DNA of 64,000 bases from Acidimicrobiales bacterium (GTDB lineage: Bacteria > Actinomycetota > Acidimicrobiia > Acidimicrobiales > Aldehydirespiratoraceae). The DNA is taken from assembly GCA_033344915.1 (NCBI GenBank), contig JAWPML010000001.1:472369-536368 (forward strand). Reading direction: 5' to 3'. Below are positions 1 to 64,000 of the stretch, piece after piece. Numbering within the stretch: position 1 is the stretch's first letter; each line of letters starts with the position of its first letter. The notes under the pieces were generated by a model. That model saw only the letters and a list, made by a program, of their open reading frames with translations. It had not been told where the DNA came from and did not search any database. The position numbers were made by a program, and so were the translations under genes.

Positions 1-1
1 C

Positions 2-85
2 CGCAGCGAACGGGTCGTCCAGCGTTCGCTGCTCGCCGCCGTCGCCACGGTCGCCTCGGTCGCTGTCGTGGCGGTGACCCTCTGA
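2..85 (+). CDS. C-terminal end of an unknown protein (5' truncated by window)
   Basis: The reading frame is open from the window edge to a TGA at 83-85. The last ~27 residues are a basic stretch (RSERVVQR) followed by a hydrophobic Ala/Val-rich helix, which looks like a C-terminal membrane segment or tail anchor. The stop overlaps the ATG of the next gene (TGATG), so the two are probably translationally coupled. The family cannot be identified from this fragment. Confidence 0.55.
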   Translation, partial: RSERVVQRSLLAAVATVASVAVVAVTL

Positions 86-537
86 TGGCCAACGCACTCG
101 CGGCCAACGGCATCGAGGTCTCGGTGCGCTCCGGGTGGGAGGTCGAGTTCGGCGAGCTCCACGCCGAGGGTGGAGGGCCGCCGCGCTCGCTGGTCCATCT
201 CGCCAACTTCGCGCTGCCGGTCAACCGGGGCGACTACGGGTCCGGTGCGGTCGAGGAGATGGACGGCGGTGGCATTCTCGCGATCCTCATGGAGTTCGCA
301 CCCGAGAAGGCGTCGACCGCGATGTTCTCCGGTGCCGGCCTCCCGACCACGCTCGACCCGGCCGACTTCTCGCCCCAGGCGCTACAGCGGCGCATCCCCG
401 GCCAGGCCGGCGTACAGCGGTTCTTCGTGGCCGCCGGCCGGCCCTTCGGGCTCTATGTCGTGCTCGGATCGGCTCGGATGTCCGCGGTGCTGGTGCCCGA
501 GGTGAACCGGTCGCTCGAGGCGATCACCATCAGCTGA
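85..537 (+). CDS. hypothetical protein, 150 aa
   Basis: A soluble-looking protein with no signal peptide, membrane helix or motif I recognise. The start ATG overlaps the stop of the preceding gene by one base, indicating translational coupling to a gene whose product ends in a membrane helix. The text holds a Gly-rich stretch (residues ~58-65) and several beta-like hydrophobic strands (FFVAAG, GLYVVLGS, MSAVLVP). The tandem arrangement suggests a partner or regulator of the upstream protein, but no function can be assigned. Its stop abuts the convergent mutM stop with no intervening base. Confidence 0.75.
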   Translation: MANALAANGIEVSVRSGWEVEFGELHAEGGGPPRSLVHLANFALPVNRGDYGSGAVEEMDGGGILAILMEFAPEKASTAMFSGAGLPTTLDPADFSPQALQRRIPGQAGVQRFFVAAGRPFGLYVVLGSARMSAVLVPEVNRSLEAITIS

Positions 538-1359
538 TCAGCGGGCCTGGCAGACCGGGCACCAGGTGGTCGTGCGAGCGTCGAGGTCGCGCCGGCGCAG
601 TTCGGTGCCGCATCGTTCGCAGGGTTCACCGCCCCGCCCGTAGCAATGGAGCTCGTGCTGGTTCTCGCCCGCGTCACCGGCGGGGTCGACATAGTCCCGC
701 AGGGTGGTGCCGCCGTGGTCGAGGCCGGACTGGAGGGCGGCCCGGATGGTGTCGACCAGCCGGTCGGCCCGCTCGACGCCGAGGCGGCGGATCGCCGGGT
801 TGATCTCGGCCATCCACAGCGCCTCGTCGGCGTAGATGTTGCCGACGCCCGCCACCGCCCGTTGGCCGAGGAGCACGGTCTTGAGGTGGCGGTTGCTCCG
901 CTTCACGAACGCCGCCAGGTGCCGACCGGTGAACGCCTCGTCGAAGGGCTCGGGACCCAGCGCGTGCAGCGTCGGGATGCCTTCGTGGCGCCCGCGGGGC
1001 ACGACATGGATCCGGCCGAACCGGCGGGCATCGTGGAACGTCAGGTGGCGGTCGTCGTCCAGCAGCCACCACGCGCGCAGGTGGGGATGGTCGAGGTCCG
1101 GGTCGGTCTCCACCGCCAGCCGGCCCGTCATGCCGAGGTGGATGATCAACTCCCGGCGGATCTCCGGGTCGGCACGATCCGTCAGGTCGGCCAGGAGGTA
1201 CTTGCCTCGCCGCCGCAGTCCGTCGATGCGGTGATCCACGGCATCGAGGGCCGGGGTGAACTTGTCGGACCAGTGGCTGCCCGCGTCGACGACACCGGCA
1301 CCGTCGAGCGACGGCTCGAGTTGACGGCGGATCGTCTCGACCTCGGGGAGTTCGGGCAC
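538..1359 (-). CDS. mutM: formamidopyrimidine-DNA glycosylase (Fpg/MutM)
   Basis: Bifunctional base-excision repair enzyme that removes 8-oxoguanine and formamidopyrimidines and cleaves the abasic site. The N-terminus MPELPEVETIRR is diagnostic: after Met removal Pro is the catalytic nucleophile, followed by the conserved Glu. The conserved Lys of the catalytic domain lies in RRRGKYLL. The C-terminus carries the four-Cys zinc finger (CERCG ... WCPVCQ) used for DNA binding. Length (273 aa) is normal for the family. The gene is convergent with the preceding gene and divergent from the next one, so it is probably transcribed alone. Confidence 0.96.
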   Translation of the reverse strand: MPELPEVETIRRQLEPSLDGAGVVDAGSHWSDKFTPALDAVDHRIDGLRRRGKYLLADLTDRADPEIRRELIIHLGMTGRLAVETDPDLDHPHLRAWWLLDDDRHLTFHDARRFGRIHVVPRGRHEGIPTLHALGPEPFDEAFTGRHLAAFVKRSNRHLKTVLLGQRAVAGVGNIYADEALWMAEINPAIRRLGVERADRLVDTIRAALQSGLDHGGTTLRDYVDPAGDAGENQHELHCYGRGGEPCERCGTELRRRDLDARTTTWCPVCQAR

Positions 1360-1369
1360 GGCCGGACTC

Positions 1370-1375
1370 TAGACT
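1370..1375 (+). promoter_or_regulatory. putative -10 box TAGACT
   Basis: TAGACT ends 9 nt before the GTG start at 1385, matching the TAnnnT-plus-short-gap pattern seen before many genes in this window and suggesting a leaderless or near-leaderless transcript. No convincing -35 box is visible. Confidence 0.4.
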
Positions 1376-1384
1376 CGGCGGCCC

Positions 1385-2533
1385 GTGACCGACCGCCCCG
1401 ATTCCGATCCCGACCCGCTCGACGAGCTGGTGGCCGAGGTCCTTGCCCAGGCACCGGACGTCGCCCGGCTCGGCGCGGCCCAGGCCGAGGCCTGGGGGAG
1501 CGATGTGTTGGCGCTCGCGATCGAAACGCTCGGTGAGAGTGGCCCGCTCCTCGCGGCCCTGTCGGCGCAGGCACCGGAGGACGAGGACGCCGCTCTCGCC
1601 CTGGCCGCGGTGGCCGCCGTCGCTGTCCCGGACGTCCTCCGGGACGTGGCGGTGCCGGGGGATGGCGCCACCGCCGCGTTCGGCGGTGCGCTCGGCACCG
1701 CCCGCTGCGAGGGGGCATGGCTGCTTCGGTCGGGGGCTCAGCTCTCCGCCGCGTTCCGGTTCGTCGACGCGATCGATGAACGCCACGTCCTGACCGTCGA
1801 CCTCGTGCCGGGTGAGGACGGCGAGATGGTCGGCGAGGTCGGCGTCGGGCCCGGCGACCTGCTCGACGCGCTGGAGGAGGAGGACGCCCAGATCGACGTC
1901 GACGAGCACGTCGGTGGTCCCGGAGGGCTCGCGCGGCGGGTGGCCGACGCGCTCGCGTCCACCGAGCGTCCCCGGTCGAGCGCGGTCGTCAACGGACACC
2001 TGCTCGCGGCTCGCCTGCGTTCCATGCTCGGCGAGGACGTCGCCGTGCCGGTCGCCGCGGCCGAGGACGTGCCGGCGGCCCCCACCCGCGACCCCGAGGA
2101 CGACGCCTACGCCCGCTCCGTCCTCTTCCAGGCGCTGCCGGGGGTGACCGAGTCGGTGGACGCCGAGCCGATCGAAGTCGCGGAACTGGCGGAGCTCGTG
2201 GCGCCGTCCACGCTCGCGCCGCTGACGCCGGCCGAACGGGACGCGGTGGTGATCCTGGAGTGGGCGGACTGGCTCGGCGCCGTCATCGGGCTCGTGCGCG
2301 CCGGCCCCGGCACCGCCGTCGACGGGTCGGTGCTGGTCGACCTCGTGAACCGGTGTCCGGAGGTCACGAGCACGATCCCGAAGGCCGACCGCGCCCGCAT
2401 CGAGTGGGCGTTCGCCGTCGTCGCCGAGACGTGGGAGCGGCTCGGCGTGACCGTCGATGGTGCGTTGACGGAGCGTGGCGCCACGATGCTCCCGGCGGCG
2501 CTCGCCCACGCCTGGCGCGACCGCCTGGGGTAA
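1385..2533 (+). CDS. hypothetical acidic protein, 382 aa
   Basis: Long acidic, Ala/Val/Asp-rich cytoplasmic protein starting at GTG 1385, just after a TAGACT -10 box. No signal peptide or clear membrane span. The region of residues ~75-95 is hydrophobic Ala/Val, and the C-terminal third (residues ~270-380) has a more conserved look, with Trp-containing helices (LEWADWLG, IEWAFAVVAETWERLG). I do not recognise the family. It ends 36 bp before the topoisomerase subunit gene in the same orientation. That neighbour has its own -10 box, so co-transcription is uncertain. Confidence 0.8.
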   Translation: MTDRPDSDPDPLDELVAEVLAQAPDVARLGAAQAEAWGSDVLALAIETLGESGPLLAALSAQAPEDEDAALALAAVAAVAVPDVLRDVAVPGDGATAAFGGALGTARCEGAWLLRSGAQLSAAFRFVDAIDERHVLTVDLVPGEDGEMVGEVGVGPGDLLDALEEEDAQIDVDEHVGGPGGLARRVADALASTERPRSSAVVNGHLLAARLRSMLGEDVAVPVAAAEDVPAAPTRDPEDDAYARSVLFQALPGVTESVDAEPIEVAELAELVAPSTLAPLTPAERDAVVILEWADWLGAVIGLVRAGPGTAVDGSVLVDLVNRCPEVTSTIPKADRARIEWAFAVVAETWERLGVTVDGALTERGATMLPAALAHAWRDRLG

Positions 2534-2556
2534 CCCCGCCTGTCACTCGGCGCCGC

Positions 2557-2562
2557 TACGGT
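2557..2562 (+). promoter_or_regulatory. putative -10 box TACGGT for parC
   Basis: TACGGT followed by 7 nt and the ATG at 2570. The same hexamer precedes parE (18575-18580) at 6 nt, which would suit coordinated expression of the two subunits. Probable leaderless promoter. Confidence 0.45.
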
Positions 2563-2569
2563 CGACGCC

Positions 2570-4990
2570 ATGTCCCGACAGCTCGAATTCGAGCCCAATT
2601 ACGCCCGCGAAGTGGTCAATGTGCCGGTCGCGGAGGAGATGAGCGAGTCGTTCCTCGCCTACTCGCTCTCGGTCATCACCTCCCGTGCCATCCCGGATGT
2701 GCGCGACGGCCTGAAGCCCGTGCAGCGGCGCATCCTGTGGTCGATGCTCCAGATGGGCGTGCGGCCCGACACGCCGTTTCGCAAGTCCGCCCGCATCGTG
2801 GGCGACACCATGGGCCGCTATCACCCCCACGGCGACGGCGCGATCTACGACACGCTCGTGCGCATGGGGCAGGACTTCTCCCGGATGGTCCCGTTCATCG
2901 ACCCGCAGGGCAACTTCGGTTCGCTCGACGATCCGCCCGCCGCGGCCCGCTACACCGAGTGTCGGCTGTCCGAGGCCGCGATGGACATGGTCCGGGAGCT
3001 CGACGAGGACACGGTCGACTTCCGGCCGACCTACGACGGCGAGGGCGAGGAGCCGGTCGTGCTGCCGGCCGCGCTCCCCAGCATCATCGTCAACGGCACG
3101 AGCGGTATCGCCGTCGGCATGGCGACCAACATGGCGCCGCACAACCTGCGCGAGGTCGAGAAGGCGATCAAGCTCGTGATGACCCAGCGGCGGCCGAAGC
3201 CGACGGTGGACGAGCTCATGAAGGTGCTCCCCGCGCCGGACTTCCCGACCGGCGGCATCGTCGTGGACGAAGGACTGCGTGACGCCTACGAGACCGGGCG
3301 CGGCTCGTTTCGCATCCGGGCGAAGGCCCACGTCGAGCAGGTCACCCGCTCGCGCCAGGCGATCGTGGTCACCGAGCTGCCCTACCTCGTCGGCCCCGAG
3401 CGCGTCATCGGCAAGGTGCAGGAGCTCGCGAACTCGGGGAAGGTCGTCGGGATCTCCGGCATCGCGGATCTCAGCGACATGAACGGGTTGCGGATCCAGA
3501 TCGACATCAAGCCGGCGGTCAACCCGCAGGCGGTCCTCCAGGAGCTCTACCGGTTGAGTCCGCTGGAGGAGACCTTCGGCGTCAACAATGTCGTGCTGGT
3601 CGACGGCGTGCCCACCACGCTCGGCATCTACGACCTGTGCCGGCACTACATCGACCATCGCCTCGAGGTGATCGTCCGCCGCACCGAGTACCGGCTGGCG
3701 AAAGCCCAGGATCGCCTCCACATCCTCGAGGGACTACTCATCGCACTCGACGCGATCGACGAGGTCGTGCAGATCATCCGCAGTTCGCAGGACGCCGCCG
3801 AGGCGCGCACCCGGCTCATCGAACGGTTCGACCTCAGCGAGGTCCAAGCCGCCCACATCCTCGACATGCCGCTGCGGCGGTTGACTGCGCTCGCCAAGCT
3901 CGAGCTCGAGGAGGAGGCGGCCGGGCTGCGGGCCGACATCGAGGGCTACAACGCCCTGCTGAAGTCGGAGGCCCGGCGGCGCACCCTGGTGCTGAAGGAG
4001 CTCGCCGATCTCGTGAAGAAGCACGGTGTCGATCGTCGTTCCGAGGTCATCTCCGCCGACGAGATCCCGGTGTTCGAGAAGCCGACGGAGATCGCCGACA
4101 CGTTCGACCCCGACTCCGACGAGCCCTGCGTCGTGACGCTCTCGACGTCGGGAAACATCGGCCGGGCGGCACCGGACGGCGCGAAGCGGGCCACGGCCGG
4201 GCGCCACGACCTGCTGGTGGCGCAGGTCGTCACCTCCACCGGGTCACCGATCGCGGCGATCACCTCCGAAGGACGGGTGTTCATCGTCCGCGGCGGCGAG
4301 GTGGCCGAGGCCGACGGTCGCACCCGGGGCGGCCCGGCCGCCCAGTTGTTGGGCCTCAACAAGGGCGAAGAGGTGCTCGAGCTGGTCACATCCGGCGGTG
4401 ACCCGATCACCATCGTGACGGCCCGGGGTGTGGCGAAGCGGGTCACGGCCGACGAGGTGATGGGCACGAAGAGCGGCAAGACGGTGATCTCCCTGAAGGC
4501 CAACGATCGCGTCGTCTCGGCCTTCGTCACGCCCGACGGCTGCGATGTCGCCGTCGTCGCCTCCGACGCCCAGGTGCTGCGCATGCCGGCCGACGCGATC
4601 TCGGTGCAGGGACGCGGGGCGGGCGGTGTGGCCGGCATGAAGTTGAAGGGCGACGCCGTGGTCGTCGGTGCCGGGGCGCTGATCGGCGACGGCGCGGCGA
4701 TCATCGTGACCGACGAAGCCGGGCTGAAGGCCACGCCCTACGAGGAGCTCCCCTCGAAGGGCCGGGGTGGGCAGGGCGTCCGGCTGGCCAAGCTGTCCGA
4801 CGGGGAGTCGGCCACCCTCGCCTGGTTCGGGGCGATGCCGGCCGACCTGCTCGCCCAGATGGCCGACGACGCCGATCCGAGGAAGATCGACCCGAATCCC
4901 GAGGCCCTCGATCCCGAGCCGTCCGGCCGTGATCTCGTGCCCGCCCGCACCGAACGCCAGATCAAGGTTCTGGCGCCCGGTCGCTGGTAG
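2570..4990 (+). CDS. parC: type IIA DNA topoisomerase subunit A (ParC/GyrA-like)
   Basis: DNA breakage-reunion subunit that works with a GTP-independent ATPase B subunit to pass DNA duplexes through a double-strand break. The winged-helix domain carries the catalytic Tyr128 in AARYTECRLS, the tower and coiled-coil regions follow, and the beta-pinwheel C-terminal domain begins near residue 510. The canonical GyrA box QRRGGKG is not found at the start of the C-terminal domain; only a looser KGRGGQG lies near the end. With the separate ParE-like gene at 18.6 kb this favours a topoisomerase IV-type decatenase over gyrase, but gyrase cannot be excluded. In the quinolone region the position of E. 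coli Ser83 is Gly90, while the Asp87 equivalent (Asp94) is kept. 806 aa, normal length. Confidence 0.9.
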   Translation: MSRQLEFEPNYAREVVNVPVAEEMSESFLAYSLSVITSRAIPDVRDGLKPVQRRILWSMLQMGVRPDTPFRKSARIVGDTMGRYHPHGDGAIYDTLVRMGQDFSRMVPFIDPQGNFGSLDDPPAAARYTECRLSEAAMDMVRELDEDTVDFRPTYDGEGEEPVVLPAALPSIIVNGTSGIAVGMATNMAPHNLREVEKAIKLVMTQRRPKPTVDELMKVLPAPDFPTGGIVVDEGLRDAYETGRGSFRIRAKAHVEQVTRSRQAIVVTELPYLVGPERVIGKVQELANSGKVVGISGIADLSDMNGLRIQIDIKPAVNPQAVLQELYRLSPLEETFGVNNVVLVDGVPTTLGIYDLCRHYIDHRLEVIVRRTEYRLAKAQDRLHILEGLLIALDAIDEVVQIIRSSQDAAEARTRLIERFDLSEVQAAHILDMPLRRLTALAKLELEEEAAGLRADIEGYNALLKSEARRRTLVLKELADLVKKHGVDRRSEVISADEIPVFEKPTEIADTFDPDSDEPCVVTLSTSGNIGRAAPDGAKRATAGRHDLLVAQVVTSTGSPIAAITSEGRVFIVRGGEVAEADGRTRGGPAAQLLGLNKGEEVLELVTSGGDPITIVTARGVAKRVTADEVMGTKSGKTVISLKANDRVVSAFVTPDGCDVAVVASDAQVLRMPADAISVQGRGAGGVAGMKLKGDAVVVGAGALIGDGAAIIVTDEAGLKATPYEELPSKGRGGQGVRLAKLSDGESATLAWFGAMPADLLAQMADDADPRKIDPNPEALDPEPSGRDLVPARTERQIKVLAPGRW

Positions 4991-5003
4991 GCGTCTCGGG
5001 CGC

Positions 5004-5024
5004 ACCCCCAGGCCGCGTTGGGGG
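5004..5024 (+). terminator. weak GC hairpin after parC
   Basis: CCCCCA and TGGGGG can pair around an 8-nt loop 13 bp after the parC stop. There is no clear T-run afterwards, so a terminator role is only suggested. Confidence 0.25.
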
Positions 5025-5069
5025 GTTCCCCGGATGGTCGTGCCCCCGCTCCGGGCGCACGCTCGGGGT

Positions 5070-7379
5070 ATGCAGATCAACCCACCCCCGTCGTCTTCAT
5101 CCGCCGCGTCGGGCTGGCCGACGGTGCTGCGCCCGGCGCCCGTCCTGGCCGGTCTCGGAACGTTCCTACTCACCGCCGCGTCCATCAGCTTCGTGGCTGC
5201 CCGCTGGGACCGGTTCGGTCCGGGCGGACGATTCGCCGCTCTGCTCGGCTTCTCCGTGTTGGTGTTCGGCTGCGGCTTCGCCCTGCGCCGCGTGGCGCCG
5301 ACGACCGCTCGCTCGTTGGACGTCCTGATTGCCGCGCTCGTGCCGGTGGACGTCGCCGCGCTGGCGGTCGTGGGTGGCGCGTCCTGGCCGGCGGTCCTGC
5401 TGGTCAGCGGGCCGGTCACACTCCTGGCCGCCGAGGTCCTCCGGTCGCGGGACCGGCGACTCGCCCCGGTCACGGCGCTCGGGACCGTGTCCGGCGGTGT
5501 CCTGCTTCTCGCCGGCGTCGCCGCCGGCTACGACATCGCCATGCCGCCGTTGGTCGCGGCACTCGGTCTGGTGGGGTGCGTCGTCGTTCCGTGGAGCCGG
5601 GAGCGCATCGCCGGCCCGATCTGGGCCGTCCTCGCGGGACTCGCTCCGGCCCTTCGCGTCCTCGACGACGTTGCGTTCACCGGCAGTGGCACGATGCGCC
5701 GACTCGGGCTGCTCGACGCCACCGCCTGGGAGGCGACGCTCCTCTCCGGGACGGTCGCGGCGACCGCATTGGTGATCGCCGCGGTGCGCAGGCGCAGCCT
5801 GCCGATCGGATTGCTGGGCAGTGCCGTGATGGTCACCACCGCCGCCGCGATGTGGGCCGAGCACCAGCCTCCCCGGTCACTGCTGATCGTCGCCGCTGCG
5901 ATCGTGATCGCGCTGGCCGAGATCGCGCTCTCGGATCGCCGGGTCGCCGCGTTCCGACTGGACGACGCCGTCGCGGTGATCAGTGGCGCCGTGTCCGCGG
6001 GGGTCGCGGCGATGGCGATGTCCGTCGTTCTTCCCGAGGGAATCGTTCCCGGAATCGAGTGGGCGTATGCCGGTGGAACGCTGGCGTTCGCGTGGATCGT
6101 GCGAGACATCCGGACGGCCCGCCGTCCGGGCACGTCGTGGCTCGAGATGGTCGTGGCCGGCCCGCCGTCGGCCGTCACGAGTTGGGCGATCGCCGTGACG
6201 ACCCTCGCCACCGTGACCCTCGCGACCTCGCCGACGTCCGCGGGGATCGTCGCGGTCTCCCTCGCCGTCGCCGCGGTCGGCTCCCGGCGCATGCATCGCC
6301 ACGAGCTGGGATGGTCCCTCGCGGTCGCCGCCGGCGCGCTGGTTGCCGGCGCGACGCCCGTGATCGCCATCCTCGCGGTGGCGGTGGCGGTCGTCGTCAT
6401 CGCCGTGGTGACCGTCGCCGCCGGCCGGCAGGACCGGCTGCTCGGTCGTCAGGTGGTCCTCGGGGCGTTGGTGCCGGTCGCGGTTGCCGGCGGGGCGGCG
6501 GCGGAAGCGTTGTCGCCGTTCGTGGCCGGCCTCGTGGTCGCCGGTGGTCTCTGGCTCCTCGCTCTGATCGTCGATGCGGAGGACCCGGCCATCGCCCACG
6601 TCGCTCGTGGGGCGGGTGTGGCCTCGCTCGTCGCCGTCACGCCCGATGATCCGGTCCTCGTGGCCTGGTCGCTGGCCGTCGTCTGCCTGCTCTTCGTCGC
6701 CCACCATGCCGCGAGCCGCCAACACTCGAGCGCCGTCATGGCGGCCGCATCTGCAGCGGTGGCGCTCGGACTGGTGACCACCGATCGACTCGAGACACGG
6801 CTCGTGGTGTTCTCGCTCGTCGTCGCGACAGGCGGTGTCGCGCTGACGGCCCTCGGCGTCGACCGGGTGCTCGTCTCGGACCGGGCCGCCCGCGCCGCGT
6901 TCGCGGGAACCGGCGGGTTCATCGTGTGGTGGGCCTCGCTGGTCGGTCTCGCCGCGGCCGGCGTCGTGAGCCCCGAGCCGTACGTCTACCCGGTGCTGAT
7001 CGGCGTTGGCGTGGCGATCCGTGCCTCGCACCCCGGTACTCGACCCGAATCGGCACAGTGGTTCGCGGTCGGAGTTCCGGTTGCACTCGCCGGCGCGCTG
7101 GCGTTCGCGATGCGGGTGTCCACGGGGAACGCGCCGCATCTGTTGGTGTTCGGCGGCGTGGCCCTTGCCCTGACGATCGTGGGTGGATGGCGAGGACACC
7201 ACCCGGCGCTGGTGCTCGGGGCCGGGGCGACGGTCGCCGTGGGCACGTATGCCGCCCTCGACACGGTCGTGGGCATCGAGAGCTGGAGCTGGTTGGTCAT
7301 CAGCGGCGCGATCGCGCTGACGGTCGCGGCCCTGCTGGAGATCGTCGAGCCGGCCGAGGCTGCGGAGGCGAGCGGCTGA
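5070..7379 (+). CDS. large polytopic membrane protein, 769 aa
   Basis: Starts at ATG 5070 (MQINPPPSS); the frame is open further upstream but that part overlaps parC and lacks a membrane-protein look. After a short Pro/Ser-rich N-terminus the protein is almost entirely hydrophobic, with some 20 or more predicted transmembrane helices separated by short Arg-containing loops. The first helices (FLLTAASISFVAARWDRFG) resemble the actinobacterial SCO7613 C-terminal-domain/DUF2157-like membrane proteins, whose function is unknown to me. No transporter motif, glycosyltransferase signature or catalytic residue is evident. It is convergent with the aminotransferase gene, one base away. Confidence 0.75.
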   Translation: MQINPPPSSSSAASGWPTVLRPAPVLAGLGTFLLTAASISFVAARWDRFGPGGRFAALLGFSVLVFGCGFALRRVAPTTARSLDVLIAALVPVDVAALAVVGGASWPAVLLVSGPVTLLAAEVLRSRDRRLAPVTALGTVSGGVLLLAGVAAGYDIAMPPLVAALGLVGCVVVPWSRERIAGPIWAVLAGLAPALRVLDDVAFTGSGTMRRLGLLDATAWEATLLSGTVAATALVIAAVRRRSLPIGLLGSAVMVTTAAAMWAEHQPPRSLLIVAAAIVIALAEIALSDRRVAAFRLDDAVAVISGAVSAGVAAMAMSVVLPEGIVPGIEWAYAGGTLAFAWIVRDIRTARRPGTSWLEMVVAGPPSAVTSWAIAVTTLATVTLATSPTSAGIVAVSLAVAAVGSRRMHRHELGWSLAVAAGALVAGATPVIAILAVAVAVVVIAVVTVAAGRQDRLLGRQVVLGALVPVAVAGGAAAEALSPFVAGLVVAGGLWLLALIVDAEDPAIAHVARGAGVASLVAVTPDDPVLVAWSLAVVCLLFVAHHAASRQHSSAVMAAASAAVALGLVTTDRLETRLVVFSLVVATGGVALTALGVDRVLVSDRAARAAFAGTGGFIVWWASLVGLAAAGVVSPEPYVYPVLIGVGVAIRASHPGTRPESAQWFAVGVPVALAGALAFAMRVSTGNAPHLLVFGGVALALTIVGGWRGHHPALVLGAGATVAVGTYAALDTVVGIESWSWLVISGAIALTVAALLEIVEPAEAAEASG

Positions 7380-7380
7380 G

Positions 7381-8619
7381 TCAGCGGGCCGCGTCGGCCA
7401 TCACGTCGACGATCCGATCGATGTCGGCGTCGTCGATGACGAGTGGGGGACACAGGGCGAGCCAGTCGTCGACCCCCCGCAGGATCACGCCGGCGTCGAA
7501 CATGCGGTCCCGCACGGTGGTGGCGTCGCGGCCCGCCGGCAGCACCGCGGCGTAGACGGCGCCGACCCCGCGATAGCCGGCGAGTACGCCATCGCTCACG
7601 AGGGCGTCGAACCCGTGCCGGAACCGTTCGCCGATCGCCAGGGCGCGGGCGACCAGACCCTCACGCTCCATGATCTCGATGTTGGCGAGCGCGGCGGCCG
7701 AGGACGCGGGGTGACCGCTGTAGGTGTAGCCGTGCCGGAAGAGGAAGGCGGGATCGGCTTCGAGCACGTCGCAGACCGCCCGTGAACAGATCACGCCGCC
7801 GAACGGGAGATAGCCGCTCGTCACGCCCTTGGCGAAGGTGATCAGATCCGGGGTGACGTCGTAGGTCTGGCTCGCGAACCAGGATCCGGTGCGTCCGAAC
7901 CCGCTGATCACCTCGTCGAACACGAGCAGTGCGCCATGGTCGTCGCACAGGCGACGAAGGCCCTCGAGATACCCGTCCGGCGGAGGGAACACGCCGCCTG
8001 CGCCCTGGACCGGTTCGGTGATGACGGCGGCGATCCGGTCGCCGTGCTCGGCGAAGAGTCGGGCGGCGGACTCGATGTCGTCGCCGTCCATCTGCTCGAA
8101 GCCGGACACCATCTCGCCCCAACCCTTGCGGTTGAGCGGGAGGCCCTGCGCGCTGGTGCCGCCGAAGTTGACCCCGTGGTAGGCGCGGTCGCGGCGGATG
8201 ATGATCTGGCGGTCACTTCCCTCGTCGCCCTCGCTCCCCGGCGATCCGGCCCGGAGCTGGGCCACCAGCCGGCTGATCTTGAGCGCCGAGTCGACCGACT
8301 CGGAGCCCGAACTGCAGAGGAACACGCGTCCATCGGGGTGCGGCGACAGCGAGCGAATGCGGTCGGCGGCGGCCTCCGCCGGACCGTTCGTGAAGGGATC
8401 GAAGGTGCTGTAGGTGTCGAGCTGGCGCATCTGGGCGCTGATCGCGTCGATGATCTCTGTCCGCCCGTGGCCCACGTTGCAGTACCAGAGCGACGCCAGC
8501 GCATCGATGTAGTCGTTGCCCTCGTCGTCGTAGACGCGCACGCCCTCGGCCCGCACGAGCATGCGGAACTGTTCCTTCGCGGGCGGTGCGAAGGGGTGCA
8601 GGAGCGGGGGTGTGGTCAT
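7381..8619 (-). CDS. class III pyridoxal-phosphate aminotransferase
   Basis: Fold-type I omega-aminotransferase of 412 aa that moves an amino group from a terminal amine (for example putrescine, gamma-aminobutyrate or beta-alanine) to a keto acid. Visible marks are WYCNVGHG near the N-terminus, the PLP-phosphate loop CSSGSESVDSALK, the Asp motif VFDEVISGFGRTG and the Schiff-base Lys in TFAKGVTSGYLP. The start at 8619 is chosen because GGAGG lies 7 nt upstream (8627-8631) and the start overlaps the GNAT stop by 4 nt. Its place next to an FAD amine oxidase, agmatinase and a Pot transporter supports a polyamine-catabolic role; the exact substrate is not settled by sequence. Confidence 0.88.
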   Translation of the reverse strand: MTTPPLLHPFAPPAKEQFRMLVRAEGVRVYDDEGNDYIDALASLWYCNVGHGRTEIIDAISAQMRQLDTYSTFDPFTNGPAEAAADRIRSLSPHPDGRVFLCSSGSESVDSALKISRLVAQLRAGSPGSEGDEGSDRQIIIRRDRAYHGVNFGGTSAQGLPLNRKGWGEMVSGFEQMDGDDIESAARLFAEHGDRIAAVITEPVQGAGGVFPPPDGYLEGLRRLCDDHGALLVFDEVISGFGRTGSWFASQTYDVTPDLITFAKGVTSGYLPFGGVICSRAVCDVLEADPAFLFRHGYTYSGHPASSAAALANIEIMEREGLVARALAIGERFRHGFDALVSDGVLAGYRGVGAVYAAVLPAGRDATTVRDRMFDAGVILRGVDDWLALCPPLVIDDADIDRIVDVMADAAR

Positions 8620-9284
8620 GGGGAAACCTCCGCGTCGGCGGATCGGTAGTCGGGGTTGTGCCAGACGATCATGGACGCCCAGTTGTCCACTGCGGGGTCG
8701 GTCAGGTAGTCGGCGAGCACGCCGATCGCCTCGAAACCCGCGGCGAGCTGGAAGGTGAGGGTCGGGTCGGTGAGCTCGCCGGCCTTCACCTTCTCGACAT
8801 AGTCCGCCGCGGACATGTCGTGCTTGTGGTCGGCATAGCCGGGCAGCACGCCCCCCGCGATGATGCCGCGCAGGTTCAGATCGCGACACACCTGCTTGCG
8901 CAGCTCGTAGAGCCGAGCACCGATACCCCGGCGCCGGTAGTCGGGATGGACCGAGATGTCGGTGCCGTAGTACCACTCGCCATCGGGGTCGTCGCCGGAT
9001 CCCTCACCGTGGGGAAACAGCTCCTCGAACGTGTGCTGGTAGTTGGCCAGATCGAAGTTCACCCGCACCCCGCAGCCCATCGCGACGGGCCGCTCCCCGT
9101 CGAGGACGACGAAGCTGCCCTCCGGGAAGTCGGTCGCCAACTCGCGGAGTTCGTCGGCGTCGTAGAGGTCCTCGGGGTCGGTCGACGGGAACGATGCGAG
9201 CTCGATCGCCTCGAGCTCTTCGGCCCAGCGGGGTTCGATCGGCACGAAGCGCAGCGTGTCCGGAGTGCGGTCAACGGTGCTCAC
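8616..9284 (-). CDS. GNAT-family N-acetyltransferase
   Basis: 222-aa acetyl-CoA-dependent acyltransferase. The acetyl-CoA loop is visible as DYRRRGIGARLYELRK. The C-terminal part (ADYVEKVKAGELTDPTLTF and the following GFEAIGVLADYL) closely resembles the GNAT domain that in other bacteria is fused to a nitrilase-type amidohydrolase (YhcX type); here it stands alone. GTG 9284 is the chosen start; an in-frame start at 9323 would run into the divergent gene. The stop overlaps the aminotransferase start (ATGA), so the two form a unit. A role in acetylating a polyamine or its aldehyde or acid product is inference from context. Confidence 0.82.
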   Translation of the reverse strand: MSTVDRTPDTLRFVPIEPRWAEELEAIELASFPSTDPEDLYDADELRELATDFPEGSFVVLDGERPVAMGCGVRVNFDLANYQHTFEELFPHGEGSGDDPDGEWYYGTDISVHPDYRRRGIGARLYELRKQVCRDLNLRGIIAGGVLPGYADHKHDMSAADYVEKVKAGELTDPTLTFQLAAGFEAIGVLADYLTDPAVDNWASMIVWHNPDYRSADAEVSP

Positions 9285-9294
9285 ACGGTGATCG

Positions 9295-9300
9295 TATGAT
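9295..9300 (+). promoter_or_regulatory. putative -10 box TATGAT
   Basis: TATGAT lies 10 nt before the ATG at 9311, close to the TATAAT consensus. It favours 9311 over the in-frame ATG at 9296, which lies inside the box. Confidence 0.45.
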
Positions 9301-9310
9301 CTGGTCCCTG

Positions 9311-10687
9311 ATGGCGCCTGCATACTCCGATCTGTCGCTCTGGCTCGCGAACCCGGCGCTGGACCTCGCCCCGCGCGCCTCGCTCGACGGCGACACCGAC
9401 GTCGACATCGCGATCGTCGGTGGCGGCTTCACCGGCCTGTGGACCGCCTACTACCTGACCGAACGGGACCCGTCCCTGCGGATCATGGTGATCGAGCGCG
9501 ACATCTGCGGATTCGGCGCGTCGGGTCGCAACGGCGGGTGGATCGTCGGCGAACTCCCGGCCGGCGTTTCCACCTATGCCGCGCACGCCTCGCACGACGA
9601 GGCGATGCGGCAGGCCCGCACCCTCTTCGCCGCGGTGGACGAGGTCGGTCGGGTCGCCGAGGCCGAGGGCATCGCCTGCGGCTACGCGAAGGGCGGCGTG
9701 ATCCGCTGGGCCCGCAACGCGCCGCAGGCAGCGCGCCAGAAGGCCGAGGTGGCCCACGACCATGAGCAGGGCTTCACCGAGGACGAGGTCCGCCTCCTGA
9801 CCCCCGACGAGGCTCGCGCCTACGGCAATGCGTCCGACATCCGATCGGGCGTGTACTTCGCCGCGTGCGCGGCCCACGACCCGGCGCGGCTGGTGCGGGG
9901 GCTCGCCGCGGTGGTGGAGTCCCGCGGCGTCACGATCGTCGAGCAGACCGCGGCGTCGTCGGTCGTTCCCGGCCGCGTCGTGACCGATCACGGTACGGTC
10001 ACCGCCACCAACGTGATCCGGGCGACCGAGGCCTACACCCGTGACCTCGCCGGCGAGAAGCGGACGCTGATCCCGATCTACTCGCTCATGATCGCCACCG
10101 AGCCACTCGACGCGGCGACCCTCGCGGCGGTCGGGCTCGCCGATCGACCGACCTTCGCGGACGATCGCTACATGGTCGTCTACGGCCAACGGACCGAGGA
10201 CGACCGGATCGCCTTCGGCGGACGGGGCGTGCCCTACGCCTTCGGATCGGGAATCGACCCGAAGATCGAGAAGGACCGGACCGCCCACGACCTGATCCAT
10301 CGCACGCTCGTCGAGATCCTGCCCGATCTGGCCGACGTGGCGATCACCCATCGGTGGGGCGGCGTGCTCGGTGCGCCCCGCAACTGGACGCCGTCGCTGT
10401 GGCTCGACCGCGCGACCGGCTTCGGCACCGCCGGCGGCTACGTCGGCGAGGGTGTCGCCGCCGCGAACCTGGCCGGGCGGACCATGGCGGACCTGATCAC
10501 CGAGACCGACTCCGACCTCGTCTCGTTGCCGTGGGTCGGCATGCGCAGCCGCAAGTGGGAGCCCGAGCCGCTTCGTTGGCTCGGCGTGCGCGGCACCCGC
10601 ATGGTGATGGACCGTGCCGACGCCCACGAGTACGCGTCCGACACCCCCTCTCGCGCCGGCCGCATCGCCCACGGCCTCCTCCGCTGA
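9311..10687 (+). CDS. FAD-dependent amine oxidase (DAO family, PuuB/OrdL-like)
   Basis: 458-aa D-amino-acid-oxidase-fold flavoprotein. The dinucleotide-binding motif is IAIVGGGFTGLWTAYYL near residue 35, followed by the family's GASGRNGGWIVGELPAG segment and a C-terminal FGTAGGYVGEGVAAANLAGR flavin-contact region. Closest known relatives in organisation are gamma-glutamylputrescine oxidase (PuuB) and similar oxidases that deaminate polyamine derivatives with O2. The glutamine-synthetase-like PuuA that normally makes its substrate is not in this window. Divergent from the GNAT-aminotransferase pair, consistent with a shared regulated promoter region. Specific substrate assignment is inference. 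Confidence 0.85.
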   Translation: MAPAYSDLSLWLANPALDLAPRASLDGDTDVDIAIVGGGFTGLWTAYYLTERDPSLRIMVIERDICGFGASGRNGGWIVGELPAGVSTYAAHASHDEAMRQARTLFAAVDEVGRVAEAEGIACGYAKGGVIRWARNAPQAARQKAEVAHDHEQGFTEDEVRLLTPDEARAYGNASDIRSGVYFAACAAHDPARLVRGLAAVVESRGVTIVEQTAASSVVPGRVVTDHGTVTATNVIRATEAYTRDLAGEKRTLIPIYSLMIATEPLDAATLAAVGLADRPTFADDRYMVVYGQRTEDDRIAFGGRGVPYAFGSGIDPKIEKDRTAHDLIHRTLVEILPDLADVAITHRWGGVLGAPRNWTPSLWLDRATGFGTAGGYVGEGVAAANLAGRTMADLITETDSDLVSLPWVGMRSRKWEPEPLRWLGVRGTRMVMDRADAHEYASDTPSRAGRIAHGLLR

Positions 10688-10724
10688 CCCGCCAGGGCCT
10701 CAGCCCTACCCCCCCCGGCCAAGG

Positions 10725-10799
10725 GAATCTCTGGTCATGAAAGGGTCGAGATCGCGGGATCTCAAGGCCTCCGTTCGACCCTTTCATGACCAGAGATTC
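10725..10799. repeat. perfect 25-bp inverted repeat with 25-nt loop
   Basis: Arms at 10725-10749 and 10775-10799 are exact reverse complements (outer end GAATCTCTGG, inner end AAAGGGTCGA). The spacer can form a small internal hairpin: GAGATC and GATCTC pair around GCGG, sharing bases with the left arm. It fills most of the gap between two convergent genes, and its right arm directly touches the agmatinase stop codon. It may be a bidirectional terminator, but the long perfect stem without a T-run also suits a miniature mobile or REP-type element. Confidence 0.8.
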
Positions 10800-11768
10800 T
10801 TATCGAGGGGAGGCGGTGCGGCGCTGGTCGGCGAGGAGACAGAGCATGTCGTGGGCGATGGTGGCGGCCGCGAGGGCGGTGATCTCGGCATGGTCGTAGG
10901 CGGGCGCGACCTCGACGACGTCGAAGCCGACGAGGTTGCACTCGCCGAGGGACCGCAGGATCGCGAGCGCCTGGGCGGTCGACAGGCCGCCGACGACCGG
11001 CGTGCCGGTGCCCGGCGCGAAGGACGGGTCGAGGCAGTCGATGTCGAAGGTGACATACGCCTTGTGGTCGCCGATCACGGAGCGGATGTCGTGCACCACG
11101 GCAGCCGGCCCGTGCTCGTGGATCCAGGGCGCGGTGCGGACCGTGAACCCGTGGTCGTCGGGATTGACGGTGCGGATGCCGATCTGGATCGACCGGGCCG
11201 GATCGACGATGCCCTCGCGGGCGGCCCGCAGGAACATCGATCCGTGGTCGAGACGTTCGCCGTCGTCGGGCCAGGTGTCGCTGTGGGCGTCGAAGTGGAT
11301 CAGGGCGAGCGGCCCGTGCACCTTCGCGTGCGCCTTGAGCAGGGGATAGGTGACGAAGTGGTCGCCGCCCAGCGTGAGCATCGTCGTGTCGGTCGCCAGG
11401 ATCGCGTCGGCGTGGGCCTCGATCACCTCGACGGCGTGGTGCTGGTACCCGAAGTCGAACTGGCAGTCGCCGTAGTCGACGACCTCGAGATGATCGAAGG
11501 GGTCGAATCCCCAGGGAAACCCGTCGAGCTCCGCCACCATCGAACTGGCGGCGCGTACGGCACGGGGGCCGAGTCGCGCCCCGGCCCGATTGCTCGTCGC
11601 CGAGTCGAAGGGGATGCCCGAGACGGCGACGTCGACGCCGTCCAACTCCCGGGAGTAGCGCCGCCGCAGAAACGACAGCGCGCCGCCGTAGGGCATCTCG
11701 GGGAACTTCGGCTCCCCGGGACGGCCCCGGAAGGCGAAGTCGCCCTCCGGCGGCGTGCTGTCGCTCAC
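10800..11768 (-). CDS. speB: agmatinase (ureohydrolase family)
   Basis: 322-aa binuclear manganese enzyme of the arginase/agmatinase family, predicted to hydrolyse agmatine to putrescine and urea. Metal ligands and signature motifs are plain: GGDHFVTYP, HFDAHSDTW and FDIDCLDPSFAPGTGTP. A related substrate such as guanidinobutyrate cannot be excluded by motif. GTG start at 11768. It is the last gene of a run of same-strand genes (C45 enzyme, potA, potB, potC, potD, speB) with 28 bp between it and potD, so imported agmatine or putrescine is the likely subject of the operon. Confidence 0.92.
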   Translation of the reverse strand: MSDSTPPEGDFAFRGRPGEPKFPEMPYGGALSFLRRRYSRELDGVDVAVSGIPFDSATSNRAGARLGPRAVRAASSMVAELDGFPWGFDPFDHLEVVDYGDCQFDFGYQHHAVEVIEAHADAILATDTTMLTLGGDHFVTYPLLKAHAKVHGPLALIHFDAHSDTWPDDGERLDHGSMFLRAAREGIVDPARSIQIGIRTVNPDDHGFTVRTAPWIHEHGPAAVVHDIRSVIGDHKAYVTFDIDCLDPSFAPGTGTPVVGGLSTAQALAILRSLGECNLVGFDVVEVAPAYDHAEITALAAATIAHDMLCLLADQRRTASPR

Positions 11769-11796
11769 GTTCCGATCGTCTCGACGCTCGCCCGGC

Positions 11797-12900
11797 TCAG
11801 CCCTTCGCCTCGATGAACGCGTCCGAGAAGTTGGTCTCGAAGTCGCCCGTGTCGGCGATGAACTCCAGGGTGCTGGTGTCCGTCGGGTACACGATCGGAT
11901 CCGACAGCACGTCCGGATCGATGAACTCGACGGCAGCTGCGTTCGGGCTGGCGTAGTAGTTCCAGTTGGTCAGCGCCGCCCCATTCTCGGCATCCAGCAG
12001 GAAGTCGATGAAGGCGTGGGCCGTGCACGGATGCGGCGCGTCGGCCACGACGGACATGTTGTCGACCCAGCGGGTGCCGCCCTCCTCGGGAACGAAGTAG
12101 GCGTACTGGTCGGGATCGTCGGCCTCGTCGAACTGGACGATGAAGTTGCCGGAGTACCCGTGGGCCACCGCCGAGTTGCCGGCGACGAGCAACTCGTCGT
12201 ACTGGTCGGAGTCGTACGCGGCCAGCGCACCGGTGGCCTCGGCGACCAGCGCCTTCGCCTCGTCGAGCTCGCTCTCGCTCGTGGTGTTGAGCGAGTAGCC
12301 CAGGTACTTCAGCGCCGCGCCCATGGTCTCGCGGGGATCGTTCAGCAGCGTGATGGCACCGTCGAGCCCGTACTGCTCGCGCAGCTCCGGGTCGAAGACG
12401 AGGCCCCACGTCTCGGGGACGTCCTCGCCGGTGACCGCGAGGTCCACCCCGAGACCCGTGGTACCCCACTGGTAGGGCACCGAGTACTCGCCGTCGGGAT
12501 CGAACGGCAGGCCCGAGGCGAAGTCCGGATCGAGGTTGTCGATGTTCGACAGGGCATCGCGCTGGATCGGGGCGATGTCGCCGAGGTCGATCAGGATCGA
12601 CACCATGTAGTCCGACGGCACGATGAGGTCGTAGCCACTGTTGCCGGCCGAGATGATCGGCTGCATCGCCTCGTTGGAGTCGTAGTTGTCCTCGTTGACG
12701 GACACGCCGTACTCGGCCTCGAACGCGGACTTCAGATCGGGGTCGATGTACTCGGCCCAGTTGTAGAGGTTGAGGTCGCCGTCGGTCTGACCGACCTCGC
12801 AGGTGGTCGAGGCGGAGTCGCTGTCGTCGCCGCACGCGCCGGCGAGCAGGGCGAAGGCGAGGAGTCCGGCGCAGAGCCGGATCAGGGTTCGCAGGGTCAT
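11797..12900 (-). CDS. potD: polyamine-binding lipoprotein of ABC transporter (PotD/PotF-like)
   Basis: Extracytoplasmic solute-binding protein of the spermidine/putrescine family, 367 aa. Signal peptide with lipobox LLAGAC and lipidated Cys23, followed by a short acidic Ser/Asp linker. The mature part begins with LNLYNWAEYIDP, a hallmark of PotD/PotF, and contains DLIVPSDYMV and VPYQWGTTGLG typical of the ligand cleft. Placed downstream of potA-B-C, as expected for substrate delivery to the PotBC channel. 64 bp separate it from potC. Confidence 0.93.
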   Translation of the reverse strand: MTLRTLIRLCAGLLAFALLAGACGDDSDSASTTCEVGQTDGDLNLYNWAEYIDPDLKSAFEAEYGVSVNEDNYDSNEAMQPIISAGNSGYDLIVPSDYMVSILIDLGDIAPIQRDALSNIDNLDPDFASGLPFDPDGEYSVPYQWGTTGLGVDLAVTGEDVPETWGLVFDPELREQYGLDGAITLLNDPRETMGAALKYLGYSLNTTSESELDEAKALVAEATGALAAYDSDQYDELLVAGNSAVAHGYSGNFIVQFDEADDPDQYAYFVPEEGGTRWVDNMSVVADAPHPCTAHAFIDFLLDAENGAALTNWNYYASPNAAAVEFIDPDVLSDPIVYPTDTSTLEFIADTGDFETNFSDAFIEAKG

Positions 12901-12964
12901 GGAAGCTCCTTGGGATGCCCAGTCGACGGTGGGCGGCGGGTTTGCGCCAGAGCGTAGTGCCGAG

Positions 12965-13807
12965 TCAATCCGCCGTGCTGGAGCGCACCCGCTGGGCGAG
13001 GAGACTCAACAGCACGAGAACGATCGAGGCTCCGAGCATCACGACGGACACGGCGTTGATCACCGGTGTCACGCCCTTGCGGATCAGCGAGAACACGCGG
13101 ACGGGCAGCGTCGTGGCGTTGGGGCCGGCGACGAACTGGGTGATGACGACGTCGTCGAGCGAGAGGGTCAGCGCGAGCAGGGCGCCACCCGCGATGCCCG
13201 GCGCGATCTGGGGCAGGGTGACATGGCGGAACGTGCGCCAGCGGGAGGCGTAGAGGTCCAGCGCCGCCTCCTCCAACTCGGTGCTCATCCCCGCGAGCCG
13301 GGCCCGCACGACCACGGAGACGAAGCTGATGTTGAACGCGATGTGGCTCAGCGTGATCGTGCCGAAACCCTTGCTGTAGGAGGTGCCGAACAGGTCGTTG
13401 GTGACGTCGATCGCCTCGCTGAAGAACAGCAGCATCATCACAGCCATCGTCACGTCGGGAATGATGATCGGGAGATAGAGCAGACCGTCGAAGAAGCCAC
13501 GTCCCCGGAATCGGAAGCGCTCGAGCGCGAGGGCGGCGAGCGTGCCGAGGATGACGGAGACGACCGTGGACCAGAGGGCGACGCGGATCGAGACCCACAG
13601 AGAGTCGGTGAGCTGCTCGTCGGCCCAGAAGTCGCCGTACCAGTGCGTCGTGAAGCCGCCCCAGCGGCCGACGAGCCGGTCGTCGCTGAACGAGAAGATC
13701 GTGAGGATGACGATCGGCGCGTAGAAGAAGCCGTACACGAGCGCGGCGTTGACGGTGAGGCCGGCGCGGGTCAGGCCGCGGGGCTTGGCGGTGTCGCTGA
13801 CGCTCAC
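12965..13807 (-). CDS. potC: polyamine ABC transporter permease PotC
   Basis: 280-aa inner-membrane permease with about six transmembrane helices. The EAA loop, which docks to the ATPase, reads LEEAALDLYASRWRTFRHV. I placed the start at GTG 13807, which gives MSVSDTAKPRG and a 4-nt overlap with the potB stop; the frame is open much further upstream but that part overlaps potB. Forms the channel with PotB. Confidence 0.93.
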   Translation of the reverse strand: MSVSDTAKPRGLTRAGLTVNAALVYGFFYAPIVILTIFSFSDDRLVGRWGGFTTHWYGDFWADEQLTDSLWVSIRVALWSTVVSVILGTLAALALERFRFRGRGFFDGLLYLPIIIPDVTMAVMMLLFFSEAIDVTNDLFGTSYSKGFGTITLSHIAFNISFVSVVVRARLAGMSTELEEAALDLYASRWRTFRHVTLPQIAPGIAGGALLALTLSLDDVVITQFVAGPNATTLPVRVFSLIRKGVTPVINAVSVVMLGASIVLVLLSLLAQRVRSSTAD

Positions 13808-14730
13808 AGGTTCTTCCCGCCGGATCGGAAGTAGACGCGCGTCGCCAGGAGCATGACGCCGAGCAGGACGACGGAGAGCGCCGCGCCGAAGGGCCCGTTC
13901 CGGGCCGTCAGGAACTGCACGACGATGTAGCTGCCGAGCAGGACCTCCTTGTCGCCACCCAGGATCGCCGGGGTGACGTAGGCACCCATGCTCGGCACGA
14001 AGACCAGGATCGAGCCGGCGATGATGCCGGGCATCGACAGGGGGATGAGGACGCGGCGCAGCGTCTGCCACCCGGACGCGTAGAGATCGCGGCTTGCCTC
14101 CACGAGGCGGAGGTCGATGCGCTCGATGGACGCGTAGAGGGGGAGGATCATGAACGGCAGGAAGCCGTAGACCATGCCGATCACCACCGCCCGCTGGGTG
14201 AACAGCAGGTCGAACTGGCCGAGGCCGAGGGCGCTCGTGGTGTCGTCGAACACGCCGTCGTTCTCGAGGATCAGGCGCCACGCGTAGTTGCGGACCAGGA
14301 AGTTCGTCCAGAACGGGATCATCACGAACACGAGCATCAGGTTGCGGACGATCGGCTTGCGGGTGGCGAGGAAATAGGCGAACGGGTAGGCGACCAGCAG
14401 GCAGATGACGGTCGTGATCAGCGCCAGGAAGACCGACCGGTACAGGATCGTCCGCACGATCGGCTCGCCGAGCTTCTCGTACGAGTCGAGGTTCCAATCG
14501 CGCCACTCGGTGGTGCCACCGCGGCTGCGGGTCGCGAACGAATTGATCACCACGATGATGAAGGGGACGACGAAGAACAGCAGCAGGTAGGCGTAGGCCG
14601 GCACGGCCAGGAAGAACCCTCGCCAGGAGTCGGCTCGGGCGGCCGCCTTCTCGAACTCCGGCGTCACCGCCGGCGGTTCCGGGTCCGCCCCGGCCTCCGG
14701 CGCCGGCCCCGGATCGTCGACGAGGGTCAC
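13804..14730 (-). CDS. potB: polyamine ABC transporter permease PotB
   Basis: 308-aa permease with an N-terminal cytoplasmic Pro/Glu-rich extension of about 35 residues, then six or so transmembrane helices. The EAA loop reads LVEASRDLYASGWQTLRRV, very like that of PotC, as expected for the heterodimer. FWTNFLVRNYAWRLIL is typical of PotB. GTG start at 14730, four bases from the potA stop. Confidence 0.93.
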   Translation of the reverse strand: MTLVDDPGPAPEAGADPEPPAVTPEFEKAAARADSWRGFFLAVPAYAYLLLFFVVPFIIVVINSFATRSRGGTTEWRDWNLDSYEKLGEPIVRTILYRSVFLALITTVICLLVAYPFAYFLATRKPIVRNLMLVFVMIPFWTNFLVRNYAWRLILENDGVFDDTTSALGLGQFDLLFTQRAVVIGMVYGFLPFMILPLYASIERIDLRLVEASRDLYASGWQTLRRVLIPLSMPGIIAGSILVFVPSMGAYVTPAILGGDKEVLLGSYIVVQFLTARNGPFGAALSVVLLGVMLLATRVYFRSGGKNL

Positions 14731-14734
14731 GCCC

Positions 14735-15808
14735 TCAGTCCTCCACCACGGAACCGGCGTCCGGTTCCCACGACACCGCGACCTCGCTCCCGATCTCCGG
14801 CAGTGCGGTGTCGGCCCGCTTCTCGATCCGCACGTCGAGGCGCATCCAGTCGAGCGCCACGGTGAGGATCACGGCATTGCCGAGATACGTCATCTGGTCG
14901 AGGCGTCCGCCGACGCTCGGCCTTCCGGCCGGTACTGCCTCCGGCGGGTGGATCTCCGCTCGTTCGGGCCGCAGGCTGATCGCCACGGTGGTACCGACGG
15001 CGGTCGCGCCGGTGTCCACCGGCACGCGCGTGCCGTTGGCGAGACACACGGTGCCCGCCGCCTCGACGGTGCCGTCGAGCAGGTTGGTCTGGCCGATGAA
15101 GTCGGCGACGAAGCGGTTGGCCGGCCGCTCGTAGATCTCCTCGGGCGACCCGACCTGGAGCAGCTTCCCCTCGTTCATCACGCCGATCCGGTCGCTCATC
15201 GTGAGCGCCTCCTCCTGATCGTGGGTGACGAACACGAAGGTGATCCCCACCTCGCGCTGCAGGGTCTTCAGCTCGCGTTGCATCTCCTGGCGCAGCTTCA
15301 GGTCGAGCGCCCCGAGGGGCTCGTCGAGCAGGAGCACCTTCGGGCTGTTGACGAGGGCCCGGGCCAGGGCGACCCGCTGCTGTTGGCCGCCCGAGAGCTG
15401 GTCGGGGCGCCGCTGTTCCATCCCGTCCATGTGGACGAGCCGGATCGCCTCCTCGGCCCGGTTCGCCGCCTCGGCCTTGGCGACCTTCTGCATCTTCAGG
15501 CCGAAGGCGACGTTCTGGAGCACGTTCATGTGCGGGAAGAGGGCGTAGCTCTGGAAGACCGTGTTGACCGGCCGTTTGTTGGGCGGAAGCGTGCCGACCT
15601 CGTCGCCGAAGATGCGCAGGCTGCCCTCGGTCGGGAACTCGAGGCCGGCAATCATCCGCAGTGTCGTCGTCTTGCCGCATCCGGACGGCCCGAGGAGGGC
15701 GAAGAACTCGCCGTCGGCGATGTCGAGACGGACGTCGTCGACCGCGACCACGTCGTCGAACCGTTTGGTGATGCCCCCGAGGGCGACGGCGGCGGCCGTG
15801 TCGTTCAC
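14735..15808 (-). CDS. potA: polyamine ABC transporter ATPase PotA
   Basis: 357-aa ATPase that powers the PotBC permease. Walker [13 protein letters not shown] signature [15 protein letters not shown], Walker [12 protein letters not shown], switch His in [10 protein letters not shown], and a C-terminal TOBE-type domain from about residue 235. The start is GTG 15808 ([12 protein letters not shown]), which overlaps the stop of the upstream C45 gene by 4 nt; longer in-frame extensions lie inside that gene. Confidence 0.94.
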
Positions 15809-16899
15809 GAAGCCACTCCGGCGAATGCCACCTTCTGGTAGTCGTTCTCGCGGGGCAGACCCCAGCAGGCCCAGAACTCCTTCGTGCGGGGCCGCATGAT
15901 GGCCGCCCCACTCGACTCGATGTGGCTCGGCTCGGTGGAGATCTGGCACACCGCGCCGGCGGTGAGCGCCATGAGGTCGTCCGCCGTGATGCCGTCGCGG
16001 TCGAGCTCGGCCGTGGCGGTCTCGAGCCGGAAGCGCGAACTGGCCTGGAGAGCGTCCGCCCGCAGCCCCTCGACCGCCTGTGTCTCCGGAGTGGTCGTGT
16101 GGTTCGTGTGGGAGAGCGCGGCGTCGGCGAGGGGCGTGACGGGGCGCGCCGTCGGCATCGCCTCGATGTTGTATCCCTCGCCCGCGGCGTCGAACACCAT
16201 GAAGTTGTGGCCGCCGGCGAGATCGGCGCCGAGGATCACGTCACGCGCCGCGCCGGCGCTTTCCTGATGGAGGGCTTCGCGCACGACGGACGGCCAGGTG
16301 ACGCCGATGCCCCCGTCGGCCGCCGTGAGGTTGTTGATGCCGACGCAGACGCCGAGTTCGTTCATCCCGATCTGACCGAGGCATCCCGTGGTGGTGAAGA
16401 CGAGGGCCGCCGGTGCGTCGTCGGGCCGGGTGCGCAGCAGCACGACATAGTCGGTCGCCGAATCGTGCATGTCCCAGGTCTGGCCGAAGAACCCGGCGCC
16501 GTCGGCGCGATGGTCGGGCACGATGAACGAGGTGCAGTCGTCCTCCGCGACCTCGGGTGGATGTGGCCCGCCGAGGTTGGCTCGGACCGTGTCGACGAAG
16601 TCGGTGAAGCCGCCGACGACGATCGCCTCCGCGGGGGTGATGCCGGCCCCGTCGGCCATGGCGAGCATCTCCTCGTGGAGCCGCGGGGAGAACGCGGCAT
16701 GGGCGGGCAGGCACTGCTCGGCGAGGTCGAGCACCGTGGCGCGATCGACGGGGCCGCCGCTCCATGAGCCCGCGGCGACGAGGCGGACCCGTTCGTCGGT
16801 GTAGGCCCTGATCTCGTCGGCGTGGCGAGTGCCGTGGGTGTGGCCCATCGCGGCCGGTGAACCGGCCACGTCGAGCACGCGAATCGGCGGACGTTGCAC
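15805..16899 (-). CDS. C45-family (acyl-CoA:6-APA acyltransferase-like) Ntn hydrolase
   Basis: 364-aa member of the family containing fungal isopenicillin-N acyltransferase, whose proenzyme cuts itself to expose an N-terminal Cys nucleophile. The probable cleavage site is [13 protein letters not shown], where Cys starts the mature subunit. Other family features are [10 protein letters not shown] and [22 protein letters not shown] 16899 is chosen as start because it gives the family-like [19 protein letters not shown]. The stop overlaps the potA start, placing it first in the Pot operon. Hydrolysis or transfer of an acyl group on a polyamine-like amide is an attractive inference but is not shown by sequence. 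Confidence 0.85.
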
Positions 16900-16933
16900 C
16901 CTCGTTCTCCCCTCGAGCGCAGGCGGATGCCGC

Positions 16934-16939
16934 ACTTTA
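16934..16939 (-). promoter_or_regulatory. possible -10 box TAAAGT before the C45-pot operon
   Basis: On the minus strand TAAAGT lies 34 nt before the C45 start and just after the stop of the thioredoxin-domain gene. It would give the pot operon its own promoter. No good -35 match was seen; read-through from the upstream gene remains possible. Confidence 0.3.
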
Positions 16940-16952
16940 GCCCCGAGCCGGT

Positions 16953-17711
16953 TCAGCTGAAGGTGGGGATCGCCTCGATGATCTGCTGCTGCTCGTCGGC
17001 CCCGAATCCGTAGAAGAGTTCGGTGCCGGTGGTGAGGTCCGGCGACATGACCTTCATCTGGCTGTTCACGCGGACGCCGAAGGTCTGCCACGTCACGAAC
17101 GACGGGTCCCACAGCATCTCGGGCGTCTCGACGCCGGTGTCGGCCAGGAAGTCGAGGGCGTACTCGAAGTCGTCCTGGGCGCCGACGCCGAGGACCTGGA
17201 TCTCACCTTCGTGCTCTCGAGCGAACTGCTCGATGGCGGGGCCCTCACGCCGGCACGTGGGTCAATGGGGCGCCCAGAACCAGAGCAGCACGGGACGGTC
17301 GCCGGTCACCGCGTCCGCGATCGTGGTCGGTTCACCGGTCTTGACGTCGAGGACCTCGAGGGTGCGGACGTCGTCGCTCGGCTCGAGATCGTCGATGTTC
17401 GTCTCGGCGGCGGCCGCGGCGTCGACCGGTGCGGTGGCGTCGCCCTCATCGGCAGGATCGGTCCCGTCCTCGACGGCCGGATCGGTCCCGTCCTCGACGG
17501 CCGGATCGGTCCCGGTCTCGGTATCGGTCTCGGTGGGTTCGGGTCCGTCGACGTCGGTGTCATCCGATCCGGCGTTCACGCTTCCCGTGCTCGTTCCGGT
17601 GCCCGTGTCCGCCTCGGGGGCGGTGGTCGTCGCGGGGTCGGAGCCGCATGCCGACGCCGTCAACACCAGCGCGATGACGACGGCGAGCAGCCCTGCGGGG
17701 GACGAGGGCAT
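16953..17711 (-). CDS. thioredoxin-domain (TlpA-like) lipoprotein with in-frame UGA at the first active-site Cys; probable selenoprotein
   Basis: Read through the TGA at 17262-17264, the frame gives 252 residues. A signal peptide with lipobox TASAC (lipid Cys22) is followed by an acidic Thr/Asp/Glu linker (residues ~25-110) and a thioredoxin-like domain. The active site reads WFWAPH-U-PTCRR: Sec150 stands where TlpA proteins have the nucleophilic Cys of CxxC, and Cys153 is the resolving residue. The 102 sense codons after the TGA hold no other stop and encode a sensible domain to a TGA at 16953-16955. Conventional calling would end the protein at residue 149, one residue before the redox centre. 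The usual cis-Pro motif is not obvious (GVRVNSQMKV). Alternatives are a Cys-to-stop mutation or a sequencing error. The selA, selB, selC and selD genes are not in this window. Confidence 0.72.
17235..17251 (-). promoter_or_regulatory. candidate bacterial SECIS stem-loop
   Basis: In the mRNA a GGCG/CGCC helix closes a 9-nt loop starting U-G, 11 to 27 nt after the UGA (stem begins 14 nt from its first base). Bacterial SECIS elements are short hairpins directly 3' of the UGA with a G among the first loop bases; this one is at the short end of the usual distance. Alternative pairings (GCC with GGC) exist. Folding has not been computed. Confidence 0.3.
17455..17514 (-). repeat. 24-bp tandem repeat encoding the lipoprotein linker
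   Basis: Two identical 24-bp copies (17455-17478, 17479-17502) and a half copy. They encode repeats of TDPAVEDG in the acidic linker between lipid anchor and thioredoxin domain. The exact identity suggests recent slippage. Confidence 0.85.
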
Positions 17712-17850
17712 CGGTGACCACGGTAGCGAACGCCGTTCGCCCCGGTGCGCCGACCGGTCGTCAACTGTCGCCACCCGGGCAATCCGGCCGAATGACGATC
17801 GCGTGCCCCCGGACTGGAATGGCCGGTGGCTTACTGCGTTGAATGGGGAC

Positions 17851-18507
17851 ATGGCACTACGTATCAACGACATCGCTCCTGACTTCAAAGCAACAACGAC
17901 GGAGGGCACCATCGAGTTCCACGATTGGATCGGCGATGGCTGGGCCCTGCTGTTCTCCCACCCGAAGGACTTCACGCCGGTGTGCACCACCGAGCTGGGC
18001 ACCGTCGCCGGCATGAAGGACGACTTCGCGGCTCGGAACTGCAAGCTCATCGGCATCAGCGTCGACGGGGTGGACGACCACGAGGGCTGGGCGGCCGACA
18101 TCCAGACGGCCACCGGCCACGCGCTCAACTACCCGCTGATCGGCGATCCGAACCTCGAGATCGTGAAGGCCTACGACATGCTTCCCGCGGATGCGGGCGA
18201 GACCTCCGAAGGTCGCAGCGCGGGCGACAACGCGACCGCCCGCACCGTGTTCATCATCGGTCCCGACAAGCGCATCAAGGCGCAGCTCACCTACCCGATG
18301 ACGACGGGCCGCAACTTCGACGAGATCCTCCGGATGCTCGATTCGATCCAACTGACGGCGCAGGAGCAGGTCGCCACGCCGGCGAACTGGAAGGACGGCG
18401 ACGACGTCATCGTCGTGCCCTCCGTCTCGGACGACGACGCCCGGGCCAAGCACGGCGAGTTCCGTGCCCCGGTGCCCTACCTGCGCTACGTCCCCGACCC
18501 CCGCTGA
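17851..18507 (+). CDS. 1-Cys peroxiredoxin (Prx6 subfamily)
   Basis: 218-aa thiol peroxidase that reduces hydrogen peroxide and organic hydroperoxides. The peroxidatic Cys lies in HPKDFTPVCTTELG, the Prx6/AhpC hallmark. The C-terminal extension (residues ~160-218, with PVPYLRYVPDPR) is that of the Prx6 subfamily, and no AhpC-type C-terminal resolving Cys is present. ATG 17851 chosen; the frame is open upstream but unstructured. It is divergent from the candidate seleno-thioredoxin lipoprotein with 139 bp between the starts. A shared oxidative-stress response is plausible, though one protein is cytoplasmic and the other is outside the membrane. Confidence 0.93.
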   Translation: MALRINDIAPDFKATTTEGTIEFHDWIGDGWALLFSHPKDFTPVCTTELGTVAGMKDDFAARNCKLIGISVDGVDDHEGWAADIQTATGHALNYPLIGDPNLEIVKAYDMLPADAGETSEGRSAGDNATARTVFIIGPDKRIKAQLTYPMTTGRNFDEILRMLDSIQLTAQEQVATPANWKDGDDVIVVPSVSDDDARAKHGEFRAPVPYLRYVPDPR

Positions 18508-18517
18508 GTCCCGGCCG

Positions 18518-18548
18518 AGGTGAAGCGGGGTCAGACCCCGCTTCACCT
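18518..18548. repeat. 31-bp perfect palindrome with GGGGTCAGACCCC core
   Basis: Arms 18518-18532 and 18534-18548 (15 bp, AGGTGAAGCGGGGTC and its complement) flank a single central A. It starts 11 bp after the peroxiredoxin stop and could act as a terminator, yet with a one-base centre it folds as a cruciform-type element rather than a classic hairpin. From memory, similar GGGGTC-GACCCC palindromes recur as REP-like repeats in other bacteria. Confidence 0.75.
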
Positions 18549-18574
18549 GGCACCGCGGCGTCACACGGTGGCGC

Positions 18575-18580
18575 TACGGT
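18575..18580 (+). promoter_or_regulatory. putative -10 box TACGGT for parE
   Basis: TACGGT, 6 nt before GTG 18587. The hexamer is identical to that before parC. Probable leaderless promoter. Confidence 0.45.
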
Positions 18581-18586
18581 CGCTCC

Positions 18587-20647
18587 GTGGCCACCAAGAA
18601 GACCAGCGCCAAGTCCAGCGGCTACGACGCCGACGCGATCCAGACCCTCGAGGGTCTCGAAGCCGTGCGCAAACGGCCGGGCATGTACATCGGGGGCACC
18701 GGGTCCGAGGGCCTGATGCATCTCGTGTGGGAGCTGATCGACAACGCGGTCGACGAGGCCGCCGCCGGGTTCGCCGACAAGGTCGACGTCACCCTCCACC
18801 GCGACAAGTCGATCGAGGTGGCCGACAACGGCCGCGGCATCCCGATCGACAAGCACCAGAAACGCAAGGTCAGCGCCCTCGAGGTGGTGTTCACCGAGCT
18901 CCACGCCGGCGGCAAGTTCGGAGGCGGTGCCTACTCGTCCTCGGGCGGACTCCACGGCGTGGGCGCGTCGGTCGTGAACGCGCTCGCGTCGAAGCTCGTC
19001 GCCGAGGTCGACCGCGACGGCGCCACCCACCTGTTGGCGTTCAACGAGCGGGTCGCCGGCCAGTTCACGGGGACGACGTTCAAGGCAGGCCACACCCTCG
19101 CCAAGATCAAGAAGATCTCGAAGAACAAGACCGGCACCCGGGTGCGGTTCTGGCCGGACTTCGACATCTTCGATCCGGAGGCCACGATCGACGTCGAGGA
19201 GATCTGCCGCCGCGCCACCCAGGCCTGCTTCCTCGTGCCGGGGATGAAGGTCAGCGTCACCGACAAGCGCACCGGGGGACGCACGGAGCCGTTCACGTTC
19301 GTGTCGCGCGGCGGACTGGCCGACCTCGTCGACCATCTGGCGATCGGTGAGAACGTCAGCCAGGTCATCACCTGCAACGGCATCGACACGTTCACCGAGA
19401 AGGTGCCGGTGAACGGCAAGATGACCGATGTCGAGCGGGAGTGCACCGTCGACGTCGCCATGCGGTGGGTGAAGGGCTACGACACGGACGTCGTCACCTT
19501 CGTCAACACGATCCCCACCAGCCAGGGCGGCACCCATCGCGCCGGCTTCGACAAGGCGCTCACCCGTGTGATCAACAATGTCGTCCTGAAGGACAACCGC
19601 AAGCTGGCCAAGCTGGCGAAGCAGGACAAGCACAAGGCGACCAAGGACGACGTGCAGGAGGGCCTGGTCGCCGCGATCAAGGTCACCTTCCCGGAGCCCC
19701 AGTTCCGCGGTCAGACCAAACAGGAGCTCGGCACCCCGGCGATCGAAGGCATCGTGTCGCGCCTCGTCTACGAGCAGCTCAAGGAGTGGTTCGAGCCCGG
19801 CGGCGGGCCCCGGAGCCATGTGAAGGCGATCGCCGACAAGCTGGCGGCCGCGATCCAGAACCGCGTCGACTCCAAGACCCTCCTGGAGAACAAGCGCAAG
19901 GCCGCCTCCCTCGGCTCCACCGGCATGCCGGAGAAGCTGGCGGACTGTCGGGTCCACGGGCCCGATGCCGAGCTGATCCTGGTCGAGGGCGATTCGGCGG
20001 CCGGACCGGCCAAACGGGGTCGGGACTCCGAGACGATGGCGATCCTCCCGCTGCGCGGCAAGGTCGTGAACGCGGCCAAGGCGAGCCAGAAGCAGGTGCT
20101 CGACAACGCCGAGGCCCAGGCCCTGTTCACGGCGATGGGCGCCGGCGCGGGCACGGAGTTCAACCTGGACGACGCCCGCTACGGGCGGATCGTGATCCTG
20201 TGCGACGCGGATGTCGACGGGAGCCACATCCGCTGTCTCCTGCTCACCCTGATCCACCAGTACATGCTGCCGATGCTCGAGGCCGGCAACGTCTTCGCCG
20301 CCCAGCCGCCCCTGTTCACCACGAAGGTCGGCGACGAGACCTACCGCGTCTACTCCGACGAGGAGAAGGAGGCGGTCACCGACGAGCTCTGCAAGGGGAA
20401 GCGCAAGCGCGAGAACGTGAAGTGGCAACGCTTCAAGGGGCTCGGTGAGATGAACGTGGACGAGCTGCGCCACTGCGCCCTCGACCCGCAGACCCGTACG
20501 CTGCGGCGGCTCACGATGGACGACGCCGAGGAGGCGAAGGACGCGGCGCGGATGGTCGATGTGCTGATGGGCAACGACGTCAGCGTGCGCCGCGACTTCC
20601 TGGTGAAGAACTCCGCCCTCGTCGACTCCTCGATGCTGGACATCTGA
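18587..20647 (+). CDS. parE: type IIA DNA topoisomerase subunit B (ParE/GyrB-like)
   Basis: 686-aa ATPase subunit partnering the ParC-like subunit at 2.6 kb. N-terminal GHKL ATPase domain: ELIDNAVDEA, VADNGRGIPID and SSSGGLHGVGASVVNAL. A transducer domain follows, then the Toprim domain with EGDSAAGPAKRGRD and DADVDGSHIRCLLL. No proteobacterial GyrB insertion is present. The sequence around GGKFGGGAYSSSGG resembles what I recall of the second, topo IV-like B subunit of Streptomyces. The two subunit genes lie about 13.6 kb apart, which is unusual for parC/parE pairs but, as I recall, occurs in some actinobacteria. GTG start. Confidence 0.9.
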   Translation: MATKKTSAKSSGYDADAIQTLEGLEAVRKRPGMYIGGTGSEGLMHLVWELIDNAVDEAAAGFADKVDVTLHRDKSIEVADNGRGIPIDKHQKRKVSALEVVFTELHAGGKFGGGAYSSSGGLHGVGASVVNALASKLVAEVDRDGATHLLAFNERVAGQFTGTTFKAGHTLAKIKKISKNKTGTRVRFWPDFDIFDPEATIDVEEICRRATQACFLVPGMKVSVTDKRTGGRTEPFTFVSRGGLADLVDHLAIGENVSQVITCNGIDTFTEKVPVNGKMTDVERECTVDVAMRWVKGYDTDVVTFVNTIPTSQGGTHRAGFDKALTRVINNVVLKDNRKLAKLAKQDKHKATKDDVQEGLVAAIKVTFPEPQFRGQTKQELGTPAIEGIVSRLVYEQLKEWFEPGGGPRSHVKAIADKLAAAIQNRVDSKTLLENKRKAASLGSTGMPEKLADCRVHGPDAELILVEGDSAAGPAKRGRDSETMAILPLRGKVVNAAKASQKQVLDNAEAQALFTAMGAGAGTEFNLDDARYGRIVILCDADVDGSHIRCLLLTLIHQYMLPMLEAGNVFAAQPPLFTTKVGDETYRVYSDEEKEAVTDELCKGKRKRENVKWQRFKGLGEMNVDELRHCALDPQTRTLRRLTMDDAEEAKDAARMVDVLMGNDVSVRRDFLVKNSALVDSSMLDI

Positions 20648-20654
20648 GGTCTGG

Positions 20655-22049
20655 TCACTCCTGTGGCGCCGCCCGATCGGGTCGGAGCCGGGTGATCAGA
20701 TTGGCGACGCCCTGTTTGACGCGAGCGCTCGCCGAACGGTCCCCGGGCCGAAAGCCCAGCTGTTCCACCAGCGCCGCGGTGTCGAACAGCTCCTCGACGT
20801 CGACGATGAACCCGTCGTCGAGCCGCAGGAACGCCACCGAGGTGAGGTCCAGCTCACGGCCGTTCGGCTCGACGCCGCGCCAGGCGGTGCCGGTGAACGT
20901 GCCGACGAGGCGGTGCCGGACGGTCGCGGTGTCCCCGGTCGCCGTGATGTCCTCGACGACGACGGACAGATCCGGGAAGGCGGCGAGCAGGTCGTCGAGG
21001 TGCCGGCGGAGTTCGTCCGGCACCGCGAGGCGCCCGAAGAGCGGGTGGTGATGGACGCCGCGACGGTGCCAGCCGGCGAGGATCGCCTCGACATCGTGCT
21101 CGCCGAGGGCCGTGATCCAACGATCGGCCGCGGCGTGGGCATCGCCCGCGGCGGCCTCCGGCAGCTCGAGGCCGGTTCGGGCCCGCCACTCGCGGTCGGC
21201 CAGCTCCGCGTCGAGTTCGGCGCCGACGATCACCGACAGGGCGGACAACTGGAACCACACGAGCAGCACGATGATCGTGGCGAGCGGTCCGTAGGTCTCG
21301 CCGTAGCTCCCGAGGTTGGCGGTGTAATAGCTGAACAGGGCGGAGAGCGAGACGAACAGCCCCGTTGCCAACAGGCCACCGGCCGTGAAGAGCCGGGGGG
21401 ACAGGGGGCGATCGTTGCCGCCGTGGTCCGGGCCGAGGCGGTAGAGCAGCGACAGGGTCGCGGCCATCACGAGGGCGAGGATCGGATAGCGGCCGATGTT
21501 CAACGCCCAGCGCAGCCCGTCGCCGGCATCTCGCAGGACGGTCGGTAGCGCGGCCATGAGGAACACGACGACGCCGAGCACGGCGATCGCCCCGATCGTG
21601 AGCAGCAGGGAGACGCCCCGGAGGGTCCACGGCTTGCGGGTCTCTTCGATCTCGTAGGCGACGTTCAGCGCCTTGACGAGGTTGGCGGTCGCCCCCGACG
21701 CGCTGAACAGGGCGAACAGGAGACCGATGCCGACGCTCGCGCCGAGCGCGCCCGAGCTTCCGGCGGCGATCTCGCTCATCTGGTCGACGAGGAACGTGCG
21801 GGTGGTCTCCGGCGCACCGGAGAGCGATTCGGAGATCTGGCGGGTGACCTCGTCCGGATCGGCGACGAGTCCGTAGACACCGATCAGGGCGGTGAGGGCG
21901 GGAATCAGGGCCAGGAAGGCGAAGAAGGCGACCGCGGCGGCGAAGATCGGCGCATGGTGGTCGCTGATGCGCTGCTTCAGGGCGAGCGCGACCGACGTGA
22001 TGGTCGCGAACGTCGATGACGTGGGGGAGGAATCGGGGGTGGGGGACAT
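20655..22049 (-). CDS. YihY/BrkB-type membrane protein fused to a SnoaL-like domain
   Basis: 464 aa. Residues ~20-290 form a BrkB/YihY-family membrane domain with about six helices (AAAVAFFAFLALIPALTALIG at the start, LVWFQLSALSVIVGAELDAE at the end). Residues ~307-435 form an NTF2-fold domain of SnoaL/polyketide-cyclase type: DRWITALGEHDVEAILAGW, then HRLVGTFTGTAWRGVEPNGR and DGFIVDVEELFDTAALVEQLG. The join is inside one continuous frame with no sign of frameshift. BrkB proteins are often annotated as ribonuclease BN in error; their function is unclear. ATG 22049 chosen because the upstream extension has no domain-like content. Convergent with parE. Confidence 0.85.
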   Translation of the reverse strand: MSPTPDSSPTSSTFATITSVALALKQRISDHHAPIFAAAVAFFAFLALIPALTALIGVYGLVADPDEVTRQISESLSGAPETTRTFLVDQMSEIAAGSSGALGASVGIGLLFALFSASGATANLVKALNVAYEIEETRKPWTLRGVSLLLTIGAIAVLGVVVFLMAALPTVLRDAGDGLRWALNIGRYPILALVMAATLSLLYRLGPDHGGNDRPLSPRLFTAGGLLATGLFVSLSALFSYYTANLGSYGETYGPLATIIVLLVWFQLSALSVIVGAELDAELADREWRARTGLELPEAAAGDAHAAADRWITALGEHDVEAILAGWHRRGVHHHPLFGRLAVPDELRRHLDDLLAAFPDLSVVVEDITATGDTATVRHRLVGTFTGTAWRGVEPNGRELDLTSVAFLRLDDGFIVDVEELFDTAALVEQLGFRPGDRSASARVKQGVANLITRLRPDRAAPQE

Positions 22050-22104
22050 GGGGTCGCGTGAGCGTACGCGGCGAGTGTCATACCCGCCTGGTAGAACTAC
22101 AAAC

Positions 22105-23013
22105 ATGGAACTTGACCCCGATGCCATCGGCCTGGCGGATCCCGTCGATCCGGCATCGCTCGATCTCGAGGGCGAGATCCGCGAGGTCGGCGTGCCCACA
22201 CCGCCGCCCCGCCTCTCGCCGTCCGGCGCGAGCACCTTCGAGCAGTGCCCTCGGCGCTGGCGGCACCGCTATGTCGATCGGCTCCCCGACCCTCCGGGGG
22301 AAGCCGCCCTGGCCGGCAGCTTCGCCCATCGGGTGCTGGAGCTCCTGATGCAGCGCGCCCCCGAGGAGCGGACCCCCGACGAGGCGAAGACGATCGCCCG
22401 CCAGGAATGGCCCGAGACCGAAGCTCAGCCCGACTACGCGGCGCTCGACTACGACGACGAGAAGGGCCGCCACTTCCGCTGGAAGGCGTGGCAGGCGATC
22501 GAGGGCCTGTGGAAGCTGGAGGATCCGGCGACGGTCGACGTGGCCGCGACCGAGCAGGACATCGAGGCGGTGATCGGTGGCGTCCCGTTCCGCGGCATCG
22601 TCGACCGGCTCGAACGCGAAGGCGACGGCCTGGTCGTCACCGACTACAAGTCTGGCAAGGCGCCCTCACCGCGTTATCGACGCGGCCGGCTCGATCAGGT
22701 GCTGCTCTACGCGGCGGCCGTCGAGGCCGACACCGGCGAGATGCCGGTGCGGGCCCGCCTGCTCTACCTCGGCCAGCGTCCCGTGGGCATCGATGTCACC
22801 CGCAAGGAGCTGGACGACGTCACCGAGAAGCTCGCGGCCACCTGGGCGGGCATCAACACCGCCTGTGAGACCGATGAGTTCGAACCCCGCACGGGGCCAC
22901 TGTGCGGCTGGTGTCCCTACATCGACCGGTGCCCCGAGGGCGCCAAAGAGGCCGAGAAGCGCGACCGCCGCCGCGCCGCCCAGGACGCGGCGATGCTCGA
23001 AGCGGCAGGCTGA
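22105..23013 (+). CDS. PD-(D/E)XK nuclease with 4 Fe-S-type cysteines (RecB/Cas4-like)
   Basis: 302-aa single-domain nuclease of the RecB-like superfamily. Catalytic-core features: GIVDRLER (acidic residue of motif II), VVTDYKSGK (D-x-K motif III) and QVLLYAAAVE (motif QxxxY). One Cys at the N-terminus (CPRRWRHRY) and three near the C-terminus (CGWCPYIDRC) match the arrangement that holds a 4Fe-4S cluster in Cas4, AddB and actinobacterial relatives. No CRISPR array or cas gene is nearby, so a stand-alone DNA repair role is more likely. ATG 22105 follows a TAGAACT sequence that could be its -10 box. Confidence 0.88.
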   Translation: MELDPDAIGLADPVDPASLDLEGEIREVGVPTPPPRLSPSGASTFEQCPRRWRHRYVDRLPDPPGEAALAGSFAHRVLELLMQRAPEERTPDEAKTIARQEWPETEAQPDYAALDYDDEKGRHFRWKAWQAIEGLWKLEDPATVDVAATEQDIEAVIGGVPFRGIVDRLEREGDGLVVTDYKSGKAPSPRYRRGRLDQVLLYAAAVEADTGEMPVRARLLYLGQRPVGIDVTRKELDDVTEKLAATWAGINTACETDEFEPRTGPLCGWCPYIDRCPEGAKEAEKRDRRRAAQDAAMLEAAG

Positions 23014-23035
23014 TCGAGGCCGCCGGGGCGGGCCG

Positions 23036-23338
23036 TCAGAACTCGTCGACGGCGGTGTCCGGTGCGTCAGAACGGCGATGACGACGCCACAGGTGACGCA
23101 GCGTCAGCAGGGCGATCAGGCCGCCGATGGCACCGGCCACACCGGTGCTGATGAGGAGCTTGTCCGAGGGCGGGTCGGCCGGTTCGGGCGTGACCGCGAC
23201 ACTCGGCGGTGGATCGTCGGCGACCTCGGGCTCGGGACGCCCGACCGAGCGGGCCGAGCCGAGGATCGCGTCGACCGGGGCCGGATCCTCCACGGCCGGG
23301 CGGGGGCGGCGCCGGTTCGCCTGCGGGTCATACGCCAT
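23036..23338 (-). CDS. small single-span membrane protein, 100 aa
   Basis: Starts at ATG 23338, overlapping the 3' end of parA by 11 bp, so it is probably translated with it. The first ~65 residues are hydrophilic, Arg- then Pro/Asp-rich and likely disordered; one hydrophobic helix follows (LLISTGVAGAIGGLIALLTL), then a basic RHLWRRHRR segment and a short acidic tail. No family recognised. The coupling to a ParA-type ATPase could mean a membrane partner, but this is only context. Confidence 0.6.
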   Translation of the reverse strand: MAYDPQANRRRPRPAVEDPAPVDAILGSARSVGRPEPEVADDPPPSVAVTPEPADPPSDKLLISTGVAGAIGGLIALLTLRHLWRRHRRSDAPDTAVDEF

Positions 23339-24197
23339 GGACGGCCTCCACGGCGTCGTCATCGCTGACCGGCACGGTCGGCGTCACGGCGGTGACCGGC
23401 TCGGCGTCCAGCTCGATGACCGGGGCGAGGGACGGGAGCACGAGATCGAAGAGGTGGTCGAATTCGGCTGCCGCCTCCTGCGCTCCGGGCCGGGTGCCCA
23501 GCGCGTGGATCGGCAACGAACCGGCCGACGCCTCGGGGACCGCGGCGCGCTGGTGGATGGGCGGGAGCACGATGTCGCCATGGTCGGCGCGGAGCTGCTC
23601 GTCCCAGTAGCGGGCGTCGCGGGTGCGACCGAGGCGGTTCACCGCGACGCCGGCGACGGTCAGCGGCGAAGTGCGACGGCTGGCGATTCGCTGCACGGTG
23701 CGGAGGATCTGGCCGACGCCGTCGGATGCCCAGGCGCCCGGCTCGGTCACGATCAGCGCCCGGTCGGCGGCGAAGAGCCCGTTCACCGTGAGCAGGCCGA
23801 GCGACGGAGGACAGTCGATGATCACGAGCTCGTGGTCGACCCCCTCGAGGGCGACGGCGAGTCGGTCGTTGGCCCCGATGGGGTCGGTGAGAAGCTGCGG
23901 CTCCCGGGCCGCGAGCGCGGCTGTGGCGGGGACGACGGAGGGCGGACGGCCTCCGTCCTCGGGCCATCCGGAGGCCACGCGCAGGCCCGCGATGGCACCC
24001 GGCCGTTCCTCGGCCAGCGCCTGATCGACACTGAACGGCGGATCCCAGACGCCGAGCCCGGTCGACGCATTGCCCTGCGGGTCGAGATCGATCACGAGTG
24101 CGTCGAGACCGCGCGACCAGGCGGTTGCCGCGAGGCCCAGGGCAACGGTGGTCTTGCCGACGCCACCCTTCTGATTGACGACCGCGAGAACTGGCAC
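23328..24197 (-). CDS. ParA/Soj-family ATPase
   Basis: 289-aa deviant Walker ATPase. The P-loop is KGGVGKTTVALGLA directly at the N-terminus (MPVLAVVNQKGGVGKTT), followed by DLDPQGNASTGLG and VIIDCPPSLGLLTVN. Such proteins position chromosomes, plasmids or protein complexes, usually with a ParB or other partner. No ParB or parS-like cluster lies next to it, so it is probably one of the orphan ParAs. GTG 24197 is preferred because it starts right at the first beta strand; upstream codons are Arg-rich and non-conserved in appearance. Confidence 0.9.
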   Translation of the reverse strand: MPVLAVVNQKGGVGKTTVALGLAATAWSRGLDALVIDLDPQGNASTGLGVWDPPFSVDQALAEERPGAIAGLRVASGWPEDGGRPPSVVPATAALAAREPQLLTDPIGANDRLAVALEGVDHELVIIDCPPSLGLLTVNGLFAADRALIVTEPGAWASDGVGQILRTVQRIASRRTSPLTVAGVAVNRLGRTRDARYWDEQLRADHGDIVLPPIHQRAAVPEASAGSLPIHALGTRPGAQEAAAEFDHLFDLVLPSLAPVIELDAEPVTAVTPTVPVSDDDAVEAVHGV

Positions 24198-24357
24198 GCC
24201 GACAACGTAGCGAACAGGCGGCCATCCCGGCCATGCGACCGCGGATGCGACACGGTTTCGACGCGCCGGGGCCCGCCGGAGGACGCGTCGCGGCGTGCGA
24301 TGTGGTGCACTCGTCGCGTGACCCTGCTTCGCCAGCCCTCGACCTGATCGCGCCACC

Positions 24358-25836
24358 GTGAACAATCGCGTACTCGCCGGGCTGATCCTGGCCATGGCGC
24401 TTCCGGCACTGGACCTGATGGCGCTCGGCGCGGCGGCGCCCGAGGTGGCCGGTGACCTCGGACAGCTCGACCAGGTCGCCTGGCTCTTCGTCGGCTACCA
24501 GCTCGCGCTGGTCGTCACCGTGCCCCTCTACGGCAAGCTCGGAGATCTGCGCGGTCGCCGCGTCGTCTTCCTGTTCTCGGTCTCGGTCTTCACGGCGTCG
24601 TCGCTGGTGGCCGGCCTGGCGTGGTCGTTCCCGGTGCTCGTCGTCGCCCGCATCGCACAAGGGGTGGGGGGTGGCGGGATCATCAGCCAGACCCACGCCG
24701 TCATCGCCGACCTCGTCCCGCCCCGCGAGCGGGGCCGCTACTCGTGGGTGACGCCGACCGTCTGGACGATCGCCTCGTTCCTCGGCCCGGTCTTCGGTGG
24801 TGCCCTCGCCGAGCATGTCGACTGGCGGTGGATCTTCCTGCTGAACCTGCCGTTCGGCGCCCTGTCGATCTGGTTCGTGCGCGGCGCGTTCCCCGCCCGC
24901 GTCAACCGGGAGCGACGTTCGTTCGACGTTGCGGGCGCCGTGATGCTCGTCGTCAGCTATGGCGGGCTCGTCTTCGCCCTGTCGGTCGGTGGCGACCTGT
25001 TCGCCTGGTCGCATCCGGCGATCGTGGCCACCGCGCTCGTTGGTCTCGTCGCGCTGGTCGCGTTCGTCCTGCAGCAGTTCCGCTCGGCCGACCCGGTCAT
25101 GCCGCTGCGTCTCGTTCGCGTACCGGTCGTCCGGGCCACCGCCGCGACGACGTTCCTGATCGGGCTCGTCAGCTTCTTCGCTCTCGCGTTCCTCCCGCTG
25201 ATGCTCCAGGTGGTGAACGGCGTCGGCGCGACCGAAGCGGGCCTGGCGATCCTCCCGACGACGGCGGGGATCGCCGTCTCCAGCACGATCACGGGCCGCA
25301 TCGTCGTACGGACCGGGTTGTATCGCCCGTGGCCGATCCTCGGCTCGGCCGCCTTCGCGAGTGGGTACTGGGTGCTCTCGTCGATCGGCTCGAGCCCGAC
25401 CATGTGGGTCGTGTGGTGCGGCACCGGCCTCCTGGGCATCGGCATGGGTATGGGATCACCCGTGTTCATGTTGGCGATGCAGAACGCCGTGCCGCACCGC
25501 GATGTCGGCGTCGTGTCCGCAATGGCGATGTTCGCCAGGAACACGGGTCAGGTCTTCGGGATCGCCGCGGCGGGCACGTTCTTCGTCTCGCGGCTCGGTC
25601 ACCATCTCGATCGGCTGGTCACGCCGGCCCAGCTCGGCGGGGTCGGCGTCGACGAGGTGCGCGGCGACGTGGACGTGATCCGCGAGCTCCCGGCGGCGGT
25701 CGAGCCGCTCGTCGCCGATGCGTATCGACTGGCCGTCACGGACGTCTTCACCGTCGGCATCTGGGGCGGCGTGCTGGCGCTGTTGGCGGCGCTGGCGATC
25801 CCACAGTTGCCCCTGCGCGAGACGATCGACGACTGA
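24358..25836 (+). CDS. MFS transporter, DHA2 (EmrB/QacA-like) drug exporter
   Basis: 492-aa major facilitator with about 14 helices, the layout of the DHA2 proton-driven multidrug family. Visible features are the motif A loop LYGKLGDLRGRRVVF between helices 2 and 3, motif C-like GPVFGGALAEHVDWRWIFLLN, and a second-half GIGMGMGSP. GTG 24358 directly starts the first helix (MNNRVLAGLILAMALPALD). It is divergent from parA. Substrate unknown; no regulator gene of TetR or MarR type is adjacent. Confidence 0.88.
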   Translation: MNNRVLAGLILAMALPALDLMALGAAAPEVAGDLGQLDQVAWLFVGYQLALVVTVPLYGKLGDLRGRRVVFLFSVSVFTASSLVAGLAWSFPVLVVARIAQGVGGGGIISQTHAVIADLVPPRERGRYSWVTPTVWTIASFLGPVFGGALAEHVDWRWIFLLNLPFGALSIWFVRGAFPARVNRERRSFDVAGAVMLVVSYGGLVFALSVGGDLFAWSHPAIVATALVGLVALVAFVLQQFRSADPVMPLRLVRVPVVRATAATTFLIGLVSFFALAFLPLMLQVVNGVGATEAGLAILPTTAGIAVSSTITGRIVVRTGLYRPWPILGSAAFASGYWVLSSIGSSPTMWVVWCGTGLLGIGMGMGSPVFMLAMQNAVPHRDVGVVSAMAMFARNTGQVFGIAAAGTFFVSRLGHHLDRLVTPAQLGGVGVDEVRGDVDVIRELPAAVEPLVADAYRLAVTDVFTVGIWGGVLALLAALAIPQLPLRETIDD

Positions 25837-25858
25837 CCGCCGCTCGGTGAAGTGACGG

Positions 25859-26167
25859 TCAGGCGGCGAGTGATCGGGTGGCGACCCGCACGATGTCGTC
25901 GAGCGCGTCGACGAGTTCGGGATGGTCCGCGAACAGGGAGTCCACACCGATGCCGCTCCAGGGCACACAGAGTTCCTCCGGCGGCAACCCGGCGCGGACC
26001 CAGGCCGTGGCCAGGCGACGGATCGCACTGTCCACCCGCGGATCGGCGGCGGTCACCGACCGGCTGGCCATCTGTTCGAGGTCCCAGTCGGCGTCGTCCA
26101 CGAGGGGGCTGCGCACGAGGTTCAGGCGATAGCGCAGGGCCTCGGCTGCGATCCTCGTGTGGTTCAC
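25859..26167 (-). CDS. hypothetical protein, 102 aa
   Basis: Small soluble helical protein starting at GTG 26167, where GGGGAGG lies about 9 nt upstream. It has a mixed Arg/Asp character with WSGIGVDSLFADHPELVDALDD near the C-terminus. No family recognised. It is convergent with the MFS gene and follows the ferrochelatase gene on the opposite side with a 95-bp gap. Confidence 0.6.
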   Translation of the reverse strand: MNHTRIAAEALRYRLNLVRSPLVDDADWDLEQMASRSVTAADPRVDSAIRRLATAWVRAGLPPEELCVPWSGIGVDSLFADHPELVDALDDIVRVATRSLAA

Positions 26168-26262
26168 CGTGGGTGCCCTCCCCGCGTCCCCTGTGGATAA
26201 CTCGAGCACAAATGTAGAAAGCGGCGCGCGCCCAGCGGTGGATCCCCCCGCGGAGCGCGCGA

Positions 26263-27255
26263 TCACGCGCGCGGACAGCAGTCCTGGGCGCACGGCATCG
26301 GTCGCGGTCCGTCGGGGCCGAGCGCGACGGGGGTGGCGCCGAATCGTCGTTCGTCGATGAGCGCTCGCCACATGTCGATGAACCGCGGATCGGGGCCCGT
26401 CCCGGGCGCCTCGACGAGGTGGAAGTCGAGGCCGAGGGCCGTCGCCGTCTGGCGGGCTTCATGGTCGAGGTCCCACGCGACCTCGACATGGTCGGACACG
26501 AAGCCGACCGGCACCACGACGGCATCGGTCACGCCGTCGTCGGTCAACCCGGCCAGATGGTCGTTGACGTCCGGCTCGAGCCACGGCACCGAGGGCGGCC
26601 CGCTGCGCGACTGCCACACCAGCGACCACGGCACACCGGGCGCCGCCTCGGCGACGAGGCCGGCGGCGTGTCCGAGCTGGCGCTCGTTGTCGCAGGTGGC
26701 GGCCAGGGCCGAGGGGATCGAGTGGGCGGTGAAGACGATCGCCGGGCGCGCCCCGGTGCGGTCGAGCGCCGCCCGTAGCCCGTCACGGAACGGCTCGATG
26801 AAGCCCGGATGGTCGAAGTAGGGCCGGATCTTGTCGATCGACGGCGCGGTCGGGCCCACCGTCGCGCGCGCCGCTTCGATGTCGTCGAGGTACTGACGGC
26901 ACGCGGAGTAGGAGCTGTACGCCGAGGTGACGATGGCCAACGCCCGGCGCACGCCGTCCTCGGCCATCTCGGCCACCGTGTCGGTGAGATAGGGCGACCA
27001 GTTCCGGTTGCCCCAGTAGACGGGCAGGGGGGTGCCTGCGTGCGCCATCGCCTGTTCGAGTGCGGCGCGCTGGCGACGGCACTGCTCGTTGAGCGGACTC
27101 ACGCCACCGAAATGGGCGTAGTGGGCGCCCACCTCGACCAGGCGCTCCCGTGGGATCCCGCGGCCGCGGGTGACGTTCTCGAGGAACGGCACCACGTCGT
27201 CGGGGCCCTCGGGGCCGCCGAACGAGACGAGGACGACGGCGTCGTAGTCGTGCAC
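26263..27255 (-). CDS. hemH: ferrochelatase (coproporphyrin-type, CpfC/HemH)
   Basis: 330-aa enzyme that inserts Fe2+ into (copro)porphyrin in haem synthesis. Family motifs are VSFGGPEGPDDVVPFLENV, the catalytic His in FTAHSIPSA and VPVGFVSDHVEVAWDLD. A Cys in YSACRQYLD and three Cys in the C-terminal PCAQDCCPRA match the pattern of the four ligands of the 2Fe-2S cluster known from actinobacterial and mycobacterial enzymes. In actinobacteria the substrate is normally coproporphyrin III, so cpfC would be the more precise name. GTG 27255 is the chosen start, since the frame upstream is not domain-like. Confidence 0.93.
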   Translation of the reverse strand: MHDYDAVVLVSFGGPEGPDDVVPFLENVTRGRGIPRERLVEVGAHYAHFGGVSPLNEQCRRQRAALEQAMAHAGTPLPVYWGNRNWSPYLTDTVAEMAEDGVRRALAIVTSAYSSYSACRQYLDDIEAARATVGPTAPSIDKIRPYFDHPGFIEPFRDGLRAALDRTGARPAIVFTAHSIPSALAATCDNERQLGHAAGLVAEAAPGVPWSLVWQSRSGPPSVPWLEPDVNDHLAGLTDDGVTDAVVVPVGFVSDHVEVAWDLDHEARQTATALGLDFHLVEAPGTGPDPRFIDMWRALIDERRFGATPVALGPDGPRPMPCAQDCCPRA

Positions 27256-27387
27256 CCGCCCGAGGCTACGCGGTGTGGCGCGAGTTTCGTTTCGAGCAGG
27301 CCGCTGGCTAGTGTCCCGTCGTCCACCGGGTGGAGTACGGGTGTGCGCCGCCGCGCGCACGCACCGCCGGTCGGTGGGTGATCTGCG

Positions 27388-28281
27388 ATGCGTTCCCGAC
27401 CCACCTTCTCCGCCTTCTCCGCTGCCCTCGTGGCCGCCAGCGTCCTCGCCTTCGCGCTTCTCGGGCCCTGGGCGCCGTGGGCGGCCGCCGACGAGATCGA
27501 GGAGTTGCGGGCCGGGGTGCCGACGGGCGAGGAGGTCAGAAACGACATCGCCGACCTCTCGGCTCGGCGCGACGCGTTGTTCGCCGCTCTCAACACCGCC
27601 GAAGCCGATCTGACCCGCACCCTCGAAGCCCGCAACGGCTTCGACGACGAGCAGCGTCGCCTGGCCGCCCAGATCGAGGCCGCGACCAACCATCTCCGCA
27701 GCGTCGCCGTGCGCGCCTTCGTCAGCGGTGGGTCGACGGGCGAGCTGAAGTATCTGGCGAACGTGTCCGACGTGTCGGATCTCTCCTGGCGCCAATCGCT
27801 CCTGCACAACCACGCCGGGTCCTCGCAGGTGGCGTTGCAGCGACTCGAGGAACTGGAGGCGCAGGCGAGCGACGAGGTGCGGGCCAGCATCGAGCGGGCC
27901 GAGCGACTCCGGCGCGAGATCGCGTCGTTGGAGATCGACGTCGAGGCCATCGAGCCCCAGATCGCCGAGTTGCGGGAGCTGCAGCCGCTGGCGGACGCCT
28001 GGGATCGGGCCGCCATCGCGATCGAGGAAGGCCGCTACGGCATCGCGCCGTTGGAGAAGTGGGAGCGGATGCGCTTCTGCGAGTCGACCGACAACTATCA
28101 GGCCATCTCACCCACGGGGAAGTACCGCGGCGCCTACCAGTTCGACCGTCCGACGTGGCAGTCCGTCGGCGGCACGGGCGACCCGGCCGCCGCACCGCCG
28201 GAGGAACAGGACGCCCGGGCGCGCGAGCTCTACGCCCGACGGGGCGCCCAACCGTGGGAGTGCGGCTACCACCTCGAGTAG
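27388..28281 (+). CDS. secreted coiled-coil protein with Rpf-type transglycosylase domain
   Basis: 297 aa. Signal peptide (residues 1 to ~33, ending GPWAPWAAADE), a long coiled-coil region (~35-215) similar to the N-part of NlpC/P60 and peptidase-activator proteins, then a resuscitation-promoting-factor domain (~225-297). The latter has WERMRFCESTDNYQAIS with the catalytic Glu after Cys, GKYRGAYQFDRPTWQSVGG and the closing Cys in WECGYHL, which probably forms the Rpf disulphide. Predicted to cleave peptidoglycan and stimulate growth. A TAGTGT box at ~27313 may be the promoter. Confidence 0.9.
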   Translation: MRSRPTFSAFSAALVAASVLAFALLGPWAPWAAADEIEELRAGVPTGEEVRNDIADLSARRDALFAALNTAEADLTRTLEARNGFDDEQRRLAAQIEAATNHLRSVAVRAFVSGGSTGELKYLANVSDVSDLSWRQSLLHNHAGSSQVALQRLEELEAQASDEVRASIERAERLRREIASLEIDVEAIEPQIAELRELQPLADAWDRAAIAIEEGRYGIAPLEKWERMRFCESTDNYQAISPTGKYRGAYQFDRPTWQSVGGTGDPAAAPPEEQDARARELYARRGAQPWECGYHLE

Positions 28282-28282
28282 G

Positions 28283-28615
28283 TCAGCCGCCGAGCAGCCG
28301 GCGGGCGGCCCCGGCGATCCGTCCCGGCTGCGGCGGCTCCCAGCCCTCGGGCACGAGGTGGGGCGCCTTGTGGCTCAGGACGCCGATCACCTCGTCCGCC
28401 GACGGGTTCACGAGGCTGACGTCGCCGATCACGACCGTGGGCACCGTCTCGTTGCCGTTCGCGAGTTCGCGGACCCGGGCCGCATGGGCCGGGTCGTCCC
28501 AGATGTTGTGCTTGTCCAGCGGCACGCCGGCCCTCGAGAGGCTGCGGTCGAGCATCGAGCAGAAGCCGCAGCCCGGTCGCCAGTAGAACTCCACACTCTG
28601 CAACGGCTCCGTCAT
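28283..28615 (-). CDS. glutaredoxin-family protein (mycoredoxin-like)
   Basis: 110-aa thiol-disulphide oxidoreductase with CxxC motif PGCGFCSML (Cys16 and Cys19) and the cis-Pro region ETVPTVVIGD. The domain ends near residue 80; a Pro-rich tail follows. Actinobacteria use mycothiol, so mycothiol-dependent reduction is likely by analogy. It is convergent with the Rpf gene, one base apart, and 12 bp downstream of the crotonase gene, with which it may be co-transcribed. Confidence 0.88.
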   Translation of the reverse strand: MTEPLQSVEFYWRPGCGFCSMLDRSLSRAGVPLDKHNIWDDPAHAARVRELANGNETVPTVVIGDVSLVNPSADEVIGVLSHKAPHLVPEGWEPPQPGRIAGAARRLLGG

Positions 28616-28627
28616 CGCGCGATGTCC

Positions 28628-29326
28628 TCAGCCGTCGACGGTGAACTGGCCCATGTCCGCGTCGAGCGTCGCGAGAACATGGTCGATGGTCGCCTGACGG
28701 GTGTTGACCCGCGTCTTCGCGAAGCCGCCGGGGCTGATCGCGTCGGCGTAGGCCGTGGCCCGGCCGATCACTGTGGACTCGAGTTCCGCGACCGGCACGA
28801 TCTCGTCGACATAGCCGACGTCGAGCGCCTCGGCCGGGCTGTAGGTCGAGCCGAGCAGCGTGGCCCGGGTGTAGTGGCGCCGCGAGAGCCGATCGCGGGC
28901 GAGTTCGGTGGCGAACACCGGCAACGGCATCCCGATGGTGGTCTCGGGAAGGCCGATCTTGCCCGGGGAGTCGCTGGCGATCCGGATGTCGCACGAGAGG
29001 AGCACGAGGGCGCCCGCAGCCAACGCATGGCCGTCGGAGCCGGCGAGCACCGGTGCCTTGTGGCCGTAGAGCCGCATACAGAACTCGGCACCTCGCTTGG
29101 TGAGGGCCTGGGCCGCTTCGATGCCCTCCTTCATCACGGAGAGGTCGAAGCCGGCCGAGAACTTGCCCGGTCGCCCGAACAGCACGAGCGCCTTGGCATC
29201 GGTGGCGTCGTCGACGGCCGTGTTGAGGCGGTCGAGCACGTCGTGGCTCAGCGCATTGGCCTTGCCGTCGTCGATGCGGATGACGGCAATGTCGCCGTCG
29301 GATTCGAGGGTCACCGGTTCGGACAT
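28628..29326 (-). CDS. crotonase/enoyl-CoA hydratase family protein
   Basis: 232-aa short crotonase-fold enzyme. The oxyanion-hole regions are GRPGKFSAGFDLSVM and GHALAAGALVLLSCD, and the later acidic region is IGLPETTIGMPLP. Such proteins hydrate, isomerise or hydrolyse acyl-CoA thioesters; the exact reaction cannot be read from motifs. ATG 29326 is used because it begins the family-typical MSEPVTLESDGDIAVIRID. It lies between the glutaredoxin and SGNH hydrolase genes on the same strand. Confidence 0.87.
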   Translation of the reverse strand: MSEPVTLESDGDIAVIRIDDGKANALSHDVLDRLNTAVDDATDAKALVLFGRPGKFSAGFDLSVMKEGIEAAQALTKRGAEFCMRLYGHKAPVLAGSDGHALAAGALVLLSCDIRIASDSPGKIGLPETTIGMPLPVFATELARDRLSRRHYTRATLLGSTYSPAEALDVGYVDEIVPVAELESTVIGRATAYADAISPGGFAKTRVNTRQATIDHVLATLDADMGQFTVDG

Positions 29327-29336
29327 GGGTCCGACG

Positions 29337-30086
29337 CTATCGGTACCGCCGGACGTCCTCGCCATCGAGTGGGTCCCACTCGTCGGGTAAGGCCGCCGGA
29401 TCCAGGTCGAGCGCGGCGGCGTAGGCATCGACCCATGCGCCGTAGCCATGGTCGTTCGGATGGAACCGGTCGGACGCGGAGCCGCGTCGCGGACCGCGCA
29501 GGTGGGGAACGACGTCCACGACATGGAGGCCCCGTCGAACCGCGGTCCGGGTGACCGAACGGTTGATCCAGCGGGCCGACGGCGAGACCGCCGGCGCCGG
29601 CAGGGTGGAGATGATCGTCTGCGGGGGGAGTTCGTCGATCAGTTCGTTGACCCGGGCCGAGACGGACGGCGGGTGGGGGTTGCGCATCAGATCGTTCGAG
29701 CCGACGCCGCAGGTGATGAGCGCGGCGCGTCGGTCCACCAACTCGACCAGCGGCAGCTGGTCCTCCCGGACGTGCAGACTGCGGGCGCCGCTGCGGCTGA
29801 GGTTCACGATGCCGTGCGGACGGCCGTCCGCAGCGAGCGCGCCGCCGATCCGGGCCACCCAGCTGCGGGAGATGTGGCTCGCCCCGACGCCCTGGGCGAT
29901 GGAATCACCGAGCACGATCCAGAGCGGGTGGTCACCGGCCAGCGCCCGCGCCGTGACCTCGCGCCACGCCAACTCGCGCTCCTCGACCTGCGACGCGATC
30001 GCCCGCGTGCCCGGGCTGACCCGACTCAGGGCCCGGGTGAACGGCCGGGGCGACCAGGGGGCCCGGAGGTGCAACGCTTCGAGCAC
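29337..30086 (-). CDS. SGNH/GDSL hydrolase
   Basis: Serine esterase/lipase of the SGNH superfamily. Block I IVLGDSIAQG holds the nucleophile Ser, block III is CGVGSNDLM (Gly and Asn of the oxyanion hole), and block V is DRFHPNDHGY with the Asp-His pair. About 250 aa if GTG 30086 is the start; GTG 30146 would add 20 residues but would overlap the promoter of the divergent ABC-F gene. No signal peptide is evident, so it is probably cytoplasmic. Substrate unknown. It is 10 bp upstream of the crotonase gene in the same direction. Confidence 0.83.
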   Translation of the reverse strand: MLEALHLRAPWSPRPFTRALSRVSPGTRAIASQVEERELAWREVTARALAGDHPLWIVLGDSIAQGVGASHISRSWVARIGGALAADGRPHGIVNLSRSGARSLHVREDQLPLVELVDRRAALITCGVGSNDLMRNPHPPSVSARVNELIDELPPQTIISTLPAPAVSPSARWINRSVTRTAVRRGLHVVDVVPHLRGPRRGSASDRFHPNDHGYGAWVDAYAAALDLDPAALPDEWDPLDGEDVRRYR

Positions 30087-30133
30087 CGGATGGTGCGGAT
30101 TCGCCGGAGCGGTGGGCTCGGGAATGGGGGACC

Positions 30134-30139
30134 TAGTCT
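30134..30139 (+). promoter_or_regulatory. putative -10 box TAGTCT for ABC-F gene
   Basis: TAGTCT, 7 nt before GTG 30147, fits the window-wide leaderless pattern. Confidence 0.45.
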
Positions 30140-30146
30140 GCGCCAC

Positions 30147-31907
30147 GTGATCCTCGTCGACGTCGAGCGTGTGAACATGAGCCGCCCGAATCGGCCGGTC
30201 TTCAGCGATGTGTCGGTCACGATCGCCGCCGGCGACCGGCTGGGGGTCGTCGGTATCAACGGTACCGGCAAGTCCACGCTGCTCTCGGTCATCGCGGGAA
30301 CGCGGGAGCCGGAGGGCGGCACGATCCGCCGAGGCCGCGACGTGTCGATCGCCGTCGTCGACCAGGTGACCAAGCTGCCGCCGGGCACCGTGCGCGACGC
30401 CGTCGGGGCCGGGTGGCGGGGTGAAGCGGCCCTGGACCGACTCGGCGTCGGCGACCTGATGGACCGGTCGACGGCTGAACTGTCGGGTGGGCAGGAGAAG
30501 CGGGTCGCCCTGGCCCAGGCGGTCGTCGCCGACGCCGACCTCCTCGTGCTCGACGAGCCGACGAACCATCTCGACGTCGACGCGATCGAGTGGCTCGAAG
30601 TCGAGCTCGCCGCGTTCAAAGGCGGGCTCGTCCTCGTGACCCACGATCGTCATGTCCTCGACGCCCTGACCACCCGCATCCTGGAGCTCGACCGCGGGAC
30701 GTCGTACCTGCACGACGGAGGCTACGCGGGCTATCTCGAGGGCCGTGCCGCCCGCGAGGAACGAGCGGCCGCGTCCGAGTCCACGCGCCGGAACCTCGCC
30801 CGCCGCGAGCTGGCGTGGCTGCGGCGCGGAGCGAAGGCGCGGACCCGCAAGAGCCGGTCCCGCGTCGAGCGGGCCCACGAGCTGATCGACGGTGGGCCCC
30901 AGGCCGCCGCCCGTGAGGGGGATCTCGATCTCGCCCAGCTCCACAAGGGCACGCCCCGGCTCGGCGACCAGGTCATCGAGCTCCACGACGTCACGGTCGG
31001 TTTCGAGGACCACGAGCCGCTCGTGACCGGGCTCGACCTCCTCCTCGACCGGCGCGAACGGCTGGGAATCGTCGGGGCGAACGGGAGCGGGAAATCGACG
31101 CTCCTCGACGTGATCGCCGGACGGCGTCCGCCCCTCGACGGTCGAGTGGTGTTCGGTCCCACGGCCCAGGTCGCCCTGCACGACCAGCGCGGTCGCGACC
31201 TCCCGCCACAGAGCAGGGTCCGCGACCTGATGGCCGGCGACGGCGCGGAGCCGGACTGGTGGGACATCGCCCTCCTCGAGCGCTTCTGGTTCGACCGCGA
31301 CACCCAGCATTCGCCGGTGGAGCTCCTGTCGGGTGGCGAACGGCGCCGGATCCAGCTCGTCCTGACCCTCGCGTCGAAGCCCAACGTGCTCCTGCTCGAC
31401 GAGCCCACGAACGATCTCGATCTCGACACACTGCGGGCGCTCGAGGACTTTCTCGACGACTGGCCGGGTGCCGTGATCGTCGTGAGTCACGACCGCACGT
31501 TCCTCGATCGCACCGTCGACGACGTGCTGGTGATCGACGGCGGCCGGGCCCAGCGCTGGCCCGGCGGCTACGCCCAGTGGCTCGAGGACCGGCGCACCTC
31601 CGGCCTCCGGGGGAGTGTCGCGACCACCGAGGAGCGCCCGAAGCCCGCGTCGGTGGCCGACGCGGGCCGAGTCGCGGACCGGGGCGGACGCTCCCGCAGC
31701 ACGATCCGCCACGAGTTGAAGACCGCCGAGAAGGCGATGGCGCAGGCGCAGCGTCGGCGGGAGGCGCTCGACGACGAACTGGCCTCGGCCGGTACCGATC
31801 ACGTCCGTCTCGCCGACGTCGGTCGGGAGATCGCGGAAGCGGACGAGGAACTCGCCGCCGCCGAGGAGCGCTGGCTCGAACTGTCCGAGGAGCTGGACGG
31901 GCAGTGA
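30147..31907 (+). CDS. ABC-F family ATPase
   Basis: 586-aa soluble protein with two ABC domains and no membrane part, a class acting on ribosomes in translation or antibiotic protection (Uup/EttA/Vga-like). Domain 1: Walker A GINGTGKST, signature LSGGQEKRVALAQ, Walker B LLVLDEPTNHLD. The inter-domain linker (~residues 190-260, Arg-rich) contacts the ribosome in relatives. Domain 2: GANGSGKST, LSGGERRRIQL, LLLDEPTNDLD. A C-terminal coiled coil (~525-586) of Uup type follows. GTG 30147 chosen from the -10 box and because translation begins at the first strand. Role in resistance or in housekeeping translation is not decided by sequence. Confidence 0.92.
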   Translation: MILVDVERVNMSRPNRPVFSDVSVTIAAGDRLGVVGINGTGKSTLLSVIAGTREPEGGTIRRGRDVSIAVVDQVTKLPPGTVRDAVGAGWRGEAALDRLGVGDLMDRSTAELSGGQEKRVALAQAVVADADLLVLDEPTNHLDVDAIEWLEVELAAFKGGLVLVTHDRHVLDALTTRILELDRGTSYLHDGGYAGYLEGRAAREERAAASESTRRNLARRELAWLRRGAKARTRKSRSRVERAHELIDGGPQAAAREGDLDLAQLHKGTPRLGDQVIELHDVTVGFEDHEPLVTGLDLLLDRRERLGIVGANGSGKSTLLDVIAGRRPPLDGRVVFGPTAQVALHDQRGRDLPPQSRVRDLMAGDGAEPDWWDIALLERFWFDRDTQHSPVELLSGGERRRIQLVLTLASKPNVLLLDEPTNDLDLDTLRALEDFLDDWPGAVIVVSHDRTFLDRTVDDVLVIDGGRAQRWPGGYAQWLEDRRTSGLRGSVATTEERPKPASVADAGRVADRGGRSRSTIRHELKTAEKAMAQAQRRREALDDELASAGTDHVRLADVGREIAEADEELAAAEERWLELSEELDGQ

Positions 31908-31957
31908 CGTCGGCGCAGGTCGGGCGCGGGCGGAGATGTACATCGCCGGTCGGTCGC

Positions 31958-31963
31958 TACCCT
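31958..31963 (+). promoter_or_regulatory. putative -10 box TACCCT for nfuA
   Basis: TACCCT followed by 7 nt and ATG 31971; leaderless-type promoter. Confidence 0.45.
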
Positions 31964-31970
31964 GATCGTC

Positions 31971-32612
31971 ATGACCGACACGGCCACCCCTGAGACGGAA
32001 TCCGGCCCCGGCGAGGTGCTCATCGTCACCGACGCCGCCCGCGCCACGGTGATGGACATCCGGGCCCAGGAAGACGATGCCGACGCGCTCGGCCTGCGGG
32101 TCGAGGTCACCGGCGCCTCCGGCGTCGACTACACCTACGACCTCTCGCTCGAGGCGATCGCCGAGGCGGCCGAGGGCGACTACGTCCGCGAGCACGAGGG
32201 CCTCACCGTCATCGTTCCCGCCGACAGCGTCAGCGCGCTCACCGGCGCGACGCTCGACCTCCCATCGATCGCCGGCCAGGGCGGTCTCGTGATCCGCAAC
32301 CCGAACCGCCCCAACCCGCTGGGGGATCTCGGCCAGCTGGAGCTGGTGGGCGACGCGGCGGAGAAGGTCACGATCCTGCTCGCCGAGCGCATCAACCCGG
32401 CGCTGGCGTCACACGGCGGGTTCGCCGAGCTCGTCGGGGTCGAGGGCGACAAGGCGTTCGTCACGATGGGCGGCGGCTGCCAGGGCTGCGCCATGAGCGC
32501 GGCCACGCTGCGCGAGGGAATCACCAAGGCGATTCTCGAGGCGATCCCCGAGATCACCGAAGTGGTCGACACCACCGACCATGACCAGGGCGAGAACCCC
32601 TACTACAGCTAG
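31971..32612 (+). CDS. nfuA: NfuA-like Fe-S cluster carrier
   Basis: 213-aa two-domain protein. The N-terminal half (~15-110) has the HesB/IscA-type fold without its Cys residues, as in NfuA. The C-terminal NifU domain (~120-200) carries the cluster-binding pair in GGGCQGCAMS (Cys170, Cys173). It would receive 4Fe-4S clusters and pass them to apo-proteins; the window itself encodes possible clients such as MoaA and the PD-(D/E)XK nuclease. Convergent with dxs (13 bp), whose product lies upstream of the Fe-S isoprenoid enzymes IspG and IspH. Confidence 0.9.
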   Translation: MTDTATPETESGPGEVLIVTDAARATVMDIRAQEDDADALGLRVEVTGASGVDYTYDLSLEAIAEAAEGDYVREHEGLTVIVPADSVSALTGATLDLPSIAGQGGLVIRNPNRPNPLGDLGQLELVGDAAEKVTILLAERINPALASHGGFAELVGVEGDKAFVTMGGGCQGCAMSAATLREGITKAILEAIPEITEVVDTTDHDQGENPYYS

Positions 32613-32625
32613 CGCAGCTCGCGAG

Positions 32626-34470
32626 TCAGAGCAGGTCGCGAACGCTGGCGGCGATGCCGTCGGCATCGAGGCCGAAGCCCGCGTGGATGCTGTCCGCATC
32701 GCCGTGGGGCACGTATTCCGTCGGCACGCCGAGCACTCGCACCCGGCAGTCGGCATCGCGCTCGCCGAGCGCATCACGCACACCGGCGCCGGCCCCGCCG
32801 ATGCGTAGACCGTCCTCGACGGTCACCACGACGCGGTGGCCGGCGATGTCGTCGATCATCGCCGGATCGAGCGGGGTGACGAGGCGGGGGTCGTAGACGG
32901 TCGCGTCGATGCCGTCGGCGGCGAGCAGGTCCGCCGCGCCCTGGACTGCCGGAAGCATCTGTCCGAAGCCGAGCAGGGCGACCGAACCGTCGCCGGTGGT
33001 GAGCTTGCGGGCGCCGAGTCCGGCACCGATCTCGTTGTCCGCGACGTGGGCGGCCTTGCCCCGCGACCAGCGGATGGCGACCGGGCCGTCGGTGAGCCCC
33101 ATCGCGTCCTCCATCATCTGCTGGAGTTCCTGGTAGCTCGACGGCGCGAACACCGTCATGCCCGGGACCTTGGTGAGGAGGACGAGGTCGAGGATGCCGT
33201 GATGCGATGCGCCGTCGGGCCCGGTGATGCCGGCCCGGTCGAGGCAGAAGATCACCGGCTGGCCGTGCAGGCCGACGTCCAGGTTGACCTGATCGAACGC
33301 CCGGGTGAGGAAGGTGGCGTAGACCGCGATCAGTGGACGGAGCCCGCCCATCGCCATGCCGGTGGCGGCCGTGACGGCGTGCTGCTCCGCGATGCCGACG
33401 TCGATGCAGCGATCGGGGAACCGTTCACGGAAGGGGAGCAGACCGGTGGAATCGGGCATCGCGGCGGTGATCGCGACGAGCTCGGGGTGTTGGTCGCCGA
33501 GCTTGACGAGCGTCTCGGAGAAGGCGGCGGTGTAGGAGCCTTCCTTCATCGACGGGGTGTCGGCGAGACCCGGCTTCGCGTCGTGCATGTTCTTGACGTC
33601 GTCCTGCTCCGCCGGCGCGTAGCCGCGGCCCTTCTGGGTGAGGACGTGGACGACGACGGGGCCCTCGAACTCCTTCGCGTTCTGGAGCGCCTCCTCGACC
33701 GATGCGATGTCGTGGCCGTCGAAGGGACCCATGTAGCGCACGCCGAGATCCTCGAAGAACGCCGACGGCTCCCACATCTCGCGCACGGCCGCCTTCGACA
33801 TCTTGAGGCCGCGACCGATCTGCTCGCCGACCCACGGGATGCGCTCGGCGATCTCCTCGATCTTGGCCTGACGCCGCATGTAGGTGGGGTTGTTGCGGAT
33901 CTTGACGAGGCTCTCCGACAGCTTCGAGACCGTCGGGGCGTAGGACCGGCCGTTGTCGTTCAGGACGATGACGACGTCGTTCTCACTGTGACCGAGGTTG
34001 TTGAGCCCCTCGAACGCCATGCCCCCGGTCATGGCGCCGTCGCCGATCACCGCGACGACTTCACGGCGGGCGTCGTTCGCCTGGAATGCAGTGGCGAGCC
34101 CGTGGGCGTAGGAGAGCACCGTGGAGGCGTGGCTGTTCTCGATCCAGTCGTGGGCCGACTCGCTGCGCGACGGGTAGCCCGAGAGCCCTCCGGTCTCGCG
34201 AAGACTGCGGAAGTCGCCGAGCCGTCCGGTCAGGATCTTGTGGGCGTAAGCCTGATGGCCGGTGTCCCACAGGATCGCGTCGTGGGGCGAGCGGAACACC
34301 CGGTGCAGGGCGATGGTGAGCTCCACGGCGCCGAGGTTCGAGCCGAGATGGCCACCGTGTACGTTGACCGATTCGATGATGGCGTGGCGGATCTGATCGG
34401 CGAGGTCGTCGAGCTCGTCGTAGGAGCGCCCCTGGAGGTCCTCGGGACCGGTGATTGCGTCGAGCAGCAT
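32626..34470 (-). CDS. dxs: 1-deoxy-D-xylulose-5-phosphate synthase
   Basis: First enzyme of the MEP isoprenoid pathway: condenses pyruvate with glyceraldehyde 3-phosphate using thiamine diphosphate. 614 aa, full length. ThDP-binding GDGAMTGGMAFEGLNNLG, the early GGHLGSNLGAVELTIALH and the transketolase-type HAVTAATGMAMGG all occur in order. ATG 34470 has a purine-rich GAGGCAAGG upstream. It lies downstream of the PAP2 gene in the opposite reading to nfuA. Thiamine and isoprenoid supply also feed the undecaprenyl-phosphate recycled by UppP (39.6 kb). Confidence 0.96.
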   Translation of the reverse strand: MLLDAITGPEDLQGRSYDELDDLADQIRHAIIESVNVHGGHLGSNLGAVELTIALHRVFRSPHDAILWDTGHQAYAHKILTGRLGDFRSLRETGGLSGYPSRSESAHDWIENSHASTVLSYAHGLATAFQANDARREVVAVIGDGAMTGGMAFEGLNNLGHSENDVVIVLNDNGRSYAPTVSKLSESLVKIRNNPTYMRRQAKIEEIAERIPWVGEQIGRGLKMSKAAVREMWEPSAFFEDLGVRYMGPFDGHDIASVEEALQNAKEFEGPVVVHVLTQKGRGYAPAEQDDVKNMHDAKPGLADTPSMKEGSYTAAFSETLVKLGDQHPELVAITAAMPDSTGLLPFRERFPDRCIDVGIAEQHAVTAATGMAMGGLRPLIAVYATFLTRAFDQVNLDVGLHGQPVIFCLDRAGITGPDGASHHGILDLVLLTKVPGMTVFAPSSYQELQQMMEDAMGLTDGPVAIRWSRGKAAHVADNEIGAGLGARKLTTGDGSVALLGFGQMLPAVQGAADLLAADGIDATVYDPRLVTPLDPAMIDDIAGHRVVVTVEDGLRIGGAGAGVRDALGERDADCRVRVLGVPTEYVPHGDADSIHAGFGLDADGIAASVRDLL

Positions 34471-34509
34471 GAGCCTTGCCTCGGGGATGGCGCGGTGATC
34501 GCCGTGTCC

Positions 34510-35361
34510 CTATCCGTCGTCGAGCGTATCGCTCGACGACGCCGGAACGAGGACGCGGCCGGGAAGGAGCCGGGACAGCGGGCGAGCCAGCACGAGTCCG
34601 GCGGCGAGCGCCATGAGGCCGCCGATCGCGTCGAACCAGTAGTGGTTCGCGGTCACGACGATCGCGAAGAGGGTCAGGAACGGGTACGACACGATCGAGA
34701 TGCGGGCCCAGCGCCGGCGCAGCACCGGATACAGCGCCAGCGCACACCAGGTGGCCCAGGCGATGTGCAACGACGGCATGGCCGCGTACTGGTTCGAGAT
34801 CGACTCCATCGGACCGTTCTCGAAGTTCCAGAGCCCTCCGGGGTCCACGAGGGTGTCGACGTACTCGTGCTCCAGGGCGCAGGCGCCGTATTCCGAGGTG
34901 CAGGCGGCGAGCAGGCGCGGCGGCATGAGCGGGAAGAAGGCGAATCCGATGAGGGCGACGCCGGTGGTGGCGGCGAGCGCCGACCGCATGAAGATGTAGC
35001 GCTGGGGGAACTTCAGGAACAACCAGACCATCGCGAAGATGGTCACGCCGAAGTGGAAGCTCCCGTAGAAGGCGTTCCAGAACACGATGAAGGCGTCCGC
35101 GTCGAGGAATGTCCGCTGGATCCACTCCTCGTGGTACAGCCCCATCGCCTTCTCGATGTCGATGATGCGGATGGCGTTGTCGAACGATTCCTCGAGGATG
35201 TCGCCGCCGAGGGCCGACCCGAACTGGTTCCGGACCATCGAGTAGACGATGTAGAAGGCGATCGTGATCCCGCCCTCGACCCACCACTTGAGACCGGCAT
35301 CAGCGGGGCTGCCGCCATCGGTGTCGGGGTCGGTGGGAGGGATCATCGTCTGCGTCGTCAC
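34510..35361 (-). CDS. PAP2-superfamily membrane phosphatase/transferase (Aur1-like PAP2_3)
   Basis: 283 aa with about six membrane helices. The phosphatase signature residues appear as AAMPSLHIAWATW and ANHYWFDAIGG, as in inositol-phosphotransferase-like PAP2 proteins that act on lipid phosphates or transfer phospho-inositol head groups. Start is GTG 35361; ATG 35349 is a possible alternative. The cytoplasmic N-terminus is acidic. Divergent from tldD with 72 bp between them. Substrate is not known; a lipid-phosphate role is inferred from the fold. Confidence 0.82.
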   Translation of the reverse strand: MTTQTMIPPTDPDTDGGSPADAGLKWWVEGGITIAFYIVYSMVRNQFGSALGGDILEESFDNAIRIIDIEKAMGLYHEEWIQRTFLDADAFIVFWNAFYGSFHFGVTIFAMVWLFLKFPQRYIFMRSALAATTGVALIGFAFFPLMPPRLLAACTSEYGACALEHEYVDTLVDPGGLWNFENGPMESISNQYAAMPSLHIAWATWCALALYPVLRRRWARISIVSYPFLTLFAIVVTANHYWFDAIGGLMALAAGLVLARPLSRLLPGRVLVPASSSDTLDDG

Positions 35362-35433
35362 CGTCGCTCCGCGGTGCGCTCGTCGAACCGGTCGGCGGTA
35401 CCATAGCCAACCCCCGGCCCAGGAGGTCCCCAC

Positions 35434-36825
35434 GTGCTCGACCACGAACTCATCAACCGCACACTCGGCGCCGCCTTGCGGACCGGAGGTGAGTTCGCGG
35501 AGGTGTTCGTGGAGGACAAGCGCTCGTCGTCAGCCACGCTGGACGACGGCCGGGTCGAGGAACTCACGAGCGGTCGTGACCGGGGTGCGGGCATCCGTGT
35601 CGTCGTCGGCGACACCACCGGTTTCGCCCACACGGCCGACCTGTCCGAGACGGGGCTGCGCAACGCCGCCGATGCCGCAGCGGCCGCCGCTCGTGGCGGT
35701 GGCGGCGGCGTGCGGGAGGTCGCGGTCACGCCGGTCGACACGCCCCGCACCAACGGCGCTCGTATCGCGCCGGAGGACGTCGCCAAGGCCACGAAGGTCG
35801 AGCTGCTGTCCCTCGCAGACGCCGCGGCCCGGGGCGAGGGCAACGCGATCACCCAGGTGTCGGCCCGCTACGGCGACAGTCGGCGCCGGATCCTCGTCGC
35901 GAACAGCGACGGGCTCCTCGCCGAGGACGACCAGGTCCGCACCCTCTTCTCGGTGTCGTGCGTGGCGACGGGCGACACCGGTCTCCAGACCGGCCGGGAG
36001 TCCACCGGCCGCACGATCGGTTTCGAGCTCTTCGACGAAGCCGACGTGGAGGACATGGCCCGGCGAGCCGCCGGTCGAGCCATCACGAAGCTCGCCGCCC
36101 GACCAGCGCCCTCGGGCGCGATGCCGGTGGTGGTCGGTCCCGGTGGCGGTGGCGTGCTGTTCCACGAGGCCTGCGGCCACGGCCTCGAAGCCGACCTCGT
36201 CGCGAAGGCGGCGTCGGTCTTCGCCGGCCGGGTCGGTGAAGAGGTGGCGACGCCACTGGTGACGCTCGTCGACGACGGCACGATGGCCGGCGAGTGGGGG
36301 CACTTCACGATCGACGACGAGGGTCGGCCGGCCCACCACAACGTGCTGATCCAGGACGGGGTGCTCACCGACTACATGTGGGACCACCTGCGGGCCCGCA
36401 AGGAGGGTCGCCCGAGCAGCGGCAACGGGCGCCGGCAGAGCTATCAGCACCTCCCGATGGTGCGGATGACCAACACCTACATCGAGAACGGGTCCGACGA
36501 TCCGGCCGACATCGTGAGCAGCACCGACAACGGGATCTATGTCGCCCAACTCGGCGGGGGCCAGGTCAACACGGCCACCGGCGACTTCGTCTTCGGCATG
36601 ACCGAGGCGTACCTGATCGAGAACGGCGAGATCACCGAACCGATCCGCGAGGGGAACCTCATCGGCAACGGCCCGGAGGTCCTCACCCGCATCGATGCGC
36701 TCGGCGACGACTTCGCGATGGGGTCGCCCGGCACCTGCGGCAAGGACGGCCAGGGCGTGCCGGTGGGCGACGGCACCCCCACCCTGCGGGTCACCAGCCT
36801 CACCATCGGCGGCACCGCCGCCTGA
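35434..36825 (+). CDS. tldD: TldD-family metalloprotease
   Basis: 463-aa zinc protease subunit that works with TldE/PmbA to degrade unfolded peptides and to remove leader peptides from some RiPPs (microcin B17 in E. coli). The metal motif HExxxH is at His244-Glu245-His249 (LFHEACGHGLEAD), with the further ligand Cys435 in GSPGTCGKDGQG. GTG 35434 is fixed by AGGAGG at 35421-35426; TACCAT at 35398-35403 may be its -10 box. It is the first gene of a three-gene run with two TldE paralogues. Confidence 0.94.
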   Translation: MLDHELINRTLGAALRTGGEFAEVFVEDKRSSSATLDDGRVEELTSGRDRGAGIRVVVGDTTGFAHTADLSETGLRNAADAAAAAARGGGGGVREVAVTPVDTPRTNGARIAPEDVAKATKVELLSLADAAARGEGNAITQVSARYGDSRRRILVANSDGLLAEDDQVRTLFSVSCVATGDTGLQTGRESTGRTIGFELFDEADVEDMARRAAGRAITKLAARPAPSGAMPVVVGPGGGGVLFHEACGHGLEADLVAKAASVFAGRVGEEVATPLVTLVDDGTMAGEWGHFTIDDEGRPAHHNVLIQDGVLTDYMWDHLRARKEGRPSSGNGRRQSYQHLPMVRMTNTYIENGSDDPADIVSSTDNGIYVAQLGGGQVNTATGDFVFGMTEAYLIENGEITEPIREGNLIGNGPEVLTRIDALGDDFAMGSPGTCGKDGQGVPVGDGTPTLRVTSLTIGGTAA

Positions 36826-36831
36826 TGATCG

Positions 36832-38175
36832 ATGCCTGAACTGATCGACATCGCGACCCGCGTCGTGGGCTGGGCCGAGGCCGGTGAGCAGGTCGAGGCC
36901 TACGTCGTCCACGAACGCGAGACCGAGATCCGCGCCTACGAGGGCGAGGTCGAGTCCCTGACTTCGGCCGAGAGTCAGGGGGTCGGCGTCCGGGTCGTGG
37001 TCGACGGTCGCCAGGGCTACGCCTACGCCGGCACGCTCGACGAGACGGTGCTGCGCGAGACCATCCAGGAAGCCCGCGACAACGCGGCCTTCGCCGAGGC
37101 GGACGAGTTCAACGGCGTCGCCGCCGCCGACGGTGTGGCTCCGGCGGCGCTCGACCTGTACGACCACGACCTCGCGGCGTTCCCCACGGATGCGAAGGTC
37201 GCGTTGGCGATCGAACTCGAGCGAGCGACGCGGGCCGCCGATCCGAGGATCTCCGGCATCGAGTCCGCCGAATACGTCGACAGCATCGGTGAGGCCGCGG
37301 TGGCCAACTCCGAAGGCGTCGTCGCGTCCGCCGCCGAAACCGGCTGCTACCTCTCCGCCTACTCGCTGGCCGAGGCGGACGGCGAGACCCAGACGGGTTT
37401 CGGGTTCTCGATCGGACGGGGGGCGGCCGAGCTCGACTCGGCGGCCGCCGCCGACGACGCGGCGGAGCGGGCGACCCGACTCCTGGGTGCGGTGAAGCCG
37501 CCGACGCAGCGCCTCACCGTCGTCCTCGATCCGTGGGTCACCGCCCAGATGCTCGGCATCATCGGCCACACGCTCACCGGCGAGGCCGTGCAGCGGGGCC
37601 GTTCCCTGTTCGCCGACCGGATGGGGGAGCAGGTGGGCGTCGCCGAGTTGACCCTGCTCGACGACGCGACGAACCCCGACGCGTTCACCGCCACGATCGT
37701 CGACGGGGAGGGGCTGGCGACCCGGCCGACACCGCTCATCGACGGTGGCGTTCTCCAGGGGTTCCTCCACAACAGTTACACGGGGCGCCGCGGCGCCACC
37801 GGCTCGACCGGTTCCGCGGTCCGCGGCGGATTCAAGAGCGGTCCGGGCGTCGGTGCGCACGCCCTCGCCCTGACCCCGGGCACCCGGACGCAGGCCGAGC
37901 TCATCGCCGGTATCGACGACGGGCTCCTCGTCCAGGGCGTCGCCGGTCTCCACTCCGGGGTCAACCCCGTCTCGGGCGATTTCTCGACCGGGGCCGAGGG
38001 GCTGCGGATCCGTGGTGGCGAGCTCGCCGAGCCGGTGCGGGAGATCACGATCGCGTCCACCATCCAGCGGCTGCTCCTCGACATCCAGGCCATCGGCTCG
38101 GATCTCGAATGGCTGCCGATGTCCGCGGCCGGTGTCAGCATCGTCGTCGCCGATGTGACGATGTCCGGCGCGTGA
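36832..38175 (+). CDS. pmbA: TldE/PmbA-family protein, copy 1
   Basis: 447-aa partner of TldD. It has the TldD/PmbA N-terminal domain (SLTSAESQGVGVRVVVDG) and the C-terminal domain ending with HSGVNPVSGDFSTGAEGLRIR, but no HExxxH, as usual for TldE, which shapes the substrate channel of the heterodimer. It starts 6 bp after tldD and ends in a 4-nt overlap with the next paralogue. Confidence 0.92.
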   Translation: MPELIDIATRVVGWAEAGEQVEAYVVHERETEIRAYEGEVESLTSAESQGVGVRVVVDGRQGYAYAGTLDETVLRETIQEARDNAAFAEADEFNGVAAADGVAPAALDLYDHDLAAFPTDAKVALAIELERATRAADPRISGIESAEYVDSIGEAAVANSEGVVASAAETGCYLSAYSLAEADGETQTGFGFSIGRGAAELDSAAAADDAAERATRLLGAVKPPTQRLTVVLDPWVTAQMLGIIGHTLTGEAVQRGRSLFADRMGEQVGVAELTLLDDATNPDAFTATIVDGEGLATRPTPLIDGGVLQGFLHNSYTGRRGATGSTGSAVRGGFKSGPGVGAHALALTPGTRTQAELIAGIDDGLLVQGVAGLHSGVNPVSGDFSTGAEGLRIRGGELAEPVREITIASTIQRLLLDIQAIGSDLEWLPMSAAGVSIVVADVTMSGA

Positions 38176-39518
38176 CGGACCTCAACGAGCTCGCCCGTTC
38201 GATCCTGGCCGGTGCCGCGGGCGACGAGTCCGTGGAGGTCTGCGTCGGGCGGGCGGTCGAGACCGAGGTGCGGGTCCACGGCGCCGCCGTGGAGTCGCTC
38301 ACGGTGGCGGAGTCGCACGGCATCGGGGTGCGGGTCGTGGTCGACGGACGCGAGGGAATCGCCCACGCGGGCAGCTTCGACGACGACGTCGTCCGTACCC
38401 TGCTGCACGAGGCCCGGGACAACGCCGGATTTGCCGAGCCGGACGATCGGGTCGGGCTCGCCCGCCCCGACGGGGTCGCTGTCGTGGCGGTCGATCGCTG
38501 GGATCGCGCGGTCGAGACCACGAGCACCGACGACAAGATCGCGCTCGCCCTCGAGCTCGAGGCTGCCGTCACCGCCGCCGACGAACGCGTGCGGGGCGTG
38601 CGGGCCGCGATCTACGGCGACACCCGCAGCGAGACCGCGGTGGTGAACACCCACGGCATCGACGCCCACACGTCGGCGACGATGGCGTCCATCTCCACCA
38701 GCGTGCTCGTGGACGACATCGACGGCGGCACCCGCACCGGCGGCGCGGTGGATGCGGCCCGCGGACCGACGGCGTTGGACGTGGCGAAGGTCGCCGATCT
38801 CGCCGTGGCCCGGGGCCTGCAACTGTTGGGGGCCGGTCCGCCGACGACCGGTCGCCCGCTCGTGGTGTTGGAGCCGCGCTTCGCAGCGACGATTCTCGCG
38901 CTGGTCGCGGGGATGCTCTCCGGTGAGCGGGTGGTGAAGGGGCGCACGCCGTTCGCGGACCGAATCGGCGACGCGGTGGCGGCCGGCGCCCTGACGCTCT
39001 ACGACGACCCGACCGACGCCGCCAGTCTCGGTGCCGCTGCGACCGACGGCGAAGGGCTCGCGTGTCGCCGGGTCCCCCTGATCTCCGGGGGTTCGCTCGA
39101 CGGGTATCTCCACGACACCCGCAGCGCCCGCGGCCTCGGCACGTCCTCCACGGGCTCCGCGCTCCGTGCCGTGCGGGGCACGCCCGGGCCCGGCCATCGC
39201 TCGCTGCACGCGGCGCCCGGTGACGGGGGCCTCGACGAGTTCATCGCCGGCATCGCCGACGGGTTGCTCGTCGCCTCCCTTCAGGGGCTGCACTCCGGGG
39301 TCAACGCGGTCAGTGGCGACTTCTCCGTCGGCGTCGAGGGGGTGCGCATCCGTGATGGCGCGCTCGCCGAACCGATCCGGGAGGCCACGCTGGCGGGGGC
39401 GATCCCGCGCATGCTGCTCGACATCGAATCGGTCGGCGCGGACCTCGAGACCCAACCCGGCGGGGCGATCGTGCCGTCGCTGGTCCTCGCGGGGCTGACC
39501 CTCGGCGGCGGCGCCTGA
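38172..39518 (+). CDS. TldE/PmbA-family protein, copy 2 (tandem paralogue)
   Basis: 448 aa, starting at GTG 38172 inside the stop of copy 1 (GTGA). It is clearly a diverged duplicate of the previous gene: SLTVAESHGIGVRVVVDGREG, EARDNAGFAEPDD and HSGVNAVSGDFSVGVEGVRIR align position by position. No metal motif. Most bacteria have one TldE per TldD; a second one could form an alternative heterodimer with different substrate choice. This is inference. Confidence 0.9.
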   Translation: MTDLNELARSILAGAAGDESVEVCVGRAVETEVRVHGAAVESLTVAESHGIGVRVVVDGREGIAHAGSFDDDVVRTLLHEARDNAGFAEPDDRVGLARPDGVAVVAVDRWDRAVETTSTDDKIALALELEAAVTAADERVRGVRAAIYGDTRSETAVVNTHGIDAHTSATMASISTSVLVDDIDGGTRTGGAVDAARGPTALDVAKVADLAVARGLQLLGAGPPTTGRPLVVLEPRFAATILALVAGMLSGERVVKGRTPFADRIGDAVAAGALTLYDDPTDAASLGAAATDGEGLACRRVPLISGGSLDGYLHDTRSARGLGTSSTGSALRAVRGTPGPGHRSLHAAPGDGGLDEFIAGIADGLLVASLQGLHSGVNAVSGDFSVGVEGVRIRDGALAEPIREATLAGAIPRMLLDIESVGADLETQPGGAIVPSLVLAGLTLGGGA

Positions 39519-39588
39519 TGCCCACCTCCTCCCCCGAAGATCGGCCGTAGGCTCAGCGCACGTCCGCTGGTGCCGACCGGAAGCCGCC

Positions 39589-40398
39589 ATGGAAATCCTC
39601 CACGCCATCGTCCTCGGCATCGTGCAGGGACTCTCGGAGTTCCTCCCGATCTCCTCGAGCGGCCATCTCGAGCTCACCCGTTGGCTGTTCGAGTGGGACG
39701 ACCTCTCGCCCGAGCTCGAGACCTCCTTCGACGTCGCCGTGCACCTCGGCACTCTTCTCGGCGCGATCGCGTATCTGCGACGCGATGTCGCGAAGTACGT
39801 CGCCGCCGGGTTCGCGCCGCTGCGGCGCCAACCGTTGACGACCGACGGACGCGTCGCCTGGTTCCTCGTGGCATCGGCGGTGCCGGCCGGCATCACCGGC
39901 GTCCTGCTCAAGGACCAGATCGCCGATCTCGACAGCATCGCCATGATCGCCGTGATGCTGATCGTGTTCGGCCTGCTCCTGCTGGTCGCCGATCGTCTCC
40001 CGCAGCGTCGCCCGCTCGACGAGTTCACCCTGCGCGACGCACTGCTCATGGGGCTCGGTCAGGCCCTCGCCCTGCAACCGGGCGTGTCGCGCTCGGGGGC
40101 GACCCTCACCGTGTCGCGGTTCCTCGGGTTCGAGCGTGATGCCGCGGCCCGGCTCGTCTTTCTGATGAGCCTGCCGATCATCGCCGGGGCCGGGGTGTTC
40201 TCGCTGGCCGATGCGGACATCCCGAGCGACTTCTGGCCGCCGTTCCTGTACGGCATGGCGGCGTCGGCGGTGACCGGTTGGGTCGCCGTCTGGGGCACGC
40301 TCCGGCTGGTCCGGTCACGCAGCTTCACGCCGTTCGTGGTCTATCGGGTCGCCGCCGGTGCGGCCGTCCTCGGCATCCTCGCCACCGGCTGGCGCTAG
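39589..40398 (+). CDS. uppP: undecaprenyl-diphosphate phosphatase
   Basis: 269-aa integral membrane enzyme that converts undecaprenyl diphosphate to the monophosphate, recycling the lipid carrier of cell-wall synthesis (also called BacA, linked to bacitracin tolerance). Conserved regions: VQGLSEFLPISSSGHLEL near the N-terminus and PGVSRSGATLTVSRFLGF near residue 165. About eight helices. A TAGGCT at 39547-39552 could be its -10 box. Convergent with the SAF-domain gene with no gap. Confidence 0.95.
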   Translation: MEILHAIVLGIVQGLSEFLPISSSGHLELTRWLFEWDDLSPELETSFDVAVHLGTLLGAIAYLRRDVAKYVAAGFAPLRRQPLTTDGRVAWFLVASAVPAGITGVLLKDQIADLDSIAMIAVMLIVFGLLLLVADRLPQRRPLDEFTLRDALLMGLGQALALQPGVSRSGATLTVSRFLGFERDAAARLVFLMSLPIIAGAGVFSLADADIPSDFWPPFLYGMAASAVTGWVAVWGTLRLVRSRSFTPFVVYRVAAGAAVLGILATGWR

Positions 40399-41022
40399 TC
40401 ATCCCACCAGCACGGCGACGACCTCGCCGGTCGTGAACGTGCGGATCACGGCGGGCAGAACCGACTCGGCGACCGCGACGAGGGCCCGGCCCTCCTCGAC
40501 GTCGACCACCCGGGCGCGGCGGGCCACCACGTCGCCGGTGAGCAGGGCGTAGAGATCGACCAGGTCACCGGCGGAAAGGTGCGCAGCGTCGGCCCCCAGC
40601 GTCACGAGGCCCTCGTCCGGTCGGAGCTGGGAGGCGAGTCGCCCGGCGCCACCGAGGCGCTCGTCGCGCAGGATCTCCCCCTCGGCGAGGTCCACGGCAC
40701 TGCGCCGACCTGCCGGCGCGGTGGTGAGTGCATCCGCCGGGAGCGCGATCGCCGGGAGACGGCGGGCCGCGGTGTTGGCGTCCGTCAGGAGCGTTCCGGC
40801 GTCGATCGCCGTGGTGGCCACCCACACGTCGGCCGCCGGCTCCCACGCTCGCTCCCTGGCCGCGGCCCGGTCGTCGGCATGGCGCCCCAGTTGGGCGAGG
40901 ACGAGCGCGAGCACGAGGGTGACCGCGAGGCGTGCCGGTCGGCTGCGCCCGGCCACCCGCACGGTGCCGAGGAGCGTCCGGGGATCGGTGAGCGAGGCGG
41001 ACGGACGGCTCGGATCGGACAT
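40399..41022 (-). CDS. SAF-domain protein (CpaB/FlgA-like)
   Basis: 207 aa. A short N-terminal cytoplasmic part precedes one membrane helix (RLAVTLVLALVLAQLG), after which the SAF domain (~65-130) with DVWVATTAIDAGTLLTDANTAAR, similar to the pilus-assembly protein CpaB, faces outside. The C-terminal part (VARRARVVDVEEGRALVAV) resembles the RcpC/CpaB domain. No other Tad-pilus gene lies nearby, so pilus involvement is not supported by context. Follows the FmdB gene by 72 bp on the same strand. Confidence 0.75.
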   Translation of the reverse strand: MSDPSRPSASLTDPRTLLGTVRVAGRSRPARLAVTLVLALVLAQLGRHADDRAAARERAWEPAADVWVATTAIDAGTLLTDANTAARRLPAIALPADALTTAPAGRRSAVDLAEGEILRDERLGGAGRLASQLRPDEGLVTLGADAAHLSAGDLVDLYALLTGDVVARRARVVDVEEGRALVAVAESVLPAVIRTFTTGEVVAVLVG

Positions 41023-41094
41023 GGTGTTCCCGCGCTTTCCGGAAGAGGCGGGGAAGTGGTGGGGAAGTGGAGGAGCCGGTCGACCCGGCCGGGG

Positions 41095-41430
41095 TCAGTC
41101 CGACGAGGAGGAACCCGACGAGCCCGACGACTTCGAGTCCGACGACGTCGAACTCGAGGACGCCGAGTCGGACGTGTTCGAGGAGCTCTCACCGCTCGAC
41201 GGCGCATCCGCCGTGCGGCTCGACGAACTCGAGCCGTGGTCGTTCTTGTAGAAGCCGTCGCCCTTGAACGAGATGCCGACCTTGCTGAACACCTTCTTCA
41301 CGGCGGCGCCGCAGGTGTCGGACTCGCCGTCGTGGGTCTGGGGGCACGTCTCGAGCGCGTCGTCGGAGAACGACTGCCACAGCTCGAACATCTCGCCCGT
41401 GCGTTCACATCGATAGTCGTAGGTCGGCAC
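41095..41430 (-). CDS. FmdB-family zinc-ribbon protein with Ser-rich tail
   Basis: 111 aa. The N-terminal ~60 residues are the FmdB/CxxC_CxxC regulator-type zinc ribbon: PTYDYRCERTGEMFELWQSF, then CPQ and CGAAVKKVFS; some of the usual Cys pairs are altered (one Cys instead of CxxC at both places). The last ~45 residues are almost all Ser with Asp/Thr and are probably disordered. GTG 41430 chosen since MPTYDYRC is the family start. Function of the family is unclear. Confidence 0.8.
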   Translation of the reverse strand: MPTYDYRCERTGEMFELWQSFSDDALETCPQTHDGESDTCGAAVKKVFSKVGISFKGDGFYKNDHGSSSSSRTADAPSSGESSSNTSDSASSSSTSSDSKSSGSSGSSSSD

Positions 41431-41469
41431 GAGGTTGGAGGATACCGATCGTCCTGCGTGGCGGCACCA

Positions 41470-41475
41470 TACGAT
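41470..41475 (+). promoter_or_regulatory. putative -10 box TACGAT for plsY
   Basis: TACGAT, 6 nt before GTG 41482; leaderless-type promoter. Confidence 0.45.
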
Positions 41476-41481
41476 GGCACC

Positions 41482-42081
41482 GTGGTCCTCGCAGTGGCGC
41501 TCGTCGTGGCGGCCTACGCCGTCGGCACGTTCCCGACCGCGCAGATCGTCGGTCGCCGTTTCGGCGTCGACCCGACCGAGCAGGGATCCGGCAATCCCGG
41601 TGCGTCGAACGTGTACCGCCTCGGTGGGCGCAAGGCCGGCGTCATGGTGTTCGCCATCGACGCGCTCAAGGGCGCGATCCCGGCGGGCGTCGCCCTCCTG
41701 GTCGCCGGTCGGCCGGAGGCGCACGCGGTGTGGCTCGCCGCCGTCGCCGGCCATGTCTGGCCGGTTACCCGGGGGTTCCGGGGCGGCAAGGGCGTGGCGA
41801 CTGCGGGAGGCGCCGGTCTGGTCATCAGTCCGGTCATCGGTCTGGCCTGTGCGGCCGTCTTCGTGCTCACCGTGAAGGTTGCGAGGGTGGCGGCGCTGGG
41901 ATCACTCGGCATCGCGATCTCGTATCCGGTCATCGCCGCCATCGCCCGTTTCCCGGCCTGGGAGATCGCCGCGTCGTCGGCGGTCGCGCTCGTGCTCGTG
42001 GTGCGTCATCAGTCGAACATCCGTCGGCTCATCCGCGGCGAGGAGAACAGCATCGAGGACTCGGGACCCGCGGCGGCCTGA
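41482..42081 (+). CDS. plsY: acyl-phosphate:glycerol-3-phosphate acyltransferase PlsY
   Basis: 199-aa membrane enzyme that makes lysophosphatidic acid from acyl-phosphate and glycerol 3-phosphate. The three family motifs appear: VGTFPTAQIVGRRFG, GSGNPGASNVYR and GFRGGKGVATAGG. Five or so helices. GTG 41482 starts directly in the first helix; the frame is open upstream but overlaps the opposite-strand FmdB and SAF genes and has no matching features. Actinobacteria often rely on PlsB-type enzymes, so this may be one of several acyltransferases. Confidence 0.92.
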   Translation: MVLAVALVVAAYAVGTFPTAQIVGRRFGVDPTEQGSGNPGASNVYRLGGRKAGVMVFAIDALKGAIPAGVALLVAGRPEAHAVWLAAVAGHVWPVTRGFRGGKGVATAGGAGLVISPVIGLACAAVFVLTVKVARVAALGSLGIAISYPVIAAIARFPAWEIAASSAVALVLVVRHQSNIRRLIRGEENSIEDSGPAAA

Positions 42082-42179
42082 ACCCGGCTCAATTCGGCCG
42101 CGAAGCCGCCGATGTGTGTTTCAACAGCACCGGTTCGCCGTAGCGTTGGCGCCCGGGTGGGGATCGGAAAGTCTGAGCA

Positions 42180-43064
42180 ATGACGAAGCACGTTCGCACC
42201 GCCGTGATACCGGCCGCCGGCCTCGGCACCCGGTTCCTGCCGGCCACGAAGTCGCAGCCCAAGGAGATGCTGACGGTCGTCGACCGCCCGGCGATCCAAT
42301 GGGTGGTCGAGGAGGCGGTCGCGGCCGGCATCGACGATGTCCTGATCATCACCAGTCCGACCAAGAAGGGCGTCGAGGACCACTTCGACCGCATGGCGGA
42401 ACTCGAGACCCTGCTCGAGGCCAAGGGCAAGGTCGAGATGCTGGCGAGCGTCCGTCGGATCACCGAGATGGCGACGTTCCATTTCACCCGGCAGGGTGCC
42501 CCCCTCGGACTGGGTCACGCCGTGTCCATGGCCGCGCGACACATCCGCGACGAACCGTTCGCGGTCCTGTTGCCCGACGAGCTCCTGCCCGACGGCGGCG
42601 CGACCCTGCGCCGGATGATCGACGAGTGTGAGCGATCCGGGTCGTCCGTCGTCTCGCTGTTCGAGGTCGACGGCCCCGACATCTCGAACTACGGCTGCGC
42701 CGGGTTCTCGCGGCGCGACGGCGACATCGTCGAGATCGACCGCATCGTGGAGAAGCCCGTCTTCGAGGACGCGCCGTCCAACCTCAAGGTCACGGGCCGC
42801 TACGTGTTCACGCCCGAGATCTTCGAGAAGCTCGCGATCACCGAACCGGGCAAGGGCGGCGAGATCCAGCTGACCGACGCCATGGCGATGCTGATCGGTG
42901 ATCCGGGTCTCAAGGGACTCGTCATCAAGGACCCGGGCTACGACGCCGGTCAGAAGCTCGACTGGCTCCGTGCCAACGTCGAACTCTCGCTGGACGACCC
43001 GGTTGTCGGTTCGCAGGTGGCCTCCATGATCCGCGAGATCATGCAGGGCCGCGGCCTCGCCTGA
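42180..43064 (+). CDS. galU: UTP-glucose-1-phosphate uridylyltransferase
   Basis: 294-aa nucleotidyltransferase that forms UDP-glucose. The N-terminal signature is IPAAGLGTRFLPATKSQPKEM; VVEKPVFEDAPSNLKVTGRYV and GKGGEIQLTDAMAML are further GalU hallmarks. Full length. ATG 42180 preceded by a purine-rich GGGGATCGGAAAG. The next gene, moeA, follows by 47 bp on the same strand and may be co-transcribed. Confidence 0.96.
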   Translation: MTKHVRTAVIPAAGLGTRFLPATKSQPKEMLTVVDRPAIQWVVEEAVAAGIDDVLIITSPTKKGVEDHFDRMAELETLLEAKGKVEMLASVRRITEMATFHFTRQGAPLGLGHAVSMAARHIRDEPFAVLLPDELLPDGGATLRRMIDECERSGSSVVSLFEVDGPDISNYGCAGFSRRDGDIVEIDRIVEKPVFEDAPSNLKVTGRYVFTPEIFEKLAITEPGKGGEIQLTDAMAMLIGDPGLKGLVIKDPGYDAGQKLDWLRANVELSLDDPVVGSQVASMIREIMQGRGLA

Positions 43065-43111
43065 GCGACGCAGAGGTCGTATCCGTCGCGATCGTCTGGC
43101 ACGCTGGCGCG

Positions 43112-44326
43112 ATGCTGCCGCTCGACGAGGCTCGCGACCATGTGCTCGATCGCATCCACGCGGCTGCGCCGCGTCCGGTGCTCCTGGCCGACGCGGCCGG
43201 GCTGGTGCTCGCGGACGCCGTCGTCGCCACGGAGACGGTTCCGCCCTTCGACAACACCGCGATGGACGGCTTCGCGGTGATCGCAGCCGACACCGTGGAT
43301 CCCCCGAACCGGCTCCGGGTCACCGGCACCGTGGCCGCCGGCGCGGCCGCCACCGACACCCTGCGACCCGGTGACGCCATGCGCATCATGACCGGCGCCC
43401 CGATGCCTCCCGGCGCCGACGCCGTGGTGATGGTCGAGCGCACGACCTACGACGAGGCCGCGACGACGGTGGACGTCGAGATCGAGGTGCCGCCGGGGAA
43501 CCATGTCCGCGGCGCCGGCGAGGACGTCCTCCCCGGCGACGTCCTGTACGAAGCCGGCACCGTTCTCACGGCCGGCCACCTCGGTGTGCTCGCCAGCGTC
43601 GGCGTCCCCACGGTCGATGTCATCCCCCGCCCGGTCGTGGGGGTGGTCTCCACCGGTGACGAGCTCGTCGACGACGGGCGTCCGCTCGAACCCGGTGAGA
43701 TCCGGGACTCGAACCGGCGAACGCTGCTGACCCTCCTCGAGGAGTCCGGGTTCACCGCCGTCGACCTCGGACTGGCACGCGACGACGAGGCGGAGATCGA
43801 GCGGGTGTTCCGCCGCGGGGTCGAGGAGTGCGACGCCGTCCTGTCCTCCGGCGGGGTCTCCATGGGGGCATTCGACTATGTGAAGGTCGTGCTCGACCGG
43901 ATCGGCGACATGCGTTGGATGCAGATCGCCATCAAGCCGGCCAAGCCGTTCGCCTTCGGCCTCGTGGGCGACGTGCCGGTCTTCGGGCTCCCGGGCAATC
44001 CGGTCAGTTCGATGGTGAGCTACGAGCTGTTCGCCCGGCCGGCGCTGCGCAAGATGGCGGGTTGTCGGCGGCTCGAGCGACCGCGGCGCATCGCCGTCAG
44101 CGACGACGCGCTCGGACGCCACGACGACGGCAAGACGCACTTTCTCCGGGTCGACGGCGGGCCGGACGATTTCGGGCGCTGGCGTATCCGCAAGCTGGGC
44201 GGGCAGGGGTCGCACCAGTTGACGGCGATGGCCCGGGCGACGGCGCTCGCCGTCGTGCCCGACGGCGTCGACATCCGCGAGGGCGATGAGGTCGAGATCA
44301 TCCCGCTGGGTACTCTGGACGCATGA
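43112..44326 (+). CDS. moeA: molybdopterin molybdotransferase MoeA
   Basis: 404-aa enzyme that inserts molybdate into adenylylated molybdopterin. Typical segments: PPFDNTAMDGFAV, IMTGAPMPPGADAVV, GVVSTGDELVDDG, SSGGVSMGAFDYVK and GLPGNPVSSMVSYELF. Full length with the C-terminal domain IV. It overlaps the moaA start by 4 nt, so the two are coupled. Confidence 0.96.
   Translation: MLPLDEARDHVLDRIHAAAPRPVLLADAAGLVLADAVVATETVPPFDNTAMDGFAVIAADTVDPPNRLRVTGTVAAGAAATDTLRPGDAMRIMTGAPMPPGADAVVMVERTTYDEAATTVDVEIEVPPGNHVRGAGEDVLPGDVLYEAGTVLTAGHLGVLASVGVPTVDVIPRPVVGVVSTGDELVDDGRPLEPGEIRDSNRRTLLTLLEESGFTAVDLGLARDDEAEIERVFRRGVEECDAVLSSGGVSMGAFDYVKVVLDRIGDMRWMQIAIKPAKPFAFGLVGDVPVFGLPGNPVSSMVSYELFARPALRKMAGCRRLERPRRIAVSDDALGRHDDGKTHFLRVDGGPDDFGRWRIRKLGGQGSHQLTAMARATALAVVPDGVDIREGDEVEIIPLGTLDA
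44311..44316 (+). promoter_or_regulatory. possible internal -10 box TACTCT for moaA
   Basis: TACTCT, 6 nt before ATG 44323, inside the end of moeA. Could add an internal leaderless promoter to the mo operon; coding constraint is an alternative explanation. Confidence 0.3.
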
Positions 44327-45306
44327 GCGCGCAGCTGATCGACGGCTTCGGGCGGGTCCACCGCGACCTCCGGATCTCCGTCACGGACCGGTGCAACTTC
44401 CGCTGCGCGTACTGCATGCCCGAGGAGGGCATGCAGTGGCAACGCCGCGAGGACCTCCTCAGCTTCGAGGAGATCGAGCGGGTGGCCCGCATCATGGTCG
44501 AGCGCTACGGCGTCGACGGGATCCGTCTCACCGGCGGCGAGCCCACGGTCCGGGCGCGGCTTCCGATCCTCGTCGAGAAGCTCGCCGCCCTGGGCGTCGA
44601 TCTGGCGATGACCACCAACGGGGTCACGCTGCCCCTGCTCGCCTCGGAGCTGAAGGCCGCCGGCCTGCGACGGGTCAACATCTCGCTGGACTCCCTGCGC
44701 CACGACCGGTTCGAGGAGCTGACCCGCCGCGACGAACTCGACCGGGTGCTCGAAGGCATCGAGGCGGCGAAGGCTGCCGGCTTCGATCCCGTGAAGATCA
44801 ACGTCGTCGTCATGAAGGGCATCAACGACGACGAGGTGCTCGACTTCGCCCGCTTCGGTCGCGAGAACGACGTCACCGTCCGGTTCATCGAGTTCATGCC
44901 CCTCGACGCGGACGAGATCTGGAACAACGACCGCGTCCTGACCCAGGACGAGATCCTGGCGACGCTGCGGACGGAGTTCGAGCTCGAGCCGGTCGAGCGC
45001 ACGTCGGCCCCGGCCTCCCGCTGGCGTTACGCGGACGGCGCCGGTGAGATCGGCGTGGTCGCGAGCGTGAGCCAGTCGTTCTGCGACACCTGCGACCGCG
45101 TGCGCATCACGGCGGACGGCCAGTTCCGCAACTGCCTGTTCGCCACGGACGAGACCGATGTGCGGGCCCTGCTCCGTGGCGGTTCCACGGACGACGTGGT
45201 CGCGGCGGCGCTCGAGCGCACCGTTGCCGCCAAGTGGGCCGGCCACCAGATCAACCAGGTCCACTTCATCCGGCCACGGCGTTCGATGTCCGAGATCGGC
45301 GGCTAA
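44323..45306 (+). CDS. moaA: GTP 3',8-cyclase MoaA (radical SAM)
   Basis: 327-aa radical SAM enzyme catalysing the first step of molybdenum cofactor synthesis, with MoaC. N-terminal SAM cluster motif CNFRCAYCMP, the C-terminal cluster Cys residues in FCDTCDRVRITADGQFRNCLF. The conserved C-terminal Gly-Gly is present (SEIGG). ATG overlaps moeA's stop. Confidence 0.96.
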   Translation: MSAQLIDGFGRVHRDLRISVTDRCNFRCAYCMPEEGMQWQRREDLLSFEEIERVARIMVERYGVDGIRLTGGEPTVRARLPILVEKLAALGVDLAMTTNGVTLPLLASELKAAGLRRVNISLDSLRHDRFEELTRRDELDRVLEGIEAAKAAGFDPVKINVVVMKGINDDEVLDFARFGRENDVTVRFIEFMPLDADEIWNNDRVLTQDEILATLRTEFELEPVERTSAPASRWRYADGAGEIGVVASVSQSFCDTCDRVRITADGQFRNCLFATDETDVRALLRGGSTDDVVAAALERTVAAKWAGHQINQVHFIRPRRSMSEIGG

Positions 45307-45325
45307 CGCCGTCGCCGGAGCGATC

Positions 45326-45331
45326 TAGACT
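45326..45331 (+). promoter_or_regulatory. putative -10 box TAGACT for moaC
   Basis: TAGACT, 6 nt before ATG 45338; leaderless-type promoter, so moaC may be transcribed separately as well as with moaA. Confidence 0.4.
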
Positions 45332-45337
45332 CCCGGC

Positions 45338-45832
45338 ATGTCGGATCACGGATTCACGCATCTCGACCCGATGGGTCGCGCCCGGATGGTCGATGTGACG
45401 CCCAAGGAGGCCACCCATCGCCGGGCGATCGCCCGGGGGCGGGTGTCGATGACTCCGGAGACGGCGTCGGCGGTGGCCCAGGGCGCCATCAAGAAGGGCG
45501 ACGTGTTGGCCGTGGCCCGCGTCGCCGGCATCCAGGCGGCCAAGCGGGCCTCGGATCTGCTGCCGCTGTGTCACCCGTTGCTCGTGGGCGCGGTCACCGT
45601 GAACTTCGAGATCAACGAGGAGAGCATCGACATCGAGGCGGCCGTGGAGACGGTCGATCGCACGGGCGTCGAGATGGAAGCGCTGACGGCGTGCAGTGTG
45701 GCGGCGCTCACCGTGTACGACATGTGCAAGTCGAAGGACCGCGGCATGGTGATCGGCGAGATCGCCCTGTGGGAGAAGACCGGCGGGCGAAGTGGTCACT
45801 ACAAGCGGGTGGCGGACGACGCCGACGTCTGA
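45338..45832 (+). CDS. moaC: cyclic pyranopterin monophosphate synthase MoaC
   Basis: 164-aa partner of MoaA that rearranges its product to cPMP. Conserved sequence: GRARMVDVTPKEATHRRA, the substrate region AKRASDLLPLCHPL, VETVDRTGVEMEALTA and MCKSKDRGM. 31 bp after moaA. Confidence 0.96.
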   Translation: MSDHGFTHLDPMGRARMVDVTPKEATHRRAIARGRVSMTPETASAVAQGAIKKGDVLAVARVAGIQAAKRASDLLPLCHPLLVGAVTVNFEINEESIDIEAAVETVDRTGVEMEALTACSVAALTVYDMCKSKDRGMVIGEIALWEKTGGRSGHYKRVADDADV

Positions 45833-45834
45833 AT

Positions 45835-45850
45835 CGTGACCGGGGTCACG
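45835..45850. repeat. 16-bp palindrome CGTGACC-GG-GGTCACG
   Basis: Perfect 7-bp arms around GG, two bases after the moaC stop and 25 bp before the promoter-like TTGCCC of the next gene. It may be a short terminator hairpin or a dimeric regulator's operator. Confidence 0.5.
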
Positions 45851-45874
45851 TCGGGAAATCATCGGCCCGAATGA

Positions 45875-45903
45875 TTGCCCACGTATGTCGTTCGTTATAC
45901 AAT
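45875..45903 (+). promoter_or_regulatory. sigma70-type promoter TTGCCC-N17-TACAAT
   Basis: TTGCCC at 45875-45880 and TACAAT at 45898-45903 with 17-bp spacing, in an unusually AT-rich patch for this genome. It gives a ~75-nt leader before the gene at 45984. Confidence 0.6.
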
Positions 45904-45983
45904 CGTAACTTGGAGTACGGGTCGCCTTCCGGGGCGGCCGTCTTGACGGTGCCGCCGCACCGCACCTGGAGGAGACACATCTG

Positions 45984-46448
45984 ATGAAGGAGTCGATTGT
46001 TCTCCTGATTCTCGGCGCCTGCTGGGCGGGTTATCTCGGCTGGTACTGGCGTGAGAACCGGCGAACGTCGGATCGCCGTCGTGACGGCATCCGAGCGTTC
46101 TCGTCCGGCCTGGGCACCCTCGGCGGCTCGGCCGCCCGGTCCGGCGCGTTCGCGCCCGGCCTTCCGCCGCTCGCGCCCCGCACCGCATCCGACGCCGCCC
46201 GGCGCCGTCGTGAGGTGCTCATGGGGCTCAGCGTCGCGGCGCTCGTCACCTTCTTCGCCGCGATCGGCATCGGCGGCGCGATCGTCGTCTCGATCCACCT
46301 GCTGATCGACGCCGCGTTGATCGGGTACGGCTACCTCCTCGTGCAGCACCGCAATGCGGCCGCCGAGCGCGAGATCAAGGTCACGATGCTGCATCCCGAG
46401 CGGTCCTCGGCCACGGCCGCGGAGCCTGTCCGCGCCCTCGGCGGCTGA
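45984..46448 (+). CDS. small membrane protein, 154 aa
   Basis: N-terminal helix (SIVLLILGACWAGYLGWYW), a basic cytoplasmic loop (~25-85, Arg- then Gly/Ala/Pro-rich), a second pair of hydrophobic segments (LMGLSVAALVTFFAAIGIGGAIV and LLIDAALIGYGYLLV) and a hydrophilic C-terminus. GGAGGAG at 45968-45974 supports the ATG. A clear TTGCCC/TACAAT promoter precedes it, so it is probably well expressed. No family recognised. Confidence 0.75.
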   Translation: MKESIVLLILGACWAGYLGWYWRENRRTSDRRRDGIRAFSSGLGTLGGSAARSGAFAPGLPPLAPRTASDAARRRREVLMGLSVAALVTFFAAIGIGGAIVVSIHLLIDAALIGYGYLLVQHRNAAAEREIKVTMLHPERSSATAAEPVRALGG

Positions 46449-46500
46449 ACCACAGCCGGTTCGAATCGTCGTCGCGAGCCGCTACCATGGCGGCTCCCAC

Positions 46501-46573
46501 GGGGGTGTAGCTCAGTTGGTAGAGCGCCTCGGTCGCATCGAGGAGGCCAGGGGTTCAACTCCCCTCACCTCCA
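46501..46573 (+). tRNA. tRNA-Ala (anticodon CGC)
   Basis: Cloverleaf: 7-bp acceptor stem GGGGGTG/CACCTCC, D arm GCTC-AGTTGGTA-GAGC, anticodon stem CCTCG/CGAGG around loop GTCGCAT (anticodon CGC, reading GCG), T arm AGGGG-TTCAACT-CCCCT. The acceptor stem contains the G3-U70 wobble pair that marks alanine tRNAs. Discriminator A at 46573; CCA is not encoded. Confidence 0.95.
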
Positions 46574-46581
46574 CCCCGTGA

Positions 46582-46619
46582 AGCCCCAGGTCGGTGCGCG
46601 AGCACCCCGGCCTGGGGCT
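46582..46619. terminator. GC hairpin between tRNA-Ala and convergent gene
   Basis: AGCCCCAGG (46582-46590) pairs with CCTGGGGCT (46611-46619). It sits 8 bp after the tRNA and 7 bp beyond the opposite gene's stop, so it can serve both strands. Confidence 0.65.
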
Positions 46620-46626
46620 CTCTCGT

Positions 46627-47880
46627 TCAGAGCAGTGCCGCGTCGGCGACGTAGATCGTGCGGGTGAACCGGTCGACCCGCAGGAGGGTGCCGGTGAAGG
46701 CGATCGTGTCGCCGCGGTCGACGTCGCTGTCGGCGGGAAGGTCGACGATGGCGCGCACCCGATTCGACATCAGGGTGCTCGCCCCGACCGAACCGATCCG
46801 CATGGTGGTCTTGGTCCCCGGCTCATCGCCGAAGTCGCGGTCGCTGCGATAGTCACGCGAGCTCTCGACCTCGGCGGACCACTCGATGGTCTCGCCGGCG
46901 TACCTCGTTTCGAACTCCCGCTCGATCTCGTGTCCGCGCCGGCTGCTGCCGAACAGCGCATCGATCGTGTCCTGCTGAGCCAACGAGGGCGGGGCGCGAT
47001 CGGGCTCTGCGTCCGGTTCGGGTCGGGGCGGAGGTGCGGGCAGAGCGGAAGCCGCCTCGTGCCGGGCGATCTGTTCGTCGGCGACGGCGGCCCAGCCGGC
47101 GACCTCCTCGTCGCCGGGCAGCTCGGTGGCGGCCGCCGCGAGGATGGGTTTCGCCTCCTCGGCGCGGTCGAGGGCGATGAGGGCCTCGGCCTCGAGCACC
47201 TTCGTGACCGTGTTCGGCTCGGCGTCGGCCGCCGCGGCCGCGTGGAGCGCGTCCGCAGCGTCGGTGAGGTCGCCGTCGTCTCGCTGCGCCAGCGCGGCGT
47301 TCACCGGACCGGGGTCGCCGAGGAGGCGGGCACTGTCGACGAGCCGGTTCAGCGAGGCCAGGAGGCGGTCCTGGTTCCGTTCGACCCGCCGGGTCTCGAC
47401 CCGGATCGTGCTGTCGGTGATGACGGCACTGGGCCAGGTCGAGAAGATGCTGAGGATCGCGGCGCGGCGAGCCGGGGTCAGAAACGCCTGCAGCGCCGCA
47501 CCATCGGCCCCGTCGATCTCGACCGACGAGTCGAAACGGGGATCGCCGATGACGGCATCGGCGCCGCCGAACATCCCCCGCAGGAACGAGCCGACCCCCT
47601 GGCGGCGGAACTGCACGGGCGGCCCGACACTCGGGAACGTGACGGTGTACTGCGTGACCCGGCGCTGGCTGTCGCCGCTGCCGCGACTCACGACGCGGGC
47701 GTCGACGTGAACGCCCCTGATCGTGCCGCTCATCGACGGGCTGCGAAACATCGACCTGCTGGTCGTCGTCAGCCCGGTGCGGCGGCCGACGGTGGACCAG
47801 CTCTGATCGGTGGCCTGTTTCTGCACCGCCTGGATGGCGAACGCGATGATCCCGATGAAGATGATGAGTCCGAAGCCCAC
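46627..47880 (-). CDS. hypothetical membrane-anchored protein, 417 aa
   Basis: N-terminal transmembrane helix (GFGLIIFIGIIAFAIQAV) then a soluble part. Residues ~30-150 form a beta-rich domain with a basic character, ~160-270 an Ala-rich helical (TPR-like) region, ~275-305 a Pro/Asp-rich linker, and the last ~100 residues a beta domain (GDTIAFTGTLLRVDRFTRTIYVADAALL) that looks like an OB-fold-type domain. No family recognised and no enzyme motif. Downstream of the LivK-like gene but separated by a strong hairpin. Confidence 0.75.
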   Translation of the reverse strand: MGFGLIIFIGIIAFAIQAVQKQATDQSWSTVGRRTGLTTTSRSMFRSPSMSGTIRGVHVDARVVSRGSGDSQRRVTQYTVTFPSVGPPVQFRRQGVGSFLRGMFGGADAVIGDPRFDSSVEIDGADGAALQAFLTPARRAAILSIFSTWPSAVITDSTIRVETRRVERNQDRLLASLNRLVDSARLLGDPGPVNAALAQRDDGDLTDAADALHAAAAADAEPNTVTKVLEAEALIALDRAEEAKPILAAAATELPGDEEVAGWAAVADEQIARHEAASALPAPPPRPEPDAEPDRAPPSLAQQDTIDALFGSSRRGHEIEREFETRYAGETIEWSAEVESSRDYRSDRDFGDEPGTKTTMRIGSVGASTLMSNRVRAIVDLPADSDVDRGDTIAFTGTLLRVDRFTRTIYVADAALL

Positions 47881-47908
47881 GCGGGCCAGTGTTGCACCCG
47901 GACGCGAA

Positions 47909-47934
47909 GGATCCCGGCCACGAGGCCGGGATCC
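47909..47934 (-). terminator. 11-bp perfect hairpin after the LivK-like gene
   Basis: GGATCCCGGCC and GGCCGGGATCC around ACGA, located between the LivK-like stop and the next minus-strand gene. Strong stem without a T-run, as usual for actinobacteria. Confidence 0.65.
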
Positions 47935-47963
47935 CTGGCGTCAGATGGAGTCAGCCGGAGTGA

Positions 47964-49613
47964 CTAGCGGGGCGCAGGGCGCCAGTCGTTCTGACCGGTG
48001 ATGCAGATCGGTTCGCCGTTGGCCCGGGTGAACGGCTGGGGCTGATCGCACGGGAACACCCAGTCGAGCGTCTGGATCGCGTCGGCCGTCTGGGTCTTGC
48101 CCGGCGTGATGCTCGCGGGGATCTGTCCGCCGGTGTCGACCGGTCCGAGGTTGGCGAGCGCCGCCTGCACGTCCGCCACCGTCGGGTTGTCGCCGGCGTT
48201 GTAGATCGCCCGCAACGCGATACGGAGGATGGAGCAGACGCTGGACACCATGTTGTAGGCGGAGTCGCCCTCGTCGTCCCACGCGTGCGACGCCCCGGAC
48301 GGGCTGTTCTCGGCGTAGACCCGGTTGCACTCGGCGGCGAACGGGTTGGGTTCGAAGCCCGGCTCCCGCTCGCTGCCCGTGGCCCGGAAGTCGATGATCT
48401 GCGCGCCGTTGTAGAGATTGCCCGCATCCACGTTGTTGGCGATCTGGCCGGAGACCAACTCGCTCGCCTGGCTGTTGAAGTCGCTGGCGTAGAACTGCAC
48501 GTCGCCGACCTCGTAGCCCTGGTTGACCATCTCCGCGACATAGCCGGGGGCCGACAGGATGTTGAGCACGTTGAAGAAGACATCGACGCCGGCATTGCGC
48601 ATGTTGGTGACGGATTGGGGCACGCCACCGGCGCAGACGGTTCCGCCGCCGCAGTCGATCACGTCGAACACGATGTCGAAGCCCGCATCGTTGAGGGTGT
48701 CGACGAGACCGGCCTCGACCGCCTCGGCCTGACCGGGCGTGTTGGGCGCAGCGACCCCGAGCGTCTTGCCCTCGAGCGCGCCGTTGGCGATGAGGTCCAG
48801 GGCCATGAAGCGCACGCTCTCCTCGAGCGTCGGGCTCATCGAGATCAGCCGGTCCTCGCCGCGTTCCATCCACTCCTCGGTCTGGCCCTGCGTCGAGATG
48901 AACGCCGTTTCCTGCTCCTCGACGAGGCACAGGTTGGCCGTGCCCTGGAAGCCGCTGCTGTTCATCACGATCACGGCATCGAAGTCCTCCGTCATCGCGA
49001 GACACGCCTGGTTGCGCTCGGCGTCGACCTGGTCGCCCAGGAGCGGGGCCTCGGCGTAGCCGAGGTTGACGGTGCGGCCGCGCACGCCACCGCACTCGGT
49101 GTTGACGTAGTCGACGAGGACGTCGAACATCTCCTCCGGATCGCCGACCGGGATGCCGAAGCCGATGTCGACGGCCTCCTCGAGGCGGCTGCGGATGTGG
49201 CCGATGCGCACCTCGTCGGCGGTGATGCCCGCGTCGGTGTCGACCCGGTCGCTCGCCGCATCGTGGGGCAGGCACACCGCATCGATCTGGGTGAACGGGT
49301 CGTCGCTGCGGTCGTAGGTCTGCTGGAACTCGTCGAAGACCCCACCGCGGGGGTCTTCGTAGAAGTTCGGTTCGCCGGAGCTCCCGTCGTCGCCCGTGCC
49401 GTCGTCACCGGTGCCGTCGTCGCCCGTGCCGTCGTCGCCGGTGCCGTCGTCGCCGGTGCCGGTGCCGTCGTCGCCCGAGTCATCGCCCGAGTCGTCGCCG
49501 GTTCCGTCGACGGATGCGTCGCCGTCGCCGTCGCTGCTCTCTCCGCCGCACGCGGCGGCGAGGAAGGTGAAGGCCAGCAGGATGGCGAGCCACCGGGTGG
49601 TGCGCGTGGACAT
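47964..49613 (-). CDS. branched-chain-type ABC substrate-binding lipoprotein (LivK-like)
   Basis: 549 aa. Signal peptide and lipobox LAAAC (Cys22), an acidic Gly/Asp/Thr linker (~25-85) encoded by 15-bp tandem repeats, then a type I periplasmic-binding domain of the LivK family (VRIGHIRSRLEEAVDIGFG, AVIVMNSSGFQG, GKTLGVAAPNTPGQAEA, FYASDFNSQASELV). It is longer than LivK (~370 aa), with several extra Cys. ATG 49613 supported by GGAGG at 49621-49625. Divergent from the MFS-LivF and LivHMG fusion genes, with 196 bp between, which makes it their likely binding protein. Ligand is unknown. Confidence 0.86.
   Translation of the reverse strand: MSTRTTRWLAILLAFTFLAAACGGESSDGDGDASVDGTGDDSGDDSGDDGTGTGDDGTGDDGTGDDGTGDDGTGDDGSSGEPNFYEDPRGGVFDEFQQTYDRSDDPFTQIDAVCLPHDAASDRVDTDAGITADEVRIGHIRSRLEEAVDIGFGIPVGDPEEMFDVLVDYVNTECGGVRGRTVNLGYAEAPLLGDQVDAERNQACLAMTEDFDAVIVMNSSGFQGTANLCLVEEQETAFISTQGQTEEWMERGEDRLISMSPTLEESVRFMALDLIANGALEGKTLGVAAPNTPGQAEAVEAGLVDTLNDAGFDIVFDVIDCGGGTVCAGGVPQSVTNMRNAGVDVFFNVLNILSAPGYVAEMVNQGYEVGDVQFYASDFNSQASELVSGQIANNVDAGNLYNGAQIIDFRATGSEREPGFEPNPFAAECNRVYAENSPSGASHAWDDEGDSAYNMVSSVCSILRIALRAIYNAGDNPTVADVQAALANLGPVDTGGQIPASITPGKTQTADAIQTLDWVFPCDQPQPFTRANGEPICITGQNDWRPAPR
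49384..49479 (-). repeat. 15-bp tandem repeats encoding the LivK-like linker
   Basis: Five 15-bp units (CCGTCGTCGCCCGTG and near-identical versions) at 49384-49458, a 6-bp partial unit, then a sixth unit. They encode a TGDDG-type repeat in the lipoprotein linker. A coding repeat, not CRISPR. Confidence 0.85.
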
Positions 49614-49809
49614 GGGGTTCCCTCCAGGGTGGTTCCAGCCGAAGGTGGTGCATCGGCGTCGGGTCCGGAAGCACCAGCGTGACACACGGCACGTCGCTCT
49701 GCGTATTCACCGCGGCAACCGAACCGCGTTCGGATCGCGTCGAGTCTTGGCGCGAGTCGCCGGAAGCAGCCAGAATGTCGCCCGGCCGCGTCCTGCGGTG
49801 AGGGGGATC

Positions 49810-52023
49810 ATGACCGCAGACGGAACCGACGCGACATCGGCCGACGTCGGTGCCGCCGCGCTCGCCGCCGCGGTCCTCGAGGAGGAAGCGAAGCGTCAGG
49901 AGGCGCAGGCCGCCCGCGACGCCGCCGTCGTGCTTCCCGATGACCTCCTTCCCGGCGTCGGTGAGGATCCGATGTCACTGCGGGAGGCGATGAAGGTCGG
50001 CGGCGCGACGACGGTCGTCATGATGTTCCTGCTCAATTTCATCGACGACCTCCCCCGGGCGTTCCGGGTCGTCGGACCGGACATCCAGAAGACGTTCAAC
50101 ATCTCCGACACCGTGCTCGCCGGGGTGATGGGGTTCGGTGGTGTCGCCCTCGTGCTCGGTGCCGTGCCGATGGCCGCGCTGGCGGATCGGGTGAAGCGAG
50201 TCCGGCTCATTCCGCTGTTCTCGTTTGCGTGGGCGGCCACGCTGGCCGTGTCGGCCCTGGTGGCGAACGTGTTCCAGCTGTTCTGGACCAACGCGGCGAC
50301 GTCGTTCTCCCAGGCCTACCGGATCCCGGTGTCGAACTCGCTGCTCACCGACACCTACCCCATTCCCGCCCGGGCCAAGGTCTTCGCGTTCGAGGGAATG
50401 GGCCGGCCGCTCGGTCAGTTGCTCGGCCCCCTGACCATCGGTGGTGTCGCGACACTCGCCGGGGGCACGGAGGGCTGGCGGTGGGCGTTCCTCGTCGTGG
50501 CGATACCTCCGGTGCTCGTCGGGCTGGCCTCGCTGCGCATGAAGGAGCCGCCCCGCGGCCAGCACGAGAAGGCGTCGGTGCTGACCGAGGACGCGCTCGA
50601 GGTGGACGAACTGGAGCCGTCGATGAGCACGGCCCTCGCCCGGCTCCGCAAGATCCGCACCTTCTACTTCTTCGCCACCGGCGTCGGTGTGCTCGGCTTC
50701 GCGCTGATCGCGGTGCCCGGCCAGTTCAACCTCCTGCTCGACGACAAGTACGGCTACGACGCGCTCGACCGGGGCATCATCGAGGCGCTGCTCTGGATTC
50801 CCTCGCTCATCGCCATCCCGATCGCGGGGCGGCGCTTCGACGAGAAGTTCCGCGAGGATCCCGAGTCGCTGGTGAAGCTCACCGGCACGTTGATCGCCAC
50901 CGCCGGCCTGATCTACATGGTCGCGTTGCCGTTGAAGGCGATCGGGCCGCTCGTCATCGGCATCGGTCTCGCCCAGGCCTGCATCTCCGCGTCGTTCGTC
51001 GCCGCGCCCACGATCATCGCGGCGGTCGCCCCGTACCGGATCCGGGCCCAGGCGTTCGCGCTCCTTCCCGTCTTCATCTTCCTCATGGGCGGCTTCATCG
51101 GCGGGCTCGTCGCCGGGCAGATCTCCGACGCCTACAACAATCGCACCGCCATGCTCGTCGTGGCCCCGTGGACCGCCCTGCTCGCCGGCTGGCTGATCCG
51201 GCGCGGCGCCTTCCACATCCGTCGTGACATCTCCCTGGCCGTCGAAGAGTTGATGGAGGAGCAGGCCGAGGCCCGCAAGATCGCCTCCGGCGAGGACGTG
51301 CCCGCCCTCCAGGTGCGCAACCTCGACTTCAGCTACGGACCGGTGCAGGTGCTCTTCGACGTCGAGATCGAGGTCGCCAAGGGCGAAGTGGTCGCACTCC
51401 TCGGCACCAACGGCGCGGGCAAGTCCACCCTTCTCCGCGCCATCTCCGGGCTCGGCATTCCCGATCGCGGTGTCGTGCGCCTCAACGGCCGCACGATCAC
51501 CTACGCCGAGGCGGAGACCCGCTTCCGGGTCGGGATCGTGCAGCTGCGCGGCGGCTCGGGGATCTTCCCGGCGCTGACGATCGGGGAGAACCTCCGGGCG
51601 TCGATGCTCGGGTCCGACATCGATGCGGCCGACGCCGATCGTCGCATCGCGGACGTGGTCGAGACGTTCCCGGCCCTCGCCGGGCGGCTCGGCGAGCGGG
51701 CCGGCGACCTCTCCGGCGGACAACAACAGATGCTCGCCCTCGCGATGGCGCTGGTGCACGAACCCGAGGTCCTGCTCATCGACGAGCTGAGCCTCGGCCT
51801 CGCGCCGGTGGTGGTGCAGGAGCTGCTCTCCATCGTCGAACGACTGCGGGCCCAGGGGCAGACCATGGTGATCGTCGAACAGTCGCTCAACGTTGCGCTC
51901 GCCTTCGCCGATCGCGCCATCTTCATGGAGAAGGGTGTCGTGCGGTTCGAGGGTCCGGCCCGCGAACTCGCCGAACGCGACGACCTCGCTCGGGCCGTGT
52001 TCCTCGGAGGTGAGGGCGGGTGA
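49810..52023 (+). CDS. fusion of MFS transporter and LivF-type ABC ATPase
   Basis: 737 aa. Residues ~1-55 form an acidic/Ala-rich helix; ~56-480 a 12-helix major facilitator domain (FLLNFIDDLPRAFRVVGP; motif A-like LADRVKRVRLIPLF); ~498-737 a complete ABC ATPase of LivF type (Walker A LGTNGAGKST, signature LSGGQQQMLALAMAL, Walker B VLLIDELSLGLAP, switch VEQSLNVAL). ATG 49810 has GAGGGGG just upstream. It overlaps the LivHMG gene start by 4 nt (GTGA). Combining a secondary carrier with an ABC ATPase in one chain is unusual. The join is in a continuous frame. Biological meaning not known. Confidence 0.88.
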   Translation: MTADGTDATSADVGAAALAAAVLEEEAKRQEAQAARDAAVVLPDDLLPGVGEDPMSLREAMKVGGATTVVMMFLLNFIDDLPRAFRVVGPDIQKTFNISDTVLAGVMGFGGVALVLGAVPMAALADRVKRVRLIPLFSFAWAATLAVSALVANVFQLFWTNAATSFSQAYRIPVSNSLLTDTYPIPARAKVFAFEGMGRPLGQLLGPLTIGGVATLAGGTEGWRWAFLVVAIPPVLVGLASLRMKEPPRGQHEKASVLTEDALEVDELEPSMSTALARLRKIRTFYFFATGVGVLGFALIAVPGQFNLLLDDKYGYDALDRGIIEALLWIPSLIAIPIAGRRFDEKFREDPESLVKLTGTLIATAGLIYMVALPLKAIGPLVIGIGLAQACISASFVAAPTIIAAVAPYRIRAQAFALLPVFIFLMGGFIGGLVAGQISDAYNNRTAMLVVAPWTALLAGWLIRRGAFHIRRDISLAVEELMEEQAEARKIASGEDVPALQVRNLDFSYGPVQVLFDVEIEVAKGEVVALLGTNGAGKSTLLRAISGLGIPDRGVVRLNGRTITYAEAETRFRVGIVQLRGGSGIFPALTIGENLRASMLGSDIDAADADRRIADVVETFPALAGRLGERAGDLSGGQQQMLALAMALVHEPEVLLIDELSLGLAPVVVQELLSIVERLRAQGQTMVIVEQSLNVALAFADRAIFMEKGVVRFEGPARELAERDDLARAVFLGGEGG

Positions 52024-54890
52024 TCGAGCTCTTCGGCATCGAGCTGTCGCAACAGAGCGTCGTCATCGGGCTCATCACCGGTCTGACCTACGCCGCGCTG
52101 GCGGCGGGGTTCGTCCTGGTCTACCGATCCACGGGCGTGCTCAACTTCGCCCACGGCGAGATGGGCGTGTTCGGGCTCGCCATCTTCGTGATGATGATCA
52201 TCAACTACGGCGTGTCGTGGTGGCTCGCGTTCTTCATCGCGGTGGCCGGGACGGCGTTGATCGGCATGGTCGTCGAGCTGATCGTGGTCAGACGGTTGTT
52301 CACGTCGCCCCGACTCGTGATCCTGATCGCGACGATCGGTGTCGGGCAGATCTTCACCCTCGCCCGCGTGTCGTGGATTCCCGACATCACCACGGGTGGT
52401 TCGATCCCGACCGCGTTCACGATGGAGTGGAACCCGACGGATCACATTCGTCTCCAGGCCCGCGAGATCACCGTCCTGATCGTCGTGCCGGCCCTGATCG
52501 CGTTGCTCGGCCTGTTCATGACCCGCACGCGCTTCGGCCTCGCGGTACGGGCGTCGGCCGACAATCCCGACACCGCCCGGGTCTACGGCACCTCGCCGCG
52601 GCGGGTCTCGACGATCGTCTGGACCATCGCCGGGGCGTTCAGCGCGACGACCGCCATCCTCACCGCGCCGCTGCAGGGCCTCCAGGCCGCCCAGGTCGAC
52701 GACACCGGCAACCTCCTCGTGGAGGAACTGCTCCTCAAGGTGCTCGTCGTGTCGTTGCTCGCCCGCATGCGGTCGCTCCCCGGTGTGCTGTGGGCCGGGC
52801 TCGCCGTCGGGCTGGTCGAGAACATCGTCCGCTTCAACGTGGACAGTACGAACCAGAAGATCGTCAACGTCTGGTTCTTCGTGACGGTGCTGGTCGTCGT
52901 GCTCTGGTTCATCAAGGAGGGCAAGCAGGACGGCTGGTCGCTGTCGCCTCCGTCTCGGCCCATCCCGGAGCGGCTCCGCACCGTGTGGTGGGTCCGCAAC
53001 CTCAACGGGATCGGGTTCGTCTTCCTCTTCGGCGGCCTCGCGAGCATCCCGATCTTCGTCACCACCTCCGCGGGGATCCTCATCTGGACCGAGATGCTCC
53101 TCTTCGCGATGGTCGCGCTGTCGCTGACGATCCTCACGGGATGGGGCGGCCAGCTGTCGCTCGGCCAGTTCGCGTTCGTCGGACTCGGCGCGCTGTCGAC
53201 CCTGGCCTTCACGAAAGGCCACGACATCCCGATCCCGTTCGACCTGTTCGATGCGAGCGTCGAGCTGCCGTGGGGTCTCGCGGTCATCGCCGCGGTGACG
53301 CTCGGCGTGGTGGCGGCCGTCCTCGTGGGCCTTCCCGCGTTGCGGGTGCGGGGGCTCTTCCTCGCGGTCACGACGCTCGCGTTCGCGGTCGCGGCCGGCT
53401 CCTGGCTGCTCACCCAGGACTTCTTCACCGGCGGCACCTCGGCTCCGCGGCCGGCCCGACCGCCGTCGTTCCTGGGCATGGACTTCTCGGCCTCGCGCCG
53501 CAGCCTGTACCTGCTGTGTCTCGTGGCGCTGATGCTCACGGCGTGGATCGCGGGGCGGATCCGCTCGTCCGGGCTCGGCCGCACGCTGATCGCGGTGCGT
53601 GACAACGAGGAGATGGCGGCCGCCTCGACGGTGTCGCCCGCCCGCGCCAAGCTCACCGCCTTCGCCGTGGCCGGCGGGATCTCGGCGCTGGCGGGTTCTC
53701 TGTTCGTCATCGTCCAACCGTCGCTGGCGCCGGCCCAGCAATTCGCCCCCGCGGCCTCGGTCCGCGTCGTCGTCATGGCGATCATCGGCGGGCTCGGCTC
53801 GATCGCCGGTCCGATCCTCGGGTCGATGTGGATCATCGGCATCCCGGAGCTCACCCCGGATCGGCTCCGCGCCCTGCAACAGCTGCTGACGTCAAACATC
53901 GGGCTGCTCATTCTGTTGATGTACTTCCCCGGCGGCCTGCTCCAGATCGTCCACAACGCCCGCGGCGGTGTCCTCGCCCTCGCCGAGCGGCGCTACGCAT
54001 CCCGTGACGACGACGCCGGCCCGCCGGCGGTGCACCGGGCGGTGCCGACCGCGGGTCGCGAGCGCGGACCGCAGCCTGACGGCCCGGCGCTGGTCGCGAG
54101 CGGGATCACCGTTCGCTTCGGCGGCAACATCGCCGTCGACAACGTGTCGTTCCACGTCGAGCACGGCGAGCTGGTCGGGCTCATCGGCACCAACGGCGCC
54201 GGCAAGTCGACACTCCTCAACGCGATGAGCGGGTTCGTCCCCGCCGAGGGGCGCGTCGAGGTGCTCGGTCTCGACGTCTCGTCCAAGAGTGCTCCGGCGC
54301 GCCACCGGGTCGGGCTCGGGCGCGGCTTCCAGGCCGCGCGGCTCTATCCGGAGCTGACGGTGCGGGAATCGTTGATGGTCGCGCTCGAGGCCCGCCAGAA
54401 GTCGTTGATCGTCCCGTCGATGACGGGGCTCCCGCCGTCGCCCGGGCACGAACGGACCAAGCTGGCCGAGGCCGACGAGATCATCGACTATCTCGGCCTC
54501 GGGCGCTACGCCGATCAGGTGATCGGCGCCCTGTCCACGGGCACCCGCCGGATCGTCGAGCTCGGCAGTCTGCTCGCCGTCGATGCCCGCGTCCTGCTGC
54601 TCGACGAGCCGACCGGCGGTGTCGCCCAGCGGGAAACCGAGGCATTCGGGCCGCTCATCAAGAAGATCCAGGCCGAGCTCGAGGCGTCCGTGGTCGTCAT
54701 CGAGCACGACATGCCCCTCGTGATGAGCATCTCTGATCGCGTCTACTGCCTCGAGTCCGGATCGGTGATCGCGGAGGGAACGCCCGACGTGGTGCGCAAC
54801 GACCCGCTGGTCATCGCCAGCTATCTGGGCACCGACGAGCGGGCCATCCAGCGGTCCGGCACCGTCGGCGAGGCGAGCACCGCGGAATAG
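52020..54890 (+). CDS. fusion of LivH and LivM permeases with LivG-type ATPase
   Basis: 956 aa. Residues 1 to ~300 are LivH (GLTYAALAAGFVLVYRSTGVLNFAHGEMG), ~350-645 LivM (LTGWGGQLSLGQFAFVGLGA; RDNEEMAAASTVSPARAKL) and ~690-935 LivG (ALVASGITVRFGG; Walker A IGTNGAGKSTLL near 722; Walker B LLLDEPTGG). In LivG the usual LSxGxQRR signature reads LSTGTRRIVELG, without the Gln. GTG 52020 overlaps the MFS-LivF stop. With that protein and the LivK-like lipoprotein a full importer is encoded by three chains instead of five. Confidence 0.9.
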   Translation: MIELFGIELSQQSVVIGLITGLTYAALAAGFVLVYRSTGVLNFAHGEMGVFGLAIFVMMIINYGVSWWLAFFIAVAGTALIGMVVELIVVRRLFTSPRLVILIATIGVGQIFTLARVSWIPDITTGGSIPTAFTMEWNPTDHIRLQAREITVLIVVPALIALLGLFMTRTRFGLAVRASADNPDTARVYGTSPRRVSTIVWTIAGAFSATTAILTAPLQGLQAAQVDDTGNLLVEELLLKVLVVSLLARMRSLPGVLWAGLAVGLVENIVRFNVDSTNQKIVNVWFFVTVLVVVLWFIKEGKQDGWSLSPPSRPIPERLRTVWWVRNLNGIGFVFLFGGLASIPIFVTTSAGILIWTEMLLFAMVALSLTILTGWGGQLSLGQFAFVGLGALSTLAFTKGHDIPIPFDLFDASVELPWGLAVIAAVTLGVVAAVLVGLPALRVRGLFLAVTTLAFAVAAGSWLLTQDFFTGGTSAPRPARPPSFLGMDFSASRRSLYLLCLVALMLTAWIAGRIRSSGLGRTLIAVRDNEEMAAASTVSPARAKLTAFAVAGGISALAGSLFVIVQPSLAPAQQFAPAASVRVVVMAIIGGLGSIAGPILGSMWIIGIPELTPDRLRALQQLLTSNIGLLILLMYFPGGLLQIVHNARGGVLALAERRYASRDDDAGPPAVHRAVPTAGRERGPQPDGPALVASGITVRFGGNIAVDNVSFHVEHGELVGLIGTNGAGKSTLLNAMSGFVPAEGRVEVLGLDVSSKSAPARHRVGLGRGFQAARLYPELTVRESLMVALEARQKSLIVPSMTGLPPSPGHERTKLAEADEIIDYLGLGRYADQVIGALSTGTRRIVELGSLLAVDARVLLLDEPTGGVAQRETEAFGPLIKKIQAELEASVVVIEHDMPLVMSISDRVYCLESGSVIAEGTPDVVRNDPLVIASYLGTDERAIQRSGTVGEASTAE

Positions 54891-54958
54891 CTTCAAACCC
54901 GGCCGCCATCGGCCGACAGGACACGCAGAGACATGGGCTGACGCCCGGGGAGTGTGTT

Positions 54959-56314
54959 GTGTCGACCGGTAGCGAGAACGACCAGGGGCTGCGCCCGCCG
55001 AAGTCGCCAGAGGAACTCGGGGTCCCGTACGCCCTCGTGGCCGACCTCGTGCTGCGGCGCTGCCTACTCGAAGGCAAGACGAACGTCACCGGGCTCTCCA
55101 ACGCCCTCGCGCTGAGTGCCGGCCTCGTCGACAAGATCGTGCAGGAGCTGCGCGAGAAGAAGGAGATCGAGGTCCTCGGCATGGTCGGGCGCGACTACAC
55201 GCTCGCCCTCACCGGCCTCGGTCAGCAGCACGCCAACGACCGCCTGGCCCAGTCCCGCTACGCCGGTGCCTGCCCGGTCTCGCTCGACCACTATCGCGAG
55301 GTGGTCGCCCGCCAGCGGCTCGCCGTCTACGTCAACCGCGAGATGCTCAAGACGGCCTTCTCGGACCTCGTCATCGCGGACGAACTCCTCGACGACCTCG
55401 GCCCGGCCCTCAACGCCAACGGTGCGATGTTCCTCTACGGCCCGCCCGGCACCGGCAAGACGTCGATCGCCGAGCGGATCGTGCGCATCAGCCCCGACCA
55501 GGTGCTCGTGCCCAAGGCCATCGAGGTCGACGGTCAGATCATCAGCGTGTTCGACTCGACGGTGCACATCGCGGCCGACCGCCAGCCGGAGGATCTCGAT
55601 CCCCGGTGGGTGCTCTGCCATCGGCCCCGGGTCGTCGTTGGCGGCGAGCTGACCGGTTCGATGCTCGACCTCACCTACGACCACACCAGCGGCGTCTATC
55701 TGGCCCCGCTGCAGATGAAGGCCAACAACGGCGTGATGATCATCGACGACTTCGGTCGCCAGGTGCTCACCCCCGATCAACTCCTCAACCGCTGGATCGT
55801 GCCGCTCGATCGCCGCATCGACTTCCTGTCGCTCAACTACGGCGTGAGCTTCGAGGTGCCGTTCGACGTCAAGGTCGTGCTCTCCACGAACCTCGATCCG
55901 ACCGACCTCGGCGACGAGGCGTTCTTCCGGCGGATCCAGTCGAAGATCTTCATCGGTCCCATCGGCGAGGACGCGTTCGACTGGATCCTCGCCCGTGTCG
56001 CCCACGGCATGGGCGTGGCGTGTGACGGTGAGTCCGCCGCCTACCTACGGATGCTGTGTGTGCAGGAGGGCGGCGACCTGCGCCCGTACCTGCCCGCCGA
56101 CGTCTGCAAGCTCGTCAAGGCCCTGGCCCTCTACGAAGGCGTGGCCCCGGCCCTCGACCGCCACTCGATCGACCGCGTGTTGAGCCTCTACTACACCCGC
56201 GGCATCGGGGCCCCTCCCGGGGGCCACGGCAAGGCGTCCGTGGAGTCCCCCGACGCCACGAACACCCTGCTGGCCCAGATGGCCGATTCGCCACCATCGG
56301 TCAGCACGTTCTGA
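54959..56314 (+). CDS. AAA-family ATPase with N-terminal winged-helix-like region
   Basis: 451 aa. Residues ~15-95 have a helix-turn-helix character (LRRCLLEGKTNVTGLSNALA; LVDKIVQELREKKEIEVLG); residues ~125-380 form an AAA domain with Walker A LYGPPGTGKTSI and Walker B VMIIDDFGRQV, followed by a sensor-like LSTNLDPTDLGDEAFFRRIQ. A C-terminal helical part and a Ser/Ala tail follow. GTG 54959 with GGGGAG ~10 nt upstream. I recognise the architecture from unassigned actinobacterial and proteobacterial ATPases but not a function. It is 68 bp after the LivHMG gene on the same strand. Confidence 0.82.
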   Translation: MSTGSENDQGLRPPKSPEELGVPYALVADLVLRRCLLEGKTNVTGLSNALALSAGLVDKIVQELREKKEIEVLGMVGRDYTLALTGLGQQHANDRLAQSRYAGACPVSLDHYREVVARQRLAVYVNREMLKTAFSDLVIADELLDDLGPALNANGAMFLYGPPGTGKTSIAERIVRISPDQVLVPKAIEVDGQIISVFDSTVHIAADRQPEDLDPRWVLCHRPRVVVGGELTGSMLDLTYDHTSGVYLAPLQMKANNGVMIIDDFGRQVLTPDQLLNRWIVPLDRRIDFLSLNYGVSFEVPFDVKVVLSTNLDPTDLGDEAFFRRIQSKIFIGPIGEDAFDWILARVAHGMGVACDGESAAYLRMLCVQEGGDLRPYLPADVCKLVKALALYEGVAPALDRHSIDRVLSLYYTRGIGAPPGGHGKASVESPDATNTLLAQMADSPPSVSTF

Positions 56315-56321
56315 CCGGCAC

Positions 56322-56327
56322 TACCGT
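56322..56327 (+). promoter_or_regulatory. putative -10 box TACCGT
   Basis: TACCGT, 6 nt before ATG 56334; leaderless-type promoter. Confidence 0.45.
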
Positions 56328-56333
56328 GCGGCG

Positions 56334-57272
56334 ATGGACTTCAGCTTCTGGCCGACCACCGCCCAACCCTGGCCCGATCTGCTCGCCGGCTGTCAGTGGG
56401 CCGAAACCAACGGGTGGCACGGCGTCTGGGTACCCGACCACTTCATGACCAACGTGCCGGTCGGCCCGCCGGTTGACGAGGAACTCGCCCCCTGGCTCGA
56501 AGCCTGGACCACGCAGGCGGCGCTGGCGGCGTTGGTGCCGCGGGTCCGCATCGGCACGATGGTCGGCGGGAACCGCTACCGCCACCCCGCGCTCGTCGCG
56601 AACATGGCGGGCACGGTGGACGAGATCTCGGGCGGGCGGCTCGTCGTCGGGCTCGGTGCCGGCTGGCAGGAGAACGAGCACCAGCGCTACGGAATCGATC
56701 TCGGCTCGGTTGCGGCCCGCTCCGATGCCCTGGAGGAAGCCTGCGCGGTGATCCGGGGCCTGCTCGACGGTCAGCGAACGACCTTCGCCGGCGAGCACTA
56801 CGCGCTCGATGAGGCGCCGTGCGCGCCGGCGGGATTCGAGGGTCGACGGATTCCCCTGCTCGTGGGCGGCAAGGGGGAGCAACGCACGTTGCGTACCGTC
56901 GCCCGCCACGCCGACCAGTGGAACATGTGGGCGTATCCCCATGAGGTCGCCCACAAGCGGGAGGTGATCGCCCGCTGGTGCGACGAGGTCGATCGTGATC
57001 CGGCCGAGATTCGCATCACGATCTCCGCCATGGGCCGCCTCTGCGAGTCGCCGGAGGAACGGGAGCGGGTGTCGGCGCGGTTGGGGAACCATGGTGGCCT
57101 GGTCGGCGCCTCGGTCGGCGAGATCCGCGACGCGGTCGGCGCCTATGCGGAGGCGGGAGTGGACGAGCTCGTCATCGCGGACTTCAACCTGCCCCTCGAC
57201 CGTCGGTCGGACCTGCTCGACGAGTTACAGCAGGACGTTTTCGCTGATTTCGGCGACTTCTCGCGCCAGTGA
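56334..57272 (+). CDS. LLM-class (F420-dependent type) oxidoreductase
   Basis: 312-aa luciferase-like monooxygenase-fold enzyme. The sequence begins MDFSFWPTTAQPW, with GWHGVWVPDHFMTN, RVRIGTMVGGNRYRHPALVANMAGTVD and GGRLVVGLGAGWQENEH, the common signature of the F420 subgroup in actinobacteria. Most such enzymes oxidise or reduce small substrates with F420 or FMN; the substrate cannot be told here. Full length, and the family-typical GKGEQRTLRTVARHADQWN is present. Confidence 0.9.
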   Translation: MDFSFWPTTAQPWPDLLAGCQWAETNGWHGVWVPDHFMTNVPVGPPVDEELAPWLEAWTTQAALAALVPRVRIGTMVGGNRYRHPALVANMAGTVDEISGGRLVVGLGAGWQENEHQRYGIDLGSVAARSDALEEACAVIRGLLDGQRTTFAGEHYALDEAPCAPAGFEGRRIPLLVGGKGEQRTLRTVARHADQWNMWAYPHEVAHKREVIARWCDEVDRDPAEIRITISAMGRLCESPEERERVSARLGNHGGLVGASVGEIRDAVGAYAEAGVDELVIADFNLPLDRRSDLLDELQQDVFADFGDFSRQ

Positions 57273-57331
57273 CGCCCCGATGACGCACGATCGGCATGGT
57301 TCTCGGTGAGAGCCATTCCTCTGGAGGAACC

Positions 57332-57982
57332 ATGAAAACCGTGATGAAACTGCTCACCGCGCTCTTCGCTGTGGCCTTGATCGCTGCGTCCTGTGGCGAC
57401 GACGATTCGGTGGATCAGGACGCCGTCGACGAGATTCTCGACGACGGTGGTGACGACGCCGAACCCGAACCCGAACCCGAACCCGAACCCGAGCCGGAGC
57501 CGGAGTCCGAGCCGGAGCCGGAGCCCGAACCCGAGCCGGAACCCGAGCCAGAGCCGGAACCGGTGGCGGCGACGCCGACCGATCACTGTGTCGTCCTGCA
57601 CCACTACCAGGAGCCGACGCTGTTCCCGACGGCCCCCTACCACGTGACGGTGTTCACCGACATCGACCTCATCGAGGGCGACGAGGTCACGGTCGTCATG
57701 CCGAACGGCGAGGAATTCGACCTCCTGACGCGGGTCACCAGTGACGACCTCATCGGCGGGATCGACGTCCGATTCCCGGTCTTCGGTCCGGGTCAGGTGG
57801 AGCTTCCGCAGATCTCGGTCAATGGTGAACTGCTCGACCTGTCGACGATGTACTGGGAAGGCAACTCGGGCTTCGTCGCCGCGGGTGCCGACGTCCGCGA
57901 CGAGGAGATCTACGGCGCGGCACTGCCCTGCACGCTCGCCTACATGGTGATGGTCGACCCGCCGTCGGTCGCCTTCGGCTGA
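57332..57982 (+). CDS. lipoprotein with Glu-Pro repeat linker, 216 aa
   Basis: Signal peptide with lipobox IAASC (Cys21), an Asp-rich patch (~22-43), a (Glu-Pro)n linker (~44-77) encoded by 6-bp repeats, and a C-terminal domain of ~135 aa with beta-rich sequence and only two Cys ([20 protein letters not shown]), which may form a disulphide. ATG 57332 is preferred over an ATG 36 nt upstream because GGAGGA lies at 57323-57328. Function unknown; the linker would span the cell wall. Confidence 0.82.
57461..57562 (+). repeat. 6-bp tandem repeat coding (Glu-Pro)n
   Basis: About 17 copies of GAACCC/GAGCCG-type hexamers with a single Glu-Ser variant. Likely to change length by slippage. Confidence 0.85.
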
Positions 57983-58003
57983 GTCTGCGGCCGAGGGCTC
58001 CCG

Positions 58004-58510
58004 CTACGCGTCGACGACGCGGTGGCGGGCGTCCTCGGCGCTGACCACCGGCGGCTCGGTCGACCACGGGAAGTTGATCCACTGGTCGGTCCGCTTCCAG
58101 ACGTACTCGCACTTCACCAGCGAGTGGGACTTCTCGTAGAGCACCGCCGACCGCACCTCCGCGACCCGCGCCGAGCAGAGATCGTGGACCATCTTCAGGG
58201 TGTGGCCCGTGTCGGCCACGTCGTCGGCGATGAGGACCTTGGCGTCCTCCATGTCCACGAAGTCGACATAGGGAGGGAGCATCACGGGAACGGGCAGGCG
58301 CTCGTCGACGCCGGTGTAGTACTCGCAGTTCATCACGTAGATGTTCTTGACCGACAGGGCGTAGCCGAGTGATCCGGCCACGAAGAGCCCACCGCGAGCG
58401 ATCGCCAGGATCAGTTCGGGGCGGTAGCCGTCGTCGGCCACCGCCTGGGCCAGCTCCCGGACGGCGCTGCCGTACGTGGCGTAGTCGAGTACTTCACGCT
58501 CGTCGCTCAT
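58004..58510 (-). CDS. phosphoribosyltransferase family protein
   Basis: 168-aa type I PRTase. The PRPP motif is VLIADDVADTGHTL, and AIARGGLFVAG is the PPi loop. A QWINFPW segment near the C-terminus resembles xanthine/hypoxanthine PRTases of archaea and actinobacteria, so salvage of a purine base is likely but not proven. ATG 58510. Stands alone, convergent with the lipoprotein gene. Confidence 0.88.
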   Translation of the reverse strand: MSDEREVLDYATYGSAVRELAQAVADDGYRPELILAIARGGLFVAGSLGYALSVKNIYVMNCEYYTGVDERLPVPVMLPPYVDFVDMEDAKVLIADDVADTGHTLKMVHDLCSARVAEVRSAVLYEKSHSLVKCEYVWKRTDQWINFPWSTEPPVVSAEDARHRVVDA

Positions 58511-58570
58511 CGGCGCAACCTACCGCGTGGCGAAGCGGCGCGAGGAGGTCGGGCCTGCCAGGATGACGGG

Positions 58571-58990
58571 ATGATCCACACCGTCATGGACAACTGGGAC
58601 GCCCACCTGCGCGGGGAGTTCCCCGGCGGGCTCGACGAGCTCCTCCACGACGATTGCGTCTTCCTGTCGCCGATCGTCTTCTCGCCCCAGCGGGGCAAGG
58701 AACTCACAAAGCTCTACCTCGGTGCGGCGGGCAACGTCCTGCCCGGTGACATGGCCGACGAGCCCGATCCCGCGAAGGCCTTCCGCTACACCAAGCGGGT
58801 CCTCGACGGGAACCATGCGGTCCTCGAGTTCGAGACCTACATCGGCGACACGCTGGTGAACGGTGTCGACATCATGACGTGCGACGACGATGGCAAGATC
58901 GTCGAGTTCAAGGTGATGATCCGGCCGCTCCAGGCCATCAATCTCGTGCACGCCAACATGAAGGCGATGCTCGAGACGATGCAGGGCTGA
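58571..58990 (+). CDS. NTF2-like (SnoaL-type) protein, 139 aa
   Basis: Small alpha+beta-barrel-type protein: an N-terminal helix pair (VMDNWDAHLRGEF), FLSPIVFSPQRGKE and the C-terminal strands (HAVLEFETYIGDTLVNGVDIMTCDDDGKIVEFKVMIRP). This pattern is shared by SnoaL-like cyclases and limonene-epoxide hydrolase relatives; no catalytic residue set is certain. Divergent from the PRTase gene. Role unknown. Confidence 0.8.
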   Translation: MIHTVMDNWDAHLRGEFPGGLDELLHDDCVFLSPIVFSPQRGKELTKLYLGAAGNVLPGDMADEPDPAKAFRYTKRVLDGNHAVLEFETYIGDTLVNGVDIMTCDDDGKIVEFKVMIRPLQAINLVHANMKAMLETMQG

Positions 58991-59077
58991 CTCGCCGCCC
59001 CGCCCCGAGGCCCCGGCCCCGAAGCCCGACCGGGCGTGCAGGCGCGGCGGCGTGCGCTGCGACGTCAAACCGCGACG

Positions 59078-60382
59078 TCAACTGCGCCCGTCGAGCAGGC
59101 CGGCGACGAGGGCGGCGACCTCACTGCGTTCGGAGCGGGTGAGGGTGACGTGGCCGAAGAGCGGGTGCCCCCGCAGATGGTCGACCACGGCACCGATGCC
59201 GTCGTAGCGACCGACGCGGAGGTTGTCGCGCTGGGCGACGTCGTGGGTGAGCACGACCTTCGTGTTCTCGCCGACCCGGGTGAGGGCGGTGAGCAGCACG
59301 TTGCGTTCGAGGTTCTGGGCCTCGTCGACGATCACGAACGTGTCGGTGATCGAGCGCCCGCGGATGTGGGTCAGCGGCAGGACCTCGAGCAGCTCGCGAT
59401 GGATGACCTCGTCGACGACCTCGGGGCCGGCGATGGCTTCCAGAGCATCGTGGACGGCGGCGGCCCAGGGCGACATCTTGTCGCCCTCGGTGCCCGGCAG
59501 GTAGCCGAGATCCTGGCCACCGACCGCGTAGAGCGGACGGAAGACGATGACCCGCGAGTGGGACCGCTGCTCGAGCACGGCGTCGAGAGCGGCGGCGAGG
59601 GCGAGCACGCTCTTGCCGGTGCCGGCCCGTCCGCCCAGGGAGACGATGCCGACCCGGTCGTCGGTGAGCAGGTCGAGGGCGACATGCTGCTCGGCCGACC
59701 GGGGCCGCACGTCGAACACGGGGCGTTCGATGATGCGATGGACCCGCTTGTCGCCGTGGATGCGCCCGAGGCCCGACTGGGAGCCGGCCACGAGCGCGAC
59801 GCCCGTGTTGACCGGCAATGCCCGGGCCTCCTCGAGATCGACGACGCCGTCGGCGTAGAGCTCGTCGACCGTGGCGGAGTCGACCATCAGGTCGGTGTAG
59901 CCCGTCCAGCCGTCGTCGGCGACGTCGGTGTCGCGGAACTCCGAGGCCTCGAGCCCGACCACGCCCGCCTTGAGCCGCAGGGGCAGGTCCTTGGACACGA
60001 GCACGACCGCCGCGCCCTCGGCGGCGAGGTCGGCCGCGAGATTGGCAGCCACGCTGAGGATCCGGTTGTCGTTGGTGTCGGCGCGGAACCCGTCCGGGAG
60101 GATGTCTGCGTTCGTGTGGTTGAGCTCCACCCGCACCGTGCCGCCGTAGTCGTTGACGGGAAGCGGCTCGAGCAGGGTGCCGTGTCGTTCCCGGAGCTCT
60201 TCGAGGGCTCGTAGGGCGCTGCGGGCGGCCCAACCGAGCTCGAGATGATGGCGTTTCGCCTCGAGTTCGGTGAGCGTTGCGAGCGGGATGACGACGGCGT
60301 GTTCCTCGAACCGACCGAGAGCAGAGGGATCGCTCAGGAGTACGGAGGTGTCGAGGACGTAGGTGCGACTCGGTCCTGTCAT
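59078..60382 (-). CDS. PIN-PhoH family protein (PhoH2-type)
   Basis: 434 aa. The N-terminal PIN domain (~5-140) has the acidic residues in [17 protein letters not shown] and [10 protein letters not shown]; the C-terminal PhoH ATPase domain (~235-434) has Walker [16 protein letters not shown] and [12 protein letters not shown]. In mycobacteria the same architecture (PhoH2) is an RNA helicase/ribonuclease. ATG 60382 chosen; upstream extension is Arg/Pro-rich and overlaps the molybdoenzyme gene. Convergent with the NTF2-like gene. Confidence 0.92.
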
Positions 60383-60404
60383 GTGCTCTCGGAACCTAAC
60401 GGGG

Positions 60405-62000
60405 TCAGGCGACACCCACGCGGATGGCGTGCCAGCCCTCCGCTCCGTCCGGGGCCACGGCCTTCGGCCCGATCGGCTGGAGGTCGCCCGCACCGTCGAT
60501 GGCGCGCACCTGGAGGATGTGATCGCCCGGCGTGGCGTCCCAGGTGGTCCGCCATTGGACCCAGGTCTCGTCGCTGCCGGGGGCGGCGATCTCACAGCGC
60601 TGCCACTCGCCCTGGTCGATCGAGATCTCGACGGCCGAGATGCCCCGGGGCGGCGACCAGGCGACGCCCGCGACCGGTGTCGCGCCAGCCGCGATCTCGG
60701 AGAACGGCTCGGGCACGTCGATACGCGACGCGGTCTTCATCGGGCCGAGCTTCGACCACCCACGGGGCACCCAATAGCCGTTGAAGCCGTCCCACGTGTC
60801 GAGGCTGATCTCCTCGACCCACTTGACCGCCGAGACGTAGCCGTAGAGCCCGGCCACGACCAGCCGGGCCGGGAAGCCGTGGATGATCGGGAGTGGCTCG
60901 TCGTTCATCGCGACGGCGAGCATGGCGTTGCGGCCGTCGGCGAGGACGTCGAGCGGGAAGCCGGCCGTCCAGTCGTCGACCGAGCGCCCGACGACCTGTT
61001 CGGCGCCCGGCTGCACGCCGGCCTCGTCGAGCAGTCGGGTGAGGGGCACGCCTGCCCACTTGGCGTTGCCGACGAGCCCGCCGCCCACATTGTTCGACAC
61101 GCAGGACAGGGTGATGACGTGCTCCTCGAGGTCCATGGCCAGGATCTCCTCGAAGGTGAGCGAGTAGGGGTTGTCGACCATGCCGGTGAACGAGAGCGAC
61201 CAGGAGTCCGGGTCGACCTGCGGGACGCTCAGCGCGGTGTCGATCCGGTAGAAGGTGTCGTTCGGGGTGATGTAGCGGGCGATGCCGTCGACGGTGTCGA
61301 ACGAACCCGGCGTGATCGGATCGCCGGTGGGGAGCGTCGTCGTGCCGGTGACTCCGGAGAAGTCGAGCTCGCGGCGGGCGACCTCCGCCGCGCTGGTGCC
61401 CTCGGCGGCCCGCGCGACCGTCATGCCGGTGACGGCGACCGCCCCGGCACCGGCGGACCAGGTGAGGAAGGCCCGGCGGGTGGGTCGCTTCTCCCGGGGA
61501 TCCTCGAGGACCCCGGCCAGACGGGTGGGACGATGCAGTCGCGTCAGCAGGAGCACGAGCGTGCCGATACCGAGCAGGGCGGCGACGATCGCCCAGAACC
61601 AGCTCGCGAGCGCGGGGGACTGGGGGTTGCGGGCGGTCGTGAACCCGCCGAGCAGGCCGAACGCCGCGAAGCCGGCGACACCGATCCAGAGGGAGCGGCG
61701 CCTGGACAGATAGCCGAGCCCGGCGCCGAGGAGCAGCGCCGTGATCGTGATGCCCGGAATCAGCGACGACTTGCCGCTGCTGCCGAGGTTCTCGATGCTC
61801 TCCTGGGCGACCTCACCGGGCGTGATGTCGAGAATCCACTCGCCCATGCCGAGCACGAGCCCCGGGATGGTCTCGGAGAACGCCTCCACGACCTCGCCGA
61901 AGATCAGCGCGATGGCCGCGGCGAGAAAGCCGGCGACGGCGCCGTACCAGGCGGGATGATCCGTGCCCGCTCGCTCCTCAGCTTCCATGATGTCCACCAT
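60405..62000 (-). CDS. membrane-anchored molybdopterin oxidoreductase (sulfite-oxidase fold)
   Basis: 531 aa. About four to five N-terminal helices (~20-155), then [14 protein letters not shown], a twin-Arg-like signal, and a sulfite-oxidase/YedY-type domain. The Moco-binding Cys is in [12 protein letters not shown], and [24 protein letters not shown] is typical of the family. The last ~110 residues are the dimerisation-type beta-sandwich ([15 protein letters not shown]). ATG 62000 or 61988 could be the start. Moco-synthesis genes moeA-moaA-moaC lie 14-19 kb away. Electron acceptor and substrate are unknown. Confidence 0.88.
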
Positions 62001-62073
62001 GCCCTGTTGCCACGCGTCGTTCCCGGACCCTGACCGGGTGTGGGTCCACCCCGGAAACGTCGTGGCGCGCTGA

Positions 62074-63204
62074 ATGGTTCCCGGAGCCCCCGCCGTCGTG
62101 GATGATGCGCTGCGTGAACTCGCGGCCGTGGACGGCCCGCTGGATCTCGACCGCGCACTGGCCCCGATGTCGACGGGTGGGAGGGGACAGCTGATCGAGG
62201 CGGTGCGGCGGCACCGCCTCGATGCCGCGTTCGCCGATGCCCTCCAGCGGGCCGGGCACGAGGTGCCGGTCGACATCGCGGCCGACGTGGACGACGACCG
62301 CCTCCTGCGGCTGCAGGTCACCGCGGCCCTCGGTCGTGTCGCGGAGGTGCTCGACCGCGCCGACGTGCCGTGGTTGACGTTCAAGGGGCCGGTCATCGCC
62401 GCGCTCATGGCTCGACCGGAGTTGCGCACGTACAACGATCTCGACGTGCTGGTGGGGGCAACCGACCTGGGTTCGGCGGTCGAGGCGCTGATCGCGGCCG
62501 GCGTCGACGAGCTCAACGAGAACTGGGTGCCCTATGTGCGCCATCGGGTCGGTGAGGTTCCGATGACCGCCGGGTCGGTCAGCATCGATCTCCATTGGCA
62601 TGTCATCGGCCTCGGGCACCACCGGCGATCGATCCGCTTCGACCCGACGGCGATGCTCGCCCGTCGTCGTCCGGTGGAGCTGGCCGGCGCCTCCCGGCCG
62701 ACGTTCGACGCGAGCGACGAGCTGCTGCATCTCGTCGTGCACGCGGCGCTGTCCGGGGCGACACGACTCGACCAGCTCCGCGACATCGCCGTGGTGGTGG
62801 CCAATGACGACATCGACTGGGGCGAGTTCGCCCAGCGGGCCGGTGGGGTGGGTGTCGCCAAGCTCGCAGGCCACACGCTCGACCGGGCGGCGCGGGTGCT
62901 CGGCGCACCGGTGAGCGACCCGGTCCTGCGCCGCATGGCGGGCTCGTCGCTGGATCGCCGGCGGCGCTTCGACGGCGACGCGGTCGGGGCTCTCCGCGGC
63001 ATCGGTGTCTGGTGGCGGCGCGACCGAGCCACGGCGTCTGCGGGGGCGGCGCTGCGCCGCATCGCCGACGTGGTGACGCGCATCCCCGGCCGGCGGGGCG
63101 GCTGGGATTTCACGGATGAGAACTCACGCCTGTACCACGCCCGCGCCACCGGCGGTTCGACGGCGCGTGACGACTACTTCCGACGCGTGGCCGACTGGGT
63201 CTGA
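62074..63204 (+). CDS. nucleotidyltransferase family protein (PF14907-like)
   Basis: 376 aa. The core motif FKGPVIAALMARPELRTYNDLDVLVGA has the hydrophobic-Lys-Gly, Arg and Asp-x-Asp pattern of the NTP_transf_5 family. A later SIDLHWHVIGLGHH and a C-terminal helical half complete the protein. As I recall, family members occur in clusters for lasso peptides and capsule-type polymers, next to PqqD or S24/S26 peptidases. Here an S24/S26-type gene and a RiPP-like mini-ORF follow on the opposite strand. ATG 62074; divergent from the molybdoenzyme gene by 73 bp. Confidence 0.82.
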   Translation: MVPGAPAVVDDALRELAAVDGPLDLDRALAPMSTGGRGQLIEAVRRHRLDAAFADALQRAGHEVPVDIAADVDDDRLLRLQVTAALGRVAEVLDRADVPWLTFKGPVIAALMARPELRTYNDLDVLVGATDLGSAVEALIAAGVDELNENWVPYVRHRVGEVPMTAGSVSIDLHWHVIGLGHHRRSIRFDPTAMLARRRPVELAGASRPTFDASDELLHLVVHAALSGATRLDQLRDIAVVVANDDIDWGEFAQRAGGVGVAKLAGHTLDRAARVLGAPVSDPVLRRMAGSSLDRRRRFDGDAVGALRGIGVWWRRDRATASAGAALRRIADVVTRIPGRRGGWDFTDENSRLYHARATGGSTARDDYFRRVADWV

Positions 63205-63222
63205 CGCGACCCCGGACGCGAC

Positions 63223-63248
63223 GAAGGGGCGGCCGGAGCCGCCCCTTC
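63223..63248. terminator. bidirectional terminator hairpin
   Basis: GAAGGGGCGGC and GCCGCCCCTTC form a perfect 11-bp stem around CGGA, 18 bp after the nucleotidyltransferase stop and 24 bp beyond the stop of the convergent mini-ORF, so it suits both. Confidence 0.8.
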
Positions 63249-63272
63249 CCCGAGATTCTGGTGGCCCAGGAG

Positions 63273-63374
63273 CTAGCGGCCGCTGCCGCGGCTGCCCTGG
63301 GTACGACGACGACGGCGACGAAGCTCGCCCTCGAGGTCGACCTGGCTCTGGATCACCGGCTTTTCGTATGTCAT
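63273..63374 (-). CDS. 33-aa ORF, candidate RiPP precursor
   Basis: Begins MTYEKPVIQSQVDLEGEL, similar to the leader motif YxxPxL...Gx of lasso and other PqqD/RRE-recognised precursors; the C-terminal part is six Arg followed by TQGSRGSGR. GAGGCGAG just upstream of ATG 63374 gives a ribosome site, a promoter-like TTCACT/TACACA lies further upstream, and a terminator follows 24 bp after the stop. It lies between an S24/S26-type peptidase gene and a nucleotidyltransferase gene. The core is unlike known lasso cores. Too short for certainty; it could be a non-modified small basic protein. Confidence 0.5.
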   Translation of the reverse strand: MTYEKPVIQSQVDLEGELRRRRRRTQGSRGSGR

Positions 63375-63413
63375 CTCGCCTCTTCCCCGCGTTCGGATGT
63401 GTGCAGGACCCAT

Positions 63414-63443
63414 TGTGTACCACATCCGACCACGGAGAGTGAA
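63414..63443 (-). promoter_or_regulatory. putative promoter TTCACT-N18-TACACA
   Basis: On the minus strand TTCACT (63438-63443) and TACACA (63414-63419) with 18-bp spacing, about 40 nt before the mini-ORF start. Confidence 0.4.
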
Positions 63444-63498
63444 CACCATCTGACCCATTTCTTCGGGACCATGGTCATCGTCATGGTCATCGTCATGG

Positions 63499-63915
63499 TC
63501 ACCGTGATCGTGAACGGCGGAAACGGCGCAGGAGCCTGCGGAGCGTGAACGAGACGTGACTGCGGCGTCGATCCCAGGCCCCGAAACGGCGAACCTGACC
63601 ACCGTGGGTCGCCGCCGACACACGGCCGACCAGGCGGTCCCGGGCCACGGGATCGTCATCGAGCGGATTCCCGGCGCCGCGGCCGATCACCAGATCGCCG
63701 TCCAGCTCGCGGACACGGTGGACGACGACGCGGCCATCGTCCTCGACGAACGCCCAGATCTCGCCGCGCCGGGGACGGTCCGCGGCCTCGATGACGACCG
63801 TGCTCCCGGTGGCGATCACGCCGGCCATGCTCGACCCCGCAACCGCGAGTTCCACGGGTGCGTCACCCACGCGGGCTCGGAGGAGCCGGGCGACGGCGTC
63901 GGCGTCGGGAGCCAT
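63499..63915 (-). CDS. S24/S26 signal-peptidase-like protein
   Basis: 138 aa. ELAVAGSSMAGVIATGSTVVIE carries the Ser of the S26 nucleophile motif (GSSM), and RRGEIWAFVEDDGRVVVHRV has His where bacterial SPase I has the Lys base, as in ER/archaeal-type or related small S26-like proteins. There is no N-terminal membrane helix, and the C-terminus is strongly basic. Starts at ATG 63915. Such genes are reported, as I recall, near lasso/PqqD systems; here it precedes the mini-ORF by 124 bp. Confidence 0.72.
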   Translation of the reverse strand: MAPDADAVARLLRARVGDAPVELAVAGSSMAGVIATGSTVVIEAADRPRRGEIWAFVEDDGRVVVHRVRELDGDLVIGRGAGNPLDDDPVARDRLVGRVSAATHGGQVRRFGAWDRRRSHVSFTLRRLLRRFRRSRSR

Positions 63916-63976
63916 GGGGCGACGGTAGTCCAGCGCGATCCCAGTTCCGGGCAGGCCGATCCGCTTTCATGACGGG

Positions 63977-64000
63977 GTGACTTCGACCTCGTGGACGATC
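63977..64000 (+). CDS. possible start of a further gene (3' truncated)
   Basis: GTG 63977 opens a frame of eight codons (MTSTSWTI) to the window end, divergent from the S24/S26-type gene. Too short to support by itself; no clear promoter. Confidence 0.2.

Follow-up and report, generated by a model that had tools for sequence, protein, structure and literature searches.

According to the part of the review PMC13188914 that was available, more than 110 prokaryotic selenoprotein families have been listed, most of which adopt a thioredoxin-like fold. Its Table 1 includes UxxC families described as 'Redoxin family protein' (PF08534; representative, HEU0032618.1) and 'Thiol-disulfide isomerase-like protein' (cd02966), with MGB1650493.1 also among the UxxC entries, and the accessible text of PMC1088965 lists four Sargasso Sea sequences of the UxxC thiol-disulfide isomerase-like type. 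The bacterial SECIS consensus in the legend of Fig. 2A of PMC13188914 comprises a loop of 3-9 nt on a stem of 4-16 bp, located 16-37 nt from the UGA, a G in the first two loop positions, and a folding energy of at most -7.5 kcal/mol. A word search of the available text of this review returned no mention of Actinobacteria, Actinomycetota, or lipoprotein, and a word search of the accessible text of PMC5029168, PMC2398784, and PMC12013277 returned no passage on a family such as the one described below. Among the literature on selenocysteine and selenoproteins in Acidimicrobiia, Ilumatobacter, and Acidimicrobiales, no account of the family was found, as judged by titles.

The window, that is, the whole stretch of 64,000 nucleotides analysed here from an Acidimicrobiales bacterium, carries a minus-strand gene that, we are highly confident, encodes an extracytoplasmic seleno-lipoprotein with a thioredoxin-like domain in which Sec150 and Cys153 (UPTC) form a redox pair. 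Its best PDB profile matches are M. tuberculosis DsbF (3ios; E 3.5e-24) and DsbE/MPT53 (1lu4; E 5.8e-21; next match, 2.4e-15), both of them actinobacterial extracytoplasmic oxidoreductases. Unlike DsbF and DsbE, to which it is 23-24% identical, the window protein has Sec in place of the first Cys and Asn-Ser where other homologues have Gln-Pro. It resembles the listed UxxC families in its best match (PF08534) and its UxxC motif, a comparison made by description and not by sequence (PMC13188914, available part). Since UxxC redoxin-fold selenoproteins are established, the protein is a new member of a kind already known, as far as it can be set beside the listed families by description; the arrangement of its SECIS is possibly new.

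A putative lipoprotein frame continued through UGA

The features of the gene, with the evidence for each in brackets, are as follows.

17711-16953, minus strand: seleno-lipoprotein coding sequence, 252 residues with UGA read as Sec, stop codon included (homologues)
17646-17711, minus strand: putative signal peptide with lipobox TASAC and presumably acylated Cys22 (pattern match)
17433-17645, minus strand: acidic Thr/Asp/Glu-rich linker, residues 23-93 (low model confidence)
16956-17375, minus strand: thioredoxin-fold (TlpA/DsbF-like) domain, residues 113-252 (profiles, predicted structure)
17262-17264, minus strand: UGA for selenocysteine 150, first residue of UPTC (homologue column TGA or TGC/TGT)
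17253-17255, minus strand: codon of Cys153, the presumed resolving Cys of UxxC (invariant column, 61 sequences)
17235-17261, minus strand: first nine codons after the UGA, a less regular structure that includes the 17235-17251 hairpin (fold excess in TGA forms)
17217-17233, minus strand: SECIS, UCGAGC-AGUUC-GCUCGA, with its loop starting 34 nt after the UGA (compensatory changes; no such hairpin in Cys homologues)
17061-17066, minus strand: Asn216-Ser217, aligned to the Gln-Pro (cis-proline position) of other homologues (alignment)

The earlier note had reported a minus-strand frame that is interrupted at TGA 17262-17264 directly after WFWAPH and is open for 102 codons onward. These coordinates were verified: the frame (17711-16953) reads MPSSPAGLLAVVIALVLTASAC... 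WFWAPH-UGA-PTCRRE..., and the 102 sense codons after the UGA end at a terminal TGA (16955-16953). Both the segment resembling a lipobox (Cys22) and the acidic linker that the note had claimed were present in frame as well. The lipobox was judged by a PROSITE-like pattern; it was found in 88 of the 91 relatives having an open upstream frame, versus 4 of 94 shuffles.

When the UGA was read through, the protein matched PF08534 (Redoxin; 38.1 bits versus a gathering cut-off of 26.6), PF00578 (34.3 bits), and PF00085 (26.5 bits), all above the cut-off and all spanning the UGA. These thioredoxin-fold matches across the UGA, the retention of the TGA column, and purifying selection downstream of it indicate that the continued frame is more than chance. 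The region after the UGA gave dN/dS values of 0.22-0.47 at dS of 0.65-0.97 when the window gene was compared with five relatives, all distinct, by simple Nei-Gojobori counts; among the pairs, L098 and L025 are the same gene. Standard gene calling would stop each protein of this type one residue short of the active site.

Across 108 distinct TGA places, a tally that leaves out every place at which no more than 60 codons stay open after the TGA (L095 and the UPFU paralogues described below) and the own-genome paralogues L052 and L053, His directly preceded Sec in all 108. The codon preceding the UGA (window 17265-17267) was CAT in 103 of them, and the base following the UGA was C in 102; CAT before and C after the UGA may form a recoding context.

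Predicted fold and probable function

AlphaFold2 predicted a confident domain from approximately residue 100 to 252, with a mean pLDDT of 97-98 in blocks of residues 101-250, and the predicted thioredoxin fold superposes on solved TlpA/DsbF-like members. DsbF (3ios) was the best structural match (Z 16.8, rmsd 2.5 over 132 residues), followed by DsbE/MPT53 (Z 16.2), while CcmG and ResA scored approximately 16, so that DsbE/MPT53, CcmG, and ResA tie with DsbF within 1 Z unit. Of the NCBIfam models considered (DsbE, ResA, TlpA, and HUIPC), none of those listed for the window protein reached its cut-off, and these identities were rejected; the DsbE model TIGR00385, for example, scored 37.9 bits, below its cut-off of 123.15. 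The model of the HUIPC thioredoxin-like selenoprotein, NF047660, gave no match to the window protein at E<=1, although the two are alike in the His before UxxC, as taken from the HUIPC name in Table 1 of PMC13188914 (available part).

At the site opposite CxxC, the usual residue in the thioredoxin fold is a cis-proline. In the window protein, this position is occupied by Asn216-Ser217, as judged from the sequence alignment. Asn-Ser was found in 53 of the 108 places (the clade of the window gene) and Gln-Pro in 44, and the remaining 11 were unclassified by pattern. One homologue of the Gln-Pro type, L128, comes from the record of the cultured Ilumatobacter nonamiensis YM16-303. Since Ser217 lies at the cis-proline position, activity is not simply transferable from Trx or TlpA proteins to the window protein.

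We infer from the sequence features that the protein is an exported, tethered Sec/Cys oxidoreductase; it probably reduces disulfides or peroxides outside the cytoplasm while anchored to the membrane. Secretion and acylation of Cys22 would leave the domain on the outer side of the membrane, tethered by the flexible acidic linker, where the selenolate would most likely attack cell-surface disulfides or peroxides and Cys153 would resolve the adduct of Sec150. That the reductase direction is likelier than the oxidase direction is a guess, as is any choice of substrate and electron donor for the Sec protein.

It is also conceivable, though in our judgement less likely than not, that the main activity of the selenoprotein is that of a peroxidase, or the oxidation of secreted proteins, and not disulfide reduction. 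Its best Pfam matches are Redoxin and AhpC-TSA, it has Asn-Ser at the cis-proline position, and its fold is close to DsbF/DsbE, with a lower score to peroxiredoxin Q (Z 14.7). Moreover, the neighbouring gene (window 17851-18507, plus strand) is a divergent Prx6-like peroxiredoxin whose Cys is an ordinary one. However, the best structural matches are thiol:disulfide oxidoreductases, the neighbouring Prx occurs in only 2 of the 80 loci of relatives (90-93% identical), and the UxxC pair is unlike the TxxU listed for Sec peroxiredoxins in the accessible part of PMC13188914. No conserved redox partner was recurrent among 47 neighbours from 24 loci (25 of 27 families listed), and parE or a relative of it was seen in 11 of the 80 loci.

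The earlier note had named disruptions in close relatives as a sign of a pseudogene. One syntenic copy is indeed disrupted, whereas the window's own copy is open throughout. The disrupted copy is that of L095 (at ca. 5700-6306), the closest syntenic relative found (parE, 93% identical), where a second TGA and a TAG stand at the 4th and 68th codons after the UGA, respectively, and the frame shifts ahead of the domain; both hairpins are intact despite the broken frame. Since the L095 copy is broken, the gene may be dispensable (recent loss), or the draft assembly may be faulty. Loss may thus occur near the lineage of the window gene, and its copy could itself be a pseudogene in decay, belonging to a genuine selenoprotein family. 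We consider this very improbable because the window copy has one start-to-stop frame with an intact lipobox, UxxC, and SECIS, and its dN/dS is 0.22-0.23 versus L094 and L096.

The SECIS hairpin and the stretch preceding it

A SECIS search after the UGA had been proposed in the earlier note, with the small hairpin at 17235-17251 as a weak candidate. A SECIS does exist, but it lies at 17217-17233, downstream of the hairpin that had been named; the latter, with a z of +0.40, showed no fold excess, kept no constant register among relatives, and was rejected as the SECIS. The 17217-17233 hairpin was spotted by folding relatives side by side. It folds at -8.0 kcal/mol (z -2.87) and agrees on every point with the published bacterial consensus, having a 6-bp stem and a 5-nt loop whose second and third positions are G and U; unlike that consensus, it is preceded by a second structured stretch between the UGA and the hairpin (PMC13188914, as far as available). 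Its loop, AGUUY, is also unlike the GGUC-type loops of selD and two paralogues in its own genome.

In an alignment of 55 distinct TGA sequences, 96.7% of the cells of the six-pair stem were paired, versus 11-49% with slid partners. Three of the pairs vary on both sides, with 17 double-changed cells versus 2.9 in shuffles. The same columns in 15 Cys sequences were 25.6% paired, no better than shuffles; this alignment used 15 of the 18 Cys sequences, the three distant own-genome Cys paralogues being left out here and kept in the fold-excess comparisons. All five core pairs were present in 103 of the 108 distinct TGA places, and the loop was AGUUC or AGUUU in 106. The stem itself was varied, occurring as CGAGC/GCUCG, UGAGC/GCUCA, CGGGC/GCCCG, UCGGC/GCCGA, CGCGC/GCGCG, and UGCAC/GUGCA. 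RNAalifold, applied to 34 sequences over 81 columns, predicted the 17217-17233 helix only, with five of its pairs. A long lower stem closing both hairpins, which had appeared with the window sequence alone (60-66 nt), was set aside because RNAalifold on these 34 relatives kept nothing beyond the core of the 17217-17233 helix.

Alanine within the stem was encoded by GCU in 52 of the 55 sequences, even though these genes use GCC most often for alanine, and by GCC in the three sequences in which the pairing partner is G. Since the codon choice follows the pairing, the hairpin constrains the encoded VEQFAR segment. The natural occurrence of Sec homologues that have the SECIS and Cys homologues that lack it would offer a clean test of how a recoding RNA constrains its host protein.

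The first nine codons after the UGA (17235-17261) also carry structure, with a pairing register that varies between relatives. Against synonymous-codon shuffles, their mean z was -1.85 in the 55 TGA sequences versus -0.36 in the 18 Cys sequences, and that of the seven hairpin codons was -2.95 in TGA forms and -0.41 in Cys forms. When 14 windows along the gene were compared, the four within 18 codons after the UGA gave mean z values of -1.84 to -2.84 in TGA forms and -0.15 to -0.46 in Cys forms; the other ten gave -0.32 to 0.01 and -0.74 to 0.30, respectively. From these sequence comparisons, the 17235-17261 stretch may be either part of the recoding signal or a spacer.

A broader reading, which we put forward tentatively as possible rather than probable, is that of a class-wide selenoprotein family with a two-part recoding signal, consisting of the AGUUY hairpin and an upstream selected structure free in sequence and register, and with the loss of the cis-proline in one clade. 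If the two-part signal is true, RNA would dictate part of the protein (the VEQFAR helix), and the loss of the cis-proline in the window's clade would suggest a different substrate or chemistry at the cell surface.

An RNA model of the family SECIS was run on the host genome and recovered the gene itself (E 2e-14) and two paralogues (E 0.002 and 0.25). We attribute to chance the remaining 11 of 14 matches, none of which was stronger than E 0.1. The genome's own selD was not among the matches, so the model is family-specific.

Conservation of the TGA and presence of the selenocysteine machinery

The earlier note had placed the TGA at the first Cys of CxxC and proposed that homologues be aligned at residue 150. 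At this column, 79 homologous places carried either TGA (61) or TGC/TGT (18), in line with that claim. In 59 of the 61 TGA places, the codon was followed by UxxC and 94-117 open codons; the remaining two belong to the UPFU paralogue. A homologue was matched at E<=1e-8 in 188 of the 397 sampled genomes of the order, and the codon was readable in 104 genomes, with Cys in 12 and TGA in 92, so that the TGA form occurs in at least 92 of the 397. When 296 genomes sampled from the class were scanned with the SECIS RNA model, 35 matched, some of them in families that do not belong to the window's order. At the level of the phylum, a match at E<=1e-14 was obtained in 8 of 296 sampled genomes; three of these lie outside the class, each with one TGA.

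The TGA tracked SelA: a strong SelA match was found in 89 of the 92 TGA genomes versus 2 of the 12 Cys genomes (Fisher p 7e-10), a tally that covers the 104 genomes with a readable codon among the 188 matching ones and counts the 7 weak SelA matches of 244 as absent. TGA without a SelA found was seen in G170, G299, and G376 (83, 93, and 73% complete, respectively), and Cys forms despite SelA in G019 and G325. In a quick tree of 126 rows, five changes between Sec and Cys were counted versus 17.1 for shuffled labels, and its starred branches force only one label change.

In named records, TGA stood at each of the 96 places read in 80 loci, which is not an unbiased frequency since the search patterns came from the family and only the 80 best of 168 relatives were kept; the 96 include L095 and two UPFU copies. 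A further genome set gave 57 TGA places, that of the window included, of which 42 were the same DNA in both sets, leading to the 108 distinct places. The titles of 76 of the best 80 records name Acidimicrobiia, Acidimicrobiales, Acidimicrobiaceae, Ilumatobacter, or other actinobacteria; the remaining four comprise two 'bacterium', one Candidatus Hopanoidivorans, and one Acidobacteria. The Acidobacteria title (L124) is probably wrong since this copy is identical around the TGA to L044, a copy in a genome of the window's order. Two such TGA genes were observed close together in the same orientation in L075, L076, L080, L082, L084, L089, L093, L129, L135, and L141.

The machinery for selenocysteine, whose absence from the genome would have told against the selenoprotein proposed in the earlier note, was found in full in the host genome (a single contig of 4.48 Mb): tRNA-Sec with a UCA anticodon (64 bits versus a 47-bit cut-off), SelA (E 2e-95), SelB (275.7 bits versus a cut-off of 242.25), whose gene adjoins selA, and SelD (E 2e-107). 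The genome sequences thus show a conserved recoded codon, a conserved hairpin, and the machinery. In the route that we propose, the standard one in bacteria, SelD would make selenophosphate, SelA would turn Ser-tRNA-Sec into Sec-tRNA-Sec, and SelB, bound to the SECIS, would bring Sec-tRNA-Sec to the UGA 34 nt upstream of the loop, leading to the insertion of selenium.

That the gene truly ends at this TGA and is truncated, or that a sequencing error hides a Cys codon there, is the least credible explanation of all: TGC/TGT to TGA is a small change, some relatives carry TGC/TGT, and L095 has further stops, but the TGA recurs in both sets of places described above and tracks SelA, the region after it is under purifying selection, and a covarying SECIS follows it in the TGA forms and is absent in the Cys forms. 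The seleno-lipoprotein points to a use of selenium in redox chemistry outside the cytoplasm, in a group whose genomes have mostly been assembled from metagenomes.

Other TGA-containing genes were observed in the same genome and in relatives. The selD gene (L012, C1:1225971-1226897, minus strand) also encodes a selenoprotein: its frame contains a TGA, and a hairpin whose loop is of the GGUC type follows. Two paralogues, L052 (C1:4260180-4260542, minus strand; WFWAPW-U-PTC) and L053 (C1:986359-986622, minus strand; WFWAPW-U-TTC), are thioredoxin-like TGA genes whose starts resemble a lipobox and whose hairpins, with GGUC loops, lie nearer the UGA. A related lipoprotein, WFWAPW-U-P-F-U, has TGA for both Cys of CxxC; it occurs in L118 (minus strand, position 7724 of the reversed locus) and L123 (7649), and likewise in L034 and L041, and its sequence suggests that it is likely a double-Sec UxxU form. 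The UPFU gene has a weak CUAC-GGUC-GUAG hairpin with its loop 26 nt after the first UGA, which gives -3.0 kcal/mol when folded alone, another fold being better in a longer stretch.
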